Positions 1 to 64,000 of a stretch of DNA of 64,000 bases are shown here, in pieces; position 1 is the stretch's first letter; the number at the start of each line of letters is the position of its first letter. The notes below the pieces were generated by a model. The model was not told the DNA's origin, did no database searches, and was given only the letters and a program-made list of their open reading frames with translations. Source of the stretch: Achromobacter insuavis (lineage in GTDB: Bacteria > Pseudomonadota > Gammaproteobacteria > Burkholderiales > Burkholderiaceae_B); NCBI RefSeq assembly GCF_902859645.1, contig NZ_CADIJR010000009.1, forward strand, positions 62,001 through 126,000. Direction: 5' to 3'. A program made the position numbers and the translations under genes.

Positions 1-721
1 CTGCAGCGCGCGGTGCAAGGGCTGCCGGCCGACGATCCGCGCGTGCGGCTGGTGGCGGGGCTGGCGGCGTGGGACGGCATGGCGACCAGCGAGCGCGAGC
101 CGGGCTACTTCGACAACGCCGGTCCGGCGGTGATGGACGCCTGGCTGCGCGCCATGCTCAAGCGCACGCTGGCCGACGAGATGCCGGCCGACTTCTTCAA
201 GTGGTACAGCGCCACCGGCTACCCGACGCCGCAGGCGCCGGCCACCGGTTCCCTCAACCTGACCGCCGGCGTCAAGGTGCTGTTCAACGCCCTGGCCGGC
301 CCCGAGGCCGGCGTGCCGCAGCGCTATGACTTCTTCAATGGCGCGCGCGCCGATGACGTCATCCTGGCGGCGCTGGACGATGCGCTGACGGCGCTGCGCC
401 AGGCCTATGGGCAGGATCCGGCCGCGTGGAAGATCCCGGCGCCGCCGATGGTGTTCGCGCCCAAGAACTTCCTGGGCGTGCCGCAGGCCGACGCCAAGGC
501 GGTGTTGAGCTATCCGGCCACGCAGAACCGCGGCACCGAGAACAACATGACGGTGTTCGACGGCAAGTCGGTGCGGGCGGTGGACGTGGTGGCGCCGGGG
601 CAGAGCGGCTTCGTCGCCCCGGACGGCACGCCGTCGCCGCACACCCGCGACCAGTTCGACCTGTACAACACTTTCGGCAGCAAGCGGGTGTGGTTCACGG
701 CGGACGAGGTGCGGCGCAACG

Positions 722-4354
<3,633 letters not shown>

Positions 4355-4424
4355 ATCAATGCTCCCTCCAGAGCCAGCATGGTCACGCATCCCGGGCCGT
4401 GGCGATAGCGATAGTTATTCAATC

Positions 4425-4449
4425 ATGGGTTGAGATAAACTCAACCCAT
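4425..4449. promoter_or_regulatory. Perfect inverted repeat overlapping the lysR start codon
   Basis: ATGGGTTGAG and CTCAACCCAT are perfect 10-base arms separated by ATAAA. The right arm ends inside the ATG (4448-4450) of the LysR gene, and the left arm lies 70 bases before the ABC gene start. It could be an autoregulatory operator in DNA or an mRNA hairpin hiding the start codon. Confidence 0.6.
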
Positions 4450-5425
4450 GTCGACCCTGCCCACCCACATGCCGCCGCTGGCGGCGCTGCGCGCCTTCGA
4501 GGCCGTCGCCCGCCTGGGCAGTCTCAGCCGCGCCGCGGCCGAACTCAATGTCACCAAGAGCGCCGTCAGCCATCAGCTGCGCGCGCTGGAGGCCGACCTG
4601 GGCGTGAGCCTGCTGCGCCGGGGCGGCACGGTGCGCCGCGCGGAAACCACCGAGGCCGGTGCCGCCTTGCTGGCTTCCGTACAACAGGCCTTGACCCTGC
4701 TGGAGACCGCCTGCCGCAATGCCCGGGCCAGCGCCCGCGGCAAGCGGCGCTACAACCTGAACGTGTCGGCCAACCCGTCGCTGGCGGCCCTGTGGCTGGC
4801 GCCGCGCATCGGCCGTTTCATCGAATTGCACCCCGACATCGACATCCAGGTGTTCCTGCACGCCAGCCAGGACCCGGCCTGGAAGGCGCAGGACATCGAC
4901 CTGGCGTTCCTGCACGTGCGCGGCCTGGGTCCGCACCTGGCCGCGCCGGGCGATATCCCGCTGATGACGGAGACGGTGGTGCCGGTGTGCAGCCCGGCGC
5001 TGGTCGCGCCGGACGAGCGCGACGATCCGGCCGTCTTCACGCGCCATCGCTGGCTCGAGGAAAAGCACATCGACAGCCCCGAGACCGATTGGCGCACCTG
5101 GCGTCCGCGCCTCGGCCTGCCGGAAAGCGCGGGCCAGGATCCGCTGGTGCTGAGCGGCCTGAGCACGGTGGTGGCGGCGGCCGCGGCGGGCGTCGGGATC
5201 GCCCTGGGACGCGCGCCGCTGATCGACGAGGAACTGGCCAGCGGCCGGCTGGTGGCGCTGACGCCGGGCCTGCGCATGCGCGGCTCGTGGGGCTATGTGA
5301 TGCGCATCCACGCCAACCGGCCGATGGATGCGTCGCTGCCGGCGCTGGTGGAGTTCCTGGCGGAGGAAGGGCGCGGCGCCACGGTGTCGTGGCGCGAACC
5401 GTCCACCGCCGCGCGGCCGCGCTGA
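4448..5425 (+). CDS. LysR-family transcriptional regulator, GcvA-like
   Basis: A 325-residue regulator. The N-terminal winged helix-turn-helix (about residues 10-70, with LSRAAAELNVTKSAVSHQLRALE) is followed by a periplasmic-binding-like effector domain with GcvA-type features (PLAALRAFEAVARLGS opening, CSPAL and GVGIALGRAPL segments). It is divergent from the fused ABC exporter and most likely controls it or itself; the effector is unknown. No normal Shine-Dalgarno sequence precedes the ATG, because that position is occupied by the inverted repeat at 4425-4449. An internal ATG at 4469 is an alternative start but would shorten the N-terminus before the HTH. Confidence 0.85.
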   Translation: MSTLPTHMPPLAALRAFEAVARLGSLSRAAAELNVTKSAVSHQLRALEADLGVSLLRRGGTVRRAETTEAGAALLASVQQALTLLETACRNARASARGKRRYNLNVSANPSLAALWLAPRIGRFIELHPDIDIQVFLHASQDPAWKAQDIDLAFLHVRGLGPHLAAPGDIPLMTETVVPVCSPALVAPDERDDPAVFTRHRWLEEKHIDSPETDWRTWRPRLGLPESAGQDPLVLSGLSTVVAAAAAGVGIALGRAPLIDEELASGRLVALTPGLRMRGSWGYVMRIHANRPMDASLPALVEFLAEEGRGATVSWREPSTAARPR

Positions 5426-5499
5426 TGCGACGGCACTGACGCGGCGGAACTGAACCGCATCAATGCCTGGCCGGCGCGGTCGCGCCGGGAGCGGCGTCG

Positions 5500-5919
5500 T
5501 CAGGCGGGCGTGCTCGGCCGGTTGTCGGCGCGCCACTGCTCGCTTTGCGGCGTGCCGGGCACCGGCGGCCGCATGTCCTGGATGGTCCACAGGCCGAACG
5601 GCGTTTCATCGATATGGATTTCCCAGCGCAGCCCGCGGTCCGCGACATACGGCGCCAGCAGCCGGCCGACCGCGCCCAGGAACCGGCGCCGGGTCTCGTC
5701 CTCGTGGATCTGGCGGGCGATATGGTCGACCGAGATGCGCACGAAGTCGTCGGCGCGTTCGCCGCCGATGAAGAACGAGGACTTGGGCACGGGGTGGAAC
5801 ACCAGCCCGACGTAGAACTTCGGCAGGTCGGTGTAGAGCGCGGTAATGCGTTCGGCGATGGCCTGCTTGTCGGCGTCGGAGAAGGCGTCCTGCGGGTGAT
5901 AGATGTTCCAGAGCGGCAT
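5500..5919 (-). CDS. Tautomerase-superfamily protein (Cg10062/oxalocrotonate tautomerase-like)
   Basis: A 139-residue protein beginning MPLWNIYHP. After Met removal, Pro1 would be the catalytic base typical of the tautomerase fold. Length and the segments FYVGLVFHPVP, DFVRISVDHIARQIHED and WEIHIDETPFGLWTIQDMRPP match the larger fused tautomerase type that includes cis-3-chloroacrylic acid dehalogenase and Cg10062. The natural substrate cannot be told from sequence. The start at 5919 is supported by an AAGGAA ribosome site; the longer open frame to 6015 lacks the conserved Pro1. It is divergent from the HxlR gene, whose operator-like palindrome lies between them. Confidence 0.8.
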   Translation of the reverse strand: MPLWNIYHPQDAFSDADKQAIAERITALYTDLPKFYVGLVFHPVPKSSFFIGGERADDFVRISVDHIARQIHEDETRRRFLGAVGRLLAPYVADRGLRWEIHIDETPFGLWTIQDMRPPVPGTPQSEQWRADNRPSTPA

Positions 5920-6008
5920 GGCGGGGTTCCTTTTTGAGGAGGGGCGACGGCCGTCCGGCAGGGGCGGCCAGGGGGAATGGCGGTGTCGATCAGTTAGTAT
6001 AATTATTG

Positions 6009-6025
6009 ACTTCAATTATTGAAGT
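6009..6025. promoter_or_regulatory. 17-bp palindrome, likely HxlR operator
   Basis: ACTTCAAT-T-ATTGAAGT is a perfect inverted repeat in an AT-rich stretch between the divergent tautomerase and HxlR genes. A further copy of AATTATTGA starts at 6001, so there may be a second half-site. Location and symmetry suggest control of both genes by the adjacent HxlR protein. Confidence 0.6.
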
Positions 6026-6120
6026 TGTAAAGCAAAGGCCGTGGCGGGGAGGCTTGAGCGTTGTCCGCCCGGCTGCGATACTGCGGTGGCCGCGCTCCGG
6101 CGGCACGGCAAAGGGAATCC

Positions 6121-6612
6121 ATGCGCTCCAAGAGTTTTGAAGGAATGGTCTGCTCCATCGCCACGGTGCTCGATGCCGTCGGCGACCGCTGGGCCATGCT
6201 GATCCTGCGCGACCTGGTGCTCGGCCTGCGGCGCTACGATGACCTGCGCCGTTCGACCGGCATCGCCAACGCGACGCTGGCCGACCGGCTCAGGCAGCTG
6301 GAACAGAACGGGCTGATCGAACGCCGCCTGTACCAGAGCGGCCCCGATCGTCATGAATATCTGCCCACCGCCAAGGGCCGCGATATCGCCCTGGTGCTGC
6401 AGGCGCTGGCCCAGGTCGGCGACCAATGGCAGCCGGACGGCGGGCCGCCGCTGCGGTTCATGAACGCGCAGACCGGCCGCCGCGTCGAACTCGGACTGGT
6501 CGAGGAAGGCACCGGCGCGCGCGTGGGCCACCAGGACCTGCGGGTGGAAGCCGGGCCCGGCGCGGACGACCTGATGCGCTGGCGGCTGGCACGAAAAACG
6601 GAGCGCGCATGA
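6121..6612 (+). CDS. HxlR-family winged-helix transcriptional regulator
   Basis: A 163-residue regulator. The HxlR signature is clear: a conserved cysteine near the N-terminus (GMVCSIATVLDAVGDRWAMLILRDL), then a MarR-like winged helix (RRYDDLRRSTGIANATLADRLRQLEQNGLIERR) and YLPTAKG. In this family the N-terminal Cys often senses electrophiles or oxidants. The start at 6121 has AAAGGGAA upstream; the longer frame from 6061 is less likely. It overlaps the following secreted-protein gene by ATGA, so the two are translated together. The likely target is the divergent tautomerase gene across the palindrome at 6009-6025. Confidence 0.85.
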   Translation: MRSKSFEGMVCSIATVLDAVGDRWAMLILRDLVLGLRRYDDLRRSTGIANATLADRLRQLEQNGLIERRLYQSGPDRHEYLPTAKGRDIALVLQALAQVGDQWQPDGGPPLRFMNAQTGRRVELGLVEEGTGARVGHQDLRVEAGPGADDLMRWRLARKTERA

Positions 6613-7055
6613 TGACCGTGACCCGCTGGTTGCGAACCCTGCTGTTGCCGGCGGTGCTGCTGCTGCCATCGGCCGCCGCGCTGGCGCAGGCCGCGCCCAC
6701 CCCCGGTTGCGAGGATTTCCTGGCCGCGCTCGGCGACAAGCCCGAGTCCATCGAATACCAGGGCTGCCGCCAGGAACTGCACGGCCAGGGCAAGCCGCTG
6801 GTGGCGCGCTACCGCCTGGACGGCACCGCGGCCGCCGGGGTCGAACGCTACCTGCGACAACGCTTCGACCTGCAGCCGCTGCACTACCGCTGCTGCGGCT
6901 GGGAGGCGCCGCCGCAATCCTGGCGCGACCCGCGCACCGGGCGCGATTACCTGATCGTGTTCGCCTCCGAAGAGACGCTGGTCTCCTCGCGGGCCCGCTG
7001 GGACCGCATCGACAATTTCCATATCCGGGTCGAGCTGTACACCGAGGCCATCTGA
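6609..7055 (+). CDS. Small secreted Cys-containing protein, DUF4952-like
   Basis: A 148-residue protein with a clear signal peptide (LLLPAVLLLPSAAALAQA) and a mature part of about 120 residues. It holds three separated features: CEDF, YQGCRQEL, and the CCGWE motif followed by DYLIVFASEETLVSSRARW. Four mature cysteines suggest disulfides in the periplasm. The pattern recalls uncharacterised DUF4952 proteins, an assignment from memory with moderate trust. The start codon overlaps the HxlR stop (ATGA at 6609-6612), so it belongs to that transcript. Its function is unknown. Confidence 0.6.
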   Translation: MMTVTRWLRTLLLPAVLLLPSAAALAQAAPTPGCEDFLAALGDKPESIEYQGCRQELHGQGKPLVARYRLDGTAAAGVERYLRQRFDLQPLHYRCCGWEAPPQSWRDPRTGRDYLIVFASEETLVSSRARWDRIDNFHIRVELYTEAI

Positions 7056-7149
7056 GGCCGCGCTTCTATTCAGTATTCGCCGCGCCGATACAACCGGCGC
7101 CGGCCGCCGCCCGCGTCACACTGCCGCCATTCATCCTGGGAGTGTGGCC

Positions 7150-8337
7150 GTGAAGCGTTATGACGTGATTGTGATCGGTGCGGGCGTGGTCGGCAGTTCG
7201 GTCGCCTACCATCTGGCGGCCCTGGGCGCGACCCGCGTGCTGGTGCTGGACCGCGCCACCATCGGCGCCGGCACCACGGCGCAGTCCTCGGGCATCCTGC
7301 GCACCCACTATTCGGTGCGCGAGAACGTCGAGCTGGCGCGGCGCTCGTGGAGCGCCTTCACCGATTTCGCCGCCTATGTCGGCGACGAGGACGCGGCCAG
7401 CGGCCTGGTGCGCTGCGGCTACCTGATCGCGGCGGCCGACGACGACAAGCGCGCGCCGCTGGCCGACGCGCTGGCGCAGCAGCAGGCGCAGGGCATTCCG
7501 GTGCAGCGGCTGGACGCGGCGCAGGCGCGCGAACTGCTGCCGATCGCCGATTTCCACGATGCCGCGTTGATCGGCTTCGAGCCCGAGGCGGGCTTTGCCG
7601 ACGCCTATCTGGTCGCCACCAGCTTTGCCCGGGCGGCGCGCCGGCGCGGCGTCACGATCCGCGAGAACGTCGCCGTGCACGGCCTGTCGTGGCAAGGCGG
7701 GCGCGTGACCGGCGTGGCCACGTCCGAGGGCGATTACGCCTGCGACGTGGTCGTCAGCACCCAGAACATCTGGACCGCCGAACTGGCGGCGTGGACCGGC
7801 GTGGCGCTGCCGCTGGCGCCCGAGCGCCACGCCGTGCTGGCGCTGGAATGCGCGGCGGCGCCCTATACCTATTCCATGCCGGTCTACAAGGACCTGGCCT
7901 CGCCCGGCATGCTGTACTGCCGCAGCTATGGCGGCAGCCAGATGCTGGTCAGCGAGGGCACCGTCGGTGAAAAGCTGCCGCCCGGCGAGACCGAGCAGGG
8001 CGACATCCCGCTGGATTACGTGGCGGCGGTCGGCGAACAGGTGGCGGCGCGCTTTCCGGCGTATGCCGAAGCCGGCCTGGCGTCATCCTGGACCGGCGTG
8101 TACGACGTGACGCCGGACTGGAATCCGGTGCTGGGCCGCATCGGCGGCGTGGAGGGGCTGGTGGCGGGATTCGGTTTTTCCGGCCACGGTTTCAAGCTGT
8201 CGCCCGCGGTCGGCCGGGTGCTGGCGCAGGAGGCGCTGGGGCTGGCGACCGACGTGCCGCTGGCGCCCTACGCGCTGGAGCGGTTCGCGCGCGGCGCGCT
8301 GCTGACCGGCAGGTACGGGCGGGGCGCGGTGTCGTGA
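7150..8337 (+). CDS. FAD-dependent oxidoreductase (DadA/sarcosine oxidase beta-like)
   Basis: A 395-residue flavoprotein of the D-amino-acid oxidase (DAO) fold. The FAD dinucleotide motif VIVIGAGVVGSSVAYHLA is at the N-terminus, and the C-terminal GFSGHGFKLSPAVG block is the usual second FAD contact. Members oxidise C-N bonds of amino or N-methyl amino acids; the substrate here is unknown. No partner subunit or transporter is adjacent. GTG at 7150 is preferred because GGGAG (7138-7142) sits 7 bases upstream; GTG at 7144 is in frame but too close to that site. The gene is convergent with the LysR gene at 8360-9373. Confidence 0.8.
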   Translation: MKRYDVIVIGAGVVGSSVAYHLAALGATRVLVLDRATIGAGTTAQSSGILRTHYSVRENVELARRSWSAFTDFAAYVGDEDAASGLVRCGYLIAAADDDKRAPLADALAQQQAQGIPVQRLDAAQARELLPIADFHDAALIGFEPEAGFADAYLVATSFARAARRRGVTIRENVAVHGLSWQGGRVTGVATSEGDYACDVVVSTQNIWTAELAAWTGVALPLAPERHAVLALECAAAPYTYSMPVYKDLASPGMLYCRSYGGSQMLVSEGTVGEKLPPGETEQGDIPLDYVAAVGEQVAARFPAYAEAGLASSWTGVYDVTPDWNPVLGRIGGVEGLVAGFGFSGHGFKLSPAVGRVLAQEALGLATDVPLAPYALERFARGALLTGRYGRGAVS

Positions 8338-8359
8338 GGGGCGCGGCGGGCCGGACGGG

Positions 8360-9373
8360 TCAGCGCCGCAGGCTGCGCCACAGCGAGGCCGCCGGCAGGC
8401 CAAGCGCCGGCGCGATGTCTTGCTGCATCAGGCGTTCGACCGCCACCAGGATCACGTTGCGGGCCTCGGCCGGCAGCTTGCCGGCCTCCTGCGGCCGCGA
8501 CGCCAGGTAGAAGGCGCGCGCCAGGTCGGGGTCGTCGGCGCGGGCCTTGTCCAGCCAGGGCGCCAGCGGCAGCACTCGCAGCTGGTCGATGAAATGGCGC
8601 GATTGCCAGATGCACAGCGGCGTGCTGATGGCAAAGCCCAGGCCGGCGGTGACCAGGCTGAGCAGGGGATCGGTATTGTCGAATTCGAACGTGCGCTCGA
8701 TGACGATGCCGCGCGCTTCCAGCAGGCGATCGATGGCCGCGCCGATGTGCGAGCGGGCGCTGTAGCGGATGAACTGGCTGCGGCGTCCCAGTTCCGCCAG
8801 CGAGCGCGCGCCCTCCCAGGGCAGGGCGCGCGGCAGCACCAGCAGATAGGGCTCGCTGAACAGCCCGAGCTTGCGGATGGCGGACGGCTCGGCGGCGGCG
8901 CTGGTGCTGATGACCAGGTCCAGCAGGCGTTCTTCCAGCTGTTTGTCCAGCACCGGCGTGATGCCCGACCACAGCCGGATCTGGCGCGACGTGCCGGACA
9001 GGCCGTGGATTAGGGTCGGCCCGAGCGTGCCCGCGAACGAGTCGACGCAGCCGAAGCGCACGATGTTGCGCCGCGCGCGGCTCAGGTTGCGCACGCTTTC
9101 GGTCATGTCGCCGGCCTGCGCCAGCAGGCGCGACGCATGGTCGAACAGCAGGTCGCCCGCCGGCGTGGGGCGGGCCGGGCGCGTGCTGCGGTCGAGCAGT
9201 TCGGTGGACAGCGCGGTCTCCAGCTGCTTGATGCGCTGCGATACCGCGGCCTGCGACAGGCCCAGCAGTTGCGCCGCGCCCGACACCGATGCCGCCTGCA
9301 CCACCGCCACCCAGGTCAGCAGCAGGCTCCACTCCGGGTAGGGGTCGGCGTCGCGGTACGGCAGGCGCTGCAT
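8360..9373 (-). CDS. LysR-family transcriptional regulator
   Basis: A 337-residue regulator. The HTH (SVSGAAQLLGLSQAAVSQRIKQLETAL) is preceded by an unusually long leader, then RSTRPARPTPAGDLL and a substrate-binding domain. The ATG at 9373 has a weak ribosome site, but the gene starts only 22 bases after the hutG stop on the same strand, so translation is probably coupled. Being downstream of hutG suggests control of a histidine or N-formylglutamate function, though classical hut regulation uses HutC. The C-terminal half is less typical of well-known LysR proteins. Confidence 0.8.
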   Translation of the reverse strand: MQRLPYRDADPYPEWSLLLTWVAVVQAASVSGAAQLLGLSQAAVSQRIKQLETALSTELLDRSTRPARPTPAGDLLFDHASRLLAQAGDMTESVRNLSRARRNIVRFGCVDSFAGTLGPTLIHGLSGTSRQIRLWSGITPVLDKQLEERLLDLVISTSAAAEPSAIRKLGLFSEPYLLVLPRALPWEGARSLAELGRRSQFIRYSARSHIGAAIDRLLEARGIVIERTFEFDNTDPLLSLVTAGLGFAISTPLCIWQSRHFIDQLRVLPLAPWLDKARADDPDLARAFYLASRPQEAGKLPAEARNVILVAVERLMQQDIAPALGLPAASLWRSLRR

Positions 9374-9395
9374 CGGCGCGGTCCGGCCGGCGGCG

Positions 9396-10196
9396 TCAGC
9401 GCTTGCGCGCCAGCGTCTGCGCCAGCGCGGCGCGCACCATGCCTTCCACGACCGGGATGACCTTGGCGGCGGCGTTGGCCCGGTAGCCATAGGGGTAGGA
9501 CTCGTCCATGTAGGTCGACTGGCACATTTCCAGTTGCACCGCATGGATGTCCTCGGCCGGCGAGCCGTAGTGGCGGGTGATGTAGCCGCCCTTGAAGCGG
9601 CCGTTGACGGCCGAGGTGTAGCCGCAGTCCGGCAGGCGCTCGGCGATGGCCTCGAGGATGTCGGGCGCGCAACTGGCGCCGTCCGCGGTGCCGAGGTTCA
9701 GGTCGGGCAGCTTGCCCTCGAACAGGCGCGGCAGCACGCTGGCGATGGAATGGGCTTCCCACAGCAGCACTGTGCCATGTTCGGCGCGGATGCGGTCGAG
9801 TTCTTCGCGCAGCTTGGCGTGGTAGGGCTGCCAGTAGGTCTGCAGCCGGTGCGCGCGCTCGTCGTCGGTCAGGCTGGCGTCGTTCGGGTACAGCGGCTCG
9901 CCGCGGAAGGTATGGGTCGGGCACAGGCCGGTCTTGGTCTGGCCGGGGTACAGGCTTTCGTCGTCGGGCGGACGGTTCAGGTCGACCACGTAGCGCGAAT
10001 AGCGGGCGCCGAGCACGGAGGCGCCCAGCGCGTCGGCGAACTGGTACAGCGTGTCCAGGTGCCAATCGGTGTCGCCGGACTGTTGGCCGGCGGCGGTCAT
10101 GCGGGCGCGCTGGGCGTCGGGAAGCTGGCTGCCCAGGTGGGGGATGGAGATCAGCAGCGGGGCAGTGCCGCGGCTGAAGTGGTAGATGTCGCTCAA
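9396..10196 (-). CDS. hutG: N-formylglutamate deformylase (HutG)
   Basis: A 266-residue metal-dependent amidohydrolase that hydrolyses N-formyl-L-glutamate to glutamate and formate, the last step of the five-step histidine degradation route. The start LSDIYHFSRGTAPLLISIPHLG, the YVVDLNRPPDDESLYPGQ block, LLWEAHSI and GRFKGGYITRHYG match HutG well. The start codon is TTG with GGAG upstream; no ATG is available at the conserved N-terminus. No other hut gene is in the window, so it is either detached from the main hut operon or serves a side route. It leads a two-gene transcript with the LysR gene at 8360. Confidence 0.9.
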   Translation of the reverse strand: MSDIYHFSRGTAPLLISIPHLGSQLPDAQRARMTAAGQQSGDTDWHLDTLYQFADALGASVLGARYSRYVVDLNRPPDDESLYPGQTKTGLCPTHTFRGEPLYPNDASLTDDERAHRLQTYWQPYHAKLREELDRIRAEHGTVLLWEAHSIASVLPRLFEGKLPDLNLGTADGASCAPDILEAIAERLPDCGYTSAVNGRFKGGYITRHYGSPAEDIHAVQLEMCQSTYMDESYPYGYRANAAAKVIPVVEGMVRAALAQTLARKR

Positions 10197-10320
10197 GAAA
10201 AACTCCGGGTGGCAAGGGCAAGGCGCCGCGGGCTGGGCCGCGGATGGCGGGCGCCCTTACGCCGGAGCGCTGTCCCGCGGAGACCGGACAGCACTCTAGA
10301 CAGGACCACCCGCCAGAGGT

Positions 10321-10367
10321 TTTGCATCAGTTTAGTGGATATAGATGATCGGTATCACTGATGCAAA
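10321..10367. promoter_or_regulatory. Long inverted repeat upstream of hutG
   Basis: TTTGCATCAGT (10321-10331) and ACTGATGCAAA (10357-10367) are perfect 11-base arms around an AT-rich 25-base centre that also contains GATA...TATC. On the minus strand TATATC in the centre could serve as a -10 element. It lies 125-171 bases before the hutG start and may bind a regulator as two half-sites. Confidence 0.5.
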
Positions 10368-10438
10368 TGACGCCGGCCCGGGAGCATGCGGACGTTTGTT
10401 CCAGCCGCCGCGTTGCCATGCCGGCGCACACACAGGCC

Positions 10439-11368
10439 TCATGCCGGCCAGGGCGCGCCCTGTTGCCAGCGCGCCACGATGCCGTCGATCAGCAGCCGCA
10501 CCTTGGGGGCCAGGTGGCGCCGGTGCGGATACACGGCGCAGACGGGCGCGCCCGGCGGCGCGTGGGGCTCCAGCACGGCCACCAGGTGCCCTTGCCGCAG
10601 GTCGTTGCCCACCAGGAAGGCGCCCAGCTGGACGATGCCCGCGCCTGCCAATGCGGCATCGCGCAATGCCTCGGTGTTGCCCAGCCGCAGTCGGCCGGCG
10701 ACCGCGACAGGGCGGTCCTGGCCGTGGCTGGCGTAGCGCCACGGGACCGGCGCGCCCATGTGGGTGAAGGCCAGGGTCTGGTGGCGCGCCAGATCGTCGG
10801 GCGAGGCCGGCGCGCCGTGGCGCGCCAGATAGTCGGGGGCGGCGCAGGTGATGAGCCGGTGCGGCGCCAGGACGCGCCGCACCAGCCGGCTGTCGGCCTC
10901 GCCGCCAATGCGGATGGCGACGTCGATGCCGTCGCGCACCAGGTCGGTGTAGTCGTCGGTGAAGCTGATGTCGGCTTCGACGCCGGGCCATTGCCGCAGG
11001 TAGTCGGCCACCAAGGGCATGATGTGCAGCCGGCCCAAGGCCACCGGCAGGTCGATGCGCAGGCGGCCGCGCGGCGTTTCCTGGCGGCTGGCCATGGCGC
11101 CGGTGGCGTTGTCGACCTCGGCCACGATGCGCTGCGCGTGTTCGTAGAACAGCCGGCCTTCGTCGCTGAGGCTGACGCTGCGGGTACTGCGATGCAGCAG
11201 CCGCGCGCCCAGGCCCTGTTCGAGCCGCGCGATGCATTTGCCGATGGCCGAGCGCGACAGCCCCAGGCGTTCCGAGGCCAGCGTGAAGCTCTGCGCGTCG
11301 GCGACGCGAATGAAGGCGATCACATCGCCGATATGGTCGATGCCGGTGGCAGGGGCGGGCGGCGTCAT
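10439..11368 (-). CDS. LysR-family transcriptional regulator
   Basis: A 309-residue regulator of the common type with HTH FTLASERLGLSRSAIGKCIARLEQGL, LLHRSTRSVSLSDEG and an effector domain with the DLVRDGIDVAIRIG motif. Such proteins in proteobacteria often repress a divergently transcribed efflux or reductase gene. Here the divergent neighbour is the MFS exporter at 11557, 188 bases away, which is the obvious target. GTTTC and GAAAC half-sites occur around 11426-11466 in the shared intergenic region, but I cannot define an operator. The effector is unknown. Confidence 0.85.
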   Translation of the reverse strand: MTPPAPATGIDHIGDVIAFIRVADAQSFTLASERLGLSRSAIGKCIARLEQGLGARLLHRSTRSVSLSDEGRLFYEHAQRIVAEVDNATGAMASRQETPRGRLRIDLPVALGRLHIMPLVADYLRQWPGVEADISFTDDYTDLVRDGIDVAIRIGGEADSRLVRRVLAPHRLITCAAPDYLARHGAPASPDDLARHQTLAFTHMGAPVPWRYASHGQDRPVAVAGRLRLGNTEALRDAALAGAGIVQLGAFLVGNDLRQGHLVAVLEPHAPPGAPVCAVYPHRRHLAPKVRLLIDGIVARWQQGAPWPA

Positions 11369-11556
11369 GGAACGGCTCCAGGGCGGGGCGGCGATGTCGC
11401 GTCCGATTGGCGACGATTCGTCCCTTTTGTTTCTTTGGAAGCCTACTTTATCAGCGAAACGGAAACAGTAGACTGGCCGGGCCAGCTGTCGGACGGCCTG
11501 GCGCGAGCGCCCGCCCGGCGTTCTTTTCCCTGTTCCTGTTTGGCGAGAGGCTTTCC

Positions 11557-12744
11557 ATGACCCGCGGTATTTCCCTGAACCCGGCCGCCGCGCGCGGCGA
11601 ATCGTCCCGCGGCGCCTGGGCCGGCGTGCTGGCGGCCGGCATGGCGACGTTCTGCGTCGTCACCACCGAGATGCTGCCGGTGGGGCTGCTGGTGCCGATC
11701 GCCGCCAGCCTGGACGTGTCGGTGGGCCGCGTGGGCTGGCTGATGGTGGCGCCCGGCCTGCTGGCCGCGCTGTGCGCGCCGCTGGTGGTGGTCGGCGCGC
11801 GCGGCATCGACCGGCGCCGGATCCTGTGCGGCCTGCTGCTCTTGCTGGCCCTTGCCAACCTGGGCAGCGCGCTGGCGCCGGGCCTGGCCGGATTCCTGGC
11901 CGCGCGCGTCCTGGTCGGCCTTTGCATCGGCGGCATCTGGGCGGTGGCCGGCGGCCTGGCGGGCCGGCTGGTTCCCGCCGCGTCGGTCGGCATGGCCACC
12001 GCGGTCATCTTCGGCGGCGTGGCGGTGGCGTCGGTGCTGGGCGTGCCGCTGGGCGCGCTGATCGGCGATCTGGCGGGCTGGCGCAGCGCTTTTGGCGCGA
12101 TGGCGGGGTTGAGCGCGGCGGTGCTGCTGTTCGCCGCGTTGGCATTGCCGCGGCTGCCGGTGGCGCAGTCGGTCACGGCGCGCCAGCTGTCGGATCAACT
12201 GCGCAATCCGGGCCTGCGGCTCGGGCTGTTTATCACCTTGTTCCTAGTGGCGGGGCATTTCATGGCCTATACCTTCGTGCGCCCCGTGCTGCAGACGATG
12301 GCGGGGTTCGCGGCGGACTGGATCGGTCCGCTGCTGTTCGCCTACGGCGTGGCCGGCATCGCCGGCAATTTCCTGGCGGGCGGCGCGGCGGCGCGGCGCC
12401 CGCGCGCGACGCTGCTGGCGATCACGCTGGGCCTGCTGGCGACCCTGGCGCTGCTGCCCTGGCTGGGCGACCTGCGCGGCGCCGCCGGGGCCTTGCTGCT
12501 GCTGTGGGGACTGTCGTACGGCGGCGTATCGGTTGCCTTGCAGACCTGGGTGATGCAGGCCGCGCGCGGCGCAGTCGAAGCGGCGACGTCGCTGTTCGTC
12601 GGCGTGTTCAACCTGGCCATCGCGCTGGGCGCGCTGGCGGGCGGCGCCAGCGTCGATCACTGGGGCCTGCCCGCCACGCTGCTCGCGGCCGCCGCCTGCA
12701 TGCTGGCGGCGTTGGCGGCGGTGGCCGGACGCTACGGCCGGTGA
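11557..12744 (+). CDS. MFS transporter, DHA1 (drug/nucleoside efflux-like) family
   Basis: A 395-residue inner-membrane protein with about 12 hydrophobic segments. TTEMLPVGLLVPIAASL in helix 1 and GARGIDRRRILCG between helices 2 and 3 are the signatures of the AraJ/NepI/YdeA branch of proton-driven exporters. The start at 11557 has GAGAGG at a good distance; the longer open frame from 11407 has no ribosome site. It is divergent from the LysR gene at 10439 and convergent, with a 13-base overlap, with a second MFS gene of the same branch. The exported compound is unknown. Confidence 0.85.
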   Translation: MTRGISLNPAAARGESSRGAWAGVLAAGMATFCVVTTEMLPVGLLVPIAASLDVSVGRVGWLMVAPGLLAALCAPLVVVGARGIDRRRILCGLLLLLALANLGSALAPGLAGFLAARVLVGLCIGGIWAVAGGLAGRLVPAASVGMATAVIFGGVAVASVLGVPLGALIGDLAGWRSAFGAMAGLSAAVLLFAALALPRLPVAQSVTARQLSDQLRNPGLRLGLFITLFLVAGHFMAYTFVRPVLQTMAGFAADWIGPLLFAYGVAGIAGNFLAGGAAARRPRATLLAITLGLLATLALLPWLGDLRGAAGALLLLWGLSYGGVSVALQTWVMQAARGAVEAATSLFVGVFNLAIALGALAGGASVDHWGLPATLLAAAACMLAALAAVAGRYGR

Positions 12745-13940
12745 CCGGGGCGGAAGCCGTGATCGCGCGCGCGCCATGCGGCCAGCAGCGCGATCGCGGC
12801 CAGCGCGGCGACGGTCCACGCAAAGGAGCCGGCGCCGGCCGTGTCCAGCAGGGCGCCGCCGAGCATGCCGCCGCTGGCGATGCCGAGGTTGAAGATCGTG
12901 ACCAGCATCGACTGCGCCACGTCGGAATGCTCGCCGGCGGTGTCGGCGAGGGCGGTCTGCAACAGCGTCGGCGCGCCGCCGAAACTCAAGCCCCATAGCG
13001 CCACGCCCGCCAACAGCACCGCCGGGTTGCCGCCGGCCAGGCCCAGCGCGCAGGCGGTCAGCGCGAACAGCGCCAGCGAAAGCAGCGTCAGCAGGCGCAG
13101 GCGCCGGTCCACTTGCATGCCCGTCAGCCACAGGCCGGCGACCGCGCTGGCGCCGAACACCAGCAGCGCCAGATCGACCGAGGCCGGTTTGCCGAGGTGG
13201 ATCAGGTAGGGCGCGATATAGGTGTAGAGCACGTTGTGCGCCAGGATCCAGGTGAACAGCACGAACAGGATCGGGCGGATGCCCGGCAGCAGGAAGGTGC
13301 GCGTGATCGGCTGGCGCTGGCGCGCGGCCTGGCCGGCGAAGTCGGGCACGGCCGCGCGCACCCAGATCACCAGCGTCAGCGACACGGCGGCCATCAGCCA
13401 GAACACGCCGCGCCAGTCCATCAGGCTGCCGAGCCAGGCGCCGGCGGGCACGCCGATGCACAGGGCCAGCGGCTGGCCCGCGCCCACCACCGCCAGGGCC
13501 CGGCCCTGCTGGCGCGAGGCCACCATGCGGCGCGCATAGCCGGCCAGCAGGCCCCACAGCAGGCCGGCCGCCATACCGCCGGCAAAGCGCGCCGCCAGCG
13601 TCAGCGCGTAATGGGTCGACAGCGCCGTGACCACGTTGAAAACGCACAGGCCGGCAATCGCCAGCAGCAGCAGCGGCCGGCGGTTCCAGCTGCGAGTGGC
13701 GGCGATGAGGGGGATCGCCGCGAGCACCGAGCCGGCCGCGAACAGGGTGACCAGTTGCCCGGCCAGCGCCTCGGAGACGCCCAGGCCCTGGCCGATCTGC
13801 GGCAGCAGGCCGGCGGGCACGGTCTCGGTCATGATGGTGATGAAACCCGCCAGCGCCAGGGCCAGCAGCTTGCCCAGCGGCAAACCGTCGGCGTCGTCCT
13901 GGGGGCAGGCGCCGGCGGGCAGGGGTGGGGTGAAACTCAT
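12732..13940 (-). CDS. MFS transporter, DHA1 (AraJ-like) family
   Basis: A 402-residue 12-helix exporter. It has the family opening FITIMTETVPAGLLPQIGQGLGVSEALAGQLVTLFAAGS and the motif B-like region FAGGMAAGLLWGLLAGYARRM. It is related in type to its convergent neighbour at 11557 but does not look like a recent duplicate. A palindrome at 13966-13981 lies 26 bases before the start codon. The same pattern occurs in front of the TetR gene upstream on the same strand, which strongly suggests TetR-repressed efflux. The substrate is unknown. Confidence 0.85.
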   Translation of the reverse strand: MSFTPPLPAGACPQDDADGLPLGKLLALALAGFITIMTETVPAGLLPQIGQGLGVSEALAGQLVTLFAAGSVLAAIPLIAATRSWNRRPLLLLAIAGLCVFNVVTALSTHYALTLAARFAGGMAAGLLWGLLAGYARRMVASRQQGRALAVVGAGQPLALCIGVPAGAWLGSLMDWRGVFWLMAAVSLTLVIWVRAAVPDFAGQAARQRQPITRTFLLPGIRPILFVLFTWILAHNVLYTYIAPYLIHLGKPASVDLALLVFGASAVAGLWLTGMQVDRRLRLLTLLSLALFALTACALGLAGGNPAVLLAGVALWGLSFGGAPTLLQTALADTAGEHSDVAQSMLVTIFNLGIASGGMLGGALLDTAGAGSFAWTVAALAAIALLAAWRARDHGFRPGHRP

Positions 13941-13965
13941 GCGGAAACTCCGATTGCGGTTAAAT

Positions 13966-13981
13966 TGGAATGGTCATTCCA
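13966..13981. promoter_or_regulatory. TetR-type operator in front of the MFS gene
   Basis: TGGAATG-GT-CATTCCA is a perfect 16-base palindrome. A near copy, TGGAATG-AT-CGTTCAA, lies before the tetR gene at 14706-14721, giving a shared pattern TGGAATGRTCRTTCMA. This fits one TetR protein repressing both genes. Confidence 0.75.
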
Positions 13982-14112
13982 GAAAAGAACGAAGCAAGGC
14001 GCGCGACACCGGAATGCCGCAGTATGCCTGAGGTGTCCGGGGGACTGCGCGAGGCGCCTTGGCGCCGCCCGGTCCCGGGGTGGGGGTGACGCGCCTGCCG
14101 TGCGAACAGCCC

Positions 14113-14694
14113 TTAGATCGTGCCCAGCGCCACCGAGATCACGTCGCCGAGCCACTGGCGGCGCTCGCGGGCATTGCTGCCCTTGGCGACCACCCGCAGG
14201 CCCTGGATGGTGGTGACGATGAAGCGGGCCAGCGCGCGCGGCGACTTGTTGGCGTCGATCTCGCCGCTGGCCTGGCCCTCGGCCAGGATCTGTTCCAGCG
14301 CCTTCTCCAGCCGCTGGAAATTGCGCCGCACCAGTTCGGCCACGGCGTCGTCCTGCCCCGCCATTTCCAGCGAGGCATTGGCCACCAGGCAGCCGCGCCG
14401 GCTGGCTTCGCGCAGTTCGTCGTCGGCGATGAAGTCGAGCAGGCGGCCGATGCGCTCGCGCGCGTTGCCGGGCCGGGCCAGCAGGTCGAGGTTGGCGGCG
14501 GTCAGCGCGTGGTAGCGCCGCAGCGCCGCTTCATACAGGCCCTGCTTGCTGCCGAAGGCGTTGTAGAGGCTGCCGCGGCCCAGGCCGGTGCCGTCCACCA
14601 GGTCCTGCACCGAGGTGGCGGCATAGCCGCGCCGCCAGAACACCTGCATGGCGGCGTCGGCGACCTCGTCGGGTTCGAAATCCTTGGTGCGCAT
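14113..14694 (-). CDS. TetR-family repressor
   Basis: A 193-residue repressor with HTH VADAAMQVFWRRGYAATSVQDLVDGTGLGRGSLYNAFGSKQGLYEAAL and an all-helical ligand domain. The start MRTKDFE at 14694 is preferred over the longer open frame because the HTH then starts at a normal position and the operator lies just upstream. It is on the same strand as the MFS gene at 12732, separated by 172 bases with their own operator, so the two have separate promoters under one repressor. The ligand is unknown, probably the exported compound. Confidence 0.85.
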   Translation of the reverse strand: MRTKDFEPDEVADAAMQVFWRRGYAATSVQDLVDGTGLGRGSLYNAFGSKQGLYEAALRRYHALTAANLDLLARPGNARERIGRLLDFIADDELREASRRGCLVANASLEMAGQDDAVAELVRRNFQRLEKALEQILAEGQASGEIDANKSPRALARFIVTTIQGLRVVAKGSNARERRQWLGDVISVALGTI

Positions 14695-15027
14695 GGCGTG
14701 CTTTATGGAATGATCGTTCAAATAAGAATACGGTCCGCGGCGGGCAAGCGTCAAGCAAGACCGTCCGCGTCGAAGGGGCTTTGCACGGCGTGCGGTGTCG
14801 GTGTTTTCCCTGAAATCCCGGTTTTTCCCGCTATCAGTAGTAACCACTAGCCGCGCCGGCGTCTCCCGGGCATGCGATGCGGCGAAAGGCCAGGATATAA
14901 CCCTGTGGAATAGGTCAAGGACTTGGAGGACTTTGACGCCATGCCCCGCGGCTTCTAGTCTGCAACCACGTCGCCCCTCTGACTGCAGATGACCAAAGCC
15001 GCCGACGCGCGGCGCACAAGGGAAGTC
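14695..15027. other. 333-base intergenic region with tetR operator and solute-binding-protein promoter
   Basis: The region contains the operator TGGAATGATCGTTCAA at 14706-14721, immediately before tetR. Toward the right, an AT-richer segment around 14890-14960 probably holds the promoter of the solute-binding protein. No small coding region or RNA gene is evident. Confidence 0.5.
14706..14721. promoter_or_regulatory. TetR-type operator in front of tetR
   Basis: TGGAATGATCGTTCAA matches the palindrome before the MFS gene at 13 of 16 positions and lies 12 bases upstream of the tetR start codon, as expected for autorepression. Confidence 0.7.
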
Positions 15028-16596
15028 ATGAACCGTCCTGCCACCTCTTTCGTCTTCGCCGCCGCGCTATTCGCGGCCTGTAGCGCCGGGCTCAGCGCCC
15101 CGGCCTTCGCCCAGGAGCGGCCGATGCTGCGCATCAGCTCGGGCGCCGCCGACAACGCCACGCTGGACCCGCATCGCGCCACCTCCACCGCCGACAAGGG
15201 CGTGGCCGCGCAGATGTTCGACGCGCTGGTGCGCTTCCCGGCCGGCAGCGCCGACCCCAAGGCGCTGGAGCCGGACCTGGCCGAGCGCTGGGAGGCCTCG
15301 CCCGACAGCAAGACCTGGACCTTCCACCTGCGCCACGGCGTGCAGTTCCACGCCGGCTATGGCGAACTCAAGGCCGAGGACGTGGTGTATTCGATCCAGC
15401 GCGCGGCCGACCCCAACCGCTCCAGCTTCGCCGCCACCTTCGCCCTGATCGACAAGGTCGAGGCGGTCGACGACTACACCGTGCGCTTCACGCTCAAGTA
15501 TCCGGACGCCGCCTTCCTGGGCCGCGTGTCGAACTATCACGGCGGCAACATCGTCAGCAAGAAGGCGGCCGAGAAGCTGGGCGACAAGTTCGGCGCCGCG
15601 CCGGTCGGCACCGGCCCGTTCGCGTTCGGCGAGCACATCACGCAACAGTACGTGAAGCTGGTGGCCAACGACGCCTACTTCCGCGGCAAGCCGAAGCTGG
15701 CCGGCATCATGTACCGCATGATCCCTTCGGACAGCGCGCGCGAACTGGCGTTCACCTCCAACGAGATCGACGTGATGCAGGGCAAGCGCGAGCAGCGCTG
15801 GGTCGAACGCTCGGCCAAGCGCGGCATGCAGGTCGACATCTTCGAGCCTGCCGAATTCCGCACGCTGCACATCAACCGCAACATCAAGCCGCTCGACAAC
15901 CTGAAGGTGCGCCAGGCGATCGCCGCCGCCATCAACGTCGACGAGATCGTGCGCTACGCCGGCAAGGACGTGGCCGAGAAGGGCTGCTCGGTGGTGCCCA
16001 ACGGCTACCTGGGCCAGGACTGCGGCGCCGGCGGTTACGCCTACGACCCGGAGCGCGCCCGCAAGCTGCTGGCCGAGGCGGGCTTTCCGAACGGCATCGA
16101 GATCAAGTCGATCGTCTCCAACATCTCGGCGCAGCAGCCGATCATGGAGATCGTGCAGGCGCAACTGGCCAAGGCCGGCATCAAGCTCAACATGGAAGTG
16201 GTGGACCACGCCACCTACCAGGCCAAGAGCCGCCAGGACCTGAGCGGCCTGGTGTTCTACGGCGCGGCGCGCTTTCCCAACGCCGACACCTACCTGACCG
16301 AGTTCTACGACTCGGCCGCCGCCATCGGCGCGCCGGCCGCGATGTCGAACTTTTCGCACTGCTCGGTGGCCGACGATGCCATCCGCCAGGCCCGCATCGA
16401 ACCGGACCCGGCGCGCCAGCTGGCGCTGTGGAAGGACGCCCAGGCCAGGATCCATGACGACGTCTGCGCGGTGCCGCTGTTCGGCCTGAAGCAGGTGTGG
16501 GTGCACAGCGACCGCGTCAACTACGGCTATGCGCTCAAGGGCGCGCTGAACCTGCAGCCGCCGGTGACCGAGCTGACCACGGTCAAGGCGCCTTGA
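15028..16596 (+). CDS. ABC transporter substrate-binding protein, family 5 (peptide/opine type)
   Basis: A 522-residue periplasmic receptor of the DppA/OppA/NikA family. A signal peptide ends near SAPAFAQ; an AAC in the hydrophobic part could alternatively be a weak lipobox. The ADNATLDPHRATSTADKGVAAQMFDALVRF opening and DLAERWEASPDSKTWTFHLRHGVQFH are family hallmarks. ATG 15028 has AAGGGAAG upstream. It stands alone, separated by a convergent LysR gene from the permease/ATPase genes at 21561-25349, which lack their own receptor. It is therefore very likely the receptor for that importer, delivering an amino-acid-derived or opine-like solute. Confidence 0.88.
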   Translation: MNRPATSFVFAAALFAACSAGLSAPAFAQERPMLRISSGAADNATLDPHRATSTADKGVAAQMFDALVRFPAGSADPKALEPDLAERWEASPDSKTWTFHLRHGVQFHAGYGELKAEDVVYSIQRAADPNRSSFAATFALIDKVEAVDDYTVRFTLKYPDAAFLGRVSNYHGGNIVSKKAAEKLGDKFGAAPVGTGPFAFGEHITQQYVKLVANDAYFRGKPKLAGIMYRMIPSDSARELAFTSNEIDVMQGKREQRWVERSAKRGMQVDIFEPAEFRTLHINRNIKPLDNLKVRQAIAAAINVDEIVRYAGKDVAEKGCSVVPNGYLGQDCGAGGYAYDPERARKLLAEAGFPNGIEIKSIVSNISAQQPIMEIVQAQLAKAGIKLNMEVVDHATYQAKSRQDLSGLVFYGAARFPNADTYLTEFYDSAAAIGAPAAMSNFSHCSVADDAIRQARIEPDPARQLALWKDAQARIHDDVCAVPLFGLKQVWVHSDRVNYGYALKGALNLQPPVTELTTVKAP

Positions 16597-16607
16597 GCCG
16601 GGCGGGT

Positions 16608-16627
16608 CATCGCCCCGCGGGGCGATG
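16608..16627. terminator. Perfect 20-base palindrome between convergent genes
   Basis: CATCGCCCCGCGGGGCGATG lies between the stop of the binding-protein gene and the stop of the convergent LysR gene. It can form a strong GC hairpin on either strand but has no U-run, so termination strength is uncertain. Confidence 0.5.
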
Positions 16628-16629
16628 GC

Positions 16630-17547
16630 TCACTGGCCCTTGAGCACTTCCCGGGAGATCTGCGCGGCGACGTCGCGAGCCTCCTGGACAAAGGTCTCGA
16701 CCAATGCCGCGTTGCGCGATGCCTGCGTGCGGCACAGCTGGAAATGGAAATTCAACTCCGGATCGAACCGCCGCAATACCAGGCGGTTCTGGAACCCTTC
16801 GGCGAACAGCGGATGAATCAAGGACACCCCCAGGCCGGCCGCGACGAACTCGCACACCGTCGGCGCGGTGCTGGTATCGACCACCACGTTGAGGCTGGCG
16901 CCGGCGCCGTCGAACGCCTGCCGCACCAGCTCCTGCGTCTGGCTGTCGGCGCCGAACGACACGAACGGCAGCCCGTCCAGGTCGCGCGGCCGGATCACGC
17001 GCTTGCGCGTCAGCGCGTGGTTGACCGCCATGGCGCAGACCAGCGGGTAGCGGAACAGCGCCTCGCGCTCGATGTACGGGTTGTCGACGCGGCTGCCGAC
17101 CAGCGCCACGTCGATGTGGCGGGTGGCCAGCCAGTCGGCCAGGAACAGCGAGCCGCGGATCTGGATCGACACGCGCACGTCGGGATGGCGCGCCAGGAAC
17201 TGCATGGTGGCGCGGCGGATGAAGGCGCCGGACAGCGCCGGCAGCACGCCGACCGTCAGCGTGCGCTGCTCGTCGCGGCGGATCGAGTCGACCGCCTGTT
17301 CGACCTGGCGCAGGCCGCTGAAGACGCGGTCGATCTCCTGGTACAGCCGCATGCCGCGCGCGGTCAGGGCCAGCTTGCCGCGCACGCGGTCGAACAGCGT
17401 CAGCCCGGTGTCGGTCTCCAGGTGCGCCAGCAGCTTGCTGACGGCGGGCTGCGACACGCCCAGCGCGATGGCCGCCTGGCTGACGGTGCCGTGTTCCACC
17501 ACCGCCTTGAAGGCCTCGACCTGCCGCAGGTTCAGGGTTTCTTTCAT
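16630..17547 (-). CDS. LysR-family regulator of the oxidase/transporter operon (NocR/OccR-like)
   Basis: A 305-residue regulator with HTH LNLRQVEAFKAVVEHGTVSQAAIALGVSQPAVSKLLAHLE and a typical co-inducer domain. The LNLRQVEAF opening and overall form resemble opine-responsive regulators NocR/OccR, though this is a judgement by eye. It is divergent from the flavoprotein operon at 17630, only 82 bases apart, and convergent with the solute-binding-protein gene. The shared region holds GGCAA-N5-TTGCC (17566-17580) nested in ATAACC...GGTTAT (17551-17595). It is probably the substrate-responsive activator of the whole 15-25 kb locus. Confidence 0.85.
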   Translation of the reverse strand: MKETLNLRQVEAFKAVVEHGTVSQAAIALGVSQPAVSKLLAHLETDTGLTLFDRVRGKLALTARGMRLYQEIDRVFSGLRQVEQAVDSIRRDEQRTLTVGVLPALSGAFIRRATMQFLARHPDVRVSIQIRGSLFLADWLATRHIDVALVGSRVDNPYIEREALFRYPLVCAMAVNHALTRKRVIRPRDLDGLPFVSFGADSQTQELVRQAFDGAGASLNVVVDTSTAPTVCEFVAAGLGVSLIHPLFAEGFQNRLVLRRFDPELNFHFQLCRTQASRNAALVETFVQEARDVAAQISREVLKGQ

Positions 17548-17550
17548 GCC

Positions 17551-17595
17551 ATAACCAAAAAGGGCGGCAACCGGTTTGCCAGTCGCGAAGGTTAT
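17551..17595. promoter_or_regulatory. Nested inverted repeats in lysR/operon intergenic region
   Basis: ATAACC (17551-17556) and GGTTAT (17590-17595) flank a second dyad GGCAA-CCGGT-TTGCC (17566-17580). This arrangement between divergent lysR and its likely target operon fits LysR recognition and activation sites. Confidence 0.5.
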
Positions 17596-17629
17596 AGCGC
17601 GGCCGGACACGATGCAAGGACGCCCGGCC

Positions 17630-18757
17630 ATGGCGCATGACTACGACGTGATCGTGGCGGGCGCCGGCATGGTCGGCGCGGCCGCCGCCTACGGCCTGGC
17701 GAACCTGGGCCGGCGGGTGCTGCTGCTGGACGGCGCCGACACCGACTACCGCGCCGCCAAGGCCAACTTCGGCCTCGTGTGGCTGCAGGGCAAGGGGCAC
17801 GGCTATCCCGCCTACCAGCGCCTGTCGCGCGAGGCGGTGCAGGCCTGGCCCGAATTCGCCCGCCAGCTGCAGGACGACAGCGGCATCGCGCTGGACTACG
17901 AATGCCGCGGCGGGCTGCACTTCTGCCTGAGCGACGACGAATTGGCCGGCCGCGCGCAGCGCATCGGCAAGTGGCACGGGCAGGCGCCCGAAGCCCCCGC
18001 CTGTACGCAGATCCTGGATCGCGCCGAATTGCGGCGCCGCTTTCCGTCCCTGCGGCTGGGCGACGCCGTGGCCGGCGCCAGCTTCGGCGAGCAGGACGGC
18101 CACGTCAATCCGCTGCGCCTGCTGGCCGCCTTGCAGACCGCCTTCCTGCGGCGCGGCGGGCAACTGCGCAACCGCCACGCCGTGACCGCCATCGCCCGCC
18201 TGCCGGGCGGCGGTATCGAGGTCAGCGCCGGCGCCTTGCGGGCCCGCGCGCCGCGCCTCCTGATCGCCGCCGGCCTCGGCTCGGCCGCGCTCGGCGCCAT
18301 GGCCGGCCTGGATGTGCCGCTGCGGCCTCAACGAGGCCAGATCCTGGTGACCGAACGCCTGGCGCCGCTGCTGCCGGTGCCCGCCAGCGGCATGCGCCAG
18401 ACCGGCGAGGGCACCGTGATGGTGGGCCTGACGCAGGAAGAGGTGGGCTACGACCTGGGCACCACCTCGGCCGCCGCCGCCCGCATGAGCCGCAACGCGC
18501 TGCGCATTCTGCCCGGCCTGGCCGGCGCGCGGCTGGTGCGCCACTGGTCCTGCCTGCGCGTGATGACGCCCGACGGCGGCCCGGTCTATGCCGATTCCCC
18601 GACCCACGATGGCGTGTCCATCGCGCTTTGCCATTCCGGCGTGACGCTGGCGTCGTTCCATGCCGGGCCCTACGCCCGCGCGCTGGCCGGCGGCGCGCCG
18701 CTCGATTCCCTGGATGCCTTTCACCATGAGCGCTTCAATGTTCAGAAAACTGCCTGA
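17630..18757 (+). CDS. FAD-dependent oxidase subunit (DAO fold; opine oxidase B/HcnC-like)
   Basis: A 375-residue flavoprotein with FAD motif VIVAGAGMVGAAAAYGLANLG and the DGHVNPLRLLAAL segment of the D-amino-acid dehydrogenase/HcnC/opine oxidase B family. These enzymes oxidise an amino or imino C-N bond and work with a small [2Fe-2S] protein and a second FAD subunit, both encoded next. ATG 17630 has AAGGA 9 bases upstream. It opens a nine-gene... strictly, an eight-gene run of overlapping genes to 25349. Hydrogen cyanide synthase is an alternative reading, but the linked importer argues for catabolism of an imported compound. Confidence 0.8.
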   Translation: MAHDYDVIVAGAGMVGAAAAYGLANLGRRVLLLDGADTDYRAAKANFGLVWLQGKGHGYPAYQRLSREAVQAWPEFARQLQDDSGIALDYECRGGLHFCLSDDELAGRAQRIGKWHGQAPEAPACTQILDRAELRRRFPSLRLGDAVAGASFGEQDGHVNPLRLLAALQTAFLRRGGQLRNRHAVTAIARLPGGGIEVSAGALRARAPRLLIAAGLGSAALGAMAGLDVPLRPQRGQILVTERLAPLLPVPASGMRQTGEGTVMVGLTQEEVGYDLGTTSAAAARMSRNALRILPGLAGARLVRHWSCLRVMTPDGGPVYADSPTHDGVSIALCHSGVTLASFHAGPYARALAGGAPLDSLDAFHHERFNVQKTA

Positions 18758-19034
18758 GTCCGACGCGCCCGCGCTGACGCTCACCATCGACGGCGAGACC
18801 GTCACCGCGGCCGCCGGCGAGACCGTGGCCGCGGTGCTGCTGCGCCAGCCCACGCCCGCCAGCCGGACCACGCCGGTGCACGAAAGCCCGCGCGCCCCGT
18901 TCTGCATGATGGGGGTGTGCTTCGACTGCCTGGCCATCGTCGACGGCGTGGCCTCCACCCAGACCTGCCTGGTCACCGTGCGCGACGGCATGCGCGTGCA
19001 GCGCCAGTTCGGCAAGCGGAGCGTGCTGCCATGA
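18726..19034 (+). CDS. Small (2Fe-2S)-binding protein, HcnA/opine-oxidase small subunit-like
   Basis: A 102-residue ferredoxin-like protein with four cysteines in the order CMMGVCFDC...TQTC, the plant-type [2Fe-2S] arrangement of the small subunits found with HcnBC and heterotetrameric sarcosine or proline oxidases. It would carry electrons between the two flavin subunits. The start at 18726 lies inside the preceding gene (32-base overlap); ATG 18738 is an alternative. Its stop overlaps the next start as ATGA. Confidence 0.8.
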   Translation: MSASMFRKLPESDAPALTLTIDGETVTAAAGETVAAVLLRQPTPASRTTPVHESPRAPFCMMGVCFDCLAIVDGVASTQTCLVTVRDGMRVQRQFGKRSVLP

Positions 19035-20428
19035 AACGCGAATTCGATGTGGTGGTGATCGGCGCCGGTCCGGCCGGCATGAGCGCGGCCATCGGCCTGC
19101 GCACGCAGGGCCTGACGGTGCTGGTGGTGGACGAGCAGCCGGCGCCGGGCGGCCAGATCTGGCGCGCGGTCGAGGCGGTGGCGGCCACGCCCACCGGCCG
19201 CCTGCTGGGCGATGAGTACCGCGCCGGCGCAGGCCTGGCGGAACGCTTCCGCGCCTGTGGCGCGTTCTACGAACCCGACACCCAGGTCTGGCAGATCGAA
19301 CCCGACTGGCATGTCTACATGACGCGCCAGGGCCGCGCCGAGGTGGTGCGGGCCGTTCGCGTGGTGCTGGCGCTGGGCGCGCAGGAACGGCCCGCGCCGT
19401 TCCCGGGCTGGACCCTGCCCGGCGTGCTGACCGTGGGCGCCGCGCAGATCCTGCTCAAGACCTCGCGCCAGGTGCCGGCCGATCCGGTCTGGGTGGCGGG
19501 CAGCGGTCCCTTGCCGCTGCTGTACATGGCGCAGCTGCTGCGCGCCGGCGGCAAGGTCGCGGGCTGGCTCGACACCTCGCCGCCCGGCGGCTGGCGCCGC
19601 GCGCTGCCGTGGCTGGGCGACGCGCTGGCGGCCTGGGGCGACGTCAGCAAGGGCCTGGCCTGGCTGCGCGAGATCCGCGCGGCCGGCGTCAAGCGCGTGC
19701 GCGGCGTGACGGCGCTGCGCGCGCTGGGCGATGGCCAGCTGCGGGAAATCGAATACACCGCCGGCGGCGTCACTGCCCGGGCGCCGGCCAGCGTGCTGCT
19801 GTCGCACGAGGGCGTGGTGCCGTCCATCCACATGACCCGCGCGCTCGAATGCGCCCACAGCTGGAACCCGCAACAGGCCTGCCTGGCGCCGGACCTGGAC
19901 GCGTGGGGCCAGACCAGTCGGCCGGGCATCTACGTGGCCGGCGACGGCGCCGGCATCGGCGGCGCGCAGGCCGCCTGCGTGCGCGGCGAACTGGTGGCGG
20001 CGGGCATCGCGCTGCATGCCGGCCGCCTGGCGCAACCGGCCGCCGACGCGCTGGCGGCGCCGCTGCGCGCGCGCCTGGCCGGATTGCTGCGGCTGCGGCC
20101 GATGCTGGACGCGCTGTACCCGCCGCGCGCCGGCATTTTCGCGCCGTCCGATGACACCATCGTCTGCCGCTGCGAGGAGCTGACCGCCGGCGACATCCGC
20201 CGCGCGGCCGCCATCGGCCAGCCCGGCCCCAACCAGATCAAGTCGTACACCCGCGCCGGCATGGGGCCGTGCCAGGGCCGCCAGTGCGGCTACACCATCG
20301 CCCACATCGTCGCCGCCGAACAGCAACGGCCGGTGGCCGAGGTCGGCTTCTACCGCATCCGCCCGCCGCTCAAGCCCTTGACGCTGGGCGAACTGGCATC
20401 GCTGGACATCGAGGAAGAACAGGCATGA
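19031..20428 (+). CDS. FAD/NAD(P)-dependent oxidoreductase with BFD-like [2Fe-2S] C-terminus (HcnB/OoxA-like)
   Basis: A 465-residue subunit. An FAD Rossmann motif VVVIGAGPAGMSAAIGLRTQG opens the protein, followed by the PGGQIWR segment, a second nucleotide-binding region (WVAGSGPLPLL), GIYVAGDGAGIGG, and a C-terminal bacterioferritin-associated-ferredoxin-like cluster site (CRCEE...GPCQGRQCG). This is the architecture of HcnB, OoxA/NoxA and sarcosine oxidase alpha C-terminal parts. With the small [2Fe-2S] protein and the DAO subunit it should form an electron-transferring amine or imino-acid oxidase complex at the inner membrane. Confidence 0.82.
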   Translation: MKREFDVVVIGAGPAGMSAAIGLRTQGLTVLVVDEQPAPGGQIWRAVEAVAATPTGRLLGDEYRAGAGLAERFRACGAFYEPDTQVWQIEPDWHVYMTRQGRAEVVRAVRVVLALGAQERPAPFPGWTLPGVLTVGAAQILLKTSRQVPADPVWVAGSGPLPLLYMAQLLRAGGKVAGWLDTSPPGGWRRALPWLGDALAAWGDVSKGLAWLREIRAAGVKRVRGVTALRALGDGQLREIEYTAGGVTARAPASVLLSHEGVVPSIHMTRALECAHSWNPQQACLAPDLDAWGQTSRPGIYVAGDGAGIGGAQAACVRGELVAAGIALHAGRLAQPAADALAAPLRARLAGLLRLRPMLDALYPPRAGIFAPSDDTIVCRCEELTAGDIRRAAAIGQPGPNQIKSYTRAGMGPCQGRQCGYTIAHIVAAEQQRPVAEVGFYRIRPPLKPLTLGELASLDIEEEQA

Positions 20429-21564
20429 GCGCACGGCATTGCGATGTGATCGTGATCGGCGGCGGCCTGCATGGCCTGTCGGCCGCGCTGCATGTGGCGC
20501 GCGAGGGCCGGCGGGTGGTCGTGATCGAGAAACACTGGGTCGGCCGGCACGCGTCCGGCGCCACCGCCGCCGGGGTGCGCACGCTGAACCGCGACCTGGG
20601 CGAACTGGACCTGTCGCTGGAGGCCATGGACATGTGGCACGTCATGGCCTCGCTGGTGGGCGACGACTGCGGCTTTCACGCCAACGGCCAGATCTGCGTG
20701 GCCGAGACGCCGGCGGCGCTGGCCAAGCTGGAGGCGCGCGTCGCCGACCTGCGCGCCCGCGGCTACACCCACGAAGAGCTGATCGGCCCCGACGAACTGC
20801 GCCGCCTGCTGCCGGACCTGAGCCCGCATTGCCTGGGCGCGTCGATCGCGCGGCGCGACGGCGCGGCCGATCCGCATCGGGCGCTGCGCGCCTTCCGCGC
20901 CAGCGCCGAGCAGGCCGGCGTGACCATCATCGAGCACTGCGGCGTCACCGGCCTGGAACGGCAGGGCCAGGACTGGCGCGTGCTGACCGAGGCCGGCCCG
21001 TGGATCGCGCCCTGCGTCATCAACGCCGCCGGCGCCTGGTCGGCGCGCATCGCGGCGATGGCGGGCGACGACATTCCGCTGGCGACCAAGTCGTCGATGA
21101 TGATGGTGAGCGAACGGCTGCGGCCCTTCATCAAGCCGGTGGTGGCCATCATGGGCCGCTCGCTGTCGTTCAAGCAGTCGGACCAGGGCACGCTGGTGAT
21201 CGGCGGCGGCCTGCAGGGCATTCCCGACCTGGACCGCGAGACCTCCACCGCCCGCATGCGGGTGCTGGCCAAGGGCGCGCACGCCGCCACCGATCTGTTC
21301 CCGTCGGTGCGCAACATCCGCATCGTGCGGGTCTGGGCCGGGCTGGAAGCCAAGACCGACGACATGCTGCCGGTGATCGGCCCGTCGCCCAACGCGCCTG
21401 GCGTGCTGCACGCCTTCGGCTTCTCGGGCCACGGTTTCGAGCTGGTGCCGGTGGTGGGCGCGGCGCTGGCGGACCTGGCGCTGCGCGGGCACACCGCGCG
21501 CGCCATCGGCAACCTGCGGGCCGAGCGGCTGATGTCGCCGCCGGCCAAGGAGCAATCATCATGA
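20425..21564 (+). CDS. Second FAD-dependent oxidoreductase (DAO fold)
   Basis: A 379-residue flavoprotein with FAD motif VIVIGGGLHGLSAALHVAREG and C-terminal GFSGHGFELVPVVG. It is a paralogue in fold of the subunit at 17630 but clearly different in sequence, so the operon encodes two DAO-type catalytic subunits with one [2Fe-2S] and one NAD/FAD partner. They may use different enantiomers or successive intermediates of one substrate, or form alternative complexes. It is coupled to both neighbours by ATGA overlaps. Confidence 0.8.
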   Translation: MSARHCDVIVIGGGLHGLSAALHVAREGRRVVVIEKHWVGRHASGATAAGVRTLNRDLGELDLSLEAMDMWHVMASLVGDDCGFHANGQICVAETPAALAKLEARVADLRARGYTHEELIGPDELRRLLPDLSPHCLGASIARRDGAADPHRALRAFRASAEQAGVTIIEHCGVTGLERQGQDWRVLTEAGPWIAPCVINAAGAWSARIAAMAGDDIPLATKSSMMMVSERLRPFIKPVVAIMGRSLSFKQSDQGTLVIGGGLQGIPDLDRETSTARMRVLAKGAHAATDLFPSVRNIRIVRVWAGLEAKTDDMLPVIGPSPNAPGVLHAFGFSGHGFELVPVVGAALADLALRGHTARAIGNLRAERLMSPPAKEQSS

Positions 21565-22502
21565 TGCGCTACGCCATCAAGCGCCTGCTGCTGGCGATCC
21601 CCACGCTGCTGGCGATGCTGACCGCGGTCTTCATCCTGGTGCGGCTGGTGCCGGGCGATCCGGCCGCCGTCATGCTGGGCGACCAGGCCAGCGCCGAGGC
21701 CCTGGCCGCGCTGCGCCTGCGGCTGGGCCTGGACCTGCCGACCTACGTGCAGTACGGCCGCTTCCTGGGCGACATGCTGACCGGCAACTTCGGCGTCTCC
21801 ATGGCCAGCGGCCGCACCGTGCTGCAGGAAGTGGCGCTGGTGCTGCCGTGGACCCTGCAGCTGACCGCCGCCGCCATCCTGATCGGCGTGGCCTTCGGCC
21901 TGCCGCTGGGCATCTGGGCCGCGCTGCGCCGCAACGCCTGGCCCGATTACCTGGGCCGGCTGCTGTCGCTGACCGGGCTGTCGTTTCCCGCTTTCGTGTC
22001 GGCCATCCTGATGCTGCTGGTGTTCGCCATCCAGCTGCGCTGGTTCCCGGTGATCGGCAGCGGCGGCGGCAGCGACTGGGGCTCGCAGCTGCGCAACCTG
22101 GTGCTGCCGGCCTTCAACCTGGGCCTGATCATGATGGCCTATGTCATGCGCGTGACGCGCTCATCGATGCTGGGCGTGATGGGCGAGGACTACGTGCGCA
22201 CCGCCCGCGCCAAGGGCGTGCGGCCCTGGCGCCTGGTGGTGCGGCACGGCCTGCGCAACGCGCTGATCCCCATCGTCACCGTGGTGGGGCTGTATTTCGG
22301 CACGCTGATCGGCAACTCGGTGCTGACCGAGATCGTGTTCAACCGCCCCGGCCTGGGCAAGCTGATCCTGGGCGCCCTGAACAGCCGCGACTACACGCTG
22401 CTGCAGGGGCTGATGGTGGTGTTCGCGTCGTGCGTGATCGTCGTCAATCTGCTGACCGACCTGGTGTACGGGCTGGTCGATCCAAGGGTGAAATACCAAT
22501 GA
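21561..22502 (+). CDS. ABC transporter permease (DppB type)
   Basis: A 313-residue inner-membrane permease with the N-terminal helix and VPGDPA motif of the DppB/OppB/NikB family, about six membrane segments, and the EAA-type loop [29 protein letters not shown] that contacts the ATPases. It pairs with the permease at 22499. The ATG overlaps the preceding stop, and a second in-frame ATG follows directly. It serves uptake of the substrate bound by the receptor at 15028. Confidence 0.9.
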
Positions 22503-23367
22503 GCGCCATCGCCGCCGCTTCTCCCGCGCGCCCCAATGCCCTGTGGCAGGCGCTGTCCCGCAACCGCCTGTCGTGGGTCGGCATCGGCCTGCTGCTGCTG
22601 ATCGTGCTGGCCGCCGTGCTGGCGCCCTGGCTGGCGCCGCACGATCCGCTGCAGCAGAACATCGCCTACCGCCTGGAGCCGCCCTCGGCCGAGTTCTGGC
22701 TGGGCACCGACAGCTACGGCCGCGACGTGCTGTCGCGCCTGATCTACGGCGCCCGCGTGTCGCTGCTGGTGGGGTTCGTCGCCATCCTGATCGCCATGTG
22801 CATCGGCTCGGCGCTCGGCATCCTGGCCGGCTACGTCGGCGGGCTGGTGGACCAGCTGATCATGGGCCTGGTCGACGTGCTGCTGTCGTTTCCCACGCTG
22901 CTGCTGGGCCTGATGGTGGCCGCGATGCTGGGCGCCAGCCTGGAGAACCTGATCATCGCCATCGCCATCACCGAGATCGCGCCGTTCGTGCGGGTGGCGC
23001 GCGCGCCCACCATCGCGCTCAAGCAACGCGATTTCGTCGAGGCGGGCAGGGCGCTGGGCTACGGTCCGCTGCGCCTGATGGGCGTGCACATCCTGCCCAA
23101 CATGGTGTCCGACGTGGTGGTGCTGGGCTCGCTGTGGATGGCCTCGGCCATCCGCACCGAGGCCTCGCTCAGCTTCATCGGCCTGGGCGTGCCGCCACCG
23201 GCGGCCACCTGGGGCGGCATGATTCGCGAGGGCTTCGAGAACATCCTGGACGCCTGGTGGCTGACGGTGTTCCCCAGCGTCGCGATCCTGCTGACCGTGC
23301 TGGCCCTGAATCTGCTGGGCGACGCGCTGCGCGACGCCATCGATCCCAAGCTGCGTTCGGAGCGTTC

Positions 23368-23371
<4 letters not shown>
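22499..23371 (+). CDS. ABC transporter permease (DppC type)
   Basis: A 290-residue permease with the cytoplasmic N-terminus, first helix and the APHDPLQQN...[24 protein letters not shown] block diagnostic of DppC/OppC, and the EAA loop region [27 protein letters not shown]. It forms the transmembrane channel with the permease at 21561. ATGA overlaps on both sides imply stoichiometric translation. Confidence 0.9.
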
Positions 23372-24365
<994 letters not shown>

Positions 24366-24369
<4 letters not shown>

Positions 24370-25349
24370 GCGAGCTGTTGCAGGTAAGCAATCTGGTCAA
24401 GCGCTTCGACAGCGGCGGCGGCTGGCTGGGCGGGCCCCGGCAGACGGTGCGGGCGGTCAACGATGTGTCGTTCAGCGTCGCGCGCGGCCAGTCGCTGGGG
24501 CTGGTGGGCGAGTCCGGCTGCGGCAAGTCGACGGTGGCGCGCACCCTGCTGCGGCTGATCGAGCCGGACGAGGGCGGCATCGTGTTCGACGGCCATGACA
24601 TCCGCCAGGCCGGCGCGGCCGCGTTGCGGGCGCTGCGCCAGCGCATCCAGATCGTGTTCCAGGATCCCTACGCCTCGCTCAACCCGCGCCGCACGGTGCG
24701 CCAGGCGCTGGCCGAGCCGCTGCGCGTGCACCGCCGCGGCGACGCCGCCTGGATCCGCGCCAAGGTCGAGCAGACCATCCAGGAAGTGGGCCTGCCGCTG
24801 TCGGCGCTGGACCGCTATCCACACGAGTTCTCCGGCGGCCAGCGCCAGCGCATCGGCATCGCCCGCGCGCTGGTGCTGGACCCGGAGCTGATCGTGGCCG
24901 ACGAGCCGGTATCGGCCCTGGACGTATCGGTGCAGGCGCAGATCCTGCAACTGCTGGAACGGCTCAAGCGCGACCGCGGCCTGTCGTTCGTGTTCGTCTC
25001 GCACGACCTGGGCGTGGTGCGCCACTTCTGCGACACGGTCTGCGTCATGTACCTGGGCCGCATCATCGAACGCGGGCCGACCGCGCAGGTGCTGGACCGG
25101 CCGCTGCATCCCTACAGCCGGGTGCTGCGCGACTCCTCGCCGGTGCCCGACCCGCGGGCGCGCATCCGGCTGGCGCGCATCGAGGGCGAGATTCCCGCGC
25201 CCACGCACCTGCCGCCGGGCTGCGCCTTCCATCCGCGCTGCGCGCGGGCGCAGGCCGATTGCAGGCAGCAGGTGCCGGCGCTGATGGGGCAGGGCGAGCG
25301 GGTCGTGGCCTGTTTCCATCCGCTGGAGGCCGAGCGGACGGTGGGGTAG
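24366..25349 (+). CDS. ABC transporter ATP-binding protein (DppF type)
   Basis: A 327-residue ATPase with Walker [11 protein letters not shown]-loop [12 protein letters not shown], signature FSGGQRQR, Walker [12 protein letters not shown], and the family C-terminus [14 protein letters not shown]. It is the last gene of the operon that begins at 17630, and no terminator hairpin is obvious before the convergent DUF4180 gene 15 bases on. Confidence 0.9.
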
Positions 25350-25364
25350 CCGGCGCCGCCGCGT

Positions 25365-25748
25365 TCAGCCCTGGCTTGCCGTCAATCGCGCTGTCAGCGC
25401 CGCCATGTCATCCAGCATCCAGAACACGCGGCCGCGGTTGGTCTCGTAGGCAAAGTCGCGCAGCGACTTGCTGTCCGCCAGATAGGCCGAAATGTCGCCC
25501 ACCACCGCGCACTGCAAACGGTAGTTGACGAACTTCTGGATCAGCTCGCCGGCGATGCGCGTTTCCAGGCGGAAGAAATCGGGATGCACGCGCGCGGCGG
25601 GCAGCGCCAGCCATTCGGCTTCGTGCTCCCAGGCGGCGCTGATCAGGTCGTTGGTGTCCTGGCCGGTGGCCAGGGCGGGGCCGGCCGCGTCGAATTGCAG
25701 GACGCGCTTGCCGCCGATGTCGACGAGCGTGGGGGAGGGCGTGCTCAT
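25365..25748 (-). CDS. DUF4180 domain protein
   Basis: A 127-residue cytosolic protein. The LATGQDTNDLISAAWEHEAEWLALPAARVHPDFFRLETRIAGELIQKFVNYRLQCAVVGDIS pattern is that of small DUF4180 proteins, whose function is not known. The start MSTPSPT at 25748 is chosen because the longer open frame is proline/arginine-rich noise; the ribosome site is weak. It is divergent from the methyltransferase leader region. Confidence 0.7.
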   Translation of the reverse strand: MSTPSPTLVDIGGKRVLQFDAAGPALATGQDTNDLISAAWEHEAEWLALPAARVHPDFFRLETRIAGELIQKFVNYRLQCAVVGDISAYLADSKSLRDFAYETNRGRVFWMLDDMAALTARLTASQG

Positions 25749-26028
25749 GGCGTGGCTGCCTGGATCGGGAGGTGTAGTCTTGGGGCCATCATGATATCGC
25801 GGCCCGCGCAGCGCCTTGGCGGCCGGGGCTGCTAGAATGGCCGCGATTCCACCGGAGTATGACGACGTGATCCTCGCTGCCTGAAGCGACCCCATCCGCT
25901 GACGCGCCCGCCTAGCCCGACGAGCGGGCCGCGCCGTGCGTGATGCCGGGTCTCCACGCCGGGCCCTTGTGCCCGCCTGCCAGCCGCGCCCCGCGCGGTC
26001 CAGTCCGCATCACGACTCCGGAGGCTTC
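25749..26028. other. 280-base GC-rich region before the methyltransferase gene
   Basis: It contains short self-complementary pieces such as CCCG-N5-CGGG near 25917-25929 and CGGGC-N6-GCCCG near 25962-25977, so a structured mRNA leader is possible. I could not match it to a known riboswitch. The short reading frames in it look accidental. Confidence 0.3.
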
Positions 26029-26826
26029 ATGCCCGCAAACGATCCGTTCGACCTCATCGCCCACAACCAGGCCGCCTGGGACCAACTCGCCGCGCAGGAC
26101 TGCGAGTGGTCGCGCCCCGTCACCCCCGACATCATCGCCGCCGCCCGCCGCGGCGTTTGGGCCGTGCGCCTGACGCCCGGCCCCTTGCCGGCCGGCTGGC
26201 TCGACCAGGTGAAGGGACTGTCCATCCTCTGCCTGGCCTCGGCCGGCGGCCAGCAGGCGCCGGTGCTGGCCGCGGCCGGCGCCGACGTCACCGTGTTCGA
26301 CCTGTCCGCGCGCCAGCTGGAACAGGACCGCGCCGTGGCCCGCCGCGACGGCCTGGCGCTGACCGCCGTGCAGGGCGACATGCGCGACCTGTCGGCTTTC
26401 GCCGACCAGTCCTTCGACGTGGTGTTCCACCCGATCTCCAACCTCTACGTGCCCGACGTGCGGCCGGTGTGGCGCGAGTGTTTTCGCGTGCTGCGCCCGG
26501 GCGGCAGCCTGCTGTCGAGCTTCTACAACCCGGTGGTGTTCGTCGGCGACCGCGACCCGCGCTATGCCGCGGACGGCCTGATCCGGCCGGTGTATGCCTT
26601 GCCGTACGCGGACATCACGGCGCTCGATGCGGCCGCGCTGCAGGCCAAGCGCGACCGCGGCGAGGCCCTGGTGTTCGGCCACAGCCTGCAGGACCAGATC
26701 GGCGGCCAGCTGGACGCCGGCTTCCTGCTGGCGGGCTTTCACGAAGACCGGCAGCCGCGGCCGCGGTTCGTGATCGACGGGTACGTGCCGACGTTCCTGG
26801 CGACGCGGGCGGTCAAGCCGGCGTGA
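26029..26826 (+). CDS. Class I SAM-dependent methyltransferase
   Basis: A 265-residue methyltransferase. The SAM-binding core begins with SILCLASAGGQQAPVLAAAGADVTVFDLS (motif I with an acidic residue ending strand 2), then VQGDMRDLSAF and FDVVFHPISNLYV, and the LRPGGSLL post-motif. It resembles ubiquinone/menaquinone-type small-molecule methyltransferases, but the substrate is unknown. ATG 26029 has a perfect GGAGG 6 bases upstream. It stands alone in its transcription unit. Confidence 0.8.
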   Translation: MPANDPFDLIAHNQAAWDQLAAQDCEWSRPVTPDIIAAARRGVWAVRLTPGPLPAGWLDQVKGLSILCLASAGGQQAPVLAAAGADVTVFDLSARQLEQDRAVARRDGLALTAVQGDMRDLSAFADQSFDVVFHPISNLYVPDVRPVWRECFRVLRPGGSLLSSFYNPVVFVGDRDPRYAADGLIRPVYALPYADITALDAAALQAKRDRGEALVFGHSLQDQIGGQLDAGFLLAGFHEDRQPRPRFVIDGYVPTFLATRAVKPA

Positions 26827-26908
26827 GGGGGAGGAGGGCGGCGATCGTCGCGGCCCGTCGGGCCGGGCGGTCGGACATGTGGCCGGTGTTTGCGCCTGCC
26901 GGCGCGGT

Positions 26909-27949
26909 TCAGCCCGGTATCGGCCGGTCGCTGCTGCCGCGCACCACCAGCGACGGCGCCAGCCGCACGCTGGCCGGGGCGCCGCCGTCGATCTTCTGCA
27001 GCAGCAGTTCCAGTCCCAGCCGCCCCATCTGGTGCATCGGCGAATGGACGGTGGTCAGGCCGATGGGCAGGGCGCCCGCCAGCGGCGTGTCGTTGTAGCC
27101 CACCACGGCCACGTCGCGGCCGGCCTCCAGGCCCTGCTCGCGCGCCGCGCCCATCACGCCCACCGCGAGGAAGTCGTTGACCGCGAAGATGGCGGTGGGG
27201 CGGTCCGGACCGGCCAGCAGGCGCGCGCCGACCTGGCGGCCGGCGTCGGTGTCGAATGGGCTCTCGATGCGCCAGTCGGCGGGCACCTCGACGCCTTGCC
27301 GCGCACAGGCGGCGAAAAAGCCCGCCGAGCGGTCGCGGCCGGTGCTGGCGAACGGTTCGCCCACCATCACCGCGATGCGCCGGTGGCCCATGGCCAGCAG
27401 GTGCTCGGCGGCCAGGCGGCCGCCCTCGATGTCGTCGCAGGTCACGGCGCAGTGGTCGTCGGCGTGGCGGCTGACCAGCACGAACGGCACGTCGCGCTGC
27501 GCCAGCTCGGCCAGCAGCGGATTGGGCGCCGCGCCGTCGTGGCTGTGGGCGTCGCCCAGGATCAGGCCGTCCACGCGCCGCGCCAGCGCCATGTCGATCA
27601 GCTTGCGCTGCTTGTCGGGCTCGTCCTGGGTGTTGGAGACGAAGGTCAGGTAGCCGTGCTCGGCGGCGGCCTCGTCCACGCCTTCGTAGATGGTGGCCAG
27701 CACCATGTCGGACAGGCGCGGCACCAGCACCCCGATGGTGCGGCTGCGGCGCGTCTTGAGGCTGGCCGCGTGGGGGTTGGTCCGATATTGCAGTTCGGCG
27801 GCCAGCGCCCGGACCCGCTTGACCGTGTCCGGCGCGGCGGCGGCGCGCGCGTCGTCGTCGGAACCGTTGAGGACGCGGGACACGGTCGACACGTTCAGAC
27901 CGAGCTGCCGCGCCAGGCTTTGCAGCGTGACAGGGCGGGATTTGTTCAT
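26909..27949 (-). CDS. LacI-family transcriptional repressor
   Basis: A 346-residue repressor with the classical N-terminal HTH and hinge (TLQSLARQLGLNVSTVSRVLNGS... HAASLKTRRSRTIGVLVP) and a sugar-binding-protein-like effector domain ending DGGAPASVRLAPSLVVRGSS. It is divergent from an MFS-amidase pair and most likely represses it through the perfect palindrome at 28053-28068, which has the central CG step typical of LacI operators. The inducer is unknown; carboxylated sugars or organic acids are common for this arrangement. Confidence 0.88.
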   Translation of the reverse strand: MNKSRPVTLQSLARQLGLNVSTVSRVLNGSDDDARAAAAPDTVKRVRALAAELQYRTNPHAASLKTRRSRTIGVLVPRLSDMVLATIYEGVDEAAAEHGYLTFVSNTQDEPDKQRKLIDMALARRVDGLILGDAHSHDGAAPNPLLAELAQRDVPFVLVSRHADDHCAVTCDDIEGGRLAAEHLLAMGHRRIAVMVGEPFASTGRDRSAGFFAACARQGVEVPADWRIESPFDTDAGRQVGARLLAGPDRPTAIFAVNDFLAVGVMGAAREQGLEAGRDVAVVGYNDTPLAGALPIGLTTVHSPMHQMGRLGLELLLQKIDGGAPASVRLAPSLVVRGSSDRPIPG

Positions 27950-28052
27950 GGGGCTGGAGGATACACGCCCGAATACCGTCTTAGGGCCTTTCGCGGCAAC
28001 CTAGGGTTTACACGGTGTCGATTTTTGTTTTCCGACCCCTTAGCATTGCGCA

Positions 28053-28068
28053 ACCCAAACGTTTGGGT
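28053..28068. promoter_or_regulatory. LacI-family operator
   Basis: ACCCAAACGTTTGGGT is a perfect 16-base palindrome with a central CpG, located 22 bases before the MFS start and 104 bases before the lacI start. This is the expected form and place for repression by the adjacent LacI protein. Confidence 0.8.
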
Positions 28069-28089
28069 AAATCGACTGGATTGATCGCA

Positions 28090-29427
28090 ATGACTCTTGA
28101 ATCCCGGAACTCGCGGTTCCGTTACCGAATTTTCACCATGGTCGTGCTGCTGGCACTGATCAACTACATCGACCGCGGCGCCATGTCTTACGCCGCCGCC
28201 CACATCACCGGCGAATACGGCCTGGACCGCGGCGACTGGGGCGCCGTGCTGGGCTACTTCGGCTACGGCTACATGGTCGGCGCGCTGTTCGGCGGCATGC
28301 TGGCCGACCGCTTCGGCCCGCGCAAGGTCTGGATCGTGGCCGGGGTGACCTGGTCGATCTTCGAGATCGCCACCGCCTGGGCCGGCGACTTCGGCCTGGC
28401 CTTCCTGGGCGGCTCGGCGCTGGCGGGCTTCGCCACCATCCGCATCCTGTTCGGCGCGGCCGAGGGCCCGGCGTACTCCATCATCAACAAGACCATCGCC
28501 AATTGGGCCACCCCGCGCGAACGCGGCTTCGTGGTCGGCTTCGGCCTGCTCAGCACGCCGCTGGGCGCGCTGTTGACGGCGCCGGTGGCGGTGGGCCTGC
28601 TGAGCCTGACCGGCAGCTGGCGCGCCATGTTCTACATCCTGGGCGCGGCCGGCCTGATCGTGCTGGTGCTGTTCATGCGCATCTTCACCGACCGGCCCGA
28701 CACCAACCCGCGCGTGTCCCCGGCCGAACTGCGCGAGATCCAGGCGGCGCGCGCCGAGCAGGCGGCCGGGCAGGGCGCCGACGCGCCGGCGCTGCCGTGG
28801 TGGAGCTTCTTTCGCAGCAAGACGCTGCTGCTGAACACGCTGGGGTATTTCTCGTTCAACTACGTCAACTTCCTGCTGCTGACCTGGACCCCCAAGTACC
28901 TGCAGGACACCTTCGGCTACAGCCTGTCGTCGCTCTGGTACATGGGCATGATTCCCTGGACCGGCGCCTGCGTCACCGTGCTGCTGGGCGGCCGCATTTC
29001 CGACATGCTGGCCAGGCGCACCGGCAACCTGAAGATCGCCCGCAGCTGGTTCGCCGCCGGCTGCCTGCTGGCCACCACGCTGTGCTTCCTGCTGGTGTCG
29101 CAGGCGCAGTCGGTGTTCGCCGTGATCGCGCTGATGACGCTGGCCAACGCGCTCAACGCCATGCCCAACTCGGTCTACTGGGCCGTGGTGATCGACACCG
29201 CGCCCGCGAGCCGCGTCGGCACCTTCAGCGGCCTGATGCATTTTTTCGCCAATATCGCCTCGATCCTGGCGCCGACCCTGACCGGTTACCTGGCCGTGCG
29301 CCACGGTTACTCGGTGATGTTCGTGGCCGCCTCGGTCGCCACCGCGGTCGGTATGATCGCCATGTTGCAGGTGCGCCCGGGCGTCGGGCCGCGCCTGCCC
29401 GCCAGCCGCCAGGGAGCCGCGCAATGA
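28090..29427 (+). CDS. MFS transporter, anion:cation symporter (phthalate/glucarate permease) type
   Basis: A 445-residue 12-helix carrier. The helix-1 motif LLALINYIDRGAMSYAA and ADRFGPRKVW between helices 2 and 3 place it in the anion:cation symporter branch, which imports organic acids such as glucarate, phthalate or hexuronates. ATG 28090 is preferred from the family N-terminus; no strong ribosome site is seen. It overlaps the amidase gene by ATGA, so transporter and amidase are made together under LacI control. The combination suggests uptake and hydrolysis of an amide-containing acid. Confidence 0.85.
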   Translation: MTLESRNSRFRYRIFTMVVLLALINYIDRGAMSYAAAHITGEYGLDRGDWGAVLGYFGYGYMVGALFGGMLADRFGPRKVWIVAGVTWSIFEIATAWAGDFGLAFLGGSALAGFATIRILFGAAEGPAYSIINKTIANWATPRERGFVVGFGLLSTPLGALLTAPVAVGLLSLTGSWRAMFYILGAAGLIVLVLFMRIFTDRPDTNPRVSPAELREIQAARAEQAAGQGADAPALPWWSFFRSKTLLLNTLGYFSFNYVNFLLLTWTPKYLQDTFGYSLSSLWYMGMIPWTGACVTVLLGGRISDMLARRTGNLKIARSWFAAGCLLATTLCFLLVSQAQSVFAVIALMTLANALNAMPNSVYWAVVIDTAPASRVGTFSGLMHFFANIASILAPTLTGYLAVRHGYSVMFVAASVATAVGMIAMLQVRPGVGPRLPASRQGAAQ

Positions 29428-30797
29428 ACCCCCAATCGAATTCCGCCCCGGCCCTGGCCGTGGAACCCGGCTTCTTCGCCGGCCGCAGTCTGGCCGATCT
29501 GCAGGACGCCATGCGCCAGGGCGCGCTGGACGCCGAGGCGCTGGTGCGCCACGCGGCGGCCGCCATCGAGCGCCTGAACCCGGTCGTCAACGCCTTCGTG
29601 CATGTCGACGTCGAGGCCGCCCTGGCCGCGGCCCGCGCGCTGGACGCCGAGCGCGCCCGGGGCCAGGTGCGCGGACCGCTGCACGGCATCCCCGTCGCCA
29701 TCAAGGACAACGTCGACACCGGCGACATGCCCACCACCATGGGCGCGGCGCACTTCCTCGGCCACCGGCCCGAGGCCGACGCCGAGTGCGTGGCCTTGTT
29801 GCGCGCGGCCGGCGCCATCGTCATCGGCAAGACCCTGACGCATGAATTCGCCTACGGTCCCACCGGCGACCGCAGCGTGCAGGGCGCCTCGCGCAACCCC
29901 TGGCGCACCAGCCAGATCACGGGCGGCTCCAGCGCCGGCAGCGCGGCCGCGGTCGCGGCCGGCATGGTGCCGGTGGCGCTGGGCACCGACACCGGCGGCT
30001 CGGTGCGCGTGCCGTCGGCGTTGTGCGGCCTGGTGGGCTTCAAGCCGACCCACGGCCGGGTCTCGGCGCGCGGCTTGTTCCCGCTGTCGCCCAGCATCGA
30101 GGACGCCGGCGTGCTGGCCAATCACGTCGAGGATGCGCAGGTCTTCATGCAGGCCCTGACCGGCGGCGCGATCGGCCTGGGCGCCGATCCCGGCCCGGCG
30201 GCGCCGCGCATGATGTGGGTGCCGAACGCGCCGTTCGCCATCGACGACGCGGCGGTCACCGCGTGCGCGCGGGCCGCGGCCGAGCGCTTCGGCGGCGTGC
30301 TGCAGGATGGCGCCGAGGTCACCCGCCACGCCCGCGCGCTGCAGGCGGCCTTGGGCGCCGTGCAGCGTTCGGAAGCCTATGAAGTGCACGCCGAACGGGT
30401 CGAGCAGGAGTCCGGCAAATACGATCCCGAGGTGCTGGAGCGCCTGCGCGCGTCGCGCCCGGTGCAAGGCTGGGAGTACGTGCGCGCGCTCAAGACGCGG
30501 GCCCATTTGCGCACGGTGTTCGCCGGGATCTTCGAACGGGTGGACGTGCTGGCCTTGCCGGCGGTGGCGATCACCGCGCCCGCGCTGCAGCAGCGCAGCG
30601 TGGCCGGCCCCGGCAGCGCCGGGGTGCGCGAGACCCTGCTGGGCCTGACCAATCCGTGGAACCTGCTGGGCCTGCCGGCCATCGCTCTGCCGGCCGGCTG
30701 GGTCGACGGGCTGCCGGTGGGGCTGCAACTGGTGGCGGCCGAGGGCGCCGACGAGCGCCTGCTGGCGCTGGCGGCGCGCCACTGGCGCCGGCCCTAG
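29424..30797 (+). CDS. Amidase signature-family hydrolase
   Basis: A 457-residue amidohydrolase with the Ser-cisSer-Lys triad placed as in the family: Lys94 in PVAIKDN, Ser169 in TGGSSAGSAAA and Ser193 in TDTGGSVRVP, with spacings of 75 and 24 residues as in fatty acid amide hydrolase. It hydrolyses a carboxamide to acid plus ammonia or amine; GatA (tRNA amidotransferase) is unlikely because no gatB/C is near. It is translationally coupled to the organic-acid transporter and overlaps the convergent LprI-like gene by 4 bases. Confidence 0.85.
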   Translation: MNPQSNSAPALAVEPGFFAGRSLADLQDAMRQGALDAEALVRHAAAAIERLNPVVNAFVHVDVEAALAAARALDAERARGQVRGPLHGIPVAIKDNVDTGDMPTTMGAAHFLGHRPEADAECVALLRAAGAIVIGKTLTHEFAYGPTGDRSVQGASRNPWRTSQITGGSSAGSAAAVAAGMVPVALGTDTGGSVRVPSALCGLVGFKPTHGRVSARGLFPLSPSIEDAGVLANHVEDAQVFMQALTGGAIGLGADPGPAAPRMMWVPNAPFAIDDAAVTACARAAAERFGGVLQDGAEVTRHARALQAALGAVQRSEAYEVHAERVEQESGKYDPEVLERLRASRPVQGWEYVRALKTRAHLRTVFAGIFERVDVLALPAVAITAPALQQRSVAGPGSAGVRETLLGLTNPWNLLGLPAIALPAGWVDGLPVGLQLVAAEGADERLLALAARHWRRP

Positions 30798-32188
30798 ACG
30801 CCGTTGTCGCCCTGCACCGGGCCGATCGACGTGTCGATATCGACCGCGCGGCGCTTGCCGCGCAGGTCGAACGCGTCCTGCTTGCCGCCCGGGTCGGGAT
30901 CGCGGATCCAGAGCTGCGCCGCCAGGCCGGCCTTGGCGCTGTAGCCGCCGAACCAGTCCACCACCCGGCCCACGTAGCATTGCGGGCCGACCCGCACCGT
31001 CAGGTCGCCGACGGTCTCGTAGCTGTAGTGGCCGGGCCCGTAGCCGTTGTAGGTCTCGCGCTCGTCCAGGCTGGTGCCGGCCGGCACCGGGCACAGCGGC
31101 TTGTCGCCAGGGGCGTCGCCCTTGGCCGGGCCGGGCGGCAGGCCGGCCAGCGCATGGGTCAGCGCCGCGTGCAGCGTCTCGTCCAGCGTCCTGACCGCGC
31201 CCGTGTCCGGGCGCTTCTGCTGCCGCGGCACCGACAGGTCATAGTGATAGCGCACGGTCAGCGTCGGCGCATCGCCCACGCGGCGCAGCGGCCTTAACAG
31301 ATACAGGCGGTCTTCGCCGTAGTTGCCGACCCGATAGGTGGCGTAGACCCGGCCGCGCAGGCGGATCCAGTCGCCCGACTGGTTGGCGCCGCGGCCGTTG
31401 ATCGTGTACAGCGAGCCGCCGGCGTCCGGCGCGCCGTTGGCATCGGCGGGAACGAAGCGCGCGCCGTCGCGGCGCAGCGCGCCGACGTCGGAGAACAGGC
31501 CGGTGCCGCCGATGTAGGTGTCGACCACCAGGTCGCGCTGGCCATCGCCGTCCAGGTCGAGCAGGGTGTACGAGACGTTGCCGCCTTCGGCGTCGTTGTC
31601 GCCGTCCAGGCCGGACGCCAGCACGGCGCGCCATTCGTCCTCGGTCACGCCCGCCGGCCGCTCGGCGGGCAGGCGCGCCAGGTCATCGCCGTCGGCGGCG
31701 CGCACATTGGAGAAAGTGGTGGCTTCGGTCTTGACCGAGAGCGCCGCCAACGCGGACTCCAGCGGCATCTCGGGATCCTTCAGGCGGGCCGCGGCCACCG
31801 CCTGGCGCAGGTCTTCCAGCGCCAGCCTGTCGGTGGCGTCGGGCGCGTAGCCCTGGGCGCGCCGCAGCTGCCCCTGCAATTCGGCCAGCCGCGTCTCGTA
31901 GCGCTGGCGCAGGCAGTCGCTGTCGGCGCCGCACAGGTTGCGCTGCTTGAGCCAGCCGCGCTGGGCCTGGCGCAGGGCGTCGGCCTGCTGCGGCCGGGCC
32001 GCGCGCAGCTTGCCGTAGACCGCGCCCAGTTCGGCGTCGAGCTGGTGCAGCGCGCTGTCGGCGCACAGGGTCTTTTCGGTGGGCGTGCGGGCCTGGCCGC
32101 AATCCATGCCGGCCGCCGCGGACGCGGCGAAGGGAGTGAACGCGAGAAGCAGGGCGGCGGGCAGCCCGCGCAAACGGACGACGGTCAC
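30794..32188 (-). CDS. Secreted LprI/DUF1311-like protein with extra C-terminal domain
   Basis: A 464-residue secreted protein. After a signal peptide (ALLLAFTPFAASA), residues about 27-110 form an LprI-type (DUF1311) domain with paired cysteines (MDCGQARTPTEKTLCADS, LCGADSDCLRQRYETRL) as in lysozyme-inhibitor-like proteins. The long rest contains YTLLDLDGDGQRDLVVDTYIGGTG, an EF-hand/FG-GAP-like Asp-rich turn, and no recognised enzyme motif. It is much longer than stand-alone LprI proteins. The start is GTG with AGGA upstream. A periplasmic protective or binding role is a guess. Confidence 0.7.
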   Translation of the reverse strand: MTVVRLRGLPAALLLAFTPFAASAAAGMDCGQARTPTEKTLCADSALHQLDAELGAVYGKLRAARPQQADALRQAQRGWLKQRNLCGADSDCLRQRYETRLAELQGQLRRAQGYAPDATDRLALEDLRQAVAAARLKDPEMPLESALAALSVKTEATTFSNVRAADGDDLARLPAERPAGVTEDEWRAVLASGLDGDNDAEGGNVSYTLLDLDGDGQRDLVVDTYIGGTGLFSDVGALRRDGARFVPADANGAPDAGGSLYTINGRGANQSGDWIRLRGRVYATYRVGNYGEDRLYLLRPLRRVGDAPTLTVRYHYDLSVPRQQKRPDTGAVRTLDETLHAALTHALAGLPPGPAKGDAPGDKPLCPVPAGTSLDERETYNGYGPGHYSYETVGDLTVRVGPQCYVGRVVDWFGGYSAKAGLAAQLWIRDPDPGGKQDAFDLRGKRRAVDIDTSIGPVQGDNGV

Positions 32189-32368
32189 GGAGAATTCCTG
32201 TCAGGGTGGGCCGCGGGCGGCCAAGGGCGCATCGTACCGGGGCGGGGCACAGGGTAAGTACGGATGTTTTCCTTTGCTTACATTACACTGTGCGGTGTAG
32301 CGCAGCCGACGACCCTGGGCGAGCGCGTTGCACCTCCGTCCCGACCCGCCGTTTTTTCCTCCGCCGCG

Positions 32369-33067
32369 ATGATTGATGATCTGGTTCAACTGGGCAAGCT
32401 GGTCAGCCTGGGCCTGGCGCTGATGCTGCCGTTGGCAAATCCCCTGACCTCCATGACCATGCTGCTGTCCCTGGGGCAGCACATTCCCTACAAAGAGCGC
32501 GAACGCCAGATCCGGCAGGCCGCCTGTTATGTCGTGGGCATCATGCTGGTCACGTACTACGCCGGCGCCTGGATCATGGCTACCTTCGGCATCTCGATCC
32601 CGGGCCTGCGCATCGCAGGCGGCCTGATCGTCGTCAGCATCGGCTTCAGCATGCTGTTTCCGTCGGCCACCGCCGCGGCCAGCGATGAGCGCGAAGCCGA
32701 CGTGGCCGCCGACGTGGCCGTCCACCGGCAGGTGCCCAACATCGCCTTCGTGCCGCTGGCGCTGCCGGGCACCGCCGGCCCGGGCACCATCGCCATGATC
32801 ATCAGCGCCGCCTCGACCGTCGGCAGCGAGACCGCCAGCCAGTACCCGGCGTGGACCATCGCCGTCACGCCGATCATCGTCTTCGCGCTGCTGGGCCTGC
32901 TGTTCTGGATCTGCCTGCGCTCGGCCGGCCGCATCGTCGCCCTCATCGGCAACGGCGGGGTCGAGGCCATCTCGCGCATCATGGGTTTCCTGCTGGTGTG
33001 CATGGGCGTGCAGTTCGTCATCAACGGCGTGCTGGAAATCGTGAGCCAGCATGGCGCCGGTGTCTGA
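32369..33067 (+). CDS. MarC-family integral membrane protein
   Basis: A 232-residue protein with six predicted membrane helices. The motifs LANPLTSMTMLLSLG near the N-terminus and the matching repeat LALPGTAGPGTIAMII in the second half are characteristic of the MarC/UPF0056 family, whose transport function is not settled. The start MIDDLVQ is chosen from the family N-terminus; the open frame to 32264 is spurious. It overlaps the next gene by 17 bases. Confidence 0.85.
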   Translation: MIDDLVQLGKLVSLGLALMLPLANPLTSMTMLLSLGQHIPYKERERQIRQAACYVVGIMLVTYYAGAWIMATFGISIPGLRIAGGLIVVSIGFSMLFPSATAAASDEREADVAADVAVHRQVPNIAFVPLALPGTAGPGTIAMIISAASTVGSETASQYPAWTIAVTPIIVFALLGLLFWICLRSAGRIVALIGNGGVEAISRIMGFLLVCMGVQFVINGVLEIVSQHGAGV

Positions 33068-34106
33068 CCCCGCGCGGCCTGGCCGGGCCTGGCGCTGCCT
33101 GCGGGTGCTGGGCCGGGGCGCGCTCAGCCTGCTGATGCTGTGCTCCATGGCATGGGCCTGCCTGGCGTTCTGGTACCAGGGGCCGGCGGCCGTCTGGGGC
33201 AAGGCGCTGCTGATGCTGCTGTGGGTCGCCCTGGGGCTGTATGCATTGCTGCGGCTGTGGCATGGCGCCGGCCGCCTGCGGCGCCGGCCCGCGCTGTGGG
33301 CCTACCTGCTGGCATTGCTGGCGCTGGCGGCGTGGTGGCAGAGCATCGCCCCGTCCAATGACCGGGTCTGGGCCGATGACGTCGCCCGGACGCTGCGCGG
33401 CAGCGTCGCCGGCAGCATCGTCACGCTGGACAACGTGCGCGACTTCAAATGGCGCTCGGACACCGACTACACGCCGCGCTGGGAAACCCGCGTCTACGAC
33501 CTCGCCACGCTGCAATCGGTCGACATGGCCCTGTCGTACTGGGACGGTCCGGCCATCGCCCACACGCTGGTGTCCTTCGGCTTCGCCGACGGCCGCCATG
33601 TCGTCTTCTCGGTCGAGATCCGCAAGGAGCGCGGCGAGCAGTTCTCGGAACTGGGCGGCTTTTTCAAGAAGTTCGAACTGAGCGTGGTGGCGGCCGACGA
33701 GCGCGACGTGCTCTACGTGCGCGCCGGTCCGCGCGCCGAGAACGTCTATCTCTATCCGGTGAAGATGCCGGCGGACGCGATGCGCCAGCTGTTCCTGTCG
33801 TACGTGCGCACGGCCAACGAGCTGGCCGACACGCCGCGCTTCTATCACACGGTCACCGCCAACTGCACCACGCTGGTCTACCGCATGGTGCGGGCCATCG
33901 TGCCCGGCCTGCCGCTGGACTACCGCATCCTGTTGTCCGGCTACTTGCCCGAGTACCTGTACGACCAGGGCGGCCTCGATACCAGCCTGCCGCTGCAGAC
34001 CCTGCGCGAACGCGGCTTCGTCGGCATCCCGCCGATCCTGGGCGAGGATTCCATCGGCTTCTCGCGCACCATCCGCCGCCACCTGCGCGCCGGGAGCGCG
34101 CCATGA
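33051..34106 (+). CDS. DUF4105 membrane-anchored protein (Lnb N-terminal-like periplasmic domain)
   Basis: A 351-residue protein with three N-terminal membrane helices (to about residue 95) and a periplasmic domain. TLDNVRDFKWRSDTDYTPRWETRVYDL, HTLVSFGF..GRHVVFSVEIRKERGE and HTVTANCTTLVYR are the conserved blocks of DUF4105. Its NlpC/P60-like HxxN-C arrangement (His in AIAHTLVSFGF, Cys in NCTT) suggests a papain-like fold, and bacterial Lnb uses it in lipoprotein remodelling. An enzymatic role here is unproven. Confidence 0.8.
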   Translation: MAPVSDPARPGRAWRCLRVLGRGALSLLMLCSMAWACLAFWYQGPAAVWGKALLMLLWVALGLYALLRLWHGAGRLRRRPALWAYLLALLALAAWWQSIAPSNDRVWADDVARTLRGSVAGSIVTLDNVRDFKWRSDTDYTPRWETRVYDLATLQSVDMALSYWDGPAIAHTLVSFGFADGRHVVFSVEIRKERGEQFSELGGFFKKFELSVVAADERDVLYVRAGPRAENVYLYPVKMPADAMRQLFLSYVRTANELADTPRFYHTVTANCTTLVYRMVRAIVPGLPLDYRILLSGYLPEYLYDQGGLDTSLPLQTLRERGFVGIPPILGEDSIGFSRTIRRHLRAGSAP

Positions 34107-34297
34107 TCTCGCTGCGCGCCGCGTTGCTGATCCTGTTGTTCGGGGCGCTGCTGTTCCTGGCGATGCGCACGCCGGGCGTGCTGGTCTACGACTACCTCGC
34201 GCAGCGGCTGCGCGGCCGCGGCCAGCCGCCGCAGGACGTCCACAAGCAGGATCCGTCCGCCGCGCCGCGTCCGAACCAGGCGCGTCAGCCGGGGTAG
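34103..34297 (+). CDS. Small single-pass membrane protein
   Basis: A 64-residue protein with one hydrophobic helix (residues about 4-22, LRAALLILLFGALLFLAM) and a charged, proline-rich tail. It starts at the ATGA overlap with the DUF4105 gene and is therefore probably a real partner made in equal amounts. No family is recognised. Its 3' end overlaps the convergent DUF1275 gene by 13 bases. Confidence 0.6.
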   Translation: MISLRAALLILLFGALLFLAMRTPGVLVYDYLAQRLRGRGQPPQDVHKQDPSAAPRPNQARQPG

Positions 34298-34992
34298 GCG
34301 CGCGCCAGCGCCTGGCCCGCCAGCGACACCAGCGGCGGCAACGCAAAGGCCCACAGGCCGATGCCGACATGCAGCAGGGCCGCCGCGCCGCAACCGATCG
34401 CGAACGCCAGCACCGCGCGGCCCATGCGCCGCATGCGGCGGCCGGCGGCCGCGTCGGCCTCGCCGCGGACGGTGTCCGCCAGGTCCAGCATGATCTGCGT
34501 GGTGGTGCCCGTCATCAGCGTCGACGGCGGCGCGGCGCCCAGGTGCACCCGGTGCACCGCATTCTGGATCGACATCGCCAGCACCAGCGTCATGCCGGTG
34601 GCGAACAGTCCCCAGCTGTCGCCCATCGGAAACGGCCCCAGCGTCACGGCCAGCGCCGCCGCCACGCACAGCAGCAGCGTCTTGACCGTGAGCAGCCGCA
34701 TGAAGGCCGGCTTGCCAGCGTCGCGCCGCGCCTGGCCATACAGGCGCGCCAGGAACACGCCCAGGCAGAACACCGGCAGCGCCGCCAGCTTGGTCCAGGC
34801 GCCCGAGGCGCCATTGCCCAGCGCGTAGCCGATGGTGACGAAGTTGCCGGTCACGTGCGCCGAGAACAGGCCGTGCAGCGCGATGAATCCCAGGGTGTCG
34901 ACGTAGCCGCCGTTCAGGCTCAGGAGCAGCGGCAGGCGTTCGTCGGCGGGGGCGGCAGGGGGGCTGGCGGAGGGGGCGGCAGGCGTGGACAT
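34285..34992 (-). CDS. DUF1275 (YoaK-type) membrane protein
   Basis: A 235-residue inner-membrane protein with six hydrophobic segments. The LNGGYVDTLGFIALHGLFSAHVTGNFVTIG block and the later NAVHRVHLG..PSTLMTGTTTQIMLDL are the twin motifs of DUF1275. The family is of unknown function. It stands as a single gene. Confidence 0.85.
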   Translation of the reverse strand: MSTPAAPSASPPAAPADERLPLLLSLNGGYVDTLGFIALHGLFSAHVTGNFVTIGYALGNGASGAWTKLAALPVFCLGVFLARLYGQARRDAGKPAFMRLLTVKTLLLCVAAALAVTLGPFPMGDSWGLFATGMTLVLAMSIQNAVHRVHLGAAPPSTLMTGTTTQIMLDLADTVRGEADAAAGRRMRRMGRAVLAFAIGCGAAALLHVGIGLWAFALPPLVSLAGQALARAYPG

Positions 34993-35058
34993 CGACGTTC
35001 CATCAGGGTGACGGCAAAGTGCCTACCGTTGTATCGCAGTTGTGCGATTCACGCACAC

Positions 35059-35823
35059 TCAGAACCAGTACTTCGCCGCATAGATCACGGTCATGACGGC
35101 GCCCGTGACAATGACGAACCCCCGGACTGCCGAAGCGGGCAGGACACGTATCAAGTGGCCGCCCAGATAGCCGCCCGCCAGCGCGCCGGCCAGCATGCAG
35201 AGCGTGGCGGGCCAATGGACCGAGCCCTGCGCGATAAAGATGACGATCGCCGCGGCGGTGACAAACGTGGCCAGCAGGTTCTTCAGCGACTTGATGGCGC
35301 GCAGGTTTCCGGGATCCGTGATTGAAATCACCGCGGTCAGGATCACGCCCAGCCCGGCGCCAAAAAAACCCCCATACACGGAGGCCAGTGTGATCGGCAG
35401 CACGCCGCGCGCGCGACTCTCCTGCGCTTGGCCGCCGCGCCGGCGCGCGCTCCAGGCCTGCACCTGAGGCGCAAAGGCAAACAGCAAGGTGGCGAATGCG
35501 ATCAGGGCCGGCACGGGCAGGATGAAATAGGCGGGCGGGATGGCAAGCAGGATGAAGGCGCCCAGCGCGCCGCCCGCGGTGGCGGCGATCGACAGCAGCC
35601 AGAAACGCCGATCGGGAGCGGGCAGATTCTCGCGATCGGCCAGCGCCGCCAGGATATGGCCGGGCGATATGGCTACCGCGCTGGAGGCATTGGCGATGAC
35701 GGGCGGCAGGCCCGCCGCCACCATCGCGGGAAAAGTAATCAGTGTGGCGCCGCCCGCCAGCGCATTGATGACGCCGCCTAACGCGCCCGCGCCGGCCAGC
35801 AGTGCCGCCATGCTCCACTCCAT
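35059..35823 (-). CDS. TauE/SafE (TSUP) family permease
   Basis: A 254-residue membrane protein with seven or eight helices. The repeated motifs GALGGVINALAGGATLITFPAMVAAGLPPVIANASSAVAISPG and GGFFGAGLGVILTAVISI are diagnostic of the family, which carries small anions such as sulfite, sulfoacetate or other C2 acids across the membrane. ATG 35823 has AAGG 7 bases upstream; GTG 35829 is an alternative. It is divergent from the N-oxygenase cluster, and one of two matching palindromes sits 31 bases upstream, so it may export that cluster's product. Confidence 0.85.
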   Translation of the reverse strand: MEWSMAALLAGAGALGGVINALAGGATLITFPAMVAAGLPPVIANASSAVAISPGHILAALADRENLPAPDRRFWLLSIAATAGGALGAFILLAIPPAYFILPVPALIAFATLLFAFAPQVQAWSARRRGGQAQESRARGVLPITLASVYGGFFGAGLGVILTAVISITDPGNLRAIKSLKNLLATFVTAAAIVIFIAQGSVHWPATLCMLAGALAGGYLGGHLIRVLPASAVRGFVIVTGAVMTVIYAAKYWF

Positions 35824-35853
35824 ACCCACACCTTTTTGGTTAAGCGGAATAAT

Positions 35854-35870
35854 GGTCCATATATTGGACC
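35854..35870. promoter_or_regulatory. Operator-like palindrome, copy 1
   Basis: GGTCCA-TATAT-TGGACC is a perfect 17-base palindrome 31 bases upstream of the TauE/SafE start codon. It shares arms and spacing with copy 2 at 35960-35976. Confidence 0.7.
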
Positions 35871-35959
35871 TTTATATTGGGCCTATATATCGGACGAAAT
35901 TTATTATTGCCTATTTTCTGCGTGGGTATAGAATGCTCGAAAATAAAAGAATAAATAAT

Positions 35960-35976
35960 GGTCCATTATATGGACT
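35960..35976. promoter_or_regulatory. Operator-like palindrome, copy 2
   Basis: GGTCCA-TTATA-TGGACT matches copy 1 in both arms except the last base and has the same 5-base spacer. It lies 198 bases upstream of the first gene of the N-oxygenase cluster. Two copies between divergent genes suggest one regulator controls both directions. Confidence 0.65.
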
Positions 35977-36173
35977 TCAAAAAAACTCCGGCGACGCCTT
36001 TTAGCCGCCCCGCAAGATCGCTGTCAACTCCCAGGATGGCGCATGCGGCCGGATCTCCCTCGGTTTTGCGTGCCCCATCCTGATCGCTGGTTTCCAACCC
36101 CGTCCCCGGGGTTGTTGCGTGTTCACCTGTCTGGCCCGTCGGGCCATCACCGCTGAATCAGGAGGGAATATCG

Positions 36174-37163
36174 ATGGATGTGAGCTTCATGGCGTTTTCC
36201 CGGTTGGCGTTCGGGCATTGGGAGGGGCAGCCCTTGTATGCCTTGGCCGACCTGGGGATTGCCCAGCGTTTGTCCGAACCCCGCACATGCGCCGAGCTGG
36301 CGCTGGAACTCGGTTGCGAATCCGAGCCGCTGGAACGCCTGCTGGACTGCGCGGTCGCGCAAAAACTCCTGACGGGCGACGGCGGGCGCTACGCCAATAC
36401 CGATCTCAGTGCGCGCTTTCTCACCGAGGACAGTCCCGAATCCCTGTTGTGCTGGCTCCGCGTCATGGCGCGCTGGAAGCAGCCCTGGGCGCAACTGGCC
36501 GAGGCGGTGCGGCGCGGCGAGGCGGTGGACAACCAGTCCAAGTGGCTGGGCGAAGACCCCCAGTTCATGCGTGACTTTATCCTGGGCATGCATCAGTTCG
36601 CGTCCCGTTCGGGACCTGCATTTGCCGAGGCATTGAAAGCGGCGCCCATTCGCCATCTGGTGGATGTCGGCGGGGGCGCAGGCACGTATTCCATTGCCTT
36701 GTGCGCGGCGCGGCCCGAGGTGACCGCACTGGTTCTGGATCTGGCGCCGGTGGTCGAGATCACGCGCGAAACCGTGCGCGCGGCCGGCCTGGCGGACCGC
36801 GTGAGCGCCAAGGTGGCCGATTATCGGCAAGACGGTTTCGGCGAGGGCGCCGACGCACTGCTCTTTTCCAACGTGCTGCATCAGGAGAGCGCGCCGGTGT
36901 GCCGATCGATGCTGGACCGCGCCAGGCAGGCATTGCGTCCGGGCGGGACATTGCTGGTGCAGGGCTACTTCCTTGCCGAGGACCGGCGCGCGCCGCTGTT
37001 CACCACCTTGCACAACCTGTCCGCGCTGGCGCTTTGGGACGGCGGGCGCAGTTGGACGGTGGGCGACATGCAGGCGCAGATCGCGGCGGCCGGGTTTGAG
37101 CGCCAAGCCGTGCTGCGCCAGGAAAGCAGCGGGTTCTGCCTGCTGTCGGCCGTCAAGGTCTGA
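36174..37163 (+). CDS. O-methyltransferase (COMT/hydroxyneurosporene type), natural-product cluster
   Basis: A 329-residue protein. The N-terminal winged-helix dimerisation domain (about residues 1-110) is followed by a SAM-binding domain with LVDVGGGAGTYSIALCAARPEVTALVLDL and LLFSNVLHQES..LRPGGTLLVQGYFL, the pattern of plant-like and polyketide O-methyltransferases (PF00891 type). It is the first gene of the compact cluster 36174-41050. A likely role is late methylation of a carboxylate, hydroxamate or N-oxide oxygen. The start has AGGAGGGA upstream. The substrate is unknown. Confidence 0.82.
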   Translation: MDVSFMAFSRLAFGHWEGQPLYALADLGIAQRLSEPRTCAELALELGCESEPLERLLDCAVAQKLLTGDGGRYANTDLSARFLTEDSPESLLCWLRVMARWKQPWAQLAEAVRRGEAVDNQSKWLGEDPQFMRDFILGMHQFASRSGPAFAEALKAAPIRHLVDVGGGAGTYSIALCAARPEVTALVLDLAPVVEITRETVRAAGLADRVSAKVADYRQDGFGEGADALLFSNVLHQESAPVCRSMLDRARQALRPGGTLLVQGYFLAEDRRAPLFTTLHNLSALALWDGGRSWTVGDMQAQIAAAGFERQAVLRQESSGFCLLSAVKV

Positions 37164-37194
37164 CCCGTTATCCACCTATTGAACCGGAGCCTAT

Positions 37195-37443
37195 ATGTCC
37201 ACACAGACCGTCACCGATACCGAAGCCGAAGTGATCGCCTGGCTGAAGGAAAACCGCGATGCGCAGGTCGAAGGCATCAAAGAGAAGAACCTGATCGAAG
37301 AGCGCATCCTGGACAGCATGCAGTTCCTGGACTTCATCATGTTCCTGGGCGAACTGGTGGGGCGCGATGTCTCGACCGCTATCACCGTCGACGACCTGCG
37401 CACGGTGGATGCCATCGTCAATTTCGTCCAGGTACAGCGCTAG
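37195..37443 (+). CDS. Stand-alone acyl carrier protein
   Basis: An 82-residue acidic helical protein with the phosphopantetheine site ERILDSMQFLDF; Ser41 is the predicted attachment residue. It is a free-standing carrier protein, not part of a fatty-acid operon: no fab genes are nearby, while an amino acid:carrier protein ligase (39385) and a phosphopantetheinyl transferase (40529) are. It most likely carries an aminoacyl group through the N-oxidation steps. The start has CGGAG 6 bases upstream. Confidence 0.85.
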   Translation: MSTQTVTDTEAEVIAWLKENRDAQVEGIKEKNLIEERILDSMQFLDFIMFLGELVGRDVSTAITVDDLRTVDAIVNFVQVQR

Positions 37444-37461
37444 CCCGAGAAGGAAGGCATC

Positions 37462-38355
37462 ATGACATTCGACTACTCAAGAATCGGCCGCCTGATGACG
37501 CTATCCAAAGGGCGTTCGCACGATCCCTACGAGCGTTTTGAGTGGCCCGCCCATATTCCGGATGACCAGCCCTGGTGCAGCAATGACTTGCTCACCACCT
37601 ACGGAACGCCTTTGCAGGAGCAATTGGACGCCGCGCAGCGGATACGGCTCAGCAAATGGGAGGCGGTCAATTTTTTCAGCCTCAACGTGCACGGCATCAA
37701 AGGGGTGCTGAGCTTTGTCAGCCGCTGCATCTATGAAGAGCGCTATGCCGATGTATCCGAATACCTGCATGTCTTCATGGGCGAAGAGAACTTCCATATG
37801 TGGTATTTCGCCAAAGCCTGTCTCGATTATGCGGGAAAGATATACCCGTCGATTCAGTTGCAGGGCGATGCGCAGGCGCCCACGCCAGAGTTGGACGACC
37901 TGTACATGTTCGCCAGCACGCTGATCTTTGAAGAGTTCGTCGACTACTACAACCATAAGGTCGGCACCACGGACGGCATTACCGAGATCCTCAAGCAGAT
38001 CAACTACCAGCATCATGTGGACGAGTCTCGCCACGTGTCCTTCGGCCGGGAAATGGTGCCGCGCCTGTACCAGATGGCGCTGGAGCGCGGGGGCGATCCT
38101 GACGCGACGCGCGCGGAGGTGGCGCGCACGGTGACGAATATGTTCCGCTACTTCATCAGCCTGATGTACAACCCGGCCGTCTATGACGATGCCAAAGTCT
38201 ACGAGCCGCTGGGATTTCGCAACGGCAACGCCATGCGCAACGCGCTGCGGTCGCATCCGGCGCGCAAGGCCGTCCACGAGCAATGGTTCAAGCGTAGCGC
38301 CGCCTACTTCACCAAACAGGGGCTGGTGACGGACTTGAATCTGGCCGCGCTATAG
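37462..38355 (+). CDS. AurF-type diiron N-oxygenase
   Basis: A 297-residue protein of the p-aminobenzoate N-oxygenase (AurF/CmlI) family, which oxidises an amine through hydroxylamine and nitroso to nitro with a diiron centre and O2. Ligands are visible: Glu109-x-x-His112 (GEENFHMW), Glu157/158 (IFEEFVDYYNH), and His184-x3-Glu188-x2-His191 (HHVDESRH). The first Glu is probably Glu67. The start has AAGGAAGG 5 bases upstream. Neighbouring carrier-protein genes suggest a carrier-bound aminoacyl substrate rather than a free arylamine. No aromatic precursor genes are present. Confidence 0.82.
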   Translation: MTFDYSRIGRLMTLSKGRSHDPYERFEWPAHIPDDQPWCSNDLLTTYGTPLQEQLDAAQRIRLSKWEAVNFFSLNVHGIKGVLSFVSRCIYEERYADVSEYLHVFMGEENFHMWYFAKACLDYAGKIYPSIQLQGDAQAPTPELDDLYMFASTLIFEEFVDYYNHKVGTTDGITEILKQINYQHHVDESRHVSFGREMVPRLYQMALERGGDPDATRAEVARTVTNMFRYFISLMYNPAVYDDAKVYEPLGFRNGNAMRNALRSHPARKAVHEQWFKRSAAYFTKQGLVTDLNLAAL

Positions 38356-38369
38356 GGCGGAGGCACACC

Positions 38370-39326
38370 ATGGCGCAGATTGCCAGCAGTTCCGAGGTGA
38401 AAGCGTTTTTCGGCGCGCGCTTGCCCATCCTGCAGGCCGGCATGGGCGGCGTGGCGCAGCCGGAATTGGCGGCCGCCGTGTGCGAGGCGGGCGCGTTCGG
38501 AATGATTGGCCTGTATCGCCACACGCTGGACGAGATCGGCCTGTTGCTTGCGCAGACCGCCGCGCTGACCGGGGCGCGCTTTGGCGTGAACCTGGTGCCC
38601 TTCGTGCTGGACGCGGACGCGCTGCTGGAGCGGTTGGCCTTTTTGGCGGACTGTCCGGAGCGGCCGATCGTGACCTTCTTCGGTCTGCCCGGCGCCCCCG
38701 TGCTGCGGGCCTTGCCGGCCGGGATGGAGTATGGCGTGCAAGCGGGGACCTGGGACGAGCTGCAAGCGGCGTTCGATGCCGGCGCGCGCTTTGGCGTGTT
38801 GCAGACGACGGAGGCGGGCGGCCATCACCTGGGTTCGACCGCGCGCGCGCAGGCGCTGGACCAGGCTGCCCGCCATGATGTCGACAAGAGCATGGTGTTC
38901 ATCAGCGGCGGCATCAGTAACCCGGTGGAGTTGCGCCAGGTGATGCAGGCCGGATTTTCCGGCGTCCTGTGCGGCACGGTATTCGCGGCAACCCGGGAGT
39001 CCGCCGCGCACGAGCGCTACAAGCAGGCAATCGTGAACGCCACGCCCGGCGATACCGTGGTCACCGACCGCTTCAGCGTGGGGTGGCATACCCATCGCCA
39101 CCGGGTCATCCGCAATGCCAGCTGCAAGGAATCGCTGCCGGCGAGCGTCATCGGCTCCGCGAATTACTTTGGAAAGCGTTATCCCATTTTGCGTTACAGC
39201 GTTGCGGTACCCACCGTCCACACCGAGGGTCTGATCGAGGACATGGCGTTGTATTGCGGAACGTCCTGCAAGGACACGCATTCCATCCGAACCGTGCGCC
39301 AGGTGCTGGCTGACTTGACGGCGTAA
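38370..39326 (+). CDS. Nitronate monooxygenase/2-nitropropane dioxygenase-family FMN protein
   Basis: A 318-residue TIM-barrel flavoprotein with N-terminal PILQAGMGGVAQPELAAAVCEAGAFG, the conserved TTEAGGHHLGS segment holding the likely catalytic His, and VFISGGISNPVELRQVMQAGFSGVLCGTVFAAT for FMN phosphate binding. The family includes nitronate monooxygenases, which oxidise nitronates to carbonyl plus nitrite, and FabK-like enoyl reductases. Sitting directly after an amine-to-nitro oxygenase, a role on a nitro/nitronate intermediate or in self-protection is attractive. A reductase role cannot be excluded. Confidence 0.8.
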   Translation: MAQIASSSEVKAFFGARLPILQAGMGGVAQPELAAAVCEAGAFGMIGLYRHTLDEIGLLLAQTAALTGARFGVNLVPFVLDADALLERLAFLADCPERPIVTFFGLPGAPVLRALPAGMEYGVQAGTWDELQAAFDAGARFGVLQTTEAGGHHLGSTARAQALDQAARHDVDKSMVFISGGISNPVELRQVMQAGFSGVLCGTVFAATRESAAHERYKQAIVNATPGDTVVTDRFSVGWHTHRHRVIRNASCKESLPASVIGSANYFGKRYPILRYSVAVPTVHTEGLIEDMALYCGTSCKDTHSIRTVRQVLADLTA

Positions 39327-39384
39327 GGCGGGGTCGTGTCCGCATTCTTCTAAGTGCTTTCAGGGATTTTCAGGAGATTCTGTC

Positions 39385-40170
39385 GTGATCATCGAAAAGC
39401 AATGGCATCAGGTAAAGAACGTGCTGCAGGGCAAACTCGACGACATATTCTCGATTGCGCCCGACGCCACCACGGAGTTCGACAGCTTGCTGGCCCATGA
39501 AGAGATCAATGCGCTGGGCTATGTGCGCAATTTCCCGCACCTGACCTGCGTCATGTGCTCGATAGAAGAGGGGGAGCTGCTGGGGTTCGCGCGCGGCCAG
39601 CGCAAGCTGGACCAGGATTTCAAGGCGCTGTCCGCCGACGTGGCCTTGTTGCCGGCGACCTGCTACAAGGTCTACCTGGGGCTGCAAGGACAGCATCTGG
39701 AAGGCGCGCGGGTGGAATCCTGCATCGCGCGCTGCTTCCGGCACGAGGACAAGGCGCTGGATCGTTACCGTGCCTTCAACTTCACCATGAAGGAATACGT
39801 GTACCTGGGCACGGCGGAGGGCGCGCAGGCGCACCTGGAAGCCGGTTATGACCGCCTGTTCTCCCTGTTCGCGCAACTGGGAATCCGCGCGGGTTGTGAA
39901 GAAGCCAACGATCCCTTCTTTGATTCAGGCAGCGCCGTGGCGCGCCTGTCGGCGCTGACGCCCACCAAGCGCGAACTGGTGTTCGACGGCCACGCCGTGT
40001 CGTCGCTGAACTATCACCGCAACTACTTTGGTGAAAAGTTCGATATCCGCCTGGCCGGCAACTTCGTGCACACCAGTTGTGTCGCGTTCGGCTTGGAGCG
40101 CTGGATCTCCATGTTCAAGGATCGTTTCGGCAATGCGGCGCAGGCGCTCGCCGCGCTGGAGCGCGCCTAG
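39385..40170 (+). CDS. Amino acid:[carrier protein] ligase, truncated atypical seryl-tRNA-synthetase-like
   Basis: A 261-residue class II synthetase catalytic core without a tRNA-binding domain, as in the amino acid:carrier protein ligases of Bradyrhizobium and Agrobacterium. These activate glycine or alanine with ATP and transfer it to the phosphopantetheine of a small carrier protein. Three zinc ligands of atypical SerRS can be placed: Cys93 (LLPATCYKVY), Glu137 (NFTMKEYV) and Cys232 (VHTSCVAFGLERW). Motif 2 is CFRHED...R and motif 3 is FGLERW. The GTG start has CAGGAG upstream. It would load the carrier protein at 37195; the amino acid is not predictable by eye. Confidence 0.8.
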   Translation: MIIEKQWHQVKNVLQGKLDDIFSIAPDATTEFDSLLAHEEINALGYVRNFPHLTCVMCSIEEGELLGFARGQRKLDQDFKALSADVALLPATCYKVYLGLQGQHLEGARVESCIARCFRHEDKALDRYRAFNFTMKEYVYLGTAEGAQAHLEAGYDRLFSLFAQLGIRAGCEEANDPFFDSGSAVARLSALTPTKRELVFDGHAVSSLNYHRNYFGEKFDIRLAGNFVHTSCVAFGLERWISMFKDRFGNAAQALAALERA

Positions 40171-40554
40171 ATGGGGCATCCGACCGTACAGGCGCAGGCA
40201 TTGTTCCAGACAGGCCAGCAGTTCCAGAAAACCTGGGTGGTCGATGCCGCCGCCAGCGCATTGAGCTATGGCGGAGATCTGGATGTGCTGGCCACCCCGG
40301 TGATTGTCTATTGGATCGAGTCTTATGCGACGGAGTGCATCCGGCTGGCGGGCGACGGGCGTTGCGGGTCGGTCGGGCATGCGGTCAGTGTGCGGCACGT
40401 GGCGCCCGCGCATCCGGGTAGCGCGGTGCGGCTGACGATCACGGTAGAGGCCATGTTCGGCAATTCCCTGCGGTTCAGCGCGCGCGCCGTGGCGGGCGAG
40501 GCCGACACCCTGATCGCGACCGGCTCGCATGACCGTACCCTCGTCGAACTTTGA
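40171..40554 (+). CDS. FlK-type hotdog thioesterase
   Basis: A 127-residue hotdog-fold protein. Thr42, Glu50 and His76 fall at exactly the positions of the catalytic triad of fluoroacetyl-CoA thioesterase FlK (ATPVIVYWIES and VSVRHVAP), and VAGEADTLIATGSHDRTLV matches the family C-terminus. FlK hydrolyses thioesters activated by an electron-withdrawing alpha substituent. Here it may release an alpha-N-oxygenated acyl group from the carrier protein. The ATG directly follows the preceding stop, and it overlaps the next gene by 26 bases, indicating tight coupling. Confidence 0.8.
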   Translation: MGHPTVQAQALFQTGQQFQKTWVVDAAASALSYGGDLDVLATPVIVYWIESYATECIRLAGDGRCGSVGHAVSVRHVAPAHPGSAVRLTITVEAMFGNSLRFSARAVAGEADTLIATGSHDRTLVEL

Positions 40555-41050
40555 CGTCACGGTGATGTTGGGCGCTCTGGACCCCGCGCTGTCCGGGCGG
40601 GCCAGGCGCACACGGTTGGGCAAGCCGTACCTTCCCGGTCTTGCTGGTTTCGGCGTGAGCGACAGTGCCGGCACGCAGGCGCGGCTATACGCCAATCGCA
40701 AGTACGTGGGCATTGACATCGAGCATCTGGACCGGCCCGATCTGGCCGCCCGCCAACACCGTCTGGCGGCCTGGCTGGCGCGGCGGGACCTCGTCGTCGT
40801 GGATTTCCTGGCCGGCTGGGTCGCCCGCGAGGCTTGCGCGAAAAGCGTGGGGCTGGGGCTGCTGCATGCGCTGCCGCGCCTGTCCATCACCTGGGCGCGA
40901 CCGCTCGATCAGGGCGGGGCGCAAGAGATCGGCCTGGTATTTGGCCGCTGGAGATTCGTCGCGCGGTGCGAGCGGGTCGGCAGGGTGCTGCTATGCGTGT
41001 GTTACCGGCAGGAGTATGGCAAGCCGCGCATCTCCTTGCTGCGGCCTTGA
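40529..41050 (+). CDS. 4'-phosphopantetheinyl transferase superfamily protein
   Basis: A 173-residue protein with the two hallmark motifs: YVGIDIEHL (the G-x-D-x-E magnesium site) and FLAGWVAREACAKSVGLGL (W-x-x-x-E-A-x-x-K). It is shorter than Sfp-type enzymes, having a reduced N-terminal half. It should convert the cluster's apo carrier protein at 37195 to the holo form using CoA. It is the last gene of the cluster; its end is 136 bases from tRNA-Ala. Confidence 0.85.
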   Translation: MTVPSSNFDVTVMLGALDPALSGRARRTRLGKPYLPGLAGFGVSDSAGTQARLYANRKYVGIDIEHLDRPDLAARQHRLAAWLARRDLVVVDFLAGWVAREACAKSVGLGLLHALPRLSITWARPLDQGGAQEIGLVFGRWRFVARCERVGRVLLCVCYRQEYGKPRISLLRP

Positions 41051-41076
41051 ATCCATGGGCCGATCCGCCGCAAAAC

Positions 41077-41138
41077 CAAACAAAACAGCGCCAAACAAAA
41101 CAGCGCCAAACAAAAACAGCGCCAAACAAAAACAGCGC
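41077..41138. repeat. Four tandem 15/16-base repeats next to tRNA-Ala
   Basis: The unit CAAACAAAACAGCGC occurs twice (41077-41106) and CAAACAAAAACAGCGC twice (41107-41138). The last unit is the left half of the tRNA terminator hairpin. Read on the minus strand each unit is a GCGCTG half followed by a T-run, like serial copies of a terminator tail. Confidence 0.8.
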
Positions 41139-41151
41139 CCTAAGGCGCTGT
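41132..41151 (-). terminator. Rho-independent terminator of tRNA-Ala
   Basis: ACAGCGCC-CTAA-GGCGCTGT forms a perfect 8-base-pair stem. On the minus strand it is followed by TTTTGTTTG, so it terminates the tRNA transcript. On the plus strand no T-run follows. Confidence 0.8.
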
Positions 41152-41186
41152 CTTGGACTTACTCCAGATTTCGCTGGAGCTTGAAT

Positions 41187-41262
<76 letters not shown>

Positions 41263-41332
41263 AAATCAAGCAAGACCGCAAATATACAGGAATTCCCGCG
41301 CGCCGCGCAAGCTGGCGCGCAAGATTTTTTGC

Positions 41333-42115
41333 TCAATCGAACGTCAGCGTGGCCACCACCGGCGCATGGTCGGACGGCTGCTCGTTGCGGCGCGGTTCCT
41401 TGTCGATCACGCAGGCGGTGCAGCGCTTGACCAGCGGCGCCGACAGCAGGATGTGGTCGATGCGCAGGCCGGCATTGCGGCGGAATGCGAACTGGCGGTA
41501 GTCCCACCACGAAAACGACTTCTCGGGCTGCTCGAACAGGCGGAACGAGTCGGCCAGGCCCAGGTCCACCAGGTGCTGCAGCGCGTGGCGCTCGGGTTCG
41601 GACACCAGCACCTGGCCTTCCCATTTCTCGGGGTTGTGCACGTCCTCGTCGGCCGGCGCGACGTTGTAGTCGCCCAGCACCGCCAGGCGCGGGTACTGCT
41701 TGATCTCGTCGGCCAGCCAGGCGCGCATGGCCTCGAACCATTCGAGCTTGTAGGCGTACTTGTCGGAGCCGACCGCCTGGCCATTGGGGCAATAGGCGCA
41801 GACCACGCGCACGTCGCCATCGGCGCTGGGGAAGGTCAGGGCCAGCACGCGCTGCTGCGGGTCTTCGTAATTGGGGATGTTGCGGACCATCGACGTGCCT
41901 GGCACGCGCGACACGATGGCGACGCCGTTGTAGGTCTTCTGGCCGGCCCAGACCGCGTGGTAGCCGGCTTCCTTGAAGGCGGCCTCGGGGAACTTGTCGT
42001 CGGTCAGCTTCAGTTCCTGGATGCACAGCACGTCGACGGGATTGGCGGCCAGCCAGTCCAGCACCTGCGGCAGGCGCACGTTGAGGGAGTTGACGTTCCA
42101 GGTGGCGAGTTTCAT
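41333..42115 (-). CDS. xthA: Exodeoxyribonuclease III
   Basis: A 260-residue base-excision repair nuclease (AP endonuclease and 3' exonuclease), a housekeeping enzyme in the cytosol. MKLATWNVNSLNVRLPQVLDWL, CIQELKL with the metal-binding Glu, KTYNGVAIVSR, VLGDYNVAP with the Asp/Asn pair and the C-terminal SDHAPV catalytic His are all present. Length is normal for the family. The start codon matches the conserved N-terminus. It lies upstream of tRNA-Ala on the same strand side. Confidence 0.93.
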   Translation of the reverse strand: MKLATWNVNSLNVRLPQVLDWLAANPVDVLCIQELKLTDDKFPEAAFKEAGYHAVWAGQKTYNGVAIVSRVPGTSMVRNIPNYEDPQQRVLALTFPSADGDVRVVCAYCPNGQAVGSDKYAYKLEWFEAMRAWLADEIKQYPRLAVLGDYNVAPADEDVHNPEKWEGQVLVSEPERHALQHLVDLGLADSFRLFEQPEKSFSWWDYRQFAFRRNAGLRIDHILLSAPLVKRCTACVIDKEPRRNEQPSDHAPVVATLTFD

Positions 42116-42364
42116 GGGGAGAATGCAGTTTGTTGTTTCAGAGGGTTGGGGGGGATTCTCTAGGAAATCTTGGCTTCCGGCTACTGGCCCGGCGACTACC
42201 GAACCTTCTTGAAAATCGACCGAATAGGTTTTTTCTTGCCGGCGATGGCGTGGTTTCGCGTGTCATCGACATGTGCTTATGGTCCTCTCCCGCCGACTCT
42301 GCGGGGACGGCTGGGTTCCTGCGCGGCTCGGGTTTTCGATTCGGTCGTGGCTCGTCATGCGGGC
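42116..42364. other. 249-base gap between xthA and the toxin-antitoxin pair
   Basis: It probably contains the xthA promoter. Overlapping frames in it have no family resemblance. The composition changes here toward the less GC-rich style of the following module, and it may be the left edge of an insertion. Confidence 0.35.
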
Positions 42365-42676
42365 CTAGGCCGGATGTTCGGCCTGGACGACCAGGCGTAC
42401 GCCCAGTGCCTTGCATACCTTGGCGATGGTGTCAAAGCGCGGGCTGGCGCCGGCACGCAGGGCCTTGTACAGGGATTCCCGGCCAATACCGGCGGTCTCG
42501 GCAATTTGCGTCATGCCGCGAGCGCGCGCGGCAACTCCCAGCGCCTGGGCAAGCTCATCGAAGTCTCCGTCCTCGATCACCTGCGTCAAGTAGGCGGCGA
42601 TGTCCTTGTCGTCGCGCAGGTAACGCGCAGGGTCGAAGGTGGGCAGTTCGGAAACCTTGATCGTCTTCTTGCTCAT
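42365..42676 (-). CDS. Antitoxin, HTH type (HI1420-like addiction module antidote)
   Basis: A 103-residue DNA-binding protein. The N-terminal part (FDPARYLRDDKDIAAYLTQVIEDGDFDELAQALG) and the HTH (RGMTQIAETAGIGRESLYKALRAGASPRFDTIAKVCKALGVRL) match the HI1420/TIGR02684 antidote family. It should bind and neutralise the toxin encoded just upstream and repress the pair. The 4-base overlap with the toxin gene shows translational coupling; the toxin comes first, as in HigBA-like systems. Confidence 0.88.
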   Translation of the reverse strand: MSKKTIKVSELPTFDPARYLRDDKDIAAYLTQVIEDGDFDELAQALGVAARARGMTQIAETAGIGRESLYKALRAGASPRFDTIAKVCKALGVRLVVQAEHPA

Positions 42677-42987
42677 GATTGGTCTTCCTCGTCGTTTCTC
42701 AGGGCCCGCGCCAATTCCTTCGCGTGCTTGACGTCACGGCGTTGTGTGGTCTTTGTGCCGCCGCCCAGCATGACGATCAGCACGTCGCCCTGCTCGATGT
42801 AATACATGCGCCAGCCAGGGCCAAAGAACTCGCGCATCTCGCTCACGCCCTCTCCGACCGGTTTCACATCGCCCAGCAAACCTCGCGCGGCCTTTTCAAG
42901 CCTGCGGATCAGGCGGGCTCGCGTAGCTGGGTCTGTCAGGCTGTCGAACCAAGCGTCGAACGCTGGCAGCGGCTTTATGTGGTACAT
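42673..42987 (-). CDS. RelE/HigB-like toxin (HI1419-like)
   Basis: A 104-residue toxin of the RelE/ParE superfamily: FDAWFDSLTDPATRARLIRRLEKAARGLLGDVKPVGEGVSEMREFFGPGWRMYYIEQGDVLIVMLGGGTKTTQRRDVKHAKELAR is typical of the Gp49/HI1419 group, which usually cleaves mRNA on the ribosome. The start MYHIKPLP at 42987 is chosen from the family N-terminus. It is part of a small module with the antitoxin, beside a large helicase gene. Confidence 0.88.
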   Translation of the reverse strand: MYHIKPLPAFDAWFDSLTDPATRARLIRRLEKAARGLLGDVKPVGEGVSEMREFFGPGWRMYYIEQGDVLIVMLGGGTKTTQRRDVKHAKELARALRNDEEDQS

Positions 42988-43413
42988 GATTAGTGTATTC
43001 GATCGGATACTTTCTCGGCAAGCGGATCGGCGACGTGATGCCGGTGCGTGACGTATGCAACATGCTCGCGGGTGGTGCCCGGATGCGTCGTGTGCCACTC
43101 GAAGGCGCGGCGCATGAGCGGGCTGGGGCGTTGAACCTTCGGGCGATTAGTGTCGTGCCAGCAGTCTAGCAAGGGGGGGCAGGAGGGCTTGGCGAGTCGA
43201 CCCTTCGTTGTGTCCGAAACTACGGGAAACGTCGAGGGGTAGCGCTTCACGCATGGTTCACTGCTTTCTGCAATCTGTGTGAACCAAAAGTGCGTTCAAT
43301 CCGAACCGGAAAGTCATCGCGTTCGTATAAATTATTATCAATTTGTATAATTTTCAAAACGCCAATATCCGACCCCAATCGGAAGTTCCGCAGTCCTGAA
43401 AGAGAACAAAACA
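42988..43413. other. 426-base region between toxin and helicase genes
   Basis: It contains a doubtful 86-codon frame on the minus strand (42990-43250), an inverted repeat GGTTCAC...GTGAACC (43255-43261 and 43279-43285), and an AT-rich stretch 43322-43363. The TATAAT in that stretch is a good -10 element for the helicase gene. Confidence 0.5.
42990..43250 (-). CDS. Doubtful small hypothetical protein
   Basis: An 86-residue frame upstream of the toxin gene on the same strand, ending 2 bases before it. The C-terminal part (RRAFEWHTTHPGTTREHVAYVTHRHHVADPLAEKV) has a protein-like composition, but no family is recognised and the start has no clear ribosome site. It could be a remnant of a degraded gene. 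Confidence 0.3.
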   Translation of the reverse strand: MKRYPSTFPVVSDTTKGRLAKPSCPPLLDCWHDTNRPKVQRPSPLMRRAFEWHTTHPGTTREHVAYVTHRHHVADPLAEKVSDRIH

Positions 43414-46400
43414 ATGGCAGAACAACAGCAGGGCCGGCAGCCTGCAATATCTCAAGCACCGCTAATATTGCGGTTCTGGCGCGCCGTCGAGGCGTGCGTC
43501 CCGCAAAAGGCCGAGAAAGCCAACCCCGCCCACCTCACCGAGCCTGTCTACCGATTACGCGCGGACGAGTCCTTGCCCTGGTTCGATCCGAAACACCAGG
43601 CCAAACGCATTGCGCCGCGCCTTGCCTGGCGCTACACGCTGCAGGCGGGGCTCTACGATATCGAGCGGTTTGCGGCATCGCTGGAAGTCAAGCTTGGTTC
43701 GCACGAGGATGTGTTCGACGAGCGCCGTCCCAGTGGCCAAGCCCGCCTCTTTGACTTGGCTTTCGACGAAGACGGCTATCCTCTGCCGCAGAATTTCGTG
43801 TTGTCCCTGGCGTGTTGGGCGGCAGGGCAGATCCTGCATTACCCTGACGGCATCGCGGTGCTGGAAGACGGCGGCAGGATCGTCACGACCGGCTTGCCAG
43901 AGGCCAATCCGGAGATACCGAGTCCGAACAGCGGCTATGCGGGCTTTGACATGCTGGTTCGCCGGCTTATCCAGTGGCTCGTCGATGCTACTGCCGCGGC
44001 CAGACAGGAAAAGGCGCCGCCCACCCGTGCCTGGGTCGATGCGTTGAGCGGGCGCGTTGCCGCCCTTTGTCTACTGCCCGAGGGGATGATCTCCTCGACC
44101 CACGCCGCCAAATGCGTCCAGGTCAAGAGAGCCGAAGCGACGGGCGATCAGGGCGCGTCCGATCCCCAGCCGGGAGATGATCTGCTGAACAGTTTCTTTG
44201 TTGGCGATCTCAACGCGCTGAGCCGTGCCTGGGTCAATGGCGATGTCGGGAAAGGGCTGGCCGAGTATATCCAGGCGGTGGCCAGGGTGGATCCCGCGCG
44301 CGTGGATCTGCGCGAGGCGCATGGGGTGGCGACTGCTTTCGCGGCGTTGAATCCCGCGGCTTTTCCTGCGGGAAGTTGGCCTTCGGATCATCCGCTTGCA
44401 TTCAGCCAGCAACTGGCCGTCAATGAACTGTGGCGCCAGCTCGAAGCCAAGCCTGGAATCTTTGCGATCAATGGACCGCCGGGCACGGGCAAGACCACCT
44501 TGTTACGCGATGTGGTAGCGGCGGTTGTCACTGCGCGCGCGGCGCACCTGGCGCGGCTGGGAGGGCAGGCCTTTGCCGGGCGGACGAAAAAGAAACTAGG
44601 TGAATTCTGGTGCAACTATCGACCGTTGCACGCTGACCTGAGCGGGTTCGCCATCGTTGTGGCCTCGGCCAACAACGGCGCGGTGGAGAACATTTCGCTG
44701 GAACTGCCTGGCATCAAGGCCGTACCTGCCGATACGACCGGGCGCAGCGCGCATCCGGATGGTTATTACAAGTGCCTGGCCGGCAACGTCCTGGGCAATG
44801 CCGCCTGGGGGCTCCTGGCCGCACGCATGGGATCGAAGGCCAACCGTGGCGCGTTCATGAACAGCTTCTGGTGGAGGAATCCACCTGGCGTCCATTCCAG
44901 GAAAAATCAGCCGGATGCACAAGACGATCCCACGCAAGCGGCGCTTCTGGCTCGGTGGGACGCCAATCCCTTTGCCGAGGGTGGGGAAGGGCTACGCTAT
45001 CACCTGAGCCGGATCATCGAGGGCGGGCGCAAGCCAGAGATGAGTTGGACACAGGCTGTGGCCCGGTTCGAACAGGCGCGGGAGGCCGAACGTCAATGCC
45101 GAAGCGCCTTGGAGGCGGGTGCGAAACTTCCGGAGGCTGTCCTCAAGGCGCGCGCCCAGGCCGAGGAACTAGAACGTGGCGTGCAAGCTATCCAGGGCGA
45201 ACTCGCGACGCGACAAGCCGCGCTGCCGACGCTACAGGAGCGCGTCGACAATCTGCAAGCGCGGATTGCCGGCGTGCTCAAGCAGTGTGCTGCGGCGCAG
45301 GCCGAATTGGCCAGCCACGATCGGGCCAGGCCAGGATTGCTGATCTGGCTTTCGACCTGGGGGCGCTCGCATCGCGAATGGTGGAACAGGCGCAACCAGA
45401 TCGATGCTCAAGTCAGGCAATCCAGGGCCGATCACGATGGCCTGGCCGCAGAGTGCAACAAGGCCAAGGCCACGCACCAGGAAGCGGCCGGTGGGGACGA
45501 GAAGCTGAGGGCTGCCTTGCGGCAAAAGCAGGTCGCTCATCAAGAGGCACTGCACAGGCTTGACGCGGCTGGACATGCATGTCGGCAGGCGATGCAGCGC
45601 TTGGGGGCGTACTGGACGCAATCGAGCGCCGATGATGCCGTCCGGGAGCTGTCCTCGCCCTGGTCGACGCCGGCTTGGCGCCGCGCGCGGCAAGATCTGT
45701 TTCTGGCCGGATTGGATGTGCATCGTGCTTTCATCGAATCCCATCCTCAGGAGATCATCGACAACCTTGGCTTGGCCTCGAACTGGCTCCAAGGTAAGGG
45801 CATGCCCGAAGACATGGCGCGCGTGGCGCTTGGGAGCCTCGCCCTCGTGGTTCCGGTGATCTCCACGACCTTCGCCTCGATTCCTCGCATGTTCCATTCG
45901 CTTGGGCGGGAGTCGATCGGCTGGCTTTTGATCGACGAGGCCGGCCAGGCATTGCCTCAACAGGCCGCCGGTGCCATCTGGCGGGCGGCGCGCACTGTCG
46001 TGGTGGGCGATCCCAACCAGCTTGAACCCGTACTGGGCATGCCGGCAGCGGTCGAGGGCGCACTGGCTCGGCACTATGACGTACCTCGGGATTGGTGGCC
46101 CAGCTTCACATCGGCGCAGCGCCTGTCGGATCAGAGCATGTCGATGGGGACCTGGCTGCCGGGCAAGGAGAACGGGAAAGTCTGGGTCGGCTCGCCGCTG
46201 CGTGTACACCGCCGTTGCGATGATCCGATGTTCTCCATCAGCAACGGCATTGCTTATGACGGGCTGATGGTTCAAGGGAAATCGCCGTCCGCCCATTCGT
46301 GGCCGCGTTGCCATTGGATCGACGTCCGCGCGCAAACCAGTGCGGGCAATTGGGTGCCTGAGGAAGGGGAGGCTGCGAGGAAGCTGTTGCGGTCTTTACA

Positions 46401-46755
46401 GGCTGAGCACCAGGTCGCGCCCAAGGACATTTTCCTGATCTCGCCGTTCAAGGATGGGGCGATGCAACTGCGCGCGATGGCCAGGATGCTTGGACTCGAT
46501 CCTGCCAAGACCGGGACGGTGCACACGACCCAGGGCAAGGAGGCCGAAGTCGTTATCTTGGTGCTGGGCGGCAATCCTCAGCGCCCGGGGGCCAAGGATT
46601 GGGCTGCGCAAAGCCCCAACCTGCTCAATGTGGCGGTCAGCCGGGCCAAGGCCCGGCTGTATGTGATCGGCGATCGCGCCGCTTGGAGCCAACGCCCTTA
46701 TTTCCGCGTCCTGGACCAGTGCCTTGGTGTCGGCCGCGAGACGCCCTCGCATTAA
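43414..46755 (+). CDS. Large SF1 (UPF1/AAA_11-AAA_12-like) helicase with central coiled coil
   Basis: A 1113-residue protein. The N-terminal 340 residues are of unknown fold. Walker A GPPGTGKTT is near residue 354, a coiled-coil insert spans about 545-720 between helicase motifs I and II, Walker B LLIDEAGQALPQ is near 839, then VVGDPNQLEPV (motif III), VHTTQGKEAEVVIL (motif V) and NVAVSRAKARLYVIGD (motif VI). The motif set is that of UPF1-like SF1 helicases. Size, isolation, toxin-antitoxin neighbours and composition unlike the flanks suggest a phage-defence or mobile-DNA function, but this is inference. No nuclease domain is visible. Confidence 0.8.
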   Translation: MAEQQQGRQPAISQAPLILRFWRAVEACVPQKAEKANPAHLTEPVYRLRADESLPWFDPKHQAKRIAPRLAWRYTLQAGLYDIERFAASLEVKLGSHEDVFDERRPSGQARLFDLAFDEDGYPLPQNFVLSLACWAAGQILHYPDGIAVLEDGGRIVTTGLPEANPEIPSPNSGYAGFDMLVRRLIQWLVDATAAARQEKAPPTRAWVDALSGRVAALCLLPEGMISSTHAAKCVQVKRAEATGDQGASDPQPGDDLLNSFFVGDLNALSRAWVNGDVGKGLAEYIQAVARVDPARVDLREAHGVATAFAALNPAAFPAGSWPSDHPLAFSQQLAVNELWRQLEAKPGIFAINGPPGTGKTTLLRDVVAAVVTARAAHLARLGGQAFAGRTKKKLGEFWCNYRPLHADLSGFAIVVASANNGAVENISLELPGIKAVPADTTGRSAHPDGYYKCLAGNVLGNAAWGLLAARMGSKANRGAFMNSFWWRNPPGVHSRKNQPDAQDDPTQAALLARWDANPFAEGGEGLRYHLSRIIEGGRKPEMSWTQAVARFEQAREAERQCRSALEAGAKLPEAVLKARAQAEELERGVQAIQGELATRQAALPTLQERVDNLQARIAGVLKQCAAAQAELASHDRARPGLLIWLSTWGRSHREWWNRRNQIDAQVRQSRADHDGLAAECNKAKATHQEAAGGDEKLRAALRQKQVAHQEALHRLDAAGHACRQAMQRLGAYWTQSSADDAVRELSSPWSTPAWRRARQDLFLAGLDVHRAFIESHPQEIIDNLGLASNWLQGKGMPEDMARVALGSLALVVPVISTTFASIPRMFHSLGRESIGWLLIDEAGQALPQQAAGAIWRAARTVVVGDPNQLEPVLGMPAAVEGALARHYDVPRDWWPSFTSAQRLSDQSMSMGTWLPGKENGKVWVGSPLRVHRRCDDPMFSISNGIAYDGLMVQGKSPSAHSWPRCHWIDVRAQTSAGNWVPEEGEAARKLLRSLQAEHQVAPKDIFLISPFKDGAMQLRAMARMLGLDPAKTGTVHTTQGKEAEVVILVLGGNPQRPGAKDWAAQSPNLLNVAVSRAKARLYVIGDRAAWSQRPYFRVLDQCLGVGRETPSH

Positions 46756-46781
46756 CCACATTCGTCGACGCGCCGCGCCCG

Positions 46782-47558
46782 TCACCCCTTCACCAGCCCC
46801 CCATCCACGATCAGATTCTGCCCCGTCACCGCGCGCGACCACGGGCTGGCGAAGAACAGCACCGCGTCGGCGAACTGTTCCGGCGTGGTCACTTCGCGCA
46901 GCGGCGTGCTGGCGGCGATCAGGTCGAACACCGCCGCCGGCGTGGCGGCCGAGGCGTCGGTGGTGCGCAGCAGGCCGCCGGACACCATGTTGACGGTGAT
47001 GCCGTCGGCGCCCAGTTCGTGCGACAGCGTGCGCGTGAAGGCCAGCAGGGCGGCCTTGGCGGCGGTGTAGTCGTGGTACGGCACCACCGGGTTCTGGACC
47101 AGGTTGGTGCCGACGTTGATGATGCGGCCGCCGCCGGCCGCGCGCATCGACGGCAGTACGGCCTGGGTGGTGTTGAGGGCGGCGCGCACGCTGCCTTCGA
47201 GCTGCGCGTTCATGCGCGCCCAGTCGAGCGTGTCGGCGTGGGGGCGGGTGTCGCCGTCGAACTGGAAGGCGGGCAGGGCGTTGTTGACCACGGTGCCGAC
47301 CGGCCGGCCGAAATGCTCGCTGGCGCGCGCCACCATGGCGGCGACCGCGTCGGCGTCGCGCACGTCCGCCTGCACGGCCAGCGCGCGGTCCGGCGCGGTT
47401 GCCGCCAGCTCGCGGGCCGCGGCTTCGCTGTTCAGGTAGTTGATGACGACCCGCGCGCCCTCGCGCAGGAAGGCGCGGGCGATGGCCGCGCCCAGGCCGC
47501 GGCTGGCGCCGGTGACGATGACGAGTTGCTGGTTCAGGGCGAGGGTGGGGCTGGGCAT
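46782..47558 (-). CDS. SDR-family oxidoreductase (FabG-like) with altered catalytic serine
   Basis: A 258-residue short-chain dehydrogenase/reductase. The cofactor motif VTGASRGLGAAIA, NNALPAF in place of NNAG, YTAAK active-site Tyr/Lys, and a normal C-terminal GQNLIVDGGLVKG are present. The usual catalytic Ser about 12-13 residues before the Tyr appears replaced by Thr-Asn in INVGTNLVQN, so the mechanism may differ. It resembles 3-oxoacyl-ACP reductases annotated in catabolic operons. It lies 17 bases downstream of the GntR gene on the same strand, probably one transcript. Confidence 0.8.
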   Translation of the reverse strand: MPSPTLALNQQLVIVTGASRGLGAAIARAFLREGARVVINYLNSEAAARELAATAPDRALAVQADVRDADAVAAMVARASEHFGRPVGTVVNNALPAFQFDGDTRPHADTLDWARMNAQLEGSVRAALNTTQAVLPSMRAAGGGRIINVGTNLVQNPVVPYHDYTAAKAALLAFTRTLSHELGADGITVNMVSGGLLRTTDASAATPAAVFDLIAASTPLREVTTPEQFADAVLFFASPWSRAVTGQNLIVDGGLVKG

Positions 47559-47575
47559 GGCGGGAATTCAGTGAA

Positions 47576-48379
47576 TCAATGTTCCGAGCCGCTGTTGAGC
47601 ATGCGGCTGCGGGCTTTTTCGATATGGGCGCGCATGATGTTGCGGGCGCCCTCGGCGTCCTGTTCGCGGATCAGGCGGTAGATCTGGCGGTGTTCGTCGA
47701 TGGCGGCGCGGGTGCGCTTCCAGGGCTCGCTGTGGACCAGGTGGCGCATCATGTTGACGGCATGGCTGACGTCGTACTCCAGCGACTTGAGCACCTGCAC
47801 GAAGCGCTGGTTGCCGGTGGCCGCCGCGATGGCGCGGTGAAAGCCATAGTCATGATGGTGGGCGATGGCGCCGGCGGCGTCGGCGGCTTCGTAGCCGGCC
47901 AGCATGCGGTCCATTTCCAGCAGGTCGTCGTCGGTGCGGCGCAGGGCGGCCAGGTAGGCGCATTCCGGCTCGATCACCATGCGCAGTTCCAGCCCCTCCA
48001 GGATATGGCCGACCCGGCGCGCGGGATCGACCGCCGGCATGCCGCCCATCAGGTCGGGCTTGGCGCGCACGTAGCTGCCCGAGCCGCGCACGGATTCGAC
48101 CAACTGGTCTTCGCGCAGCCGGTCCAGCGCCTGCCGCACCACCGGGCGCGACACCTCGAACAGCGCCGCCAGTTCCAGTTCGGTGGGCAGCTTGGCGCCC
48201 GGCCCGATCTTGCCGGTGGCGATGGCGTAGAACAGGCTCTCGTAGACGCGTTCGGCGAAGCGCTCGGCGCGTACGTAGCCCAGGCCGGACGCCACTTCGG
48301 CCAGCACGTCCAGCTCGGGCCGCGGGCGGGTGGCCGCGCTCAGCAGCTTGTCCAGTTGCGGATCGCGCACGTTGCTCAT
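47576..48379 (-). CDS. GntR-family regulator, FCD (FadR) subfamily
   Basis: A 267-residue regulator with an N-terminal winged HTH (ATGKIGPGAKLPTELELAALFEVSRPVVRQALDRLREDQLVESVRGSGSYV) and an all-helical FCD domain with metal-binding His residues (HHHDYGFHRAIAAATGN, EHRQIYRLI). FCD regulators respond to organic acids. It is divergent from the aldehyde dehydrogenase gene, and a perfect 17-base palindrome between them (48529-48545) is the probable operator. Confidence 0.88.
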   Translation of the reverse strand: MSNVRDPQLDKLLSAATRPRPELDVLAEVASGLGYVRAERFAERVYESLFYAIATGKIGPGAKLPTELELAALFEVSRPVVRQALDRLREDQLVESVRGSGSYVRAKPDLMGGMPAVDPARRVGHILEGLELRMVIEPECAYLAALRRTDDDLLEMDRMLAGYEAADAAGAIAHHHDYGFHRAIAAATGNQRFVQVLKSLEYDVSHAVNMMRHLVHSEPWKRTRAAIDEHRQIYRLIREQDAEGARNIMRAHIEKARSRMLNSGSEH

Positions 48380-48528
48380 GGCGGGGCTCCAACGGCGCGG
48401 ACGCCGGGTTTGTTATCGGTCATGACAAATCGAACAAGACGCCCTGGCGCACACGGCGATGCAAGGGCTTGAAAGCCTAGGGATAACCCCAGTCCGGCCA
48501 AAAATATCCTGAAGCTTGGGACGAAAGC

Positions 48529-48545
48529 TGTCAATTCAATTGACA
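48529..48545. promoter_or_regulatory. GntR-type operator
   Basis: TGTCAATT-C-AATTGACA is a perfect palindrome in the divergent gntR/aldehyde dehydrogenase region, in the AT-rich part expected for the promoters. Form and size suit an FCD-type GntR dimer. Confidence 0.7.
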
Positions 48546-48618
48546 AGTTGTTGAGGGCTCCCTTACCTTGAATCCATCCCGCAACCGGCCAACCGGCCGC
48601 TACTTTACTCCGCACACC

Positions 48619-50052
48619 GTGACCCAGAAGAACTTTATCGCCAACCAGTGGGTGCCCGCCGCCAGCGGCGAAACCATTCCCGTCCTGAACCCGTCCGATG
48701 GCAAGGCCTTCGACGCCATCGCGCGTTCGGGCGAGGAAGACGTGGACCGCGCCGTGGTCGCCGCGCGCGAGGCCTTCGAGGGCGAGTGGGGCCAGATGGC
48801 GCCCGCCGCCCGCAGCCGCCTGCTCATGCGCATCGCCTTCGCGCTGCTGGAGCGCCAGGAAGAATTGGCGCAGCTGGAATCGGCCGACGCCGGCAAGCCG
48901 ATCAAGCAGGCCCGCGCCGACGCGGCCGCGGTGGCGCGCTATTTCGAGTTCTACGCCGGCGCGGTCGACAAGCTGCATGGCGAGACCATTCCCTACACCC
49001 CCGGCTTCACCGTGCTGACCGTGCGCGAGGCGCATGGCGTCACCGGCCACATCGTGCCGTGGAACTATCCGCTGCAGATCTTCGGCCGCAGCGTCGGCGC
49101 CGCGCTGGCCGCGGGCAATGCCTGCGTGGTCAAGCCGGCCGAGGACGCCTGCCTGTCGCTGCTCAAGGTGGCCGAGATCGCCGCCGAGGTGGGCCTGCCC
49201 GCCGGCGCGCTGAACATCTGCACCGGCTACGGCCACGAGGCCGGCGCCGCCTTGTCGGCGCACCCGGGCATCGACCACATCTCGTTCACCGGCTCGCCGC
49301 AGACCGGCAAGATGGTGGCGCACGCCGCCGCCGAAAACCACGTGCCGGTGACGCTGGAACTGGGCGGCAAGTCGCCGCAGATCGTGTTCGACGACGCCGA
49401 CCTGGACGCCGCCATGCCGGTGCTGCTGGCCGCCATCATCCAGAACGCCGGCCAGACCTGCTCGGCCGGCAGCCGCGTGCTGATCCAGCGCGGCGTCTAC
49501 GAGAAAGTGCTGGCGCGCCTGGGCGAGGCCTTCTCGGCCACCGTCACCGGCCCGGCCGCGCAGGACCTGGACGTCGGTCCGCTGATCAGCGCCCGCCAGC
49601 ATGACCGCGTGCGCGGTTTCCTGGCCGAGGCCGAAGCCGAGGGCCTGAAGGTCGCCGCGCGCGGCAAGCTCAAGGACGGCGCGCCCGACAGCGGCTTCTA
49701 CCAGCCGCCGGTGCTGTTCCGCGACGTGCCGCCCAAGAGCCGCCTGGCGCAGGAGGAAGTGTTCGGTCCAGTGCTGGCCGCCATGGTGTTCGACACCGAG
49801 GAAGAAGCGCTGGAGATCGCCAACGGCACGCTCTACGGCCTGGTGGCCGGCGTCTGGACCCGCGACGGCGGCCGCCAGCTGCGCCTGGCGCGCAAGCTGC
49901 GCGCCGGCCAGGTGTTCGTCAACAATTACGGCGCCGGCGGCGGCGTGGAACTGCCGTTCGGCGGTTCGCGCCAGTCGGGCTACGGCCGTGAAAAGGGCTT
50001 CGAGGCGCTGTACGGCTTCACCACCCTGAAGACCATCGCCATCCGCCACTGA
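48619..50052 (+). CDS. NAD(P)-dependent aldehyde dehydrogenase
   Basis: A 477-residue enzyme oxidising an aldehyde to the acid. PWNYPLQIFGRSVGAALAAGN, the catalytic Glu in LELGGKSPQIVF, the catalytic Cys in NAGQTCSAGSRVL and EEVFGPVLAAMVFD are all present. It resembles aminoaldehyde/betaine-aldehyde dehydrogenases, but the substrate is unknown. GTG 48619 gives the usual family N-terminus (TQKNFIANQW). TTG 48568 is an in-frame alternative with GAGGG upstream and would add 17 residues. Control by the divergent GntR regulator is likely. Confidence 0.88.
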   Translation: MTQKNFIANQWVPAASGETIPVLNPSDGKAFDAIARSGEEDVDRAVVAAREAFEGEWGQMAPAARSRLLMRIAFALLERQEELAQLESADAGKPIKQARADAAAVARYFEFYAGAVDKLHGETIPYTPGFTVLTVREAHGVTGHIVPWNYPLQIFGRSVGAALAAGNACVVKPAEDACLSLLKVAEIAAEVGLPAGALNICTGYGHEAGAALSAHPGIDHISFTGSPQTGKMVAHAAAENHVPVTLELGGKSPQIVFDDADLDAAMPVLLAAIIQNAGQTCSAGSRVLIQRGVYEKVLARLGEAFSATVTGPAAQDLDVGPLISARQHDRVRGFLAEAEAEGLKVAARGKLKDGAPDSGFYQPPVLFRDVPPKSRLAQEEVFGPVLAAMVFDTEEEALEIANGTLYGLVAGVWTRDGGRQLRLARKLRAGQVFVNNYGAGGGVELPFGGSRQSGYGREKGFEALYGFTTLKTIAIRH

Positions 50053-50162
50053 TCCGGCGGCGGCCGGGCGTGCCGCCCCGACAGGGGCGGGCGCCCGGTG
50101 GCAAAATATCGGTTACCTTTGATGTTTTGCCAGGGGCGCCACGCCCCGTATCCAGGATCAGC

Positions 50163-50867
50163 ATGTTCACCGGTATTGTTCAAGGCACCGCGAAGATCGC
50201 GAAAATCGCGGATCGCGAAGGCCTGCGCACGTTCACGCTGGCGTTTCCCGAGGGCTTCTGCCAGGACCTGGCGATCGGCGCCAGCGTCTCGACCGACGGC
50301 GTCTGCCTGACGGTCACCGAAATCCTCGACGCCAACCAGGCCACCTTCGATGTCATGCTGCAAAGCCTGGCCATCACCACGCTCGGCAGCTACCAGGAAG
50401 GCGACCGCGCCAACGTCGAGCGCGCCGCCAAGGATGGCGCCGAGATCGGCGGCCATCCGCTCTCCGGCCACGTCGATTTCACCTCGGAAGTGGTGATGGT
50501 GAAGTCGTCGGACACCAATCGCCTGATGCGCTTCAGTATCCCCGAGGCCTTTCGCAAGTACGTGTTCGCCAAGGGCTACATCGCCATCAACGGCGCCAGC
50601 CTGACCGTGTCCGAGGTCAACCGCGCCGAAGGCTGGTTCGAAGTCTGGCTGATCCCCGAGACCCGCCGCATGACGGTGTTCGAGGACAAGCAGGTGGGCG
50701 ACCACGTCAACATCGAGATCGAGCGCAGCACCCAGGTGGTGGTGGACACGGTACGCGAGACGGTCCAGGAAAGCCTGGGCAAGCTGCAGCCGCTGCTGGA
50801 AGCCATCCTCAAGGAAAAAGGGCTGACGCTGGAAGATTTCGTCAGCCCGCAGGGCAAGCTCAAGTAA
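50163..50867 (+). CDS. ribC: Riboflavin synthase, alpha subunit type
   Basis: A 234-residue enzyme that dismutates two 6,7-dimethyl-8-ribityllumazine molecules to riboflavin. The two tandem lumazine-binding halves are clear: MFTGIVQGTAKI..GASVSTDGVCLTVTEI and GGHPLSGHVDF..YIAINGASLTVSEV, as in E. coli RibC (some genomes call it ribE). It is slightly longer than the usual 213 residues by a C-terminal helix. It stands apart from other rib genes, and no FMN riboswitch is seen in the 110-base upstream gap. Confidence 0.92.
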   Translation: MFTGIVQGTAKIAKIADREGLRTFTLAFPEGFCQDLAIGASVSTDGVCLTVTEILDANQATFDVMLQSLAITTLGSYQEGDRANVERAAKDGAEIGGHPLSGHVDFTSEVVMVKSSDTNRLMRFSIPEAFRKYVFAKGYIAINGASLTVSEVNRAEGWFEVWLIPETRRMTVFEDKQVGDHVNIEIERSTQVVVDTVRETVQESLGKLQPLLEAILKEKGLTLEDFVSPQGKLK

Positions 50868-50955
50868 GCCGGGGCCGTCCGCGCCCCGTCCGCTTCCCGT
50901 TCGTGTCCGGACCTGCCGCGCGCCGAGCCGCGTCAGTGCGGGCGGCGCGCTGCCG

Positions 50956-52449
50956 TCAGAACGAGAACGCCGGCCCCAGCGGCTTGATGCGGATGCCCGG
51001 TTGCAGCCGGGTCCAGGGCAGGTCGGCGGGATCGGCCTGCATCGGGCCCGGGGCCTTGGCCACCAGCACCTCGTGCGCGATGGGCTGGAAGTCGGCGCGG
51101 AAGTGCACCGAGCTTTTCACCACCAAAATCGCCATCTCCTCGGGCTGCACGCCGCCGACGCGGAACAGGTTGCGGTCCAGCATCTGCGACTTGGTGGCGC
51201 TGACCACCACGCGCACGCCGCCCAGCCGCAGGCCGGCCACCGCCTCCAGGTCCACGTCCATGCCGTTCATCATCGGGCCGTCAAAGCGCAGCTTGCCGGA
51301 TGACAGCGTCTCGACCACGAAGTCGCCCTCGAACGGCGCGTCGCCGGCCACGCCGGACTGCCCGCCCAACCGCAGCCGCACCGTGCTGCCGAGTCCGGCG
51401 GCGGTGGCCTGGCGCACCGCCTCGGGGTCATAGAACAGGCCCAGCGCGGCGTTCTGCGCGTTGGCCTGGACCAGCGCGCGCAGCATGCCGGTGGTGTTGG
51501 CGTCGCCGCCCGCGCCCGGATTGTCCTGGGTGTCGGCGATGACCACGGGGCGCGAGGCGCCGGCCGCGAGCGCCTGGGCCCGCTTGACCGCATCGGCCGG
51601 CGCCAGGAAGTCGGGCGACCATTGCGGTTCCAGTTCCAGCACGCGCTGGTACAGCGCCTCGGTCACGCGCTCGACCGCGTCGGCGTCGGTGCCATAGGCC
51701 CACACCACCGGGCCGCATTCGGGGAAATCGGCCGCCGGAAAGCCCGGCGCGAACGAGATCGAGGCCACGCCCGGCGTCTGCTCCAGGCGTTCCAGTTCTT
51801 CGTACACGCCCTGTGACGGCTGCAGCATCGTGCACATGCCGTTGATGGGGATCAGGAAGGGCAGGCGGCGTTCGGCCCGCACCCACTTGTCGCCGGCCGC
51901 GATGCGCGCGGCCAGCAGGCGCGCGGCATGCTCGCCGGTCACCGCCATGTCCACGTGCGGGTAGGTGCGGAAGGCGGCCAGGCCGTCGGCCTCGCGCAGC
52001 ATCCGCGCGGTGACGTTGGCGTGCAGGTCCAGGCTGCCGACCACCGGCACGCCGGGGCCGACCAGGGCGCGCACCCGCGCCAGCAGTTCGCCTTCGCCGT
52101 CGTCCAGATGCTCGGCCACCATGGCGCCGTGCAGGTCCAGGTAGATGGCGTCGAAGCCGCCGGCGCGCGCCGCGTCGACGATCTCGCCGGCGATGCGTTC
52201 GTAGGCGTCGCGGGTGACGTGGGCCGACGGGCTGGCGCCGGCCCAGATCACCGTGCGCACGGTGTGGCCCTGCGCCAGCGCGGCGTTGATGAAGCCGCCG
52301 GCGGGGATGTTGACCTCGCGCAGCGCCAGCATGTCCTCGCCGCGCACCATGGCGGGAAAGCCCTCGCCGCGCACGAAGTTCTCATAGGCCGCCTTGGACG
52401 GCGCGAAGGTATTGGTCTCGTGCTGGAAGCCAGCCACCAGAATGTGCAT
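50956..52449 (-). CDS. M81-family metallopeptidase (MlrC-like)
   Basis: A 497-residue protein. The opening VAGFQHETNTFAPSK, the YLDLHGAMVAEHLDDGEGELL block with metal ligands, SLDLHANVT, YPHVDMAVTGEHAA and ADTQDNPGAGGDANTTGML match MlrC, the microcystinase C family of Zn enzymes. Such proteins in soil bacteria probably hydrolyse small modified peptides or amides. It is followed upstream on the same strand by an MFS importer (18-base gap), so uptake and cleavage of one compound is likely. Confidence 0.88.
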   Translation of the reverse strand: MHILVAGFQHETNTFAPSKAAYENFVRGEGFPAMVRGEDMLALREVNIPAGGFINAALAQGHTVRTVIWAGASPSAHVTRDAYERIAGEIVDAARAGGFDAIYLDLHGAMVAEHLDDGEGELLARVRALVGPGVPVVGSLDLHANVTARMLREADGLAAFRTYPHVDMAVTGEHAARLLAARIAAGDKWVRAERRLPFLIPINGMCTMLQPSQGVYEELERLEQTPGVASISFAPGFPAADFPECGPVVWAYGTDADAVERVTEALYQRVLELEPQWSPDFLAPADAVKRAQALAAGASRPVVIADTQDNPGAGGDANTTGMLRALVQANAQNAALGLFYDPEAVRQATAAGLGSTVRLRLGGQSGVAGDAPFEGDFVVETLSSGKLRFDGPMMNGMDVDLEAVAGLRLGGVRVVVSATKSQMLDRNLFRVGGVQPEEMAILVVKSSVHFRADFQPIAHEVLVAKAPGPMQADPADLPWTRLQPGIRIKPLGPAFSF

Positions 52450-52467
52450 GATCGATTCCTTGGAGCG

Positions 52468-53769
52468 TCAGGCGCGCGCGGGCGCGGATTGGGGAGGACG
52501 GTTCACCAGTAGCAGCAGGGCGCCGGCCACCAGCAGGGCGGAGATCGCGTACAGACCGCCGGCCAGGCTGCCGGTGGATTCCTTGATCCAGCCGATGATG
52601 GACGGACTGAGGAAACCGCCCAGCAGGCCGATGCTGTTGATCAGCGCGATGCCGCCCGCCGCGGCTTCCCCTTGCAGGTACTGCGACGGAATCGCCCAGA
52701 ATACCGTGTAGGCGGCCCACATGAAGCCGGTGGCCAGCGTGATGGCCGTCAGGGATAGCGCGAATTGCGTCGGCGCCGCGGTGGCGATGCACAGCGCCAC
52801 GCCGGCCAGCAGCGCCGGCACCAGCGTGTGCCAGCGGCGCTCGCGCAGGCGGTCGGAGCTGCGCGCGAACCCCAGCATGAAGACCGCCGCGGCCACGTAT
52901 GGGATCGCCGAGTACAGGCCGATCTGCATGGTGTCCTGCACCCCCGCCAGCTTGAGCAGCGTCGGCAGCCAGAAGCTGACCGCGTAGATGCCGCAGATCA
53001 GGCAGAAGTAGGTCAGCGCCATGCCGTAGATGGCCGGGTCGCGCAGCACCTGGGCGAAGGCGTGCTTCTTGTGCGCGCCGCGGCTGTCCAGGTCGGCGGC
53101 CAGCAGCGCCTTTTCCTCGGCGCTGAGCCAGCGCGCCTCGGCCGGCTTGTCGTCCAGGTAGCGGAAGGCGATGACGCCCAGCAGCACACAGGGCAGGCCT
53201 TCGAGCAGGAACATCCATTGCCAGCCGTCCAGCCCGTGCGCGCCGGAGAAGGCCGTCATGATCCAGGCCGAGACCGGGCCGCCGACGATGCCGCCGATCG
53301 GGCCGGCCAGCATCACCACCGCCATGACGCCGGCCATGCGCGATTGCGAGTACCAGTAGGTCAGGTAGAAGATCATGCCGGGGGCGAAGCCGGCCTCGAA
53401 CACGCCCAGCATGAAGCGCAGGACGTAGAAGCTCCATTCGCCCTGCACGAACAGCATCGAGGCCGAGGTCAGGCCCCACAGCACCATGATGCGGCTGATG
53501 GTGCGGCGCGCGCCGATGCGCGTCAGCAGCAGGTTGCTGGGCACCTCGAACATCACGTAGCCGAGAAAGAAGATGCCCGCGCCCAGGCCGTAGACGGCAT
53601 CCGAGATGCCGATGTCCTGCTGCATCTGCAGCTTGGCGAAGCCGATGTTGATGCGGTCCAGGTAGGCGAACACATAACAGAGCAGCAGGAACGGCAGCAG
53701 GCGCCAGGTGATCTTGCGATAAAGCGGAGCCAGGCGCGGATCGGCGCCTGGCGTGGCCTGATGGGGCAT
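52468..53769 (-). CDS. MFS transporter, anion:cation symporter type
   Basis: A 433-residue 12-helix importer of the phthalate/tartrate permease type: CYVFAYLDRINIGFAKLQMQQDIGISDAVYGLGAGIFFLGY is the characteristic opening with the D-R-x-N motif. It is the first gene of a two-gene unit with the M81 peptidase and is divergent from a LysR gene, 170 bases away, that presumably activates it. The substrate is likely an organic anion. Confidence 0.88.
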   Translation of the reverse strand: MPHQATPGADPRLAPLYRKITWRLLPFLLLCYVFAYLDRINIGFAKLQMQQDIGISDAVYGLGAGIFFLGYVMFEVPSNLLLTRIGARRTISRIMVLWGLTSASMLFVQGEWSFYVLRFMLGVFEAGFAPGMIFYLTYWYSQSRMAGVMAVVMLAGPIGGIVGGPVSAWIMTAFSGAHGLDGWQWMFLLEGLPCVLLGVIAFRYLDDKPAEARWLSAEEKALLAADLDSRGAHKKHAFAQVLRDPAIYGMALTYFCLICGIYAVSFWLPTLLKLAGVQDTMQIGLYSAIPYVAAAVFMLGFARSSDRLRERRWHTLVPALLAGVALCIATAAPTQFALSLTAITLATGFMWAAYTVFWAIPSQYLQGEAAAGGIALINSIGLLGGFLSPSIIGWIKESTGSLAGGLYAISALLVAGALLLLVNRPPQSAPARA

Positions 53770-53939
53770 TGCGTTGTCTCCTCGCGGGCGGGTCTGCGCC
53801 CGCCGCGGTGGTTGGGATGGCGGCGGTCCCCGGGGTGGGTCCGCGCGGCGTCCATATTGCGAGCACGCAGTGTTCGAAACAATGACCTGGGTGATAAATT
53901 ATCGTTGCCTTCAGGGCAACGGAAAACAAAGGGGGAGCG

Positions 53940-54854
53940 ATGGCCGAAATCAGCCAGACGCGGCTGAAGTACTTCAACGAGGTCGTGGCCTGTGGCTCGA
54001 TCCGCGGCGCGGCCGACAAGCTCGGCACCGCGCCGTCGGTCATCAGCCGCCAGATCCAGCTGCTGGAAAAGGAACTGGGCGTTGCGCTGTTCGAGCGCCG
54101 CGCGCGCGGGCTGACGCCGACCGAGGCCGCCGACATGCTGCTCGAATACCACCGCGCCTGCCGCGCGCAGCAGGAGCACCTGAACACGCGCCTGCAGGAG
54201 CTGCGCGGCATGCGGCGCGGCAACGTCCACCTGATGATCAGCGAGGGCTTCATCGACAGCCTGATGGAGCACGTGGTCGGGCCGTTCTGCATCGAGCATC
54301 CGCGCATCAACGTCAGCGTCAATGTCGGCTCGGTCAACGAGGTGGTCGAGGCGGTGGCCACGGATGCCGCGCACATCGGCCTGGCCTACAACCCGCCGGT
54401 CGATCCGCGGCTGCGCTGCCGCGCCAGCCGCAAGCATCCGGTCTGCCTGCTGGCGCTGCCGGATCACGCGCTGGCGCGGCGCCGCGCGCCGCTGACGATT
54501 GCCGACATCCTGCCGTATCCGTTCGCGCTGATGTCCGCGCCCTATGGCTTGCGCCAGGCGGTCGACCTGCTGGAATTCACCGAACGCATCCATCTCACGC
54601 CCAGCCTGACCACCAACTCGCTGCGCGTGCTCAAGCAATACGCGATCAGCGGCGCCGGCGTGACGCTGATGCCGAACCTGGGCGTGCACCACGAACTGGC
54701 CAGCGGCGAACTGGTGGCGCTGCCGATCGCGCATCCGATCCTGAGCGCGCCCGAGTGCCAGATGCTGCTGCGGCTGGGGCGGCCGTTGTCGTCGGCGGCC
54801 AACGAAGTGGCGCGGCGCATCGAACAGCGCCTGCCGGCGTTCGCGGCGCCCTGA
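53940..54854 (+). CDS. LysR-family transcriptional regulator
   Basis: A 304-residue regulator with HTH LKYFNEVVACGSIRGAADKLGTAPSVISRQIQLLEKEL and an effector domain; the opening SQTRLKYFNEV and early RGLTPTEAADMLLEYHR suggest the group that controls aromatic or organic-acid uptake genes. ATG 53940 has GGGGGAG 3-4 bases upstream. It is divergent from the MFS/M81 operon and is the probable activator. Confidence 0.87.
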   Translation: MAEISQTRLKYFNEVVACGSIRGAADKLGTAPSVISRQIQLLEKELGVALFERRARGLTPTEAADMLLEYHRACRAQQEHLNTRLQELRGMRRGNVHLMISEGFIDSLMEHVVGPFCIEHPRINVSVNVGSVNEVVEAVATDAAHIGLAYNPPVDPRLRCRASRKHPVCLLALPDHALARRRAPLTIADILPYPFALMSAPYGLRQAVDLLEFTERIHLTPSLTTNSLRVLKQYAISGAGVTLMPNLGVHHELASGELVALPIAHPILSAPECQMLLRLGRPLSSAANEVARRIEQRLPAFAAP

Positions 54855-55084
54855 TGGCGGCATGTGTCCGCAAGGGGCGGCGCGCAATGCCGGCCGGGCC
54901 CGGCTAAGGGCGGATTTCGTTACGAATGGCGCCGGATGATTCTTTGAAGTTCCAGCATTCATGCGCTTTTTCAGGCATTTTTCTGCTGTAGGTCAATGAA
55001 CAAGCCATTCTTCCCATGGAATCGCCATGTAATGGGTGTTTCAGGGCAATGTCAGCTACAATGGCAGCACTTTCGGAGGTTTCT
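54855..55084. other. 230-base gap before the acetyltransferase gene
   Basis: AT-richer than its surroundings from about 54910. TACAAT at 55056-55061 is a good -10 element for the acetyltransferase gene, and GGAGG precedes its ATG. Short frames in it look accidental. Confidence 0.5.
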
Positions 55085-55669
55085 ATGTCGGTAATATCCG
55101 ATATCAAAATACGCCCCCTGGAGCGCGGCGACCTGCACTTCGTGCACAAGATCAACAATAACGACGTCATCATGCGTTATTGGTTCGAAGAGCCTTACGA
55201 GGCCTACGACGAACTGGTCGCCCTCTATGACCGCCACTTGCACGACCAGAACGAGCGGCGCTTCATCATCGAGCACGACACCGGCCAGCCGGCCGGCCTG
55301 GTGGAACTGGTGGAAATCGACTACATCCACCGTCGCGCCGAATTCCAGATCATCATCGCGCCCAGCTACCAGGGCCGCGGCTACGCCAAGGCCGCCACCC
55401 GCATCGCGGTGGGCTACGCCTTCCGCGTGCTGAACCTGCACAAGGTCTACCTGGTGGTGGACAAGGACAACCGCGCCGCTGTGCACATTTACGAGCGCTG
55501 CGGCTTCCAGATCGAAGGGCTGCTCAAGGAAGAGTTCTTTTCCAACGGCACCTATCGCGACGCCTACCGCATGGCGCTGCTGCAGCACGACCATCTGCGC
55601 GACGTCGGCCCGGGCGCGCCGGACGCGCCGGTGCTGCGCGACTGGCCGCAGGAAGAGCAGACGGGCTGA
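55085..55669 (+). CDS. speG: GNAT acetyltransferase, spermidine N1-acetyltransferase (SpeG)-like
   Basis: A 194-residue GNAT enzyme. [41 protein letters not shown] and the acetyl-CoA site [44 protein letters not shown] closely follow SpeG, which N-acetylates spermidine and spermine to limit polyamine stress. ATG 55085 has GGAGG at the ideal distance; the longer frame to 55016 is spurious. A strong terminator follows. Confidence 0.85.
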
Positions 55670-55688
55670 TGAATGGTATGGCGATGAA

Positions 55689-55724
55689 AAAACGCCCCCG
55701 GAGAGGATTCCCCGGGGGCGTTTT
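55689..55724. terminator. Bidirectional Rho-independent terminator
   Basis: AAAACGCCCCCGG and CCGGGGGCGTTTT form a perfect 13-base stem with a 10-base loop. A-runs on one side and T-runs on the other let it serve both the acetyltransferase gene and the convergent P-type ATPase gene. Confidence 0.9.
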
Positions 55725-55744
55725 CACGTCATGGCGCCGGCGGT

Positions 55745-58222
55745 TCAGGCCGTCTGCGGCGCGGCCCGCAGCAGCCGCAAGCCGTTGGCCACCACCAGCA
55801 GGCTGGCGCCGACGTCGGCGAACACCGCCATCCACAGCGTGGCGTTGCCGGTCATCGCCAGGGTCAGGAACACGGCCTTGATGCCCAGCGCCAGCGCGAT
55901 GTTCTGGATCAGCACGCTGTGGGTGGCGCGCGACAGGCGCAGGAAGGTGCCGATCTTGCGCAGGTCATCGTCCATCAGCGCCACGTCGGCCGTTTCGATG
56001 GCGGTGCCGGTGCCGGCCGCGCCCATGGCGAAGCCGATGTCGGCGCGGGCCAGGGCCGGGGCGTCGTTGATGCCGTCGCCGACCATGCCGACCTTGCCGG
56101 CGGGCGCCAGCTTGCTCTCGATCGCGGCCAGCTTGTCTTCGGGCAACTGGTCGCCGCGCGCTTCGTCGATGCCGACCTGGCGCGCGATGGCCTGCGCCGT
56201 GGGGGTGTTGTCGCCCGTCAGCATCAGGGTGCGCACGCCCAGCGCGTGCAGGTCGGCGATGGCGGCCGCGCTGGTGGGCTTGACCGTGTCGGCCACCGCC
56301 GCCAGCGCCAGCACGCGCTGGCCGTCGCTGAGCGCGATGGCGCTCTTGCCCTGCTGTTCCAGTTCGTCGAGGCGGGCTTCCAGCTTGGGGCTGGACACGC
56401 CCAGCTCCCGCATCAGGCGGCGGTTGCCCAGCTGGAACGCCACGCCGTCCACCTTGCCGCTGACGCCGCGGCCGGGCAGGGCGGTGAAGTCGTCCACGTC
56501 CAGCAGCGCCTTGCCGGCGTCGCGGGCGGCGTTGGCCACGGCCAGCGAGACCGGGTGGTCGGAGCGGGCCGCCAGGCTGGCGGCGACCAGCGCCGCGGGT
56601 TGGCGCGTCAGGTCGGAGACGTCCCAGTCCTGCAGGTCGGTCTGCACCGGCTTGCCGTGGGTCAGCGTGCCGGTCTTGTCCAGCGCCAGCCACTTCAGGT
56701 TGCGGCCTTCTTCCAGGTACACGCCGCCCTTGACCAGGATGCCGCGGCGCGAGGCCGCCGTCAGGCCGCTGACGATGCTGACCGGCGTGGAGATCACCAG
56801 GGCGCAGGGGCAGGCGATGATCAGCAGCGCCAGCGCGCGGTAGATCGCGTCGAACCAGGGCTGGCTCCACAGCAGGGGCGGCAGGACCGCCACCAGCACG
56901 GCCACGCCGACCACCACGGGCGTATAGATGCGCGAGAAGCGGTCGATGAAGCGTTGGGTCGGGGCGCGCGCGCCCTGGGCCTGCTCGACCGCGTGGATGA
57001 TGCGCGCCAGCGTGGTGTTGCCGGCCGCCGCGGTGACGCGGTAGTCGAACGAGCCGGCCGCGTTGACGGTGGCGGCGTAGACCGGGTCGCCTTCGGCCTT
57101 CTCGACCGGCAGGCTTTCGCCGGTGATGGGGGATTGGTCCACCGCCGAACGGCCGCTGACGATGATGCCGTCGGCGGCGATGCGTTCGCCCGGCCGCACG
57201 CGGACCACGTCGTCGACCTGCAGTTGCGCCGCCGGCATCGATTGCCAGCTGCCGTCGGCCTGGCGCACGGTGGCGGTTTCGGGCGCCAGGTCGAGCAGGC
57301 CGCGGATGGCGTTGCGGGCGCGGTCGAGCGAACGCGCCTCGATCAGTTCGGCGACGTTGAAGAGGAACATCACCATGGCCGCTTCCGGCCATTGTCCGAT
57401 CAGCACGGCGCCGGTGACGGCGATGCTCATGAGCGCGTTGATGTTGAGGTTGCCGTTGCGCACGGCGATCCAGCCCTTGCGGTAGGTGCTGATGCCGCAG
57501 GCGAGGATGGCGGCGACCGCCAGCGCGGCGGTGACGCCCCAGTGCATGCCGGCAAAGTGCGAGGCTTCCGACAGGCCGGCAAGCACGCCGGCGCCGCCGA
57601 TGGCCCACCAGTTGACGCGCGCGGCGGCCGGCGCCGGGGTGCGCGCGGCGCCTTCGGCCAGCGGTTCGGGCGTCATGCCCAGCGACTTGATGGCGGCGGT
57701 GATGCGGTCCAGCGCGCCCTCGGCGTGCACCACCGTCAGGATGCGCTGCATCAGGTTGAAGTCCAGCGCGTGCACGCCGTCGACGCTGTCGAGCTTCTTG
57801 CGGATCAGCGTTTCCTCGGTCGGGCAGTCCATCTGGCCGATGCGCAGGCGGGCCAGCAACTGGCCCGGGCCGGCTTGCAGCACGGCCGCGCCGCCGGCGG
57901 ACATCTGGATGTCGCCGGCATCGTGGCCGCAGCAGGGCGAGGCGCCGTGGGCATGCGCCGGCGCGCGGGCATGGCCGTGGCTGTGGTTGTGATCGTGGCC
58001 GTGATCGTGATCGTGGTCATGATCGTGGCCATGATCGTGGTCATGGCCGGCGCCTTCGTGGCGATGGCCGTCGGCCGCGGCGGCCTTGCCTTGCGCGGGG
58101 CCGCAGCATCCGCCGGCGGCGTGGTCATGCCCGTGGGACGCAGCCGGGGCCTTCGTGCCGCAGCAGGCGTCCGGTTGTCCGGAAGCGGTGGGATCGGTGT
58201 GTTTGTTCGTTGCGCAAGACAT
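55745..58222 (-). CDS. Heavy-metal P1B-type ATPase (Zn/Cd/Pb exporter) with His-rich N-terminus
   Basis: An 825-residue inner-membrane pump. The first 105 residues are rich in His-Asp-Gly runs (residues about 50-95) with three CC pairs; an HMA domain with MDCPTEE follows. The pump core has TGES, the CPC metal motif near residue 471, DKTGTLTHG near 514 with the phosphorylated Asp, and [11 protein letters not shown]. This fits ZntA/CadA/PbrA-type export of Zn(II), Cd(II) or Pb(II). The His-rich part probably buffers or senses metal. It is divergent from a MerR regulator across a long-spacer promoter. Confidence 0.9.
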
Positions 58223-58245
58223 CGTGGTTGCCTTTTCGTAAGCCG

Positions 58246-58284
58246 TTGACCGTATTCCACACCTTGGAGTTACTATAGGGTCAA
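58246..58284. promoter_or_regulatory. Divergent MerR-type promoter with 19-20-base spacers
   Basis: On the minus strand TTGACC (58279-58284) and GGAATA (58253-58258) are separated by 20 bases containing the imperfect dyad ACCTTGGAG-TTA-CTATAGGGT. On the plus strand TTGACC (58246-58251) and TACTAT (58271-58276) are 19 bases apart. The over-long spacer is the hallmark of promoters untwisted by MerR activators. Confidence 0.8.
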
Positions 58285-58318
58285 CCCCTTAATCCATCGG
58301 ATGCGTCCGGGAGGCATG

Positions 58319-58753
58319 ATGCGTATCGGCGAATTGGCCACGGCGGCCGGCACCACGGTCGAAACCGTCAGGTATTACGAGAAGGAAGGGCTGCTGCCCG
58401 CCCCGGAGCGCGGCCTGAACAACTACCGCAGCTACGGCCAGACCCACCTGGAGCGGCTGCGGCTGATCCGCAACTGCCGCGCCCTGGACATGACCCAGGA
58501 CGAGATCCGCGCCATCCTGTCGCTGGCGGACAATCACCAGACTGGATGCGGCCCTATTAATGAACTGTTCGACGAGCACATTTCCCACGTGGACGAGCGC
58601 ATCGCCGAGCTGACCCAGTTGAAGACGCAATTGACCGATCTGCGCCAGCGCTGCCTGTCGGCGCGGCCGGATACGGAAGATTGCGGCATCCTGCACGGCC
58701 TGTCGGAAATGCAGGTCGAGGAACGCCAGGAGCGCCATACCCACCTGGGTTGA
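58319..58753 (+). CDS. MerR-family metal-responsive regulator (CadR/PbrR-like)
   Basis: A 144-residue activator. The HTH (MRIGELATAAGTTVETVRYYEKEGLLPAPERGLNNYRSY) and dimerisation helix are typical. Cys77, Cys112 and Cys122 correspond to the metal-binding cysteines of CadR/PbrR, which sense Cd(II) or Pb(II). ATG 58319 is preferred; ATG 58316 and 58301 are in-frame alternatives. It controls the divergent P-type ATPase. Confidence 0.9.
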   Translation: MRIGELATAAGTTVETVRYYEKEGLLPAPERGLNNYRSYGQTHLERLRLIRNCRALDMTQDEIRAILSLADNHQTGCGPINELFDEHISHVDERIAELTQLKTQLTDLRQRCLSARPDTEDCGILHGLSEMQVEERQERHTHLG

Positions 58754-58878
58754 CGCCGCCAGTCGCCATGCGCCGGGCAGGGGGATAGCCGTCCCCGCCG
58801 CGGTCATGGCGTAATATGAGAACCCTTCTCTTTCCCATTTGGGAAGCCGCCAGAATTCCGTTACTTGTGCCTCACTCC

Positions 58879-59472
58879 ATGACCCAGACCGCCATCGCCA
58901 CGCCCTTGCACGCCATCACCTCGCGCCGTTCCGTGAAGTTCCTGCGGGGCCCGGCGCCCAAACCCGCCGAACTCGAACAGATCCTGCAGGCCGCGATGTC
59001 GGCCCCCGACCACGGCGCGCTGCGTCCGTGGCGCTTCGTGGTGATCCAGGGCGAGGCCATCGGCAAGCTGGCCGACGTGGCGCTGGAGGCCGTCAAGCGC
59101 AGCGGCGATCCGCGCATGACGCCGGAAAAGGAAAAGTCGGTGCGCGAGTGGATGGCGAGCGTGCCGCTGTTCGTCGCCGTGGCGCAGAAGATCGCCCACG
59201 ACAACACCAAGATCCCCGAGGCCGAGCAACTGCTGGCCACCGGCTGCGCCACCATGAACATCCTGAACGCCGCCCACATGCTGGGCTACGGCGCGTTCTG
59301 GAGCACCGGCATCGGCACCTACGTCGAAGACGTGCAGGCGGCGCTGGGCCTGGATTCGCTCGACTACCGCTTCCTCGGCTTCCTGGCCATCGGCACGCCG
59401 GCGTGCGCGGTGCCGCCGGCCAACCGCCCGGACTACCGCGAGTTCGTCACCGAGTGGACCGGCCCGCTCTGA
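58879..59472 (+). CDS. Nitroreductase-family protein (YdjA-like)
   Basis: A 197-residue FMN enzyme. ITSRRSVKFLRGPAPKPAELEQILQAAMSAPDHGALRPWRFVVIQG and the C-terminal FLAIGTP match the small YdjA-type nitroreductases that reduce nitro groups or quinones with NAD(P)H. The start MTQTAIA is chosen from the family; the upstream frame is spurious. A strong terminator follows. Confidence 0.85.
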   Translation: MTQTAIATPLHAITSRRSVKFLRGPAPKPAELEQILQAAMSAPDHGALRPWRFVVIQGEAIGKLADVALEAVKRSGDPRMTPEKEKSVREWMASVPLFVAVAQKIAHDNTKIPEAEQLLATGCATMNILNAAHMLGYGAFWSTGIGTYVEDVQAALGLDSLDYRFLGFLAIGTPACAVPPANRPDYREFVTEWTGPL

Positions 59473-59492
59473 CGCGCGCCGTGGCGCGATAG

Positions 59493-59517
59493 AAAAACCG
59501 GCCGCTGGCCGGTTTTT
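59493..59517. terminator. Rho-independent terminator after nitroreductase gene
   Basis: AAAAACCGGCC-GCT-GGCCGGTTTTT is an 11-base stem with a 3-base loop and a T-run on the plus strand; an A-run opposite also allows use from the convergent small gene. Confidence 0.9.
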
Positions 59518-59530
59518 TATTGCGTGTCGC

Positions 59531-59857
59531 CTACCGTTGTGACGCGATGGGCCGGAAGGCCGCGCGCACGAGTTTCTCCAGGCCCCAGCCCGCGAAATAG
59601 AAGAGGGCTAGCGTCGGCAGCCCGATCAGCAGGTAGCCGCCGACCCAGGACAGCTCACCGAGCAGCCGGTCCAGGTTCAGTTCGTGCAGCAACGCAAGCT
59701 GCAAGGCCAATGGCAATTGGAGCAACACGAAGCGGCCCTTGTCGTCGCCGTCGGCGGACAGTGCGCCGGCGATGCAGAGGATGACGATGGCGAGGTAAAG
59801 CGCGGCAAACACGATGCCGGTCCAGCTGAACCCTTTCGAGGCAGTCAATCGAGGCAC
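59531..59857 (-). CDS. Small hypothetical membrane protein
   Basis: A 108-residue protein with three hydrophobic segments (FSWTGIVFAALYLAIVILCIAGAL, FVLLQLPLALQLALL, VGGYLLIGLPTLALFYFAGW) and a basic C-terminal end. No family is recognised. The start GTG 59857 is a best guess, with GGAA upstream; the open frame continues far upstream into the minisatellite, where its composition is not protein-like. Confidence 0.55.
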   Translation of the reverse strand: MPRLTASKGFSWTGIVFAALYLAIVILCIAGALSADGDDKGRFVLLQLPLALQLALLHELNLDRLLGELSWVGGYLLIGLPTLALFYFAGWGLEKLVRAAFRPIASQR

Positions 59858-59916
59858 GTCGGTTTCCAGGGGAATCGGAAGCCGCAAGTATAGAGGTCGG
59901 CCAGATGCGGTCCAGC

Positions 59917-60033
59917 GAGCCAAGCCGCCCAGCCAAGCCACCGAGCCAAGCCACCGAGCTAAGCCACCGAGCCATGACACCGAGCCATGACACCGAGCCA
60001 TGACACCGAGCCATGACACCGAGCCATGCCGAC
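59917..60033. repeat. Minisatellite: nine 13-base tandem repeats
   Basis: Nine consecutive 13-base units span 117 bases. The first four are of the type GAGCCAAGCCACC with single changes. Units 5-8 are four identical GAGCCATGACACC copies, and unit 9 is degenerate. 13 is not a multiple of 3, so it is not coding in a simple way. It lies upstream of the Fur-box promoter of the FecI gene. Confidence 0.92.
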
Positions 60034-60085
60034 GTTGCCCGCCGTCCGGCTTCACCGGGCAGGCTTGCGCGGCGCTCAATAAATG

Positions 60086-60102
60086 ACAATAATTCTTATT
60101 GT
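60086..60102. promoter_or_regulatory. Fur box
   Basis: ACAATAA-TTC-TTATTGT is a perfect inverted repeat in an AT-rich block 29 bases before the sigma-factor ATG and resembles the GATAATGATAATCATTATC consensus in form. It predicts repression by Fur-Fe(II) in iron-replete cells. Confidence 0.8.
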
Positions 60103-60130
60103 TGATTAGCCCGCCCGCCCATTCCCCGCC

Positions 60131-60643
60131 ATGTCCCATTCTGCGCAGCCGACGCCGCACACCGCCGCCCAGCTGTACGAGGCCCATCATCCGTGGCTGC
60201 TGGAATGGCTGCGGCGCCGGCTGGGCTGCCGCCATGACGCCGCCGACCTGGCGCACGATACCTTCCTGCGGGTGCTGGCCGGGCGCCAGACCGAGCCGAT
60301 CCACGAACCCCGCGCGTTCCTGACCACGCTGGCGCAGCGCACGCTGTATACCTTCTGGCGCCGCCGCGAACTGGAGCGCGCCTACCTCGACAGCCTCGAA
60401 TCCCTGCCGCAGGCCTGCGCGCCCAGCGAAGAACAGCGCGCGCTGGTGGTCGAGGCCCTGATGCAGATCGACCGCGCCCTGCAACGCCTGCCGGCGCGCA
60501 CCCGCCAGATATTCCTCCTGAGCCAGTTGCACGAACTGACCTATCCGCAGATCGCCGAGCAGCTCGGCGTGTCGGCCATCACCGTCCGGCGCGGCATGAA
60601 GCAGGCCATCACGCTGTGCGTGGCCGCGCGCCTGGCCGCATGA
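60131..60643 (+). CDS. ECF sigma factor, FecI type
   Basis: A 170-residue extracytoplasmic-function sigma factor. Region 2 (LYEAHHPWLLEWLRRRLGCRHDAADLAHDTFLRVL) and region 4 (RLPARTRQIFLLSQLHELTYPQIAEQLGVSAITVRRGMKQAI) are present. With the FecR-like regulator and TonB receptor downstream it forms a cell-surface signalling system: the receptor with its ligand signals through FecR to free the sigma factor, which transcribes the receptor gene. It is expected to be induced under iron limitation through the Fur box. Confidence 0.92.
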   Translation: MSHSAQPTPHTAAQLYEAHHPWLLEWLRRRLGCRHDAADLAHDTFLRVLAGRQTEPIHEPRAFLTTLAQRTLYTFWRRRELERAYLDSLESLPQACAPSEEQRALVVEALMQIDRALQRLPARTRQIFLLSQLHELTYPQIAEQLGVSAITVRRGMKQAITLCVAARLAA

Positions 60644-61611
60644 GCGCGCCCGCGCTGCCGGCCGCCGTCGAGGCGGCGGTCGACTGGATGGTGCTGCTGT
60701 CGTCGGGCGAGGCAAGCGCCGCCGACCGCGCCCGGTTCGAGGCCTGGCACCGGACCGACCCGCGCCACGCCGCCGCCTGGGACATGGTCACCGGCGCCCT
60801 GGACAGCACCTTTGCGCCGCTGGGCGAGGGTGCCTCGTCCCGGGCTGCCGGCGCCGCGCTGCTGGCGCCGACCTCGCGCCGCCGGGCGCTGCGCAATGCC
60901 TTGATGCTGGCGCTGGCGGCCGGCGGGCTGGCCGCCCTGGTCGATCGCCAGACGCCATTGCGGACCCTGGCCGCCGACTTGCGCACCGGCACCGGCGAAC
61001 GCCACGTCTATCCGCTGCCAGACGGCAGCGTGGTCACCCTGAACGCGCGCTCCGCCGTCGACCTGCAATTCGATGACCGCGTCCGCGTGCTGCGGTTGCG
61101 CGAGGGCGCGGTCTACGTGCGGGTGGCGGCCGACGCCGCGCGCCCCTTCATCGTCGCCAGTCCCGATGGCGAGGTGCAGGCCTTGGGCACGGTGTTCGGC
61201 GTGGCGCGCGATGCGCGGGGCAGTGTCGCCTGTGTGATCGAGCACAGCGTCGAGATCCGCGCGGCGGGCCAGCGGCGCACGCTGGCGGCGGGCGAGGGCG
61301 CGCGCTTCGGCGCGGACGGCATCAGCGCGCCGGACGCCGCGCTGGCCGAGGCCGCCGCCTGGCACGACGGCATGCTGGTGGTGCGCGACCAGCCGCTGGG
61401 CGAGGTGGTGGCGGCATTGCGGCCATACCGGCGCGGCTTTTTGCGCATCTCCCCCGAGGCCGCCCGGCTGCGGGTGCTGGGCGCGTTTCCGCTGGACGAC
61501 ACCGACCGCGTGCTGGAATCCCTGCGCCAGACGCTGCCGATCGAGGTCGCCAGGCTGGGCGGCTGGCTGGTCAGCATCGACCTGCGCGCCGATGCCGCCG
61601 AAAAAAAATGA
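60640..61611 (+). CDS. FecR-family anti-sigma regulator
   Basis: A 323-residue single-pass inner-membrane regulator. The N-terminal DUF4880 segment (AAVDWMVLLSSGEASAADRARFEAWHRTDPRHAAAWDMV), a membrane helix near residue 95 (RNALMLALAAGGLAALV) and the periplasmic FecR domain (LRTGTGERHVYPLPDGSVVTLNARSAVDLQFDDRVRVLRLREGAVYVRV) are in normal order. It overlaps the sigma gene by ATGA and passes the receptor's signal to it. Confidence 0.92.
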   Translation: MSAPALPAAVEAAVDWMVLLSSGEASAADRARFEAWHRTDPRHAAAWDMVTGALDSTFAPLGEGASSRAAGAALLAPTSRRRALRNALMLALAAGGLAALVDRQTPLRTLAADLRTGTGERHVYPLPDGSVVTLNARSAVDLQFDDRVRVLRLREGAVYVRVAADAARPFIVASPDGEVQALGTVFGVARDARGSVACVIEHSVEIRAAGQRRTLAAGEGARFGADGISAPDAALAEAAAWHDGMLVVRDQPLGEVVAALRPYRRGFLRISPEAARLRVLGAFPLDDTDRVLESLRQTLPIEVARLGGWLVSIDLRADAAEKK

Positions 61612-61672
61612 TCGCTCGCGGCGGGCTCGCTGGACATACCTCCTGAAGCACCCCCTTGTCGCAGGAGATTCC

Positions 61673-64000
61673 ATGTTCCCCGTTCGTTCCGCGCCGCAGC
61701 TGGCGGCCGCGTTCCTCATCGCCCTGGCCGCGCCGGCCGGCACCGCCCTGGCGCAGGCCGGCGCCCAGACGGGCGCGCCCATGGCGCAGCGCTATGACCT
61801 TCCCGCCGCGCCGCTGGCCGAGACCCTGACCCGTATCGCGCGCCAGAGCGGCCACGCGGTGTCGGTCGATCCGGCGCTGGTGGCGGGCCGCCAGGCCCCG
61901 GCCGTGGCCGGCACCTACACCGCCGAACAGGCCTTGCGCCAGGCGCTGGCGGGCAGCGGCCTGGAGTTGCGCATCACCGCCAATGGCACCTTCAGCGCGC
62001 GGCCCCTGCCGCAGGCGGGCGACGCCACCCTGCTGGAGCCGGTGCGCGTGACCGGCGCGGTCGAATCGCCCTCCGGTCCGCTGCATGGCTATGCCGCCCG
62101 TGTCAGCGCCACCGGCACCAAGACCGACACGCCCATCATCGAGACGCCGCAGTCGATCACGGTGGTCGGCGCCGAGGAAATCGAGACGCTCAAGGCGCAG
62201 AGCCTGCAGGACGCGCTGGGCTACGTGGCGGGCGTGAGCCGCGCGGAAGGCCAGGATCGCACCTCCGACAGCCTGTTCCTGCGCGGCTTTCGCGGCAGCC
62301 AGGGTAACTACTATCGCGATGGCACGCTGTACACCGTGAATATCTACAACGGACGGCAGGAACTGTACGGGCTGGAACGGGTCGAGTTCCTCAAGGGCGC
62401 CGCCTCGGTGCTCTACGGCGCGGCGCCGCCGGGCGGTGTCATCAACACGGTCAGCAAGCGGCCCACGACCGAGCCGCTGCATGAACTGAACGTCGAGGCG
62501 GGCAACTTCCGCCGCAAGCAGATCTCCGGCGACTTCGGCGGCGCGCTCGATGACGAGGGCAAATGGTCTTACCGCCTGACCGCCCTCAAGCGCGACAGCG
62601 ATACCTTCATCGATCACGTGCCGGACGACCGGACCTACGTGGCCCCGGCCCTCAAGTGGCAACCCAGCGATGCCACTTCGCTGACCCTGCTGGCGGAATA
62701 CCAGGAGGACCGCACGGCCTACGTCTACGGCCTGCCTGGCCAGGGCACGGTCCTGCCCAATCCCAACGGCAGGATTCCCCGCAATCGCTTCACGGGTGAA
62801 CCTGGCTTCGACAAGTTCATCATGAAGCGCTATTCGATCGGCTACCTGTTCGAACACGCGTTCACGGACCAGCTCAAGCTGCGCAACAGCGTGCGCTACT
62901 TCCACGCCGACAGCACCTATTTCTCCACCGACATCTGGCAGCTGCAGCCCGACCAGCGCCACACCGCCGATCGCGGCGCGATGCCGCGCTGGGACCGGTC
63001 CTCGGCGGTCGTGGCCGATACATCGCTGCAGTACGACGCCACCACCGGCCCGCTGCGCCACACGCTGCTGGCGGGCCTGGACTACTCGCTGCCCAAGCAC
63101 GAGACCGAGCGCTACCAGCGCAGCAACACCAACATCGATCTCTATGATCCGGTCTACGGCGTCCCCCTGGGACCGGCCACGCCGTTCCCGTGGTCGTCCT
63201 CGAAAACCGACATGAAGCGCCTGGGGGTTTACCTGCAGGATCAGGTCAAGATCGCCGACAAGTGGGTGCTGCTGCTGGGTGGGCGGCACGATTGGGTCAC
63301 GGTCAACGAACGCAATTTCTTCACCGGCGAAAAGATCGCGGACAATGAAAAGAGCCAGGCCTTCACCGGCCGCGCCGGCATCGTCTACCTGGCCGACAAC
63401 GGCCTGGCGCCGTTCCTGAGCTACAGCGAATCGTTCGAGCCGACCAGCGGCCAGGATCGCCAGGGCAGCCGTTTCAAGCCTACCACCGGCGAGCAATACG
63501 AAGCGGGCGTGCGCTATCAGCCGGCCGGGTCGGACACCATGCTGTCGGCGGCGGTGTACCAACTGACGCGCAAGAACGTGAACGTGGCCGACCCGTTCGA
63601 TACCAACTACGAAATCCAGGCCGGCCAGGCGCGCACCCGCGGGCTGGAGCTGGAGGCGCGCACCCGCGTCGGCCGCCACGCCAACCTGATCGCCGCCTAT
63701 GCCTACACCGATGCGCGCACCCTCAAGGCCAGCCCGCTGCAACCGGACGAGGTCGGCAAGCGCCTGAATTCGGTGCCGTTCAACCAGTTCTCGGTCTGGG
63801 GCGACTACGGCTTCGGCGCCTTCGGCCTGCCGGGGCTGCGGGTCGGCGCGGGCGTGCGCTACGTCGGCAGCACGCGCGGCCTGGCGCATGGCACGGCGGT
63901 CGAGGTGCCGTCCTTCACGCTGTTCGACGCCATGGTCAGCTACACCACCGGCCCCTGGCGGTTCGCGCTCAACGCCACCAACCTGGCCGACAAGACCTAC
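61673..64000 (+). CDS. TonB-dependent siderophore receptor with signalling domain (3' end beyond window)
   Basis: The open frame continues to the last base (776 codons seen). After a signal peptide (to about ALAQA), residues about 30-105 form the secretin/TonB short N-terminal (STN) domain that contacts FecR (YDLPAAPLAETLTRIARQSGHAVSVDPALV). The plug follows (TDTPIIETPQSITVVGAEEI... GYVAGVSRAEGQDRTSDSLFLRGF... GLERVEFLKGAASVLYG) and then the beta barrel. The FpvA/FhuE-type plug suggests a hydroxamate or mixed siderophore. AGGAG lies 5 bases before the ATG. Confidence 0.92.
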   Translation, partial: MFPVRSAPQLAAAFLIALAAPAGTALAQAGAQTGAPMAQRYDLPAAPLAETLTRIARQSGHAVSVDPALVAGRQAPAVAGTYTAEQALRQALAGSGLELRITANGTFSARPLPQAGDATLLEPVRVTGAVESPSGPLHGYAARVSATGTKTDTPIIETPQSITVVGAEEIETLKAQSLQDALGYVAGVSRAEGQDRTSDSLFLRGFRGSQGNYYRDGTLYTVNIYNGRQELYGLERVEFLKGAASVLYGAAPPGGVINTVSKRPTTEPLHELNVEAGNFRRKQISGDFGGALDDEGKWSYRLTALKRDSDTFIDHVPDDRTYVAPALKWQPSDATSLTLLAEYQEDRTAYVYGLPGQGTVLPNPNGRIPRNRFTGEPGFDKFIMKRYSIGYLFEHAFTDQLKLRNSVRYFHADSTYFSTDIWQLQPDQRHTADRGAMPRWDRSSAVVADTSLQYDATTGPLRHTLLAGLDYSLPKHETERYQRSNTNIDLYDPVYGVPLGPATPFPWSSSKTDMKRLGVYLQDQVKIADKWVLLLGGRHDWVTVNERNFFTGEKIADNEKSQAFTGRAGIVYLADNGLAPFLSYSESFEPTSGQDRQGSRFKPTTGEQYEAGVRYQPAGSDTMLSAAVYQLTRKNVNVADPFDTNYEIQAGQARTRGLELEARTRVGRHANLIAAYAYTDARTLKASPLQPDEVGKRLNSVPFNQFSVWGDYGFGAFGLPGLRVGAGVRYVGSTRGLAHGTAVEVPSFTLFDAMVSYTTGPWRFALNATNLADKTY

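Follow-up and report, generated by a model that had tools for sequence, protein, structure and literature searches.

Seven open reading frames follow one another on the forward strand at 36174–41050 of the 64,000-nucleotide stretch of Achromobacter insuavis DNA analysed here (hereafter the window), with intergenic gaps of 31, 18, 14, 58, 0, and -26 bp, and a divergent gene for a TauE/SafE family permease lies on their upstream side (Table 1). In a relative without the cluster (L283, genome G002), the counterparts of window positions 35056 and 41186 are only 76 bp apart, which indicates that everything between them is a single insert beside a tRNA-Ala gene, with its right edge 1 bp short of that gene. 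The GC content of the insert is 63%, compared with 71% in the left flank and 69% in the right. Queries for an adenylation domain (A-domain), an NRPS module, KSIII, an AMP-ligase, and a thioester reductase, all five taken from related loci, gave no tblastn match at E 1e-3 in the 64 kb window. The preliminary description of this locus had reported the unidirectional seven-gene run and no NRPS or PKS module, the first of which is borne out and the second of which agrees with this search; the seven genes it listed are correct, but the list was incomplete, as it overlooked the divergent permease gene.

Table 1 Features of the locus, in window coordinates
Feature	Position	Strand	Evidence
Acquired unit, TauE plus seven genes	35057..41185		Empty site in L283 (genome G002), GC shift
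TauE/SafE family permease, probable exporter	35059..35829	-	PF01925 2.4e-34
O-methyltransferase (OMT; Methyltransf_2)	36174..37163	+	PF00891 5.8e-25; PF08100 2.8e-10
Lone acyl carrier protein (ACP), Ser41	37195..37443	+	Weak NCBIfam ACP matches
AurF-type diiron N-oxygenase	37462..38355	+	PF11583 4.6e-27
Nitronate monooxygenase-like (NMO-like) flavoprotein	38370..39326	+	PF03060 2.1e-27
SerRS-like amino acid:[carrier protein] ligase, GTG start	39385..40170	+	NCBIfam PRK07080 4.6e-34
FlK-type hotdog thioesterase	40171..40554	+	PF22636 3.5e-19
4'-phosphopantetheinyl transferase (PPTase)	40529..41050	+	PF01648 7.8e-5
tRNA-Ala (cgc), right end of insert	41187..41262	-	ARAGORN

Protein families and key residues

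The carrier protein matched no Pfam family at E 0.1, and its NCBIfam ACP/DltC matches (3.5e-4 and 2.2e-3) are far under cut-off; the position aligned to Ser41 is nevertheless Ser in 148 of 148 carriers adjoining an AurF gene. The diiron protein scored 95.3 bits against PF11583 (cut-off 29.6) and carries the motif HHVDESRH at residues 184–191. Its ligands E109, H112, E157, H184, E188, and H191 are kept in aligned relatives, and the first Glu ligand was taken as E67 by conservation only. The seventh His, here H184, is called characteristic of this kind of N-oxygenase in the available part of PMC13061610. The nearest folds, of the ferritin-like type, are the N-oxygenases CmlI and AurF at a structural identity of ~15%, while by sequence profile R2 (E 7e-4) and R2lox (0.0017) rank above AurF, the weakest of the three (0.054).

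The NMO-like protein scored 96.8 bits against PF03060 (cut-off 28), and the His of its GGH motif, H152, is invariant in 5/5 proteins; FabK-type reductases are its top PDB matches, with an NCBIfam FabK score of 70.4 bits, far under the cut-off of 453. The ligase scored 117.8 bits, short of the equivalog cut-off of 357, suggesting that it is kin to PRK07080 rather than the same equivalog. Its PDB matches are 4h2w and 3mey (~2e-21; profile E 8.8e-39 for 3mey), and its Zn residues are nearly invariant in aligned relatives (Cys93 in 148/148, Glu137 in 148/148, and Cys232 in 147/148); two ligase positions separate the partner classes described below, both weakly. The thioesterase (69.3 bits, cut-off 27) has T42, E50, and H76, which we take to be the Thr/Glu/His triad of FlK; Glu and His are present in 5/5 sequences and Thr in 4/5, with Ser in Tistrella. 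The PPTase, at 23.1 bits, is slightly under the PF01648 cut-off of 25. The carrier serine, the diiron motif, and the three Zn ligands had all been named in the preliminary description, and the alignments agree with it on each.

Conservation of the gene block and its partner genes

The seven-gene block is syntenic in four other genomes of the genus (69–98% identity) and in Variovorax sp. N23 (39–68% identity), and judged by this synteny the arrangement exceeds chance. A tblastn search of the best 80 ligase loci for the full set (OMT, ACP, AurF, NMO, ligase, FlK, and PPTase) recovered three Achromobacter loci and Variovorax only, with partial sets elsewhere, and we therefore rejected the full set as a general cluster among these loci. 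A FlK-type thioesterase is found with the cassette in Achromobacter, Variovorax, Agrobacterium vitis, and Tistrella. The A. vitis block keeps the remaining genes in the same order, but the OMT was not found at this locus and an IS6 transposase gene sits in its expected place, suggesting possible loss or relocation of the OMT. In Variovorax the cassette is followed by an AMP-binding enzyme, a desaturase-family protein, and a carbamoyltransferase, and this locus may thus not be free-standing. The ligase query also matched 52 of 72,556 plasmid records, and 3 of the 15 regions listed were examined.

The permease follows the same distribution as the cluster. A TauE/SafE gene (E<=1e-60) occurs in 5 of 150 relatives, exactly the five that have the cluster, and it lies inside the single insert, which together place it in the set; this co-occurrence and the empty site also rule it out as a mere chromosomal neighbour. 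It adjoins the cluster in Variovorax (65%) and A. vitis (34%) as well, and in a Ramlibacter MAG a 41% homolog lies 7 kb from AurF. The protein is probably an exporter.

We then placed the locus within a census of 154 loci, consisting of 100 AurF-seeded loci (24 from Micromonosporaceae and 76 from Streptomyces, being 24 of 33 and 76 of 87 high-score matches listed) together with loci found via the ligase. The seeded scans scored only some candidates per genome, and counts are therefore lower bounds. Loci L017, L018, and L020 were excluded as copies of L010–L012, and at least three duplicate contig pairs remain (L154/L056, L155/L090, and L167/L082), all of the KSIII type. Partners were counted within 8 kb using HMMs, each based on 2 to 8 sequences, at thresholds of our own choosing, such that the counts can miss divergent FlK, TauE, and ACP genes and partners on short contigs. 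Custom gene callers were used for part of the gene calls, and some labels come from reading translations or from weak matches (PPT and AMP-ligase in L121, P450 in L015, and a condensation gene in L168).

The ligase was found within 8 kb in 95 of the 100 AurF-seeded loci of this clade versus 0 of 20 control loci of other AurF genes (one family, two of the loci cut by contig ends), which argues on comparative grounds that AurF, ligase, and ACP form a genuine module. The preliminary description had proposed this co-occurrence search, with inconsistent co-conservation to count against its reading, and the co-conservation proved consistent. Across all 154 loci, ligase and ACP were each present in 148, with the ligase on the AurF strand in 147 of 148 at a median gap of 275 bp. 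Four of the six loci without a ligase (L119 among them) have an A-domain nearby instead, as expected if the job of the ligase is loading. Motif-anchored residues of the L119 A-domain name no substrate.

Other partners follow simple rules. NMO occurs in 28/154 loci and an LCM-type methyltransferase in 49/154, yet never both together; OMT occurs in 13/154, always with NMO (13/13), while no OMT lies within 8 kb in 15 of the 28 loci that have NMO. Merging at 80% AurF identity left 79 groups (76 with ligase, 10 with NMO, 15 with LCM, none with NMO and LCM, and 8 with OMT, all with NMO), and merging at 60% left 25, two of which contain both NMO loci and LCM loci but never at the same locus. This mutual exclusion mirrors a fork between denitrification and O-methylation described in the available parts of PMC11035981 and PMC9967187. 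Sequence comparison suggests that the OMT itself is an optional branch. Its candidacy as an essential part is weakened by its absence from the A. vitis locus, though an IS6 element adjoins that block. A tree of 66 rows recovered two main groups (44 and 22 rows) at 100/100, with several inner forks open and L014 and L053 on long branches; the type labels of many rows predate the census.

Predicted pathway and relation to described systems

Based on gene content and comparison, we lean, with a probability somewhat better than even, towards reading the locus as a stand-alone cassette that oxidises the nitrogen of an amino acid on its carrier and does so without an NRPS. In this scheme the PPTase would convert the carrier to holo-ACP and the SerRS-like ligase, with ATP, would load glycine or possibly alanine. 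The diiron enzyme, by analogy with the published glycine-nitronate pathway, would then oxidise the carrier-bound alpha-amine to a nitro/nitronate acyl-ACP, and the NMO-like flavoenzyme would cleave the nitronate, the likeliest products being glyoxylyl-ACP and nitrite. The FlK-type thioesterase is predicted to hydrolyse a short electron-poor acyl-ACP and free the carrier, and the permease to export a small anion; the OMT, where present as here, may divert part of the oxidised intermediate to an O-methylated product. The outline of the preliminary description (loading of a small amino acid, N-oxidation, release, and perhaps methylation) thus holds on comparative evidence, corrected by the eighth gene and by the OMT being the least fixed member. 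In weighing the cassette reading we counted against it the R2/R2lox preference of the diiron profile and the low structural identity to AurF/CmlI, the FabK-type reductases within the NMO family and at the top of its PDB ranking, and the loading of akazaoxime glycine by an NRPS (available part of PMC9967187).

Three other readings assign the same genes differently. It is unlikely, in our estimation, that the cluster mainly makes an O-methyl nitronate of the enteromycin kind, with the OMT methylating the carrier-bound nitronate, FlK releasing it, TauE exporting it, and the NMO-like enzyme only disposing of toxic unmethylated nitronate: nitronate O-methylation is published (PMC9967187, available part) and the OMT stands first in the operon in both Achromobacter and Variovorax, but over half of the NMO loci, and the A. 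vitis locus, have no OMT, and the LCM family looks like a dedicated methylation branch. The strict pairing of OMT with NMO is hard to square with a nitronate that simply meets one of two competing fates and agrees well with a sequential route, in which the diiron and NMO/FabK-like enzymes would stop the nitrogen at an oxime, the OMT would form a methoxyimino acyl-ACP, and FlK would free a methoxyimino acid. The FabK-type PDB matches agree with such a route, as does the AurF-like enzyme and methyltransferase proposed to act on an oxime in althiomycin (PMC3445576, in part); we still regard it as quite improbable, as NMO-dependent denitrification is cited for such nitronates (PMC11035981, in part) and NMO without OMT is common. 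Very improbable is oxidation of carbon by the diiron enzyme, or of a substrate other than glycine or alanine, to a hydroxylated or other amino acid that is not N-oxidised, although the R2 and R2lox profile scores, and another ligase-ACP pair that adjoins a P450-like gene (L015), are consistent with it.

The preliminary description knew of no cluster with exactly this set. A search over titles and abstract openings of open-licence PMC papers likewise found none described, but the chemistry has a close precedent in glycine-derived nitronates (enteromycin carboxamide; He & Ryan 2021, as described in citing papers), which are O-methylated or denitrified (PMC9967187 and PMC11035981, in the parts available). 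Those pathways, as far as these sources describe them, resemble the predicted route in using a carrier-bound amino acid and a diiron oxygenase, and in giving a nitronate whose fate is either O-methylation or denitrification by a nitronate monooxygenase. Among the genomes of the AurF-seeded scans, no locus was recognised as the enteromycin cluster. The window differs in having a SerRS-like ligase and a lone ACP, in uniting methyltransferase and NMO in one operon, and in having its own thioesterase, PPTase, and permease; an NRPS loading and extending glycine, which marks the enteromycin/akazaoxime type, was not found in it at E 1e-3. By analogy, the cluster may work like one of that type without being one. 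What looks new is that the cassette does without an NRPS and has a thioesterase and a probable exporter of its own, together with how widely it occurs and the rules its partners follow, set apart from the He & Ryan 2021 system by the descriptions in citing papers only.

More tentatively, and with a likelihood we place below even, AurF, lone ACP, and SerRS-like ligase may be a pan-bacterial NRPS-free plug-in for oxidising amino acid nitrogen on a carrier. Its free-standing form (here, similarly in A. vitis and Tistrella, and perhaps in Variovorax) would be dedicated to turning the nitrogen of glycine into nitrite for export, an organic nitrification, and, where the methyltransferase is present, would also yield a two-carbon acid, O-methylated and so far undescribed. 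Should nitrite be the end product, Achromobacter and plant-associated bacteria would have a genetically defined path to it from an amino acid. Through the census, a ligase family that has been little studied becomes linked to a single clade of diiron oxygenases, the partner rules (NMO and LCM never at the same locus, OMT only with NMO) predict denitrifying versus methylating clusters, and the window offers a minimal eight-gene system in which to rebuild carrier-bound N-oxidation, nitronate fate, and product release without a megasynthase.

Parts of the cassette also resemble other systems. In the available text of PMC11659414, HamC and PvfB (valdiazen and fragin) are AurF-related N-oxygenases acting on a tethered amino acid, there valine; unlike the window, the substrate is NRPS-bound, the products are diazeniumdiolates, and that text mentions no SerRS-like ligase. 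Althiomycin Alb2/Alb3 similarly pair an AurF-like N-oxygenase with an O-methyltransferase on a carrier-bound amine, but tailor an NRPS-PKS intermediate (PMC3445576, in part). The Bradyrhizobium amino acid:[carrier protein] ligases (PDB 3mey and 4h2w) share the SerRS-like core, the Zn residues, and an adjoining carrier, whereas in the available part of PMC2922099 their group is linked to a Rossmann-fold oxidoreductase and sugar genes rather than to AurF.

Insertion and composition of the gene block

Family searches and ORF coordinates confirmed that all seven genes of the predicted carrier-bound N-oxygenation cluster are real, lie on one strand and are closely spaced, with successive intergenic gaps of 31, 18, 14, 58, 0 and -26 bp. 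They encode a Methyltransf_2 O-methyltransferase (OMT), an acyl carrier protein (ACP; weak NCBIfam matches only), AurF, a nitronate monooxygenase-like flavoprotein (NMO), a SerRS-like amino acid:[carrier protein] ligase, an FlK-type thioesterase and a phosphopantetheinyl transferase (PPTase; match a little under the Pfam cut-off). The preliminary interpretation held in outline, but its gene set missed an eighth gene, TauE/SafE, and the proposed chemistry has a known precedent.

Of 150 relatives, five had TauE/SafE at E ≤ 1e-60, and these are the same five that hold the cluster. In genome G002 (locus L283), where this site is without the cluster, matches to window positions 35056 and 41186 lie only 76 bp apart, which delimits the acquired unit; its GC content is 63%, against 71% and 69% in the left and right flanks. 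G015 and G040 carry the block in the same chromosomal place as the window; in G037 and G007 TauE is kept with the block, and the window's left-hand neighbours were not detected within the 18 kb examined.

Coordinates of features in the window and in loci (L) from relative genomes (G); LCM, a second methyltransferase family
Feature	Location	Strand	Remark
TauE/SafE gene	window 35059-35829	-	divergent from seven-gene operon
Acquired unit	window 35057-41185		adjoins tRNA-Ala
Putative toxin-antitoxin pair	window 42365-42993		outside cluster; antidote PF21716, weak Gp49-like partner
Divergent AurF-ACP-ligase trio	L014 7840-10748		then enoyl-CoA hydratase family gene; second copy in G007
Ligase and ACP without AurF	L015 8495-9528		G043
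AurF with stand-alone A-domain	L119 8927-13987		G049, same family
LCM-methyltransferase module	L206 4766-12455		Streptomyces

Linkage of ligase and AurF

A ligase profile run on named genomes gave 441 relatives; of the best 80 loci, 48 had an AurF gene beside the ligase. As this ligase-seeded sample is biased, searches were begun from AurF in 350 genomes of Micromonosporaceae (family of G154) and 392 of Streptomyces (genus of G155). Among the Micromonosporaceae matches listed, a high-score group (33 matches at 289-385 bits) stood apart from a low-score group at ≤121 bits. With both searches pooled, the ligase was ≤8 kb away in 95 of 100 fetched high-score loci, whereas the same models found no ligase, ACP, NMO, OMT or LCM gene in any of 20 fetched low-score loci, bearing out the co-conservation of ligase and diiron oxygenase expected at the outset.

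Across 154 AurF loci (the 100 AurF-seeded and others found through the ligase), the loading gene was the ligase in 148, an A-domain in its stead in 4 and neither in 2; ACP was present in 148. The ligase shares the AurF strand in 147 of 148 loci, at a median gap of 275 bp. Alignments showed near-invariant ligase Zn residues, ACP serine and most diiron ligands across relatives. Families, fold, conserved residues and gene linkage are established. At AurF residue 79, 100 of the 154 aligned rows have Ile and the other 54 have Glu, a division that looks like one between two AurF clades.

Proposed chemistry and partner genes

Glycine-derived nitronate chemistry, whose original study is reportedly that of He & Ryan in 2021, is the closest published precedent for the chemistry proposed for the cluster. 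In two accounts, a diiron oxygenase converts carrier-bound glycine to a nitronate, which is then O-methylated or denitrified by nitronate monooxygenase (PMC9967187, PMC11035981). We infer every reaction step of the cassette, and the window operon contains candidate genes for both nitronate fates. FlK enzymes prefer a two-carbon acyl group bearing an electron-withdrawing alpha substituent, which agrees with a product made from glycine; the window protein has T42, E50 and H76.

NMO was found in 28 of 154 loci and an LCM-type methyltransferase in 49, never together; OMT occurred in 13, every one with NMO. Merging at 80% AurF identity kept this pattern (79 groups: NMO 10, LCM 15, both 0; OMT 8, all with NMO). 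At 60%, 2 of 25 groups hold NMO loci and LCM loci, never within one locus, so relatedness is only partly removed from these counts. Since 15 of the 28 NMO loci lack OMT within 8 kb, and none was seen in 18.7 kb around the Agrobacterium vitis F2/5 cassette, NMO cleavage would be the core step and methylation a side branch. An IS6 element adjoins the A. vitis block and may account for the absence there. A sequential oxime route would also account for OMT never being seen without NMO. From its sequence, the NMO-like protein may instead be a FabK-type reductase. Also counted against the glycine-nitronate reading, the L119 A-domain that replaces the ligase gave no clear substrate from its residues; ACP, LCM-type methyltransferase and KSIII-type genes lie downstream of it.

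Cassettes and related arrangements in other genomes

An FlK-type thioesterase gene goes with the cassette in Achromobacter (five genomes), in Variovorax N23 and on the A. vitis F2/5 plasmid, where the order is ACP-AurF-NMO-ligase-FlK-PPTase-TauE (33-52% identity). The same holds for Tistrella mobilis pTM2, whose order is AurF-ACP-ligase-NMO-OMT; there FlK and an MFS gene lie immediately upstream on the opposite strand. In Variovorax N23 the cassette is followed by genes for an AMP-binding enzyme, a desaturase-family protein and a carbamoyltransferase. A Ramlibacter MAG has TauE, ACP, AurF, ligase, NMO and OMT alongside an NRPS module, and the gene after the cassette in L159 encodes a condensation-domain protein; set against the self-standing loci, one and the same module seems to supply an assembly line in some cases and to work alone in others.

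KSIII and/or reductase genes were present in 52 of 154 loci. A larger cluster (L016, L025-L053 and others, in many phyla) runs KSIII-AurF-ACP-ligase-NAD-binding (thioester) reductase-PPTase-ferritin-like protein-second ACP, and an ICMT-type methyltransferase and an AMP-ligase are frequent additions; we know of no product for this cluster. G007 combines the L014 trio with a window-type cluster. The L015 neighbours, labelled by reading translations, are P450-like and AMP-ligase-like genes. The L206 module lies beside a SAM synthetase and a Cys/Met-metabolism PLP enzyme, as if with an in-built methyl supply.
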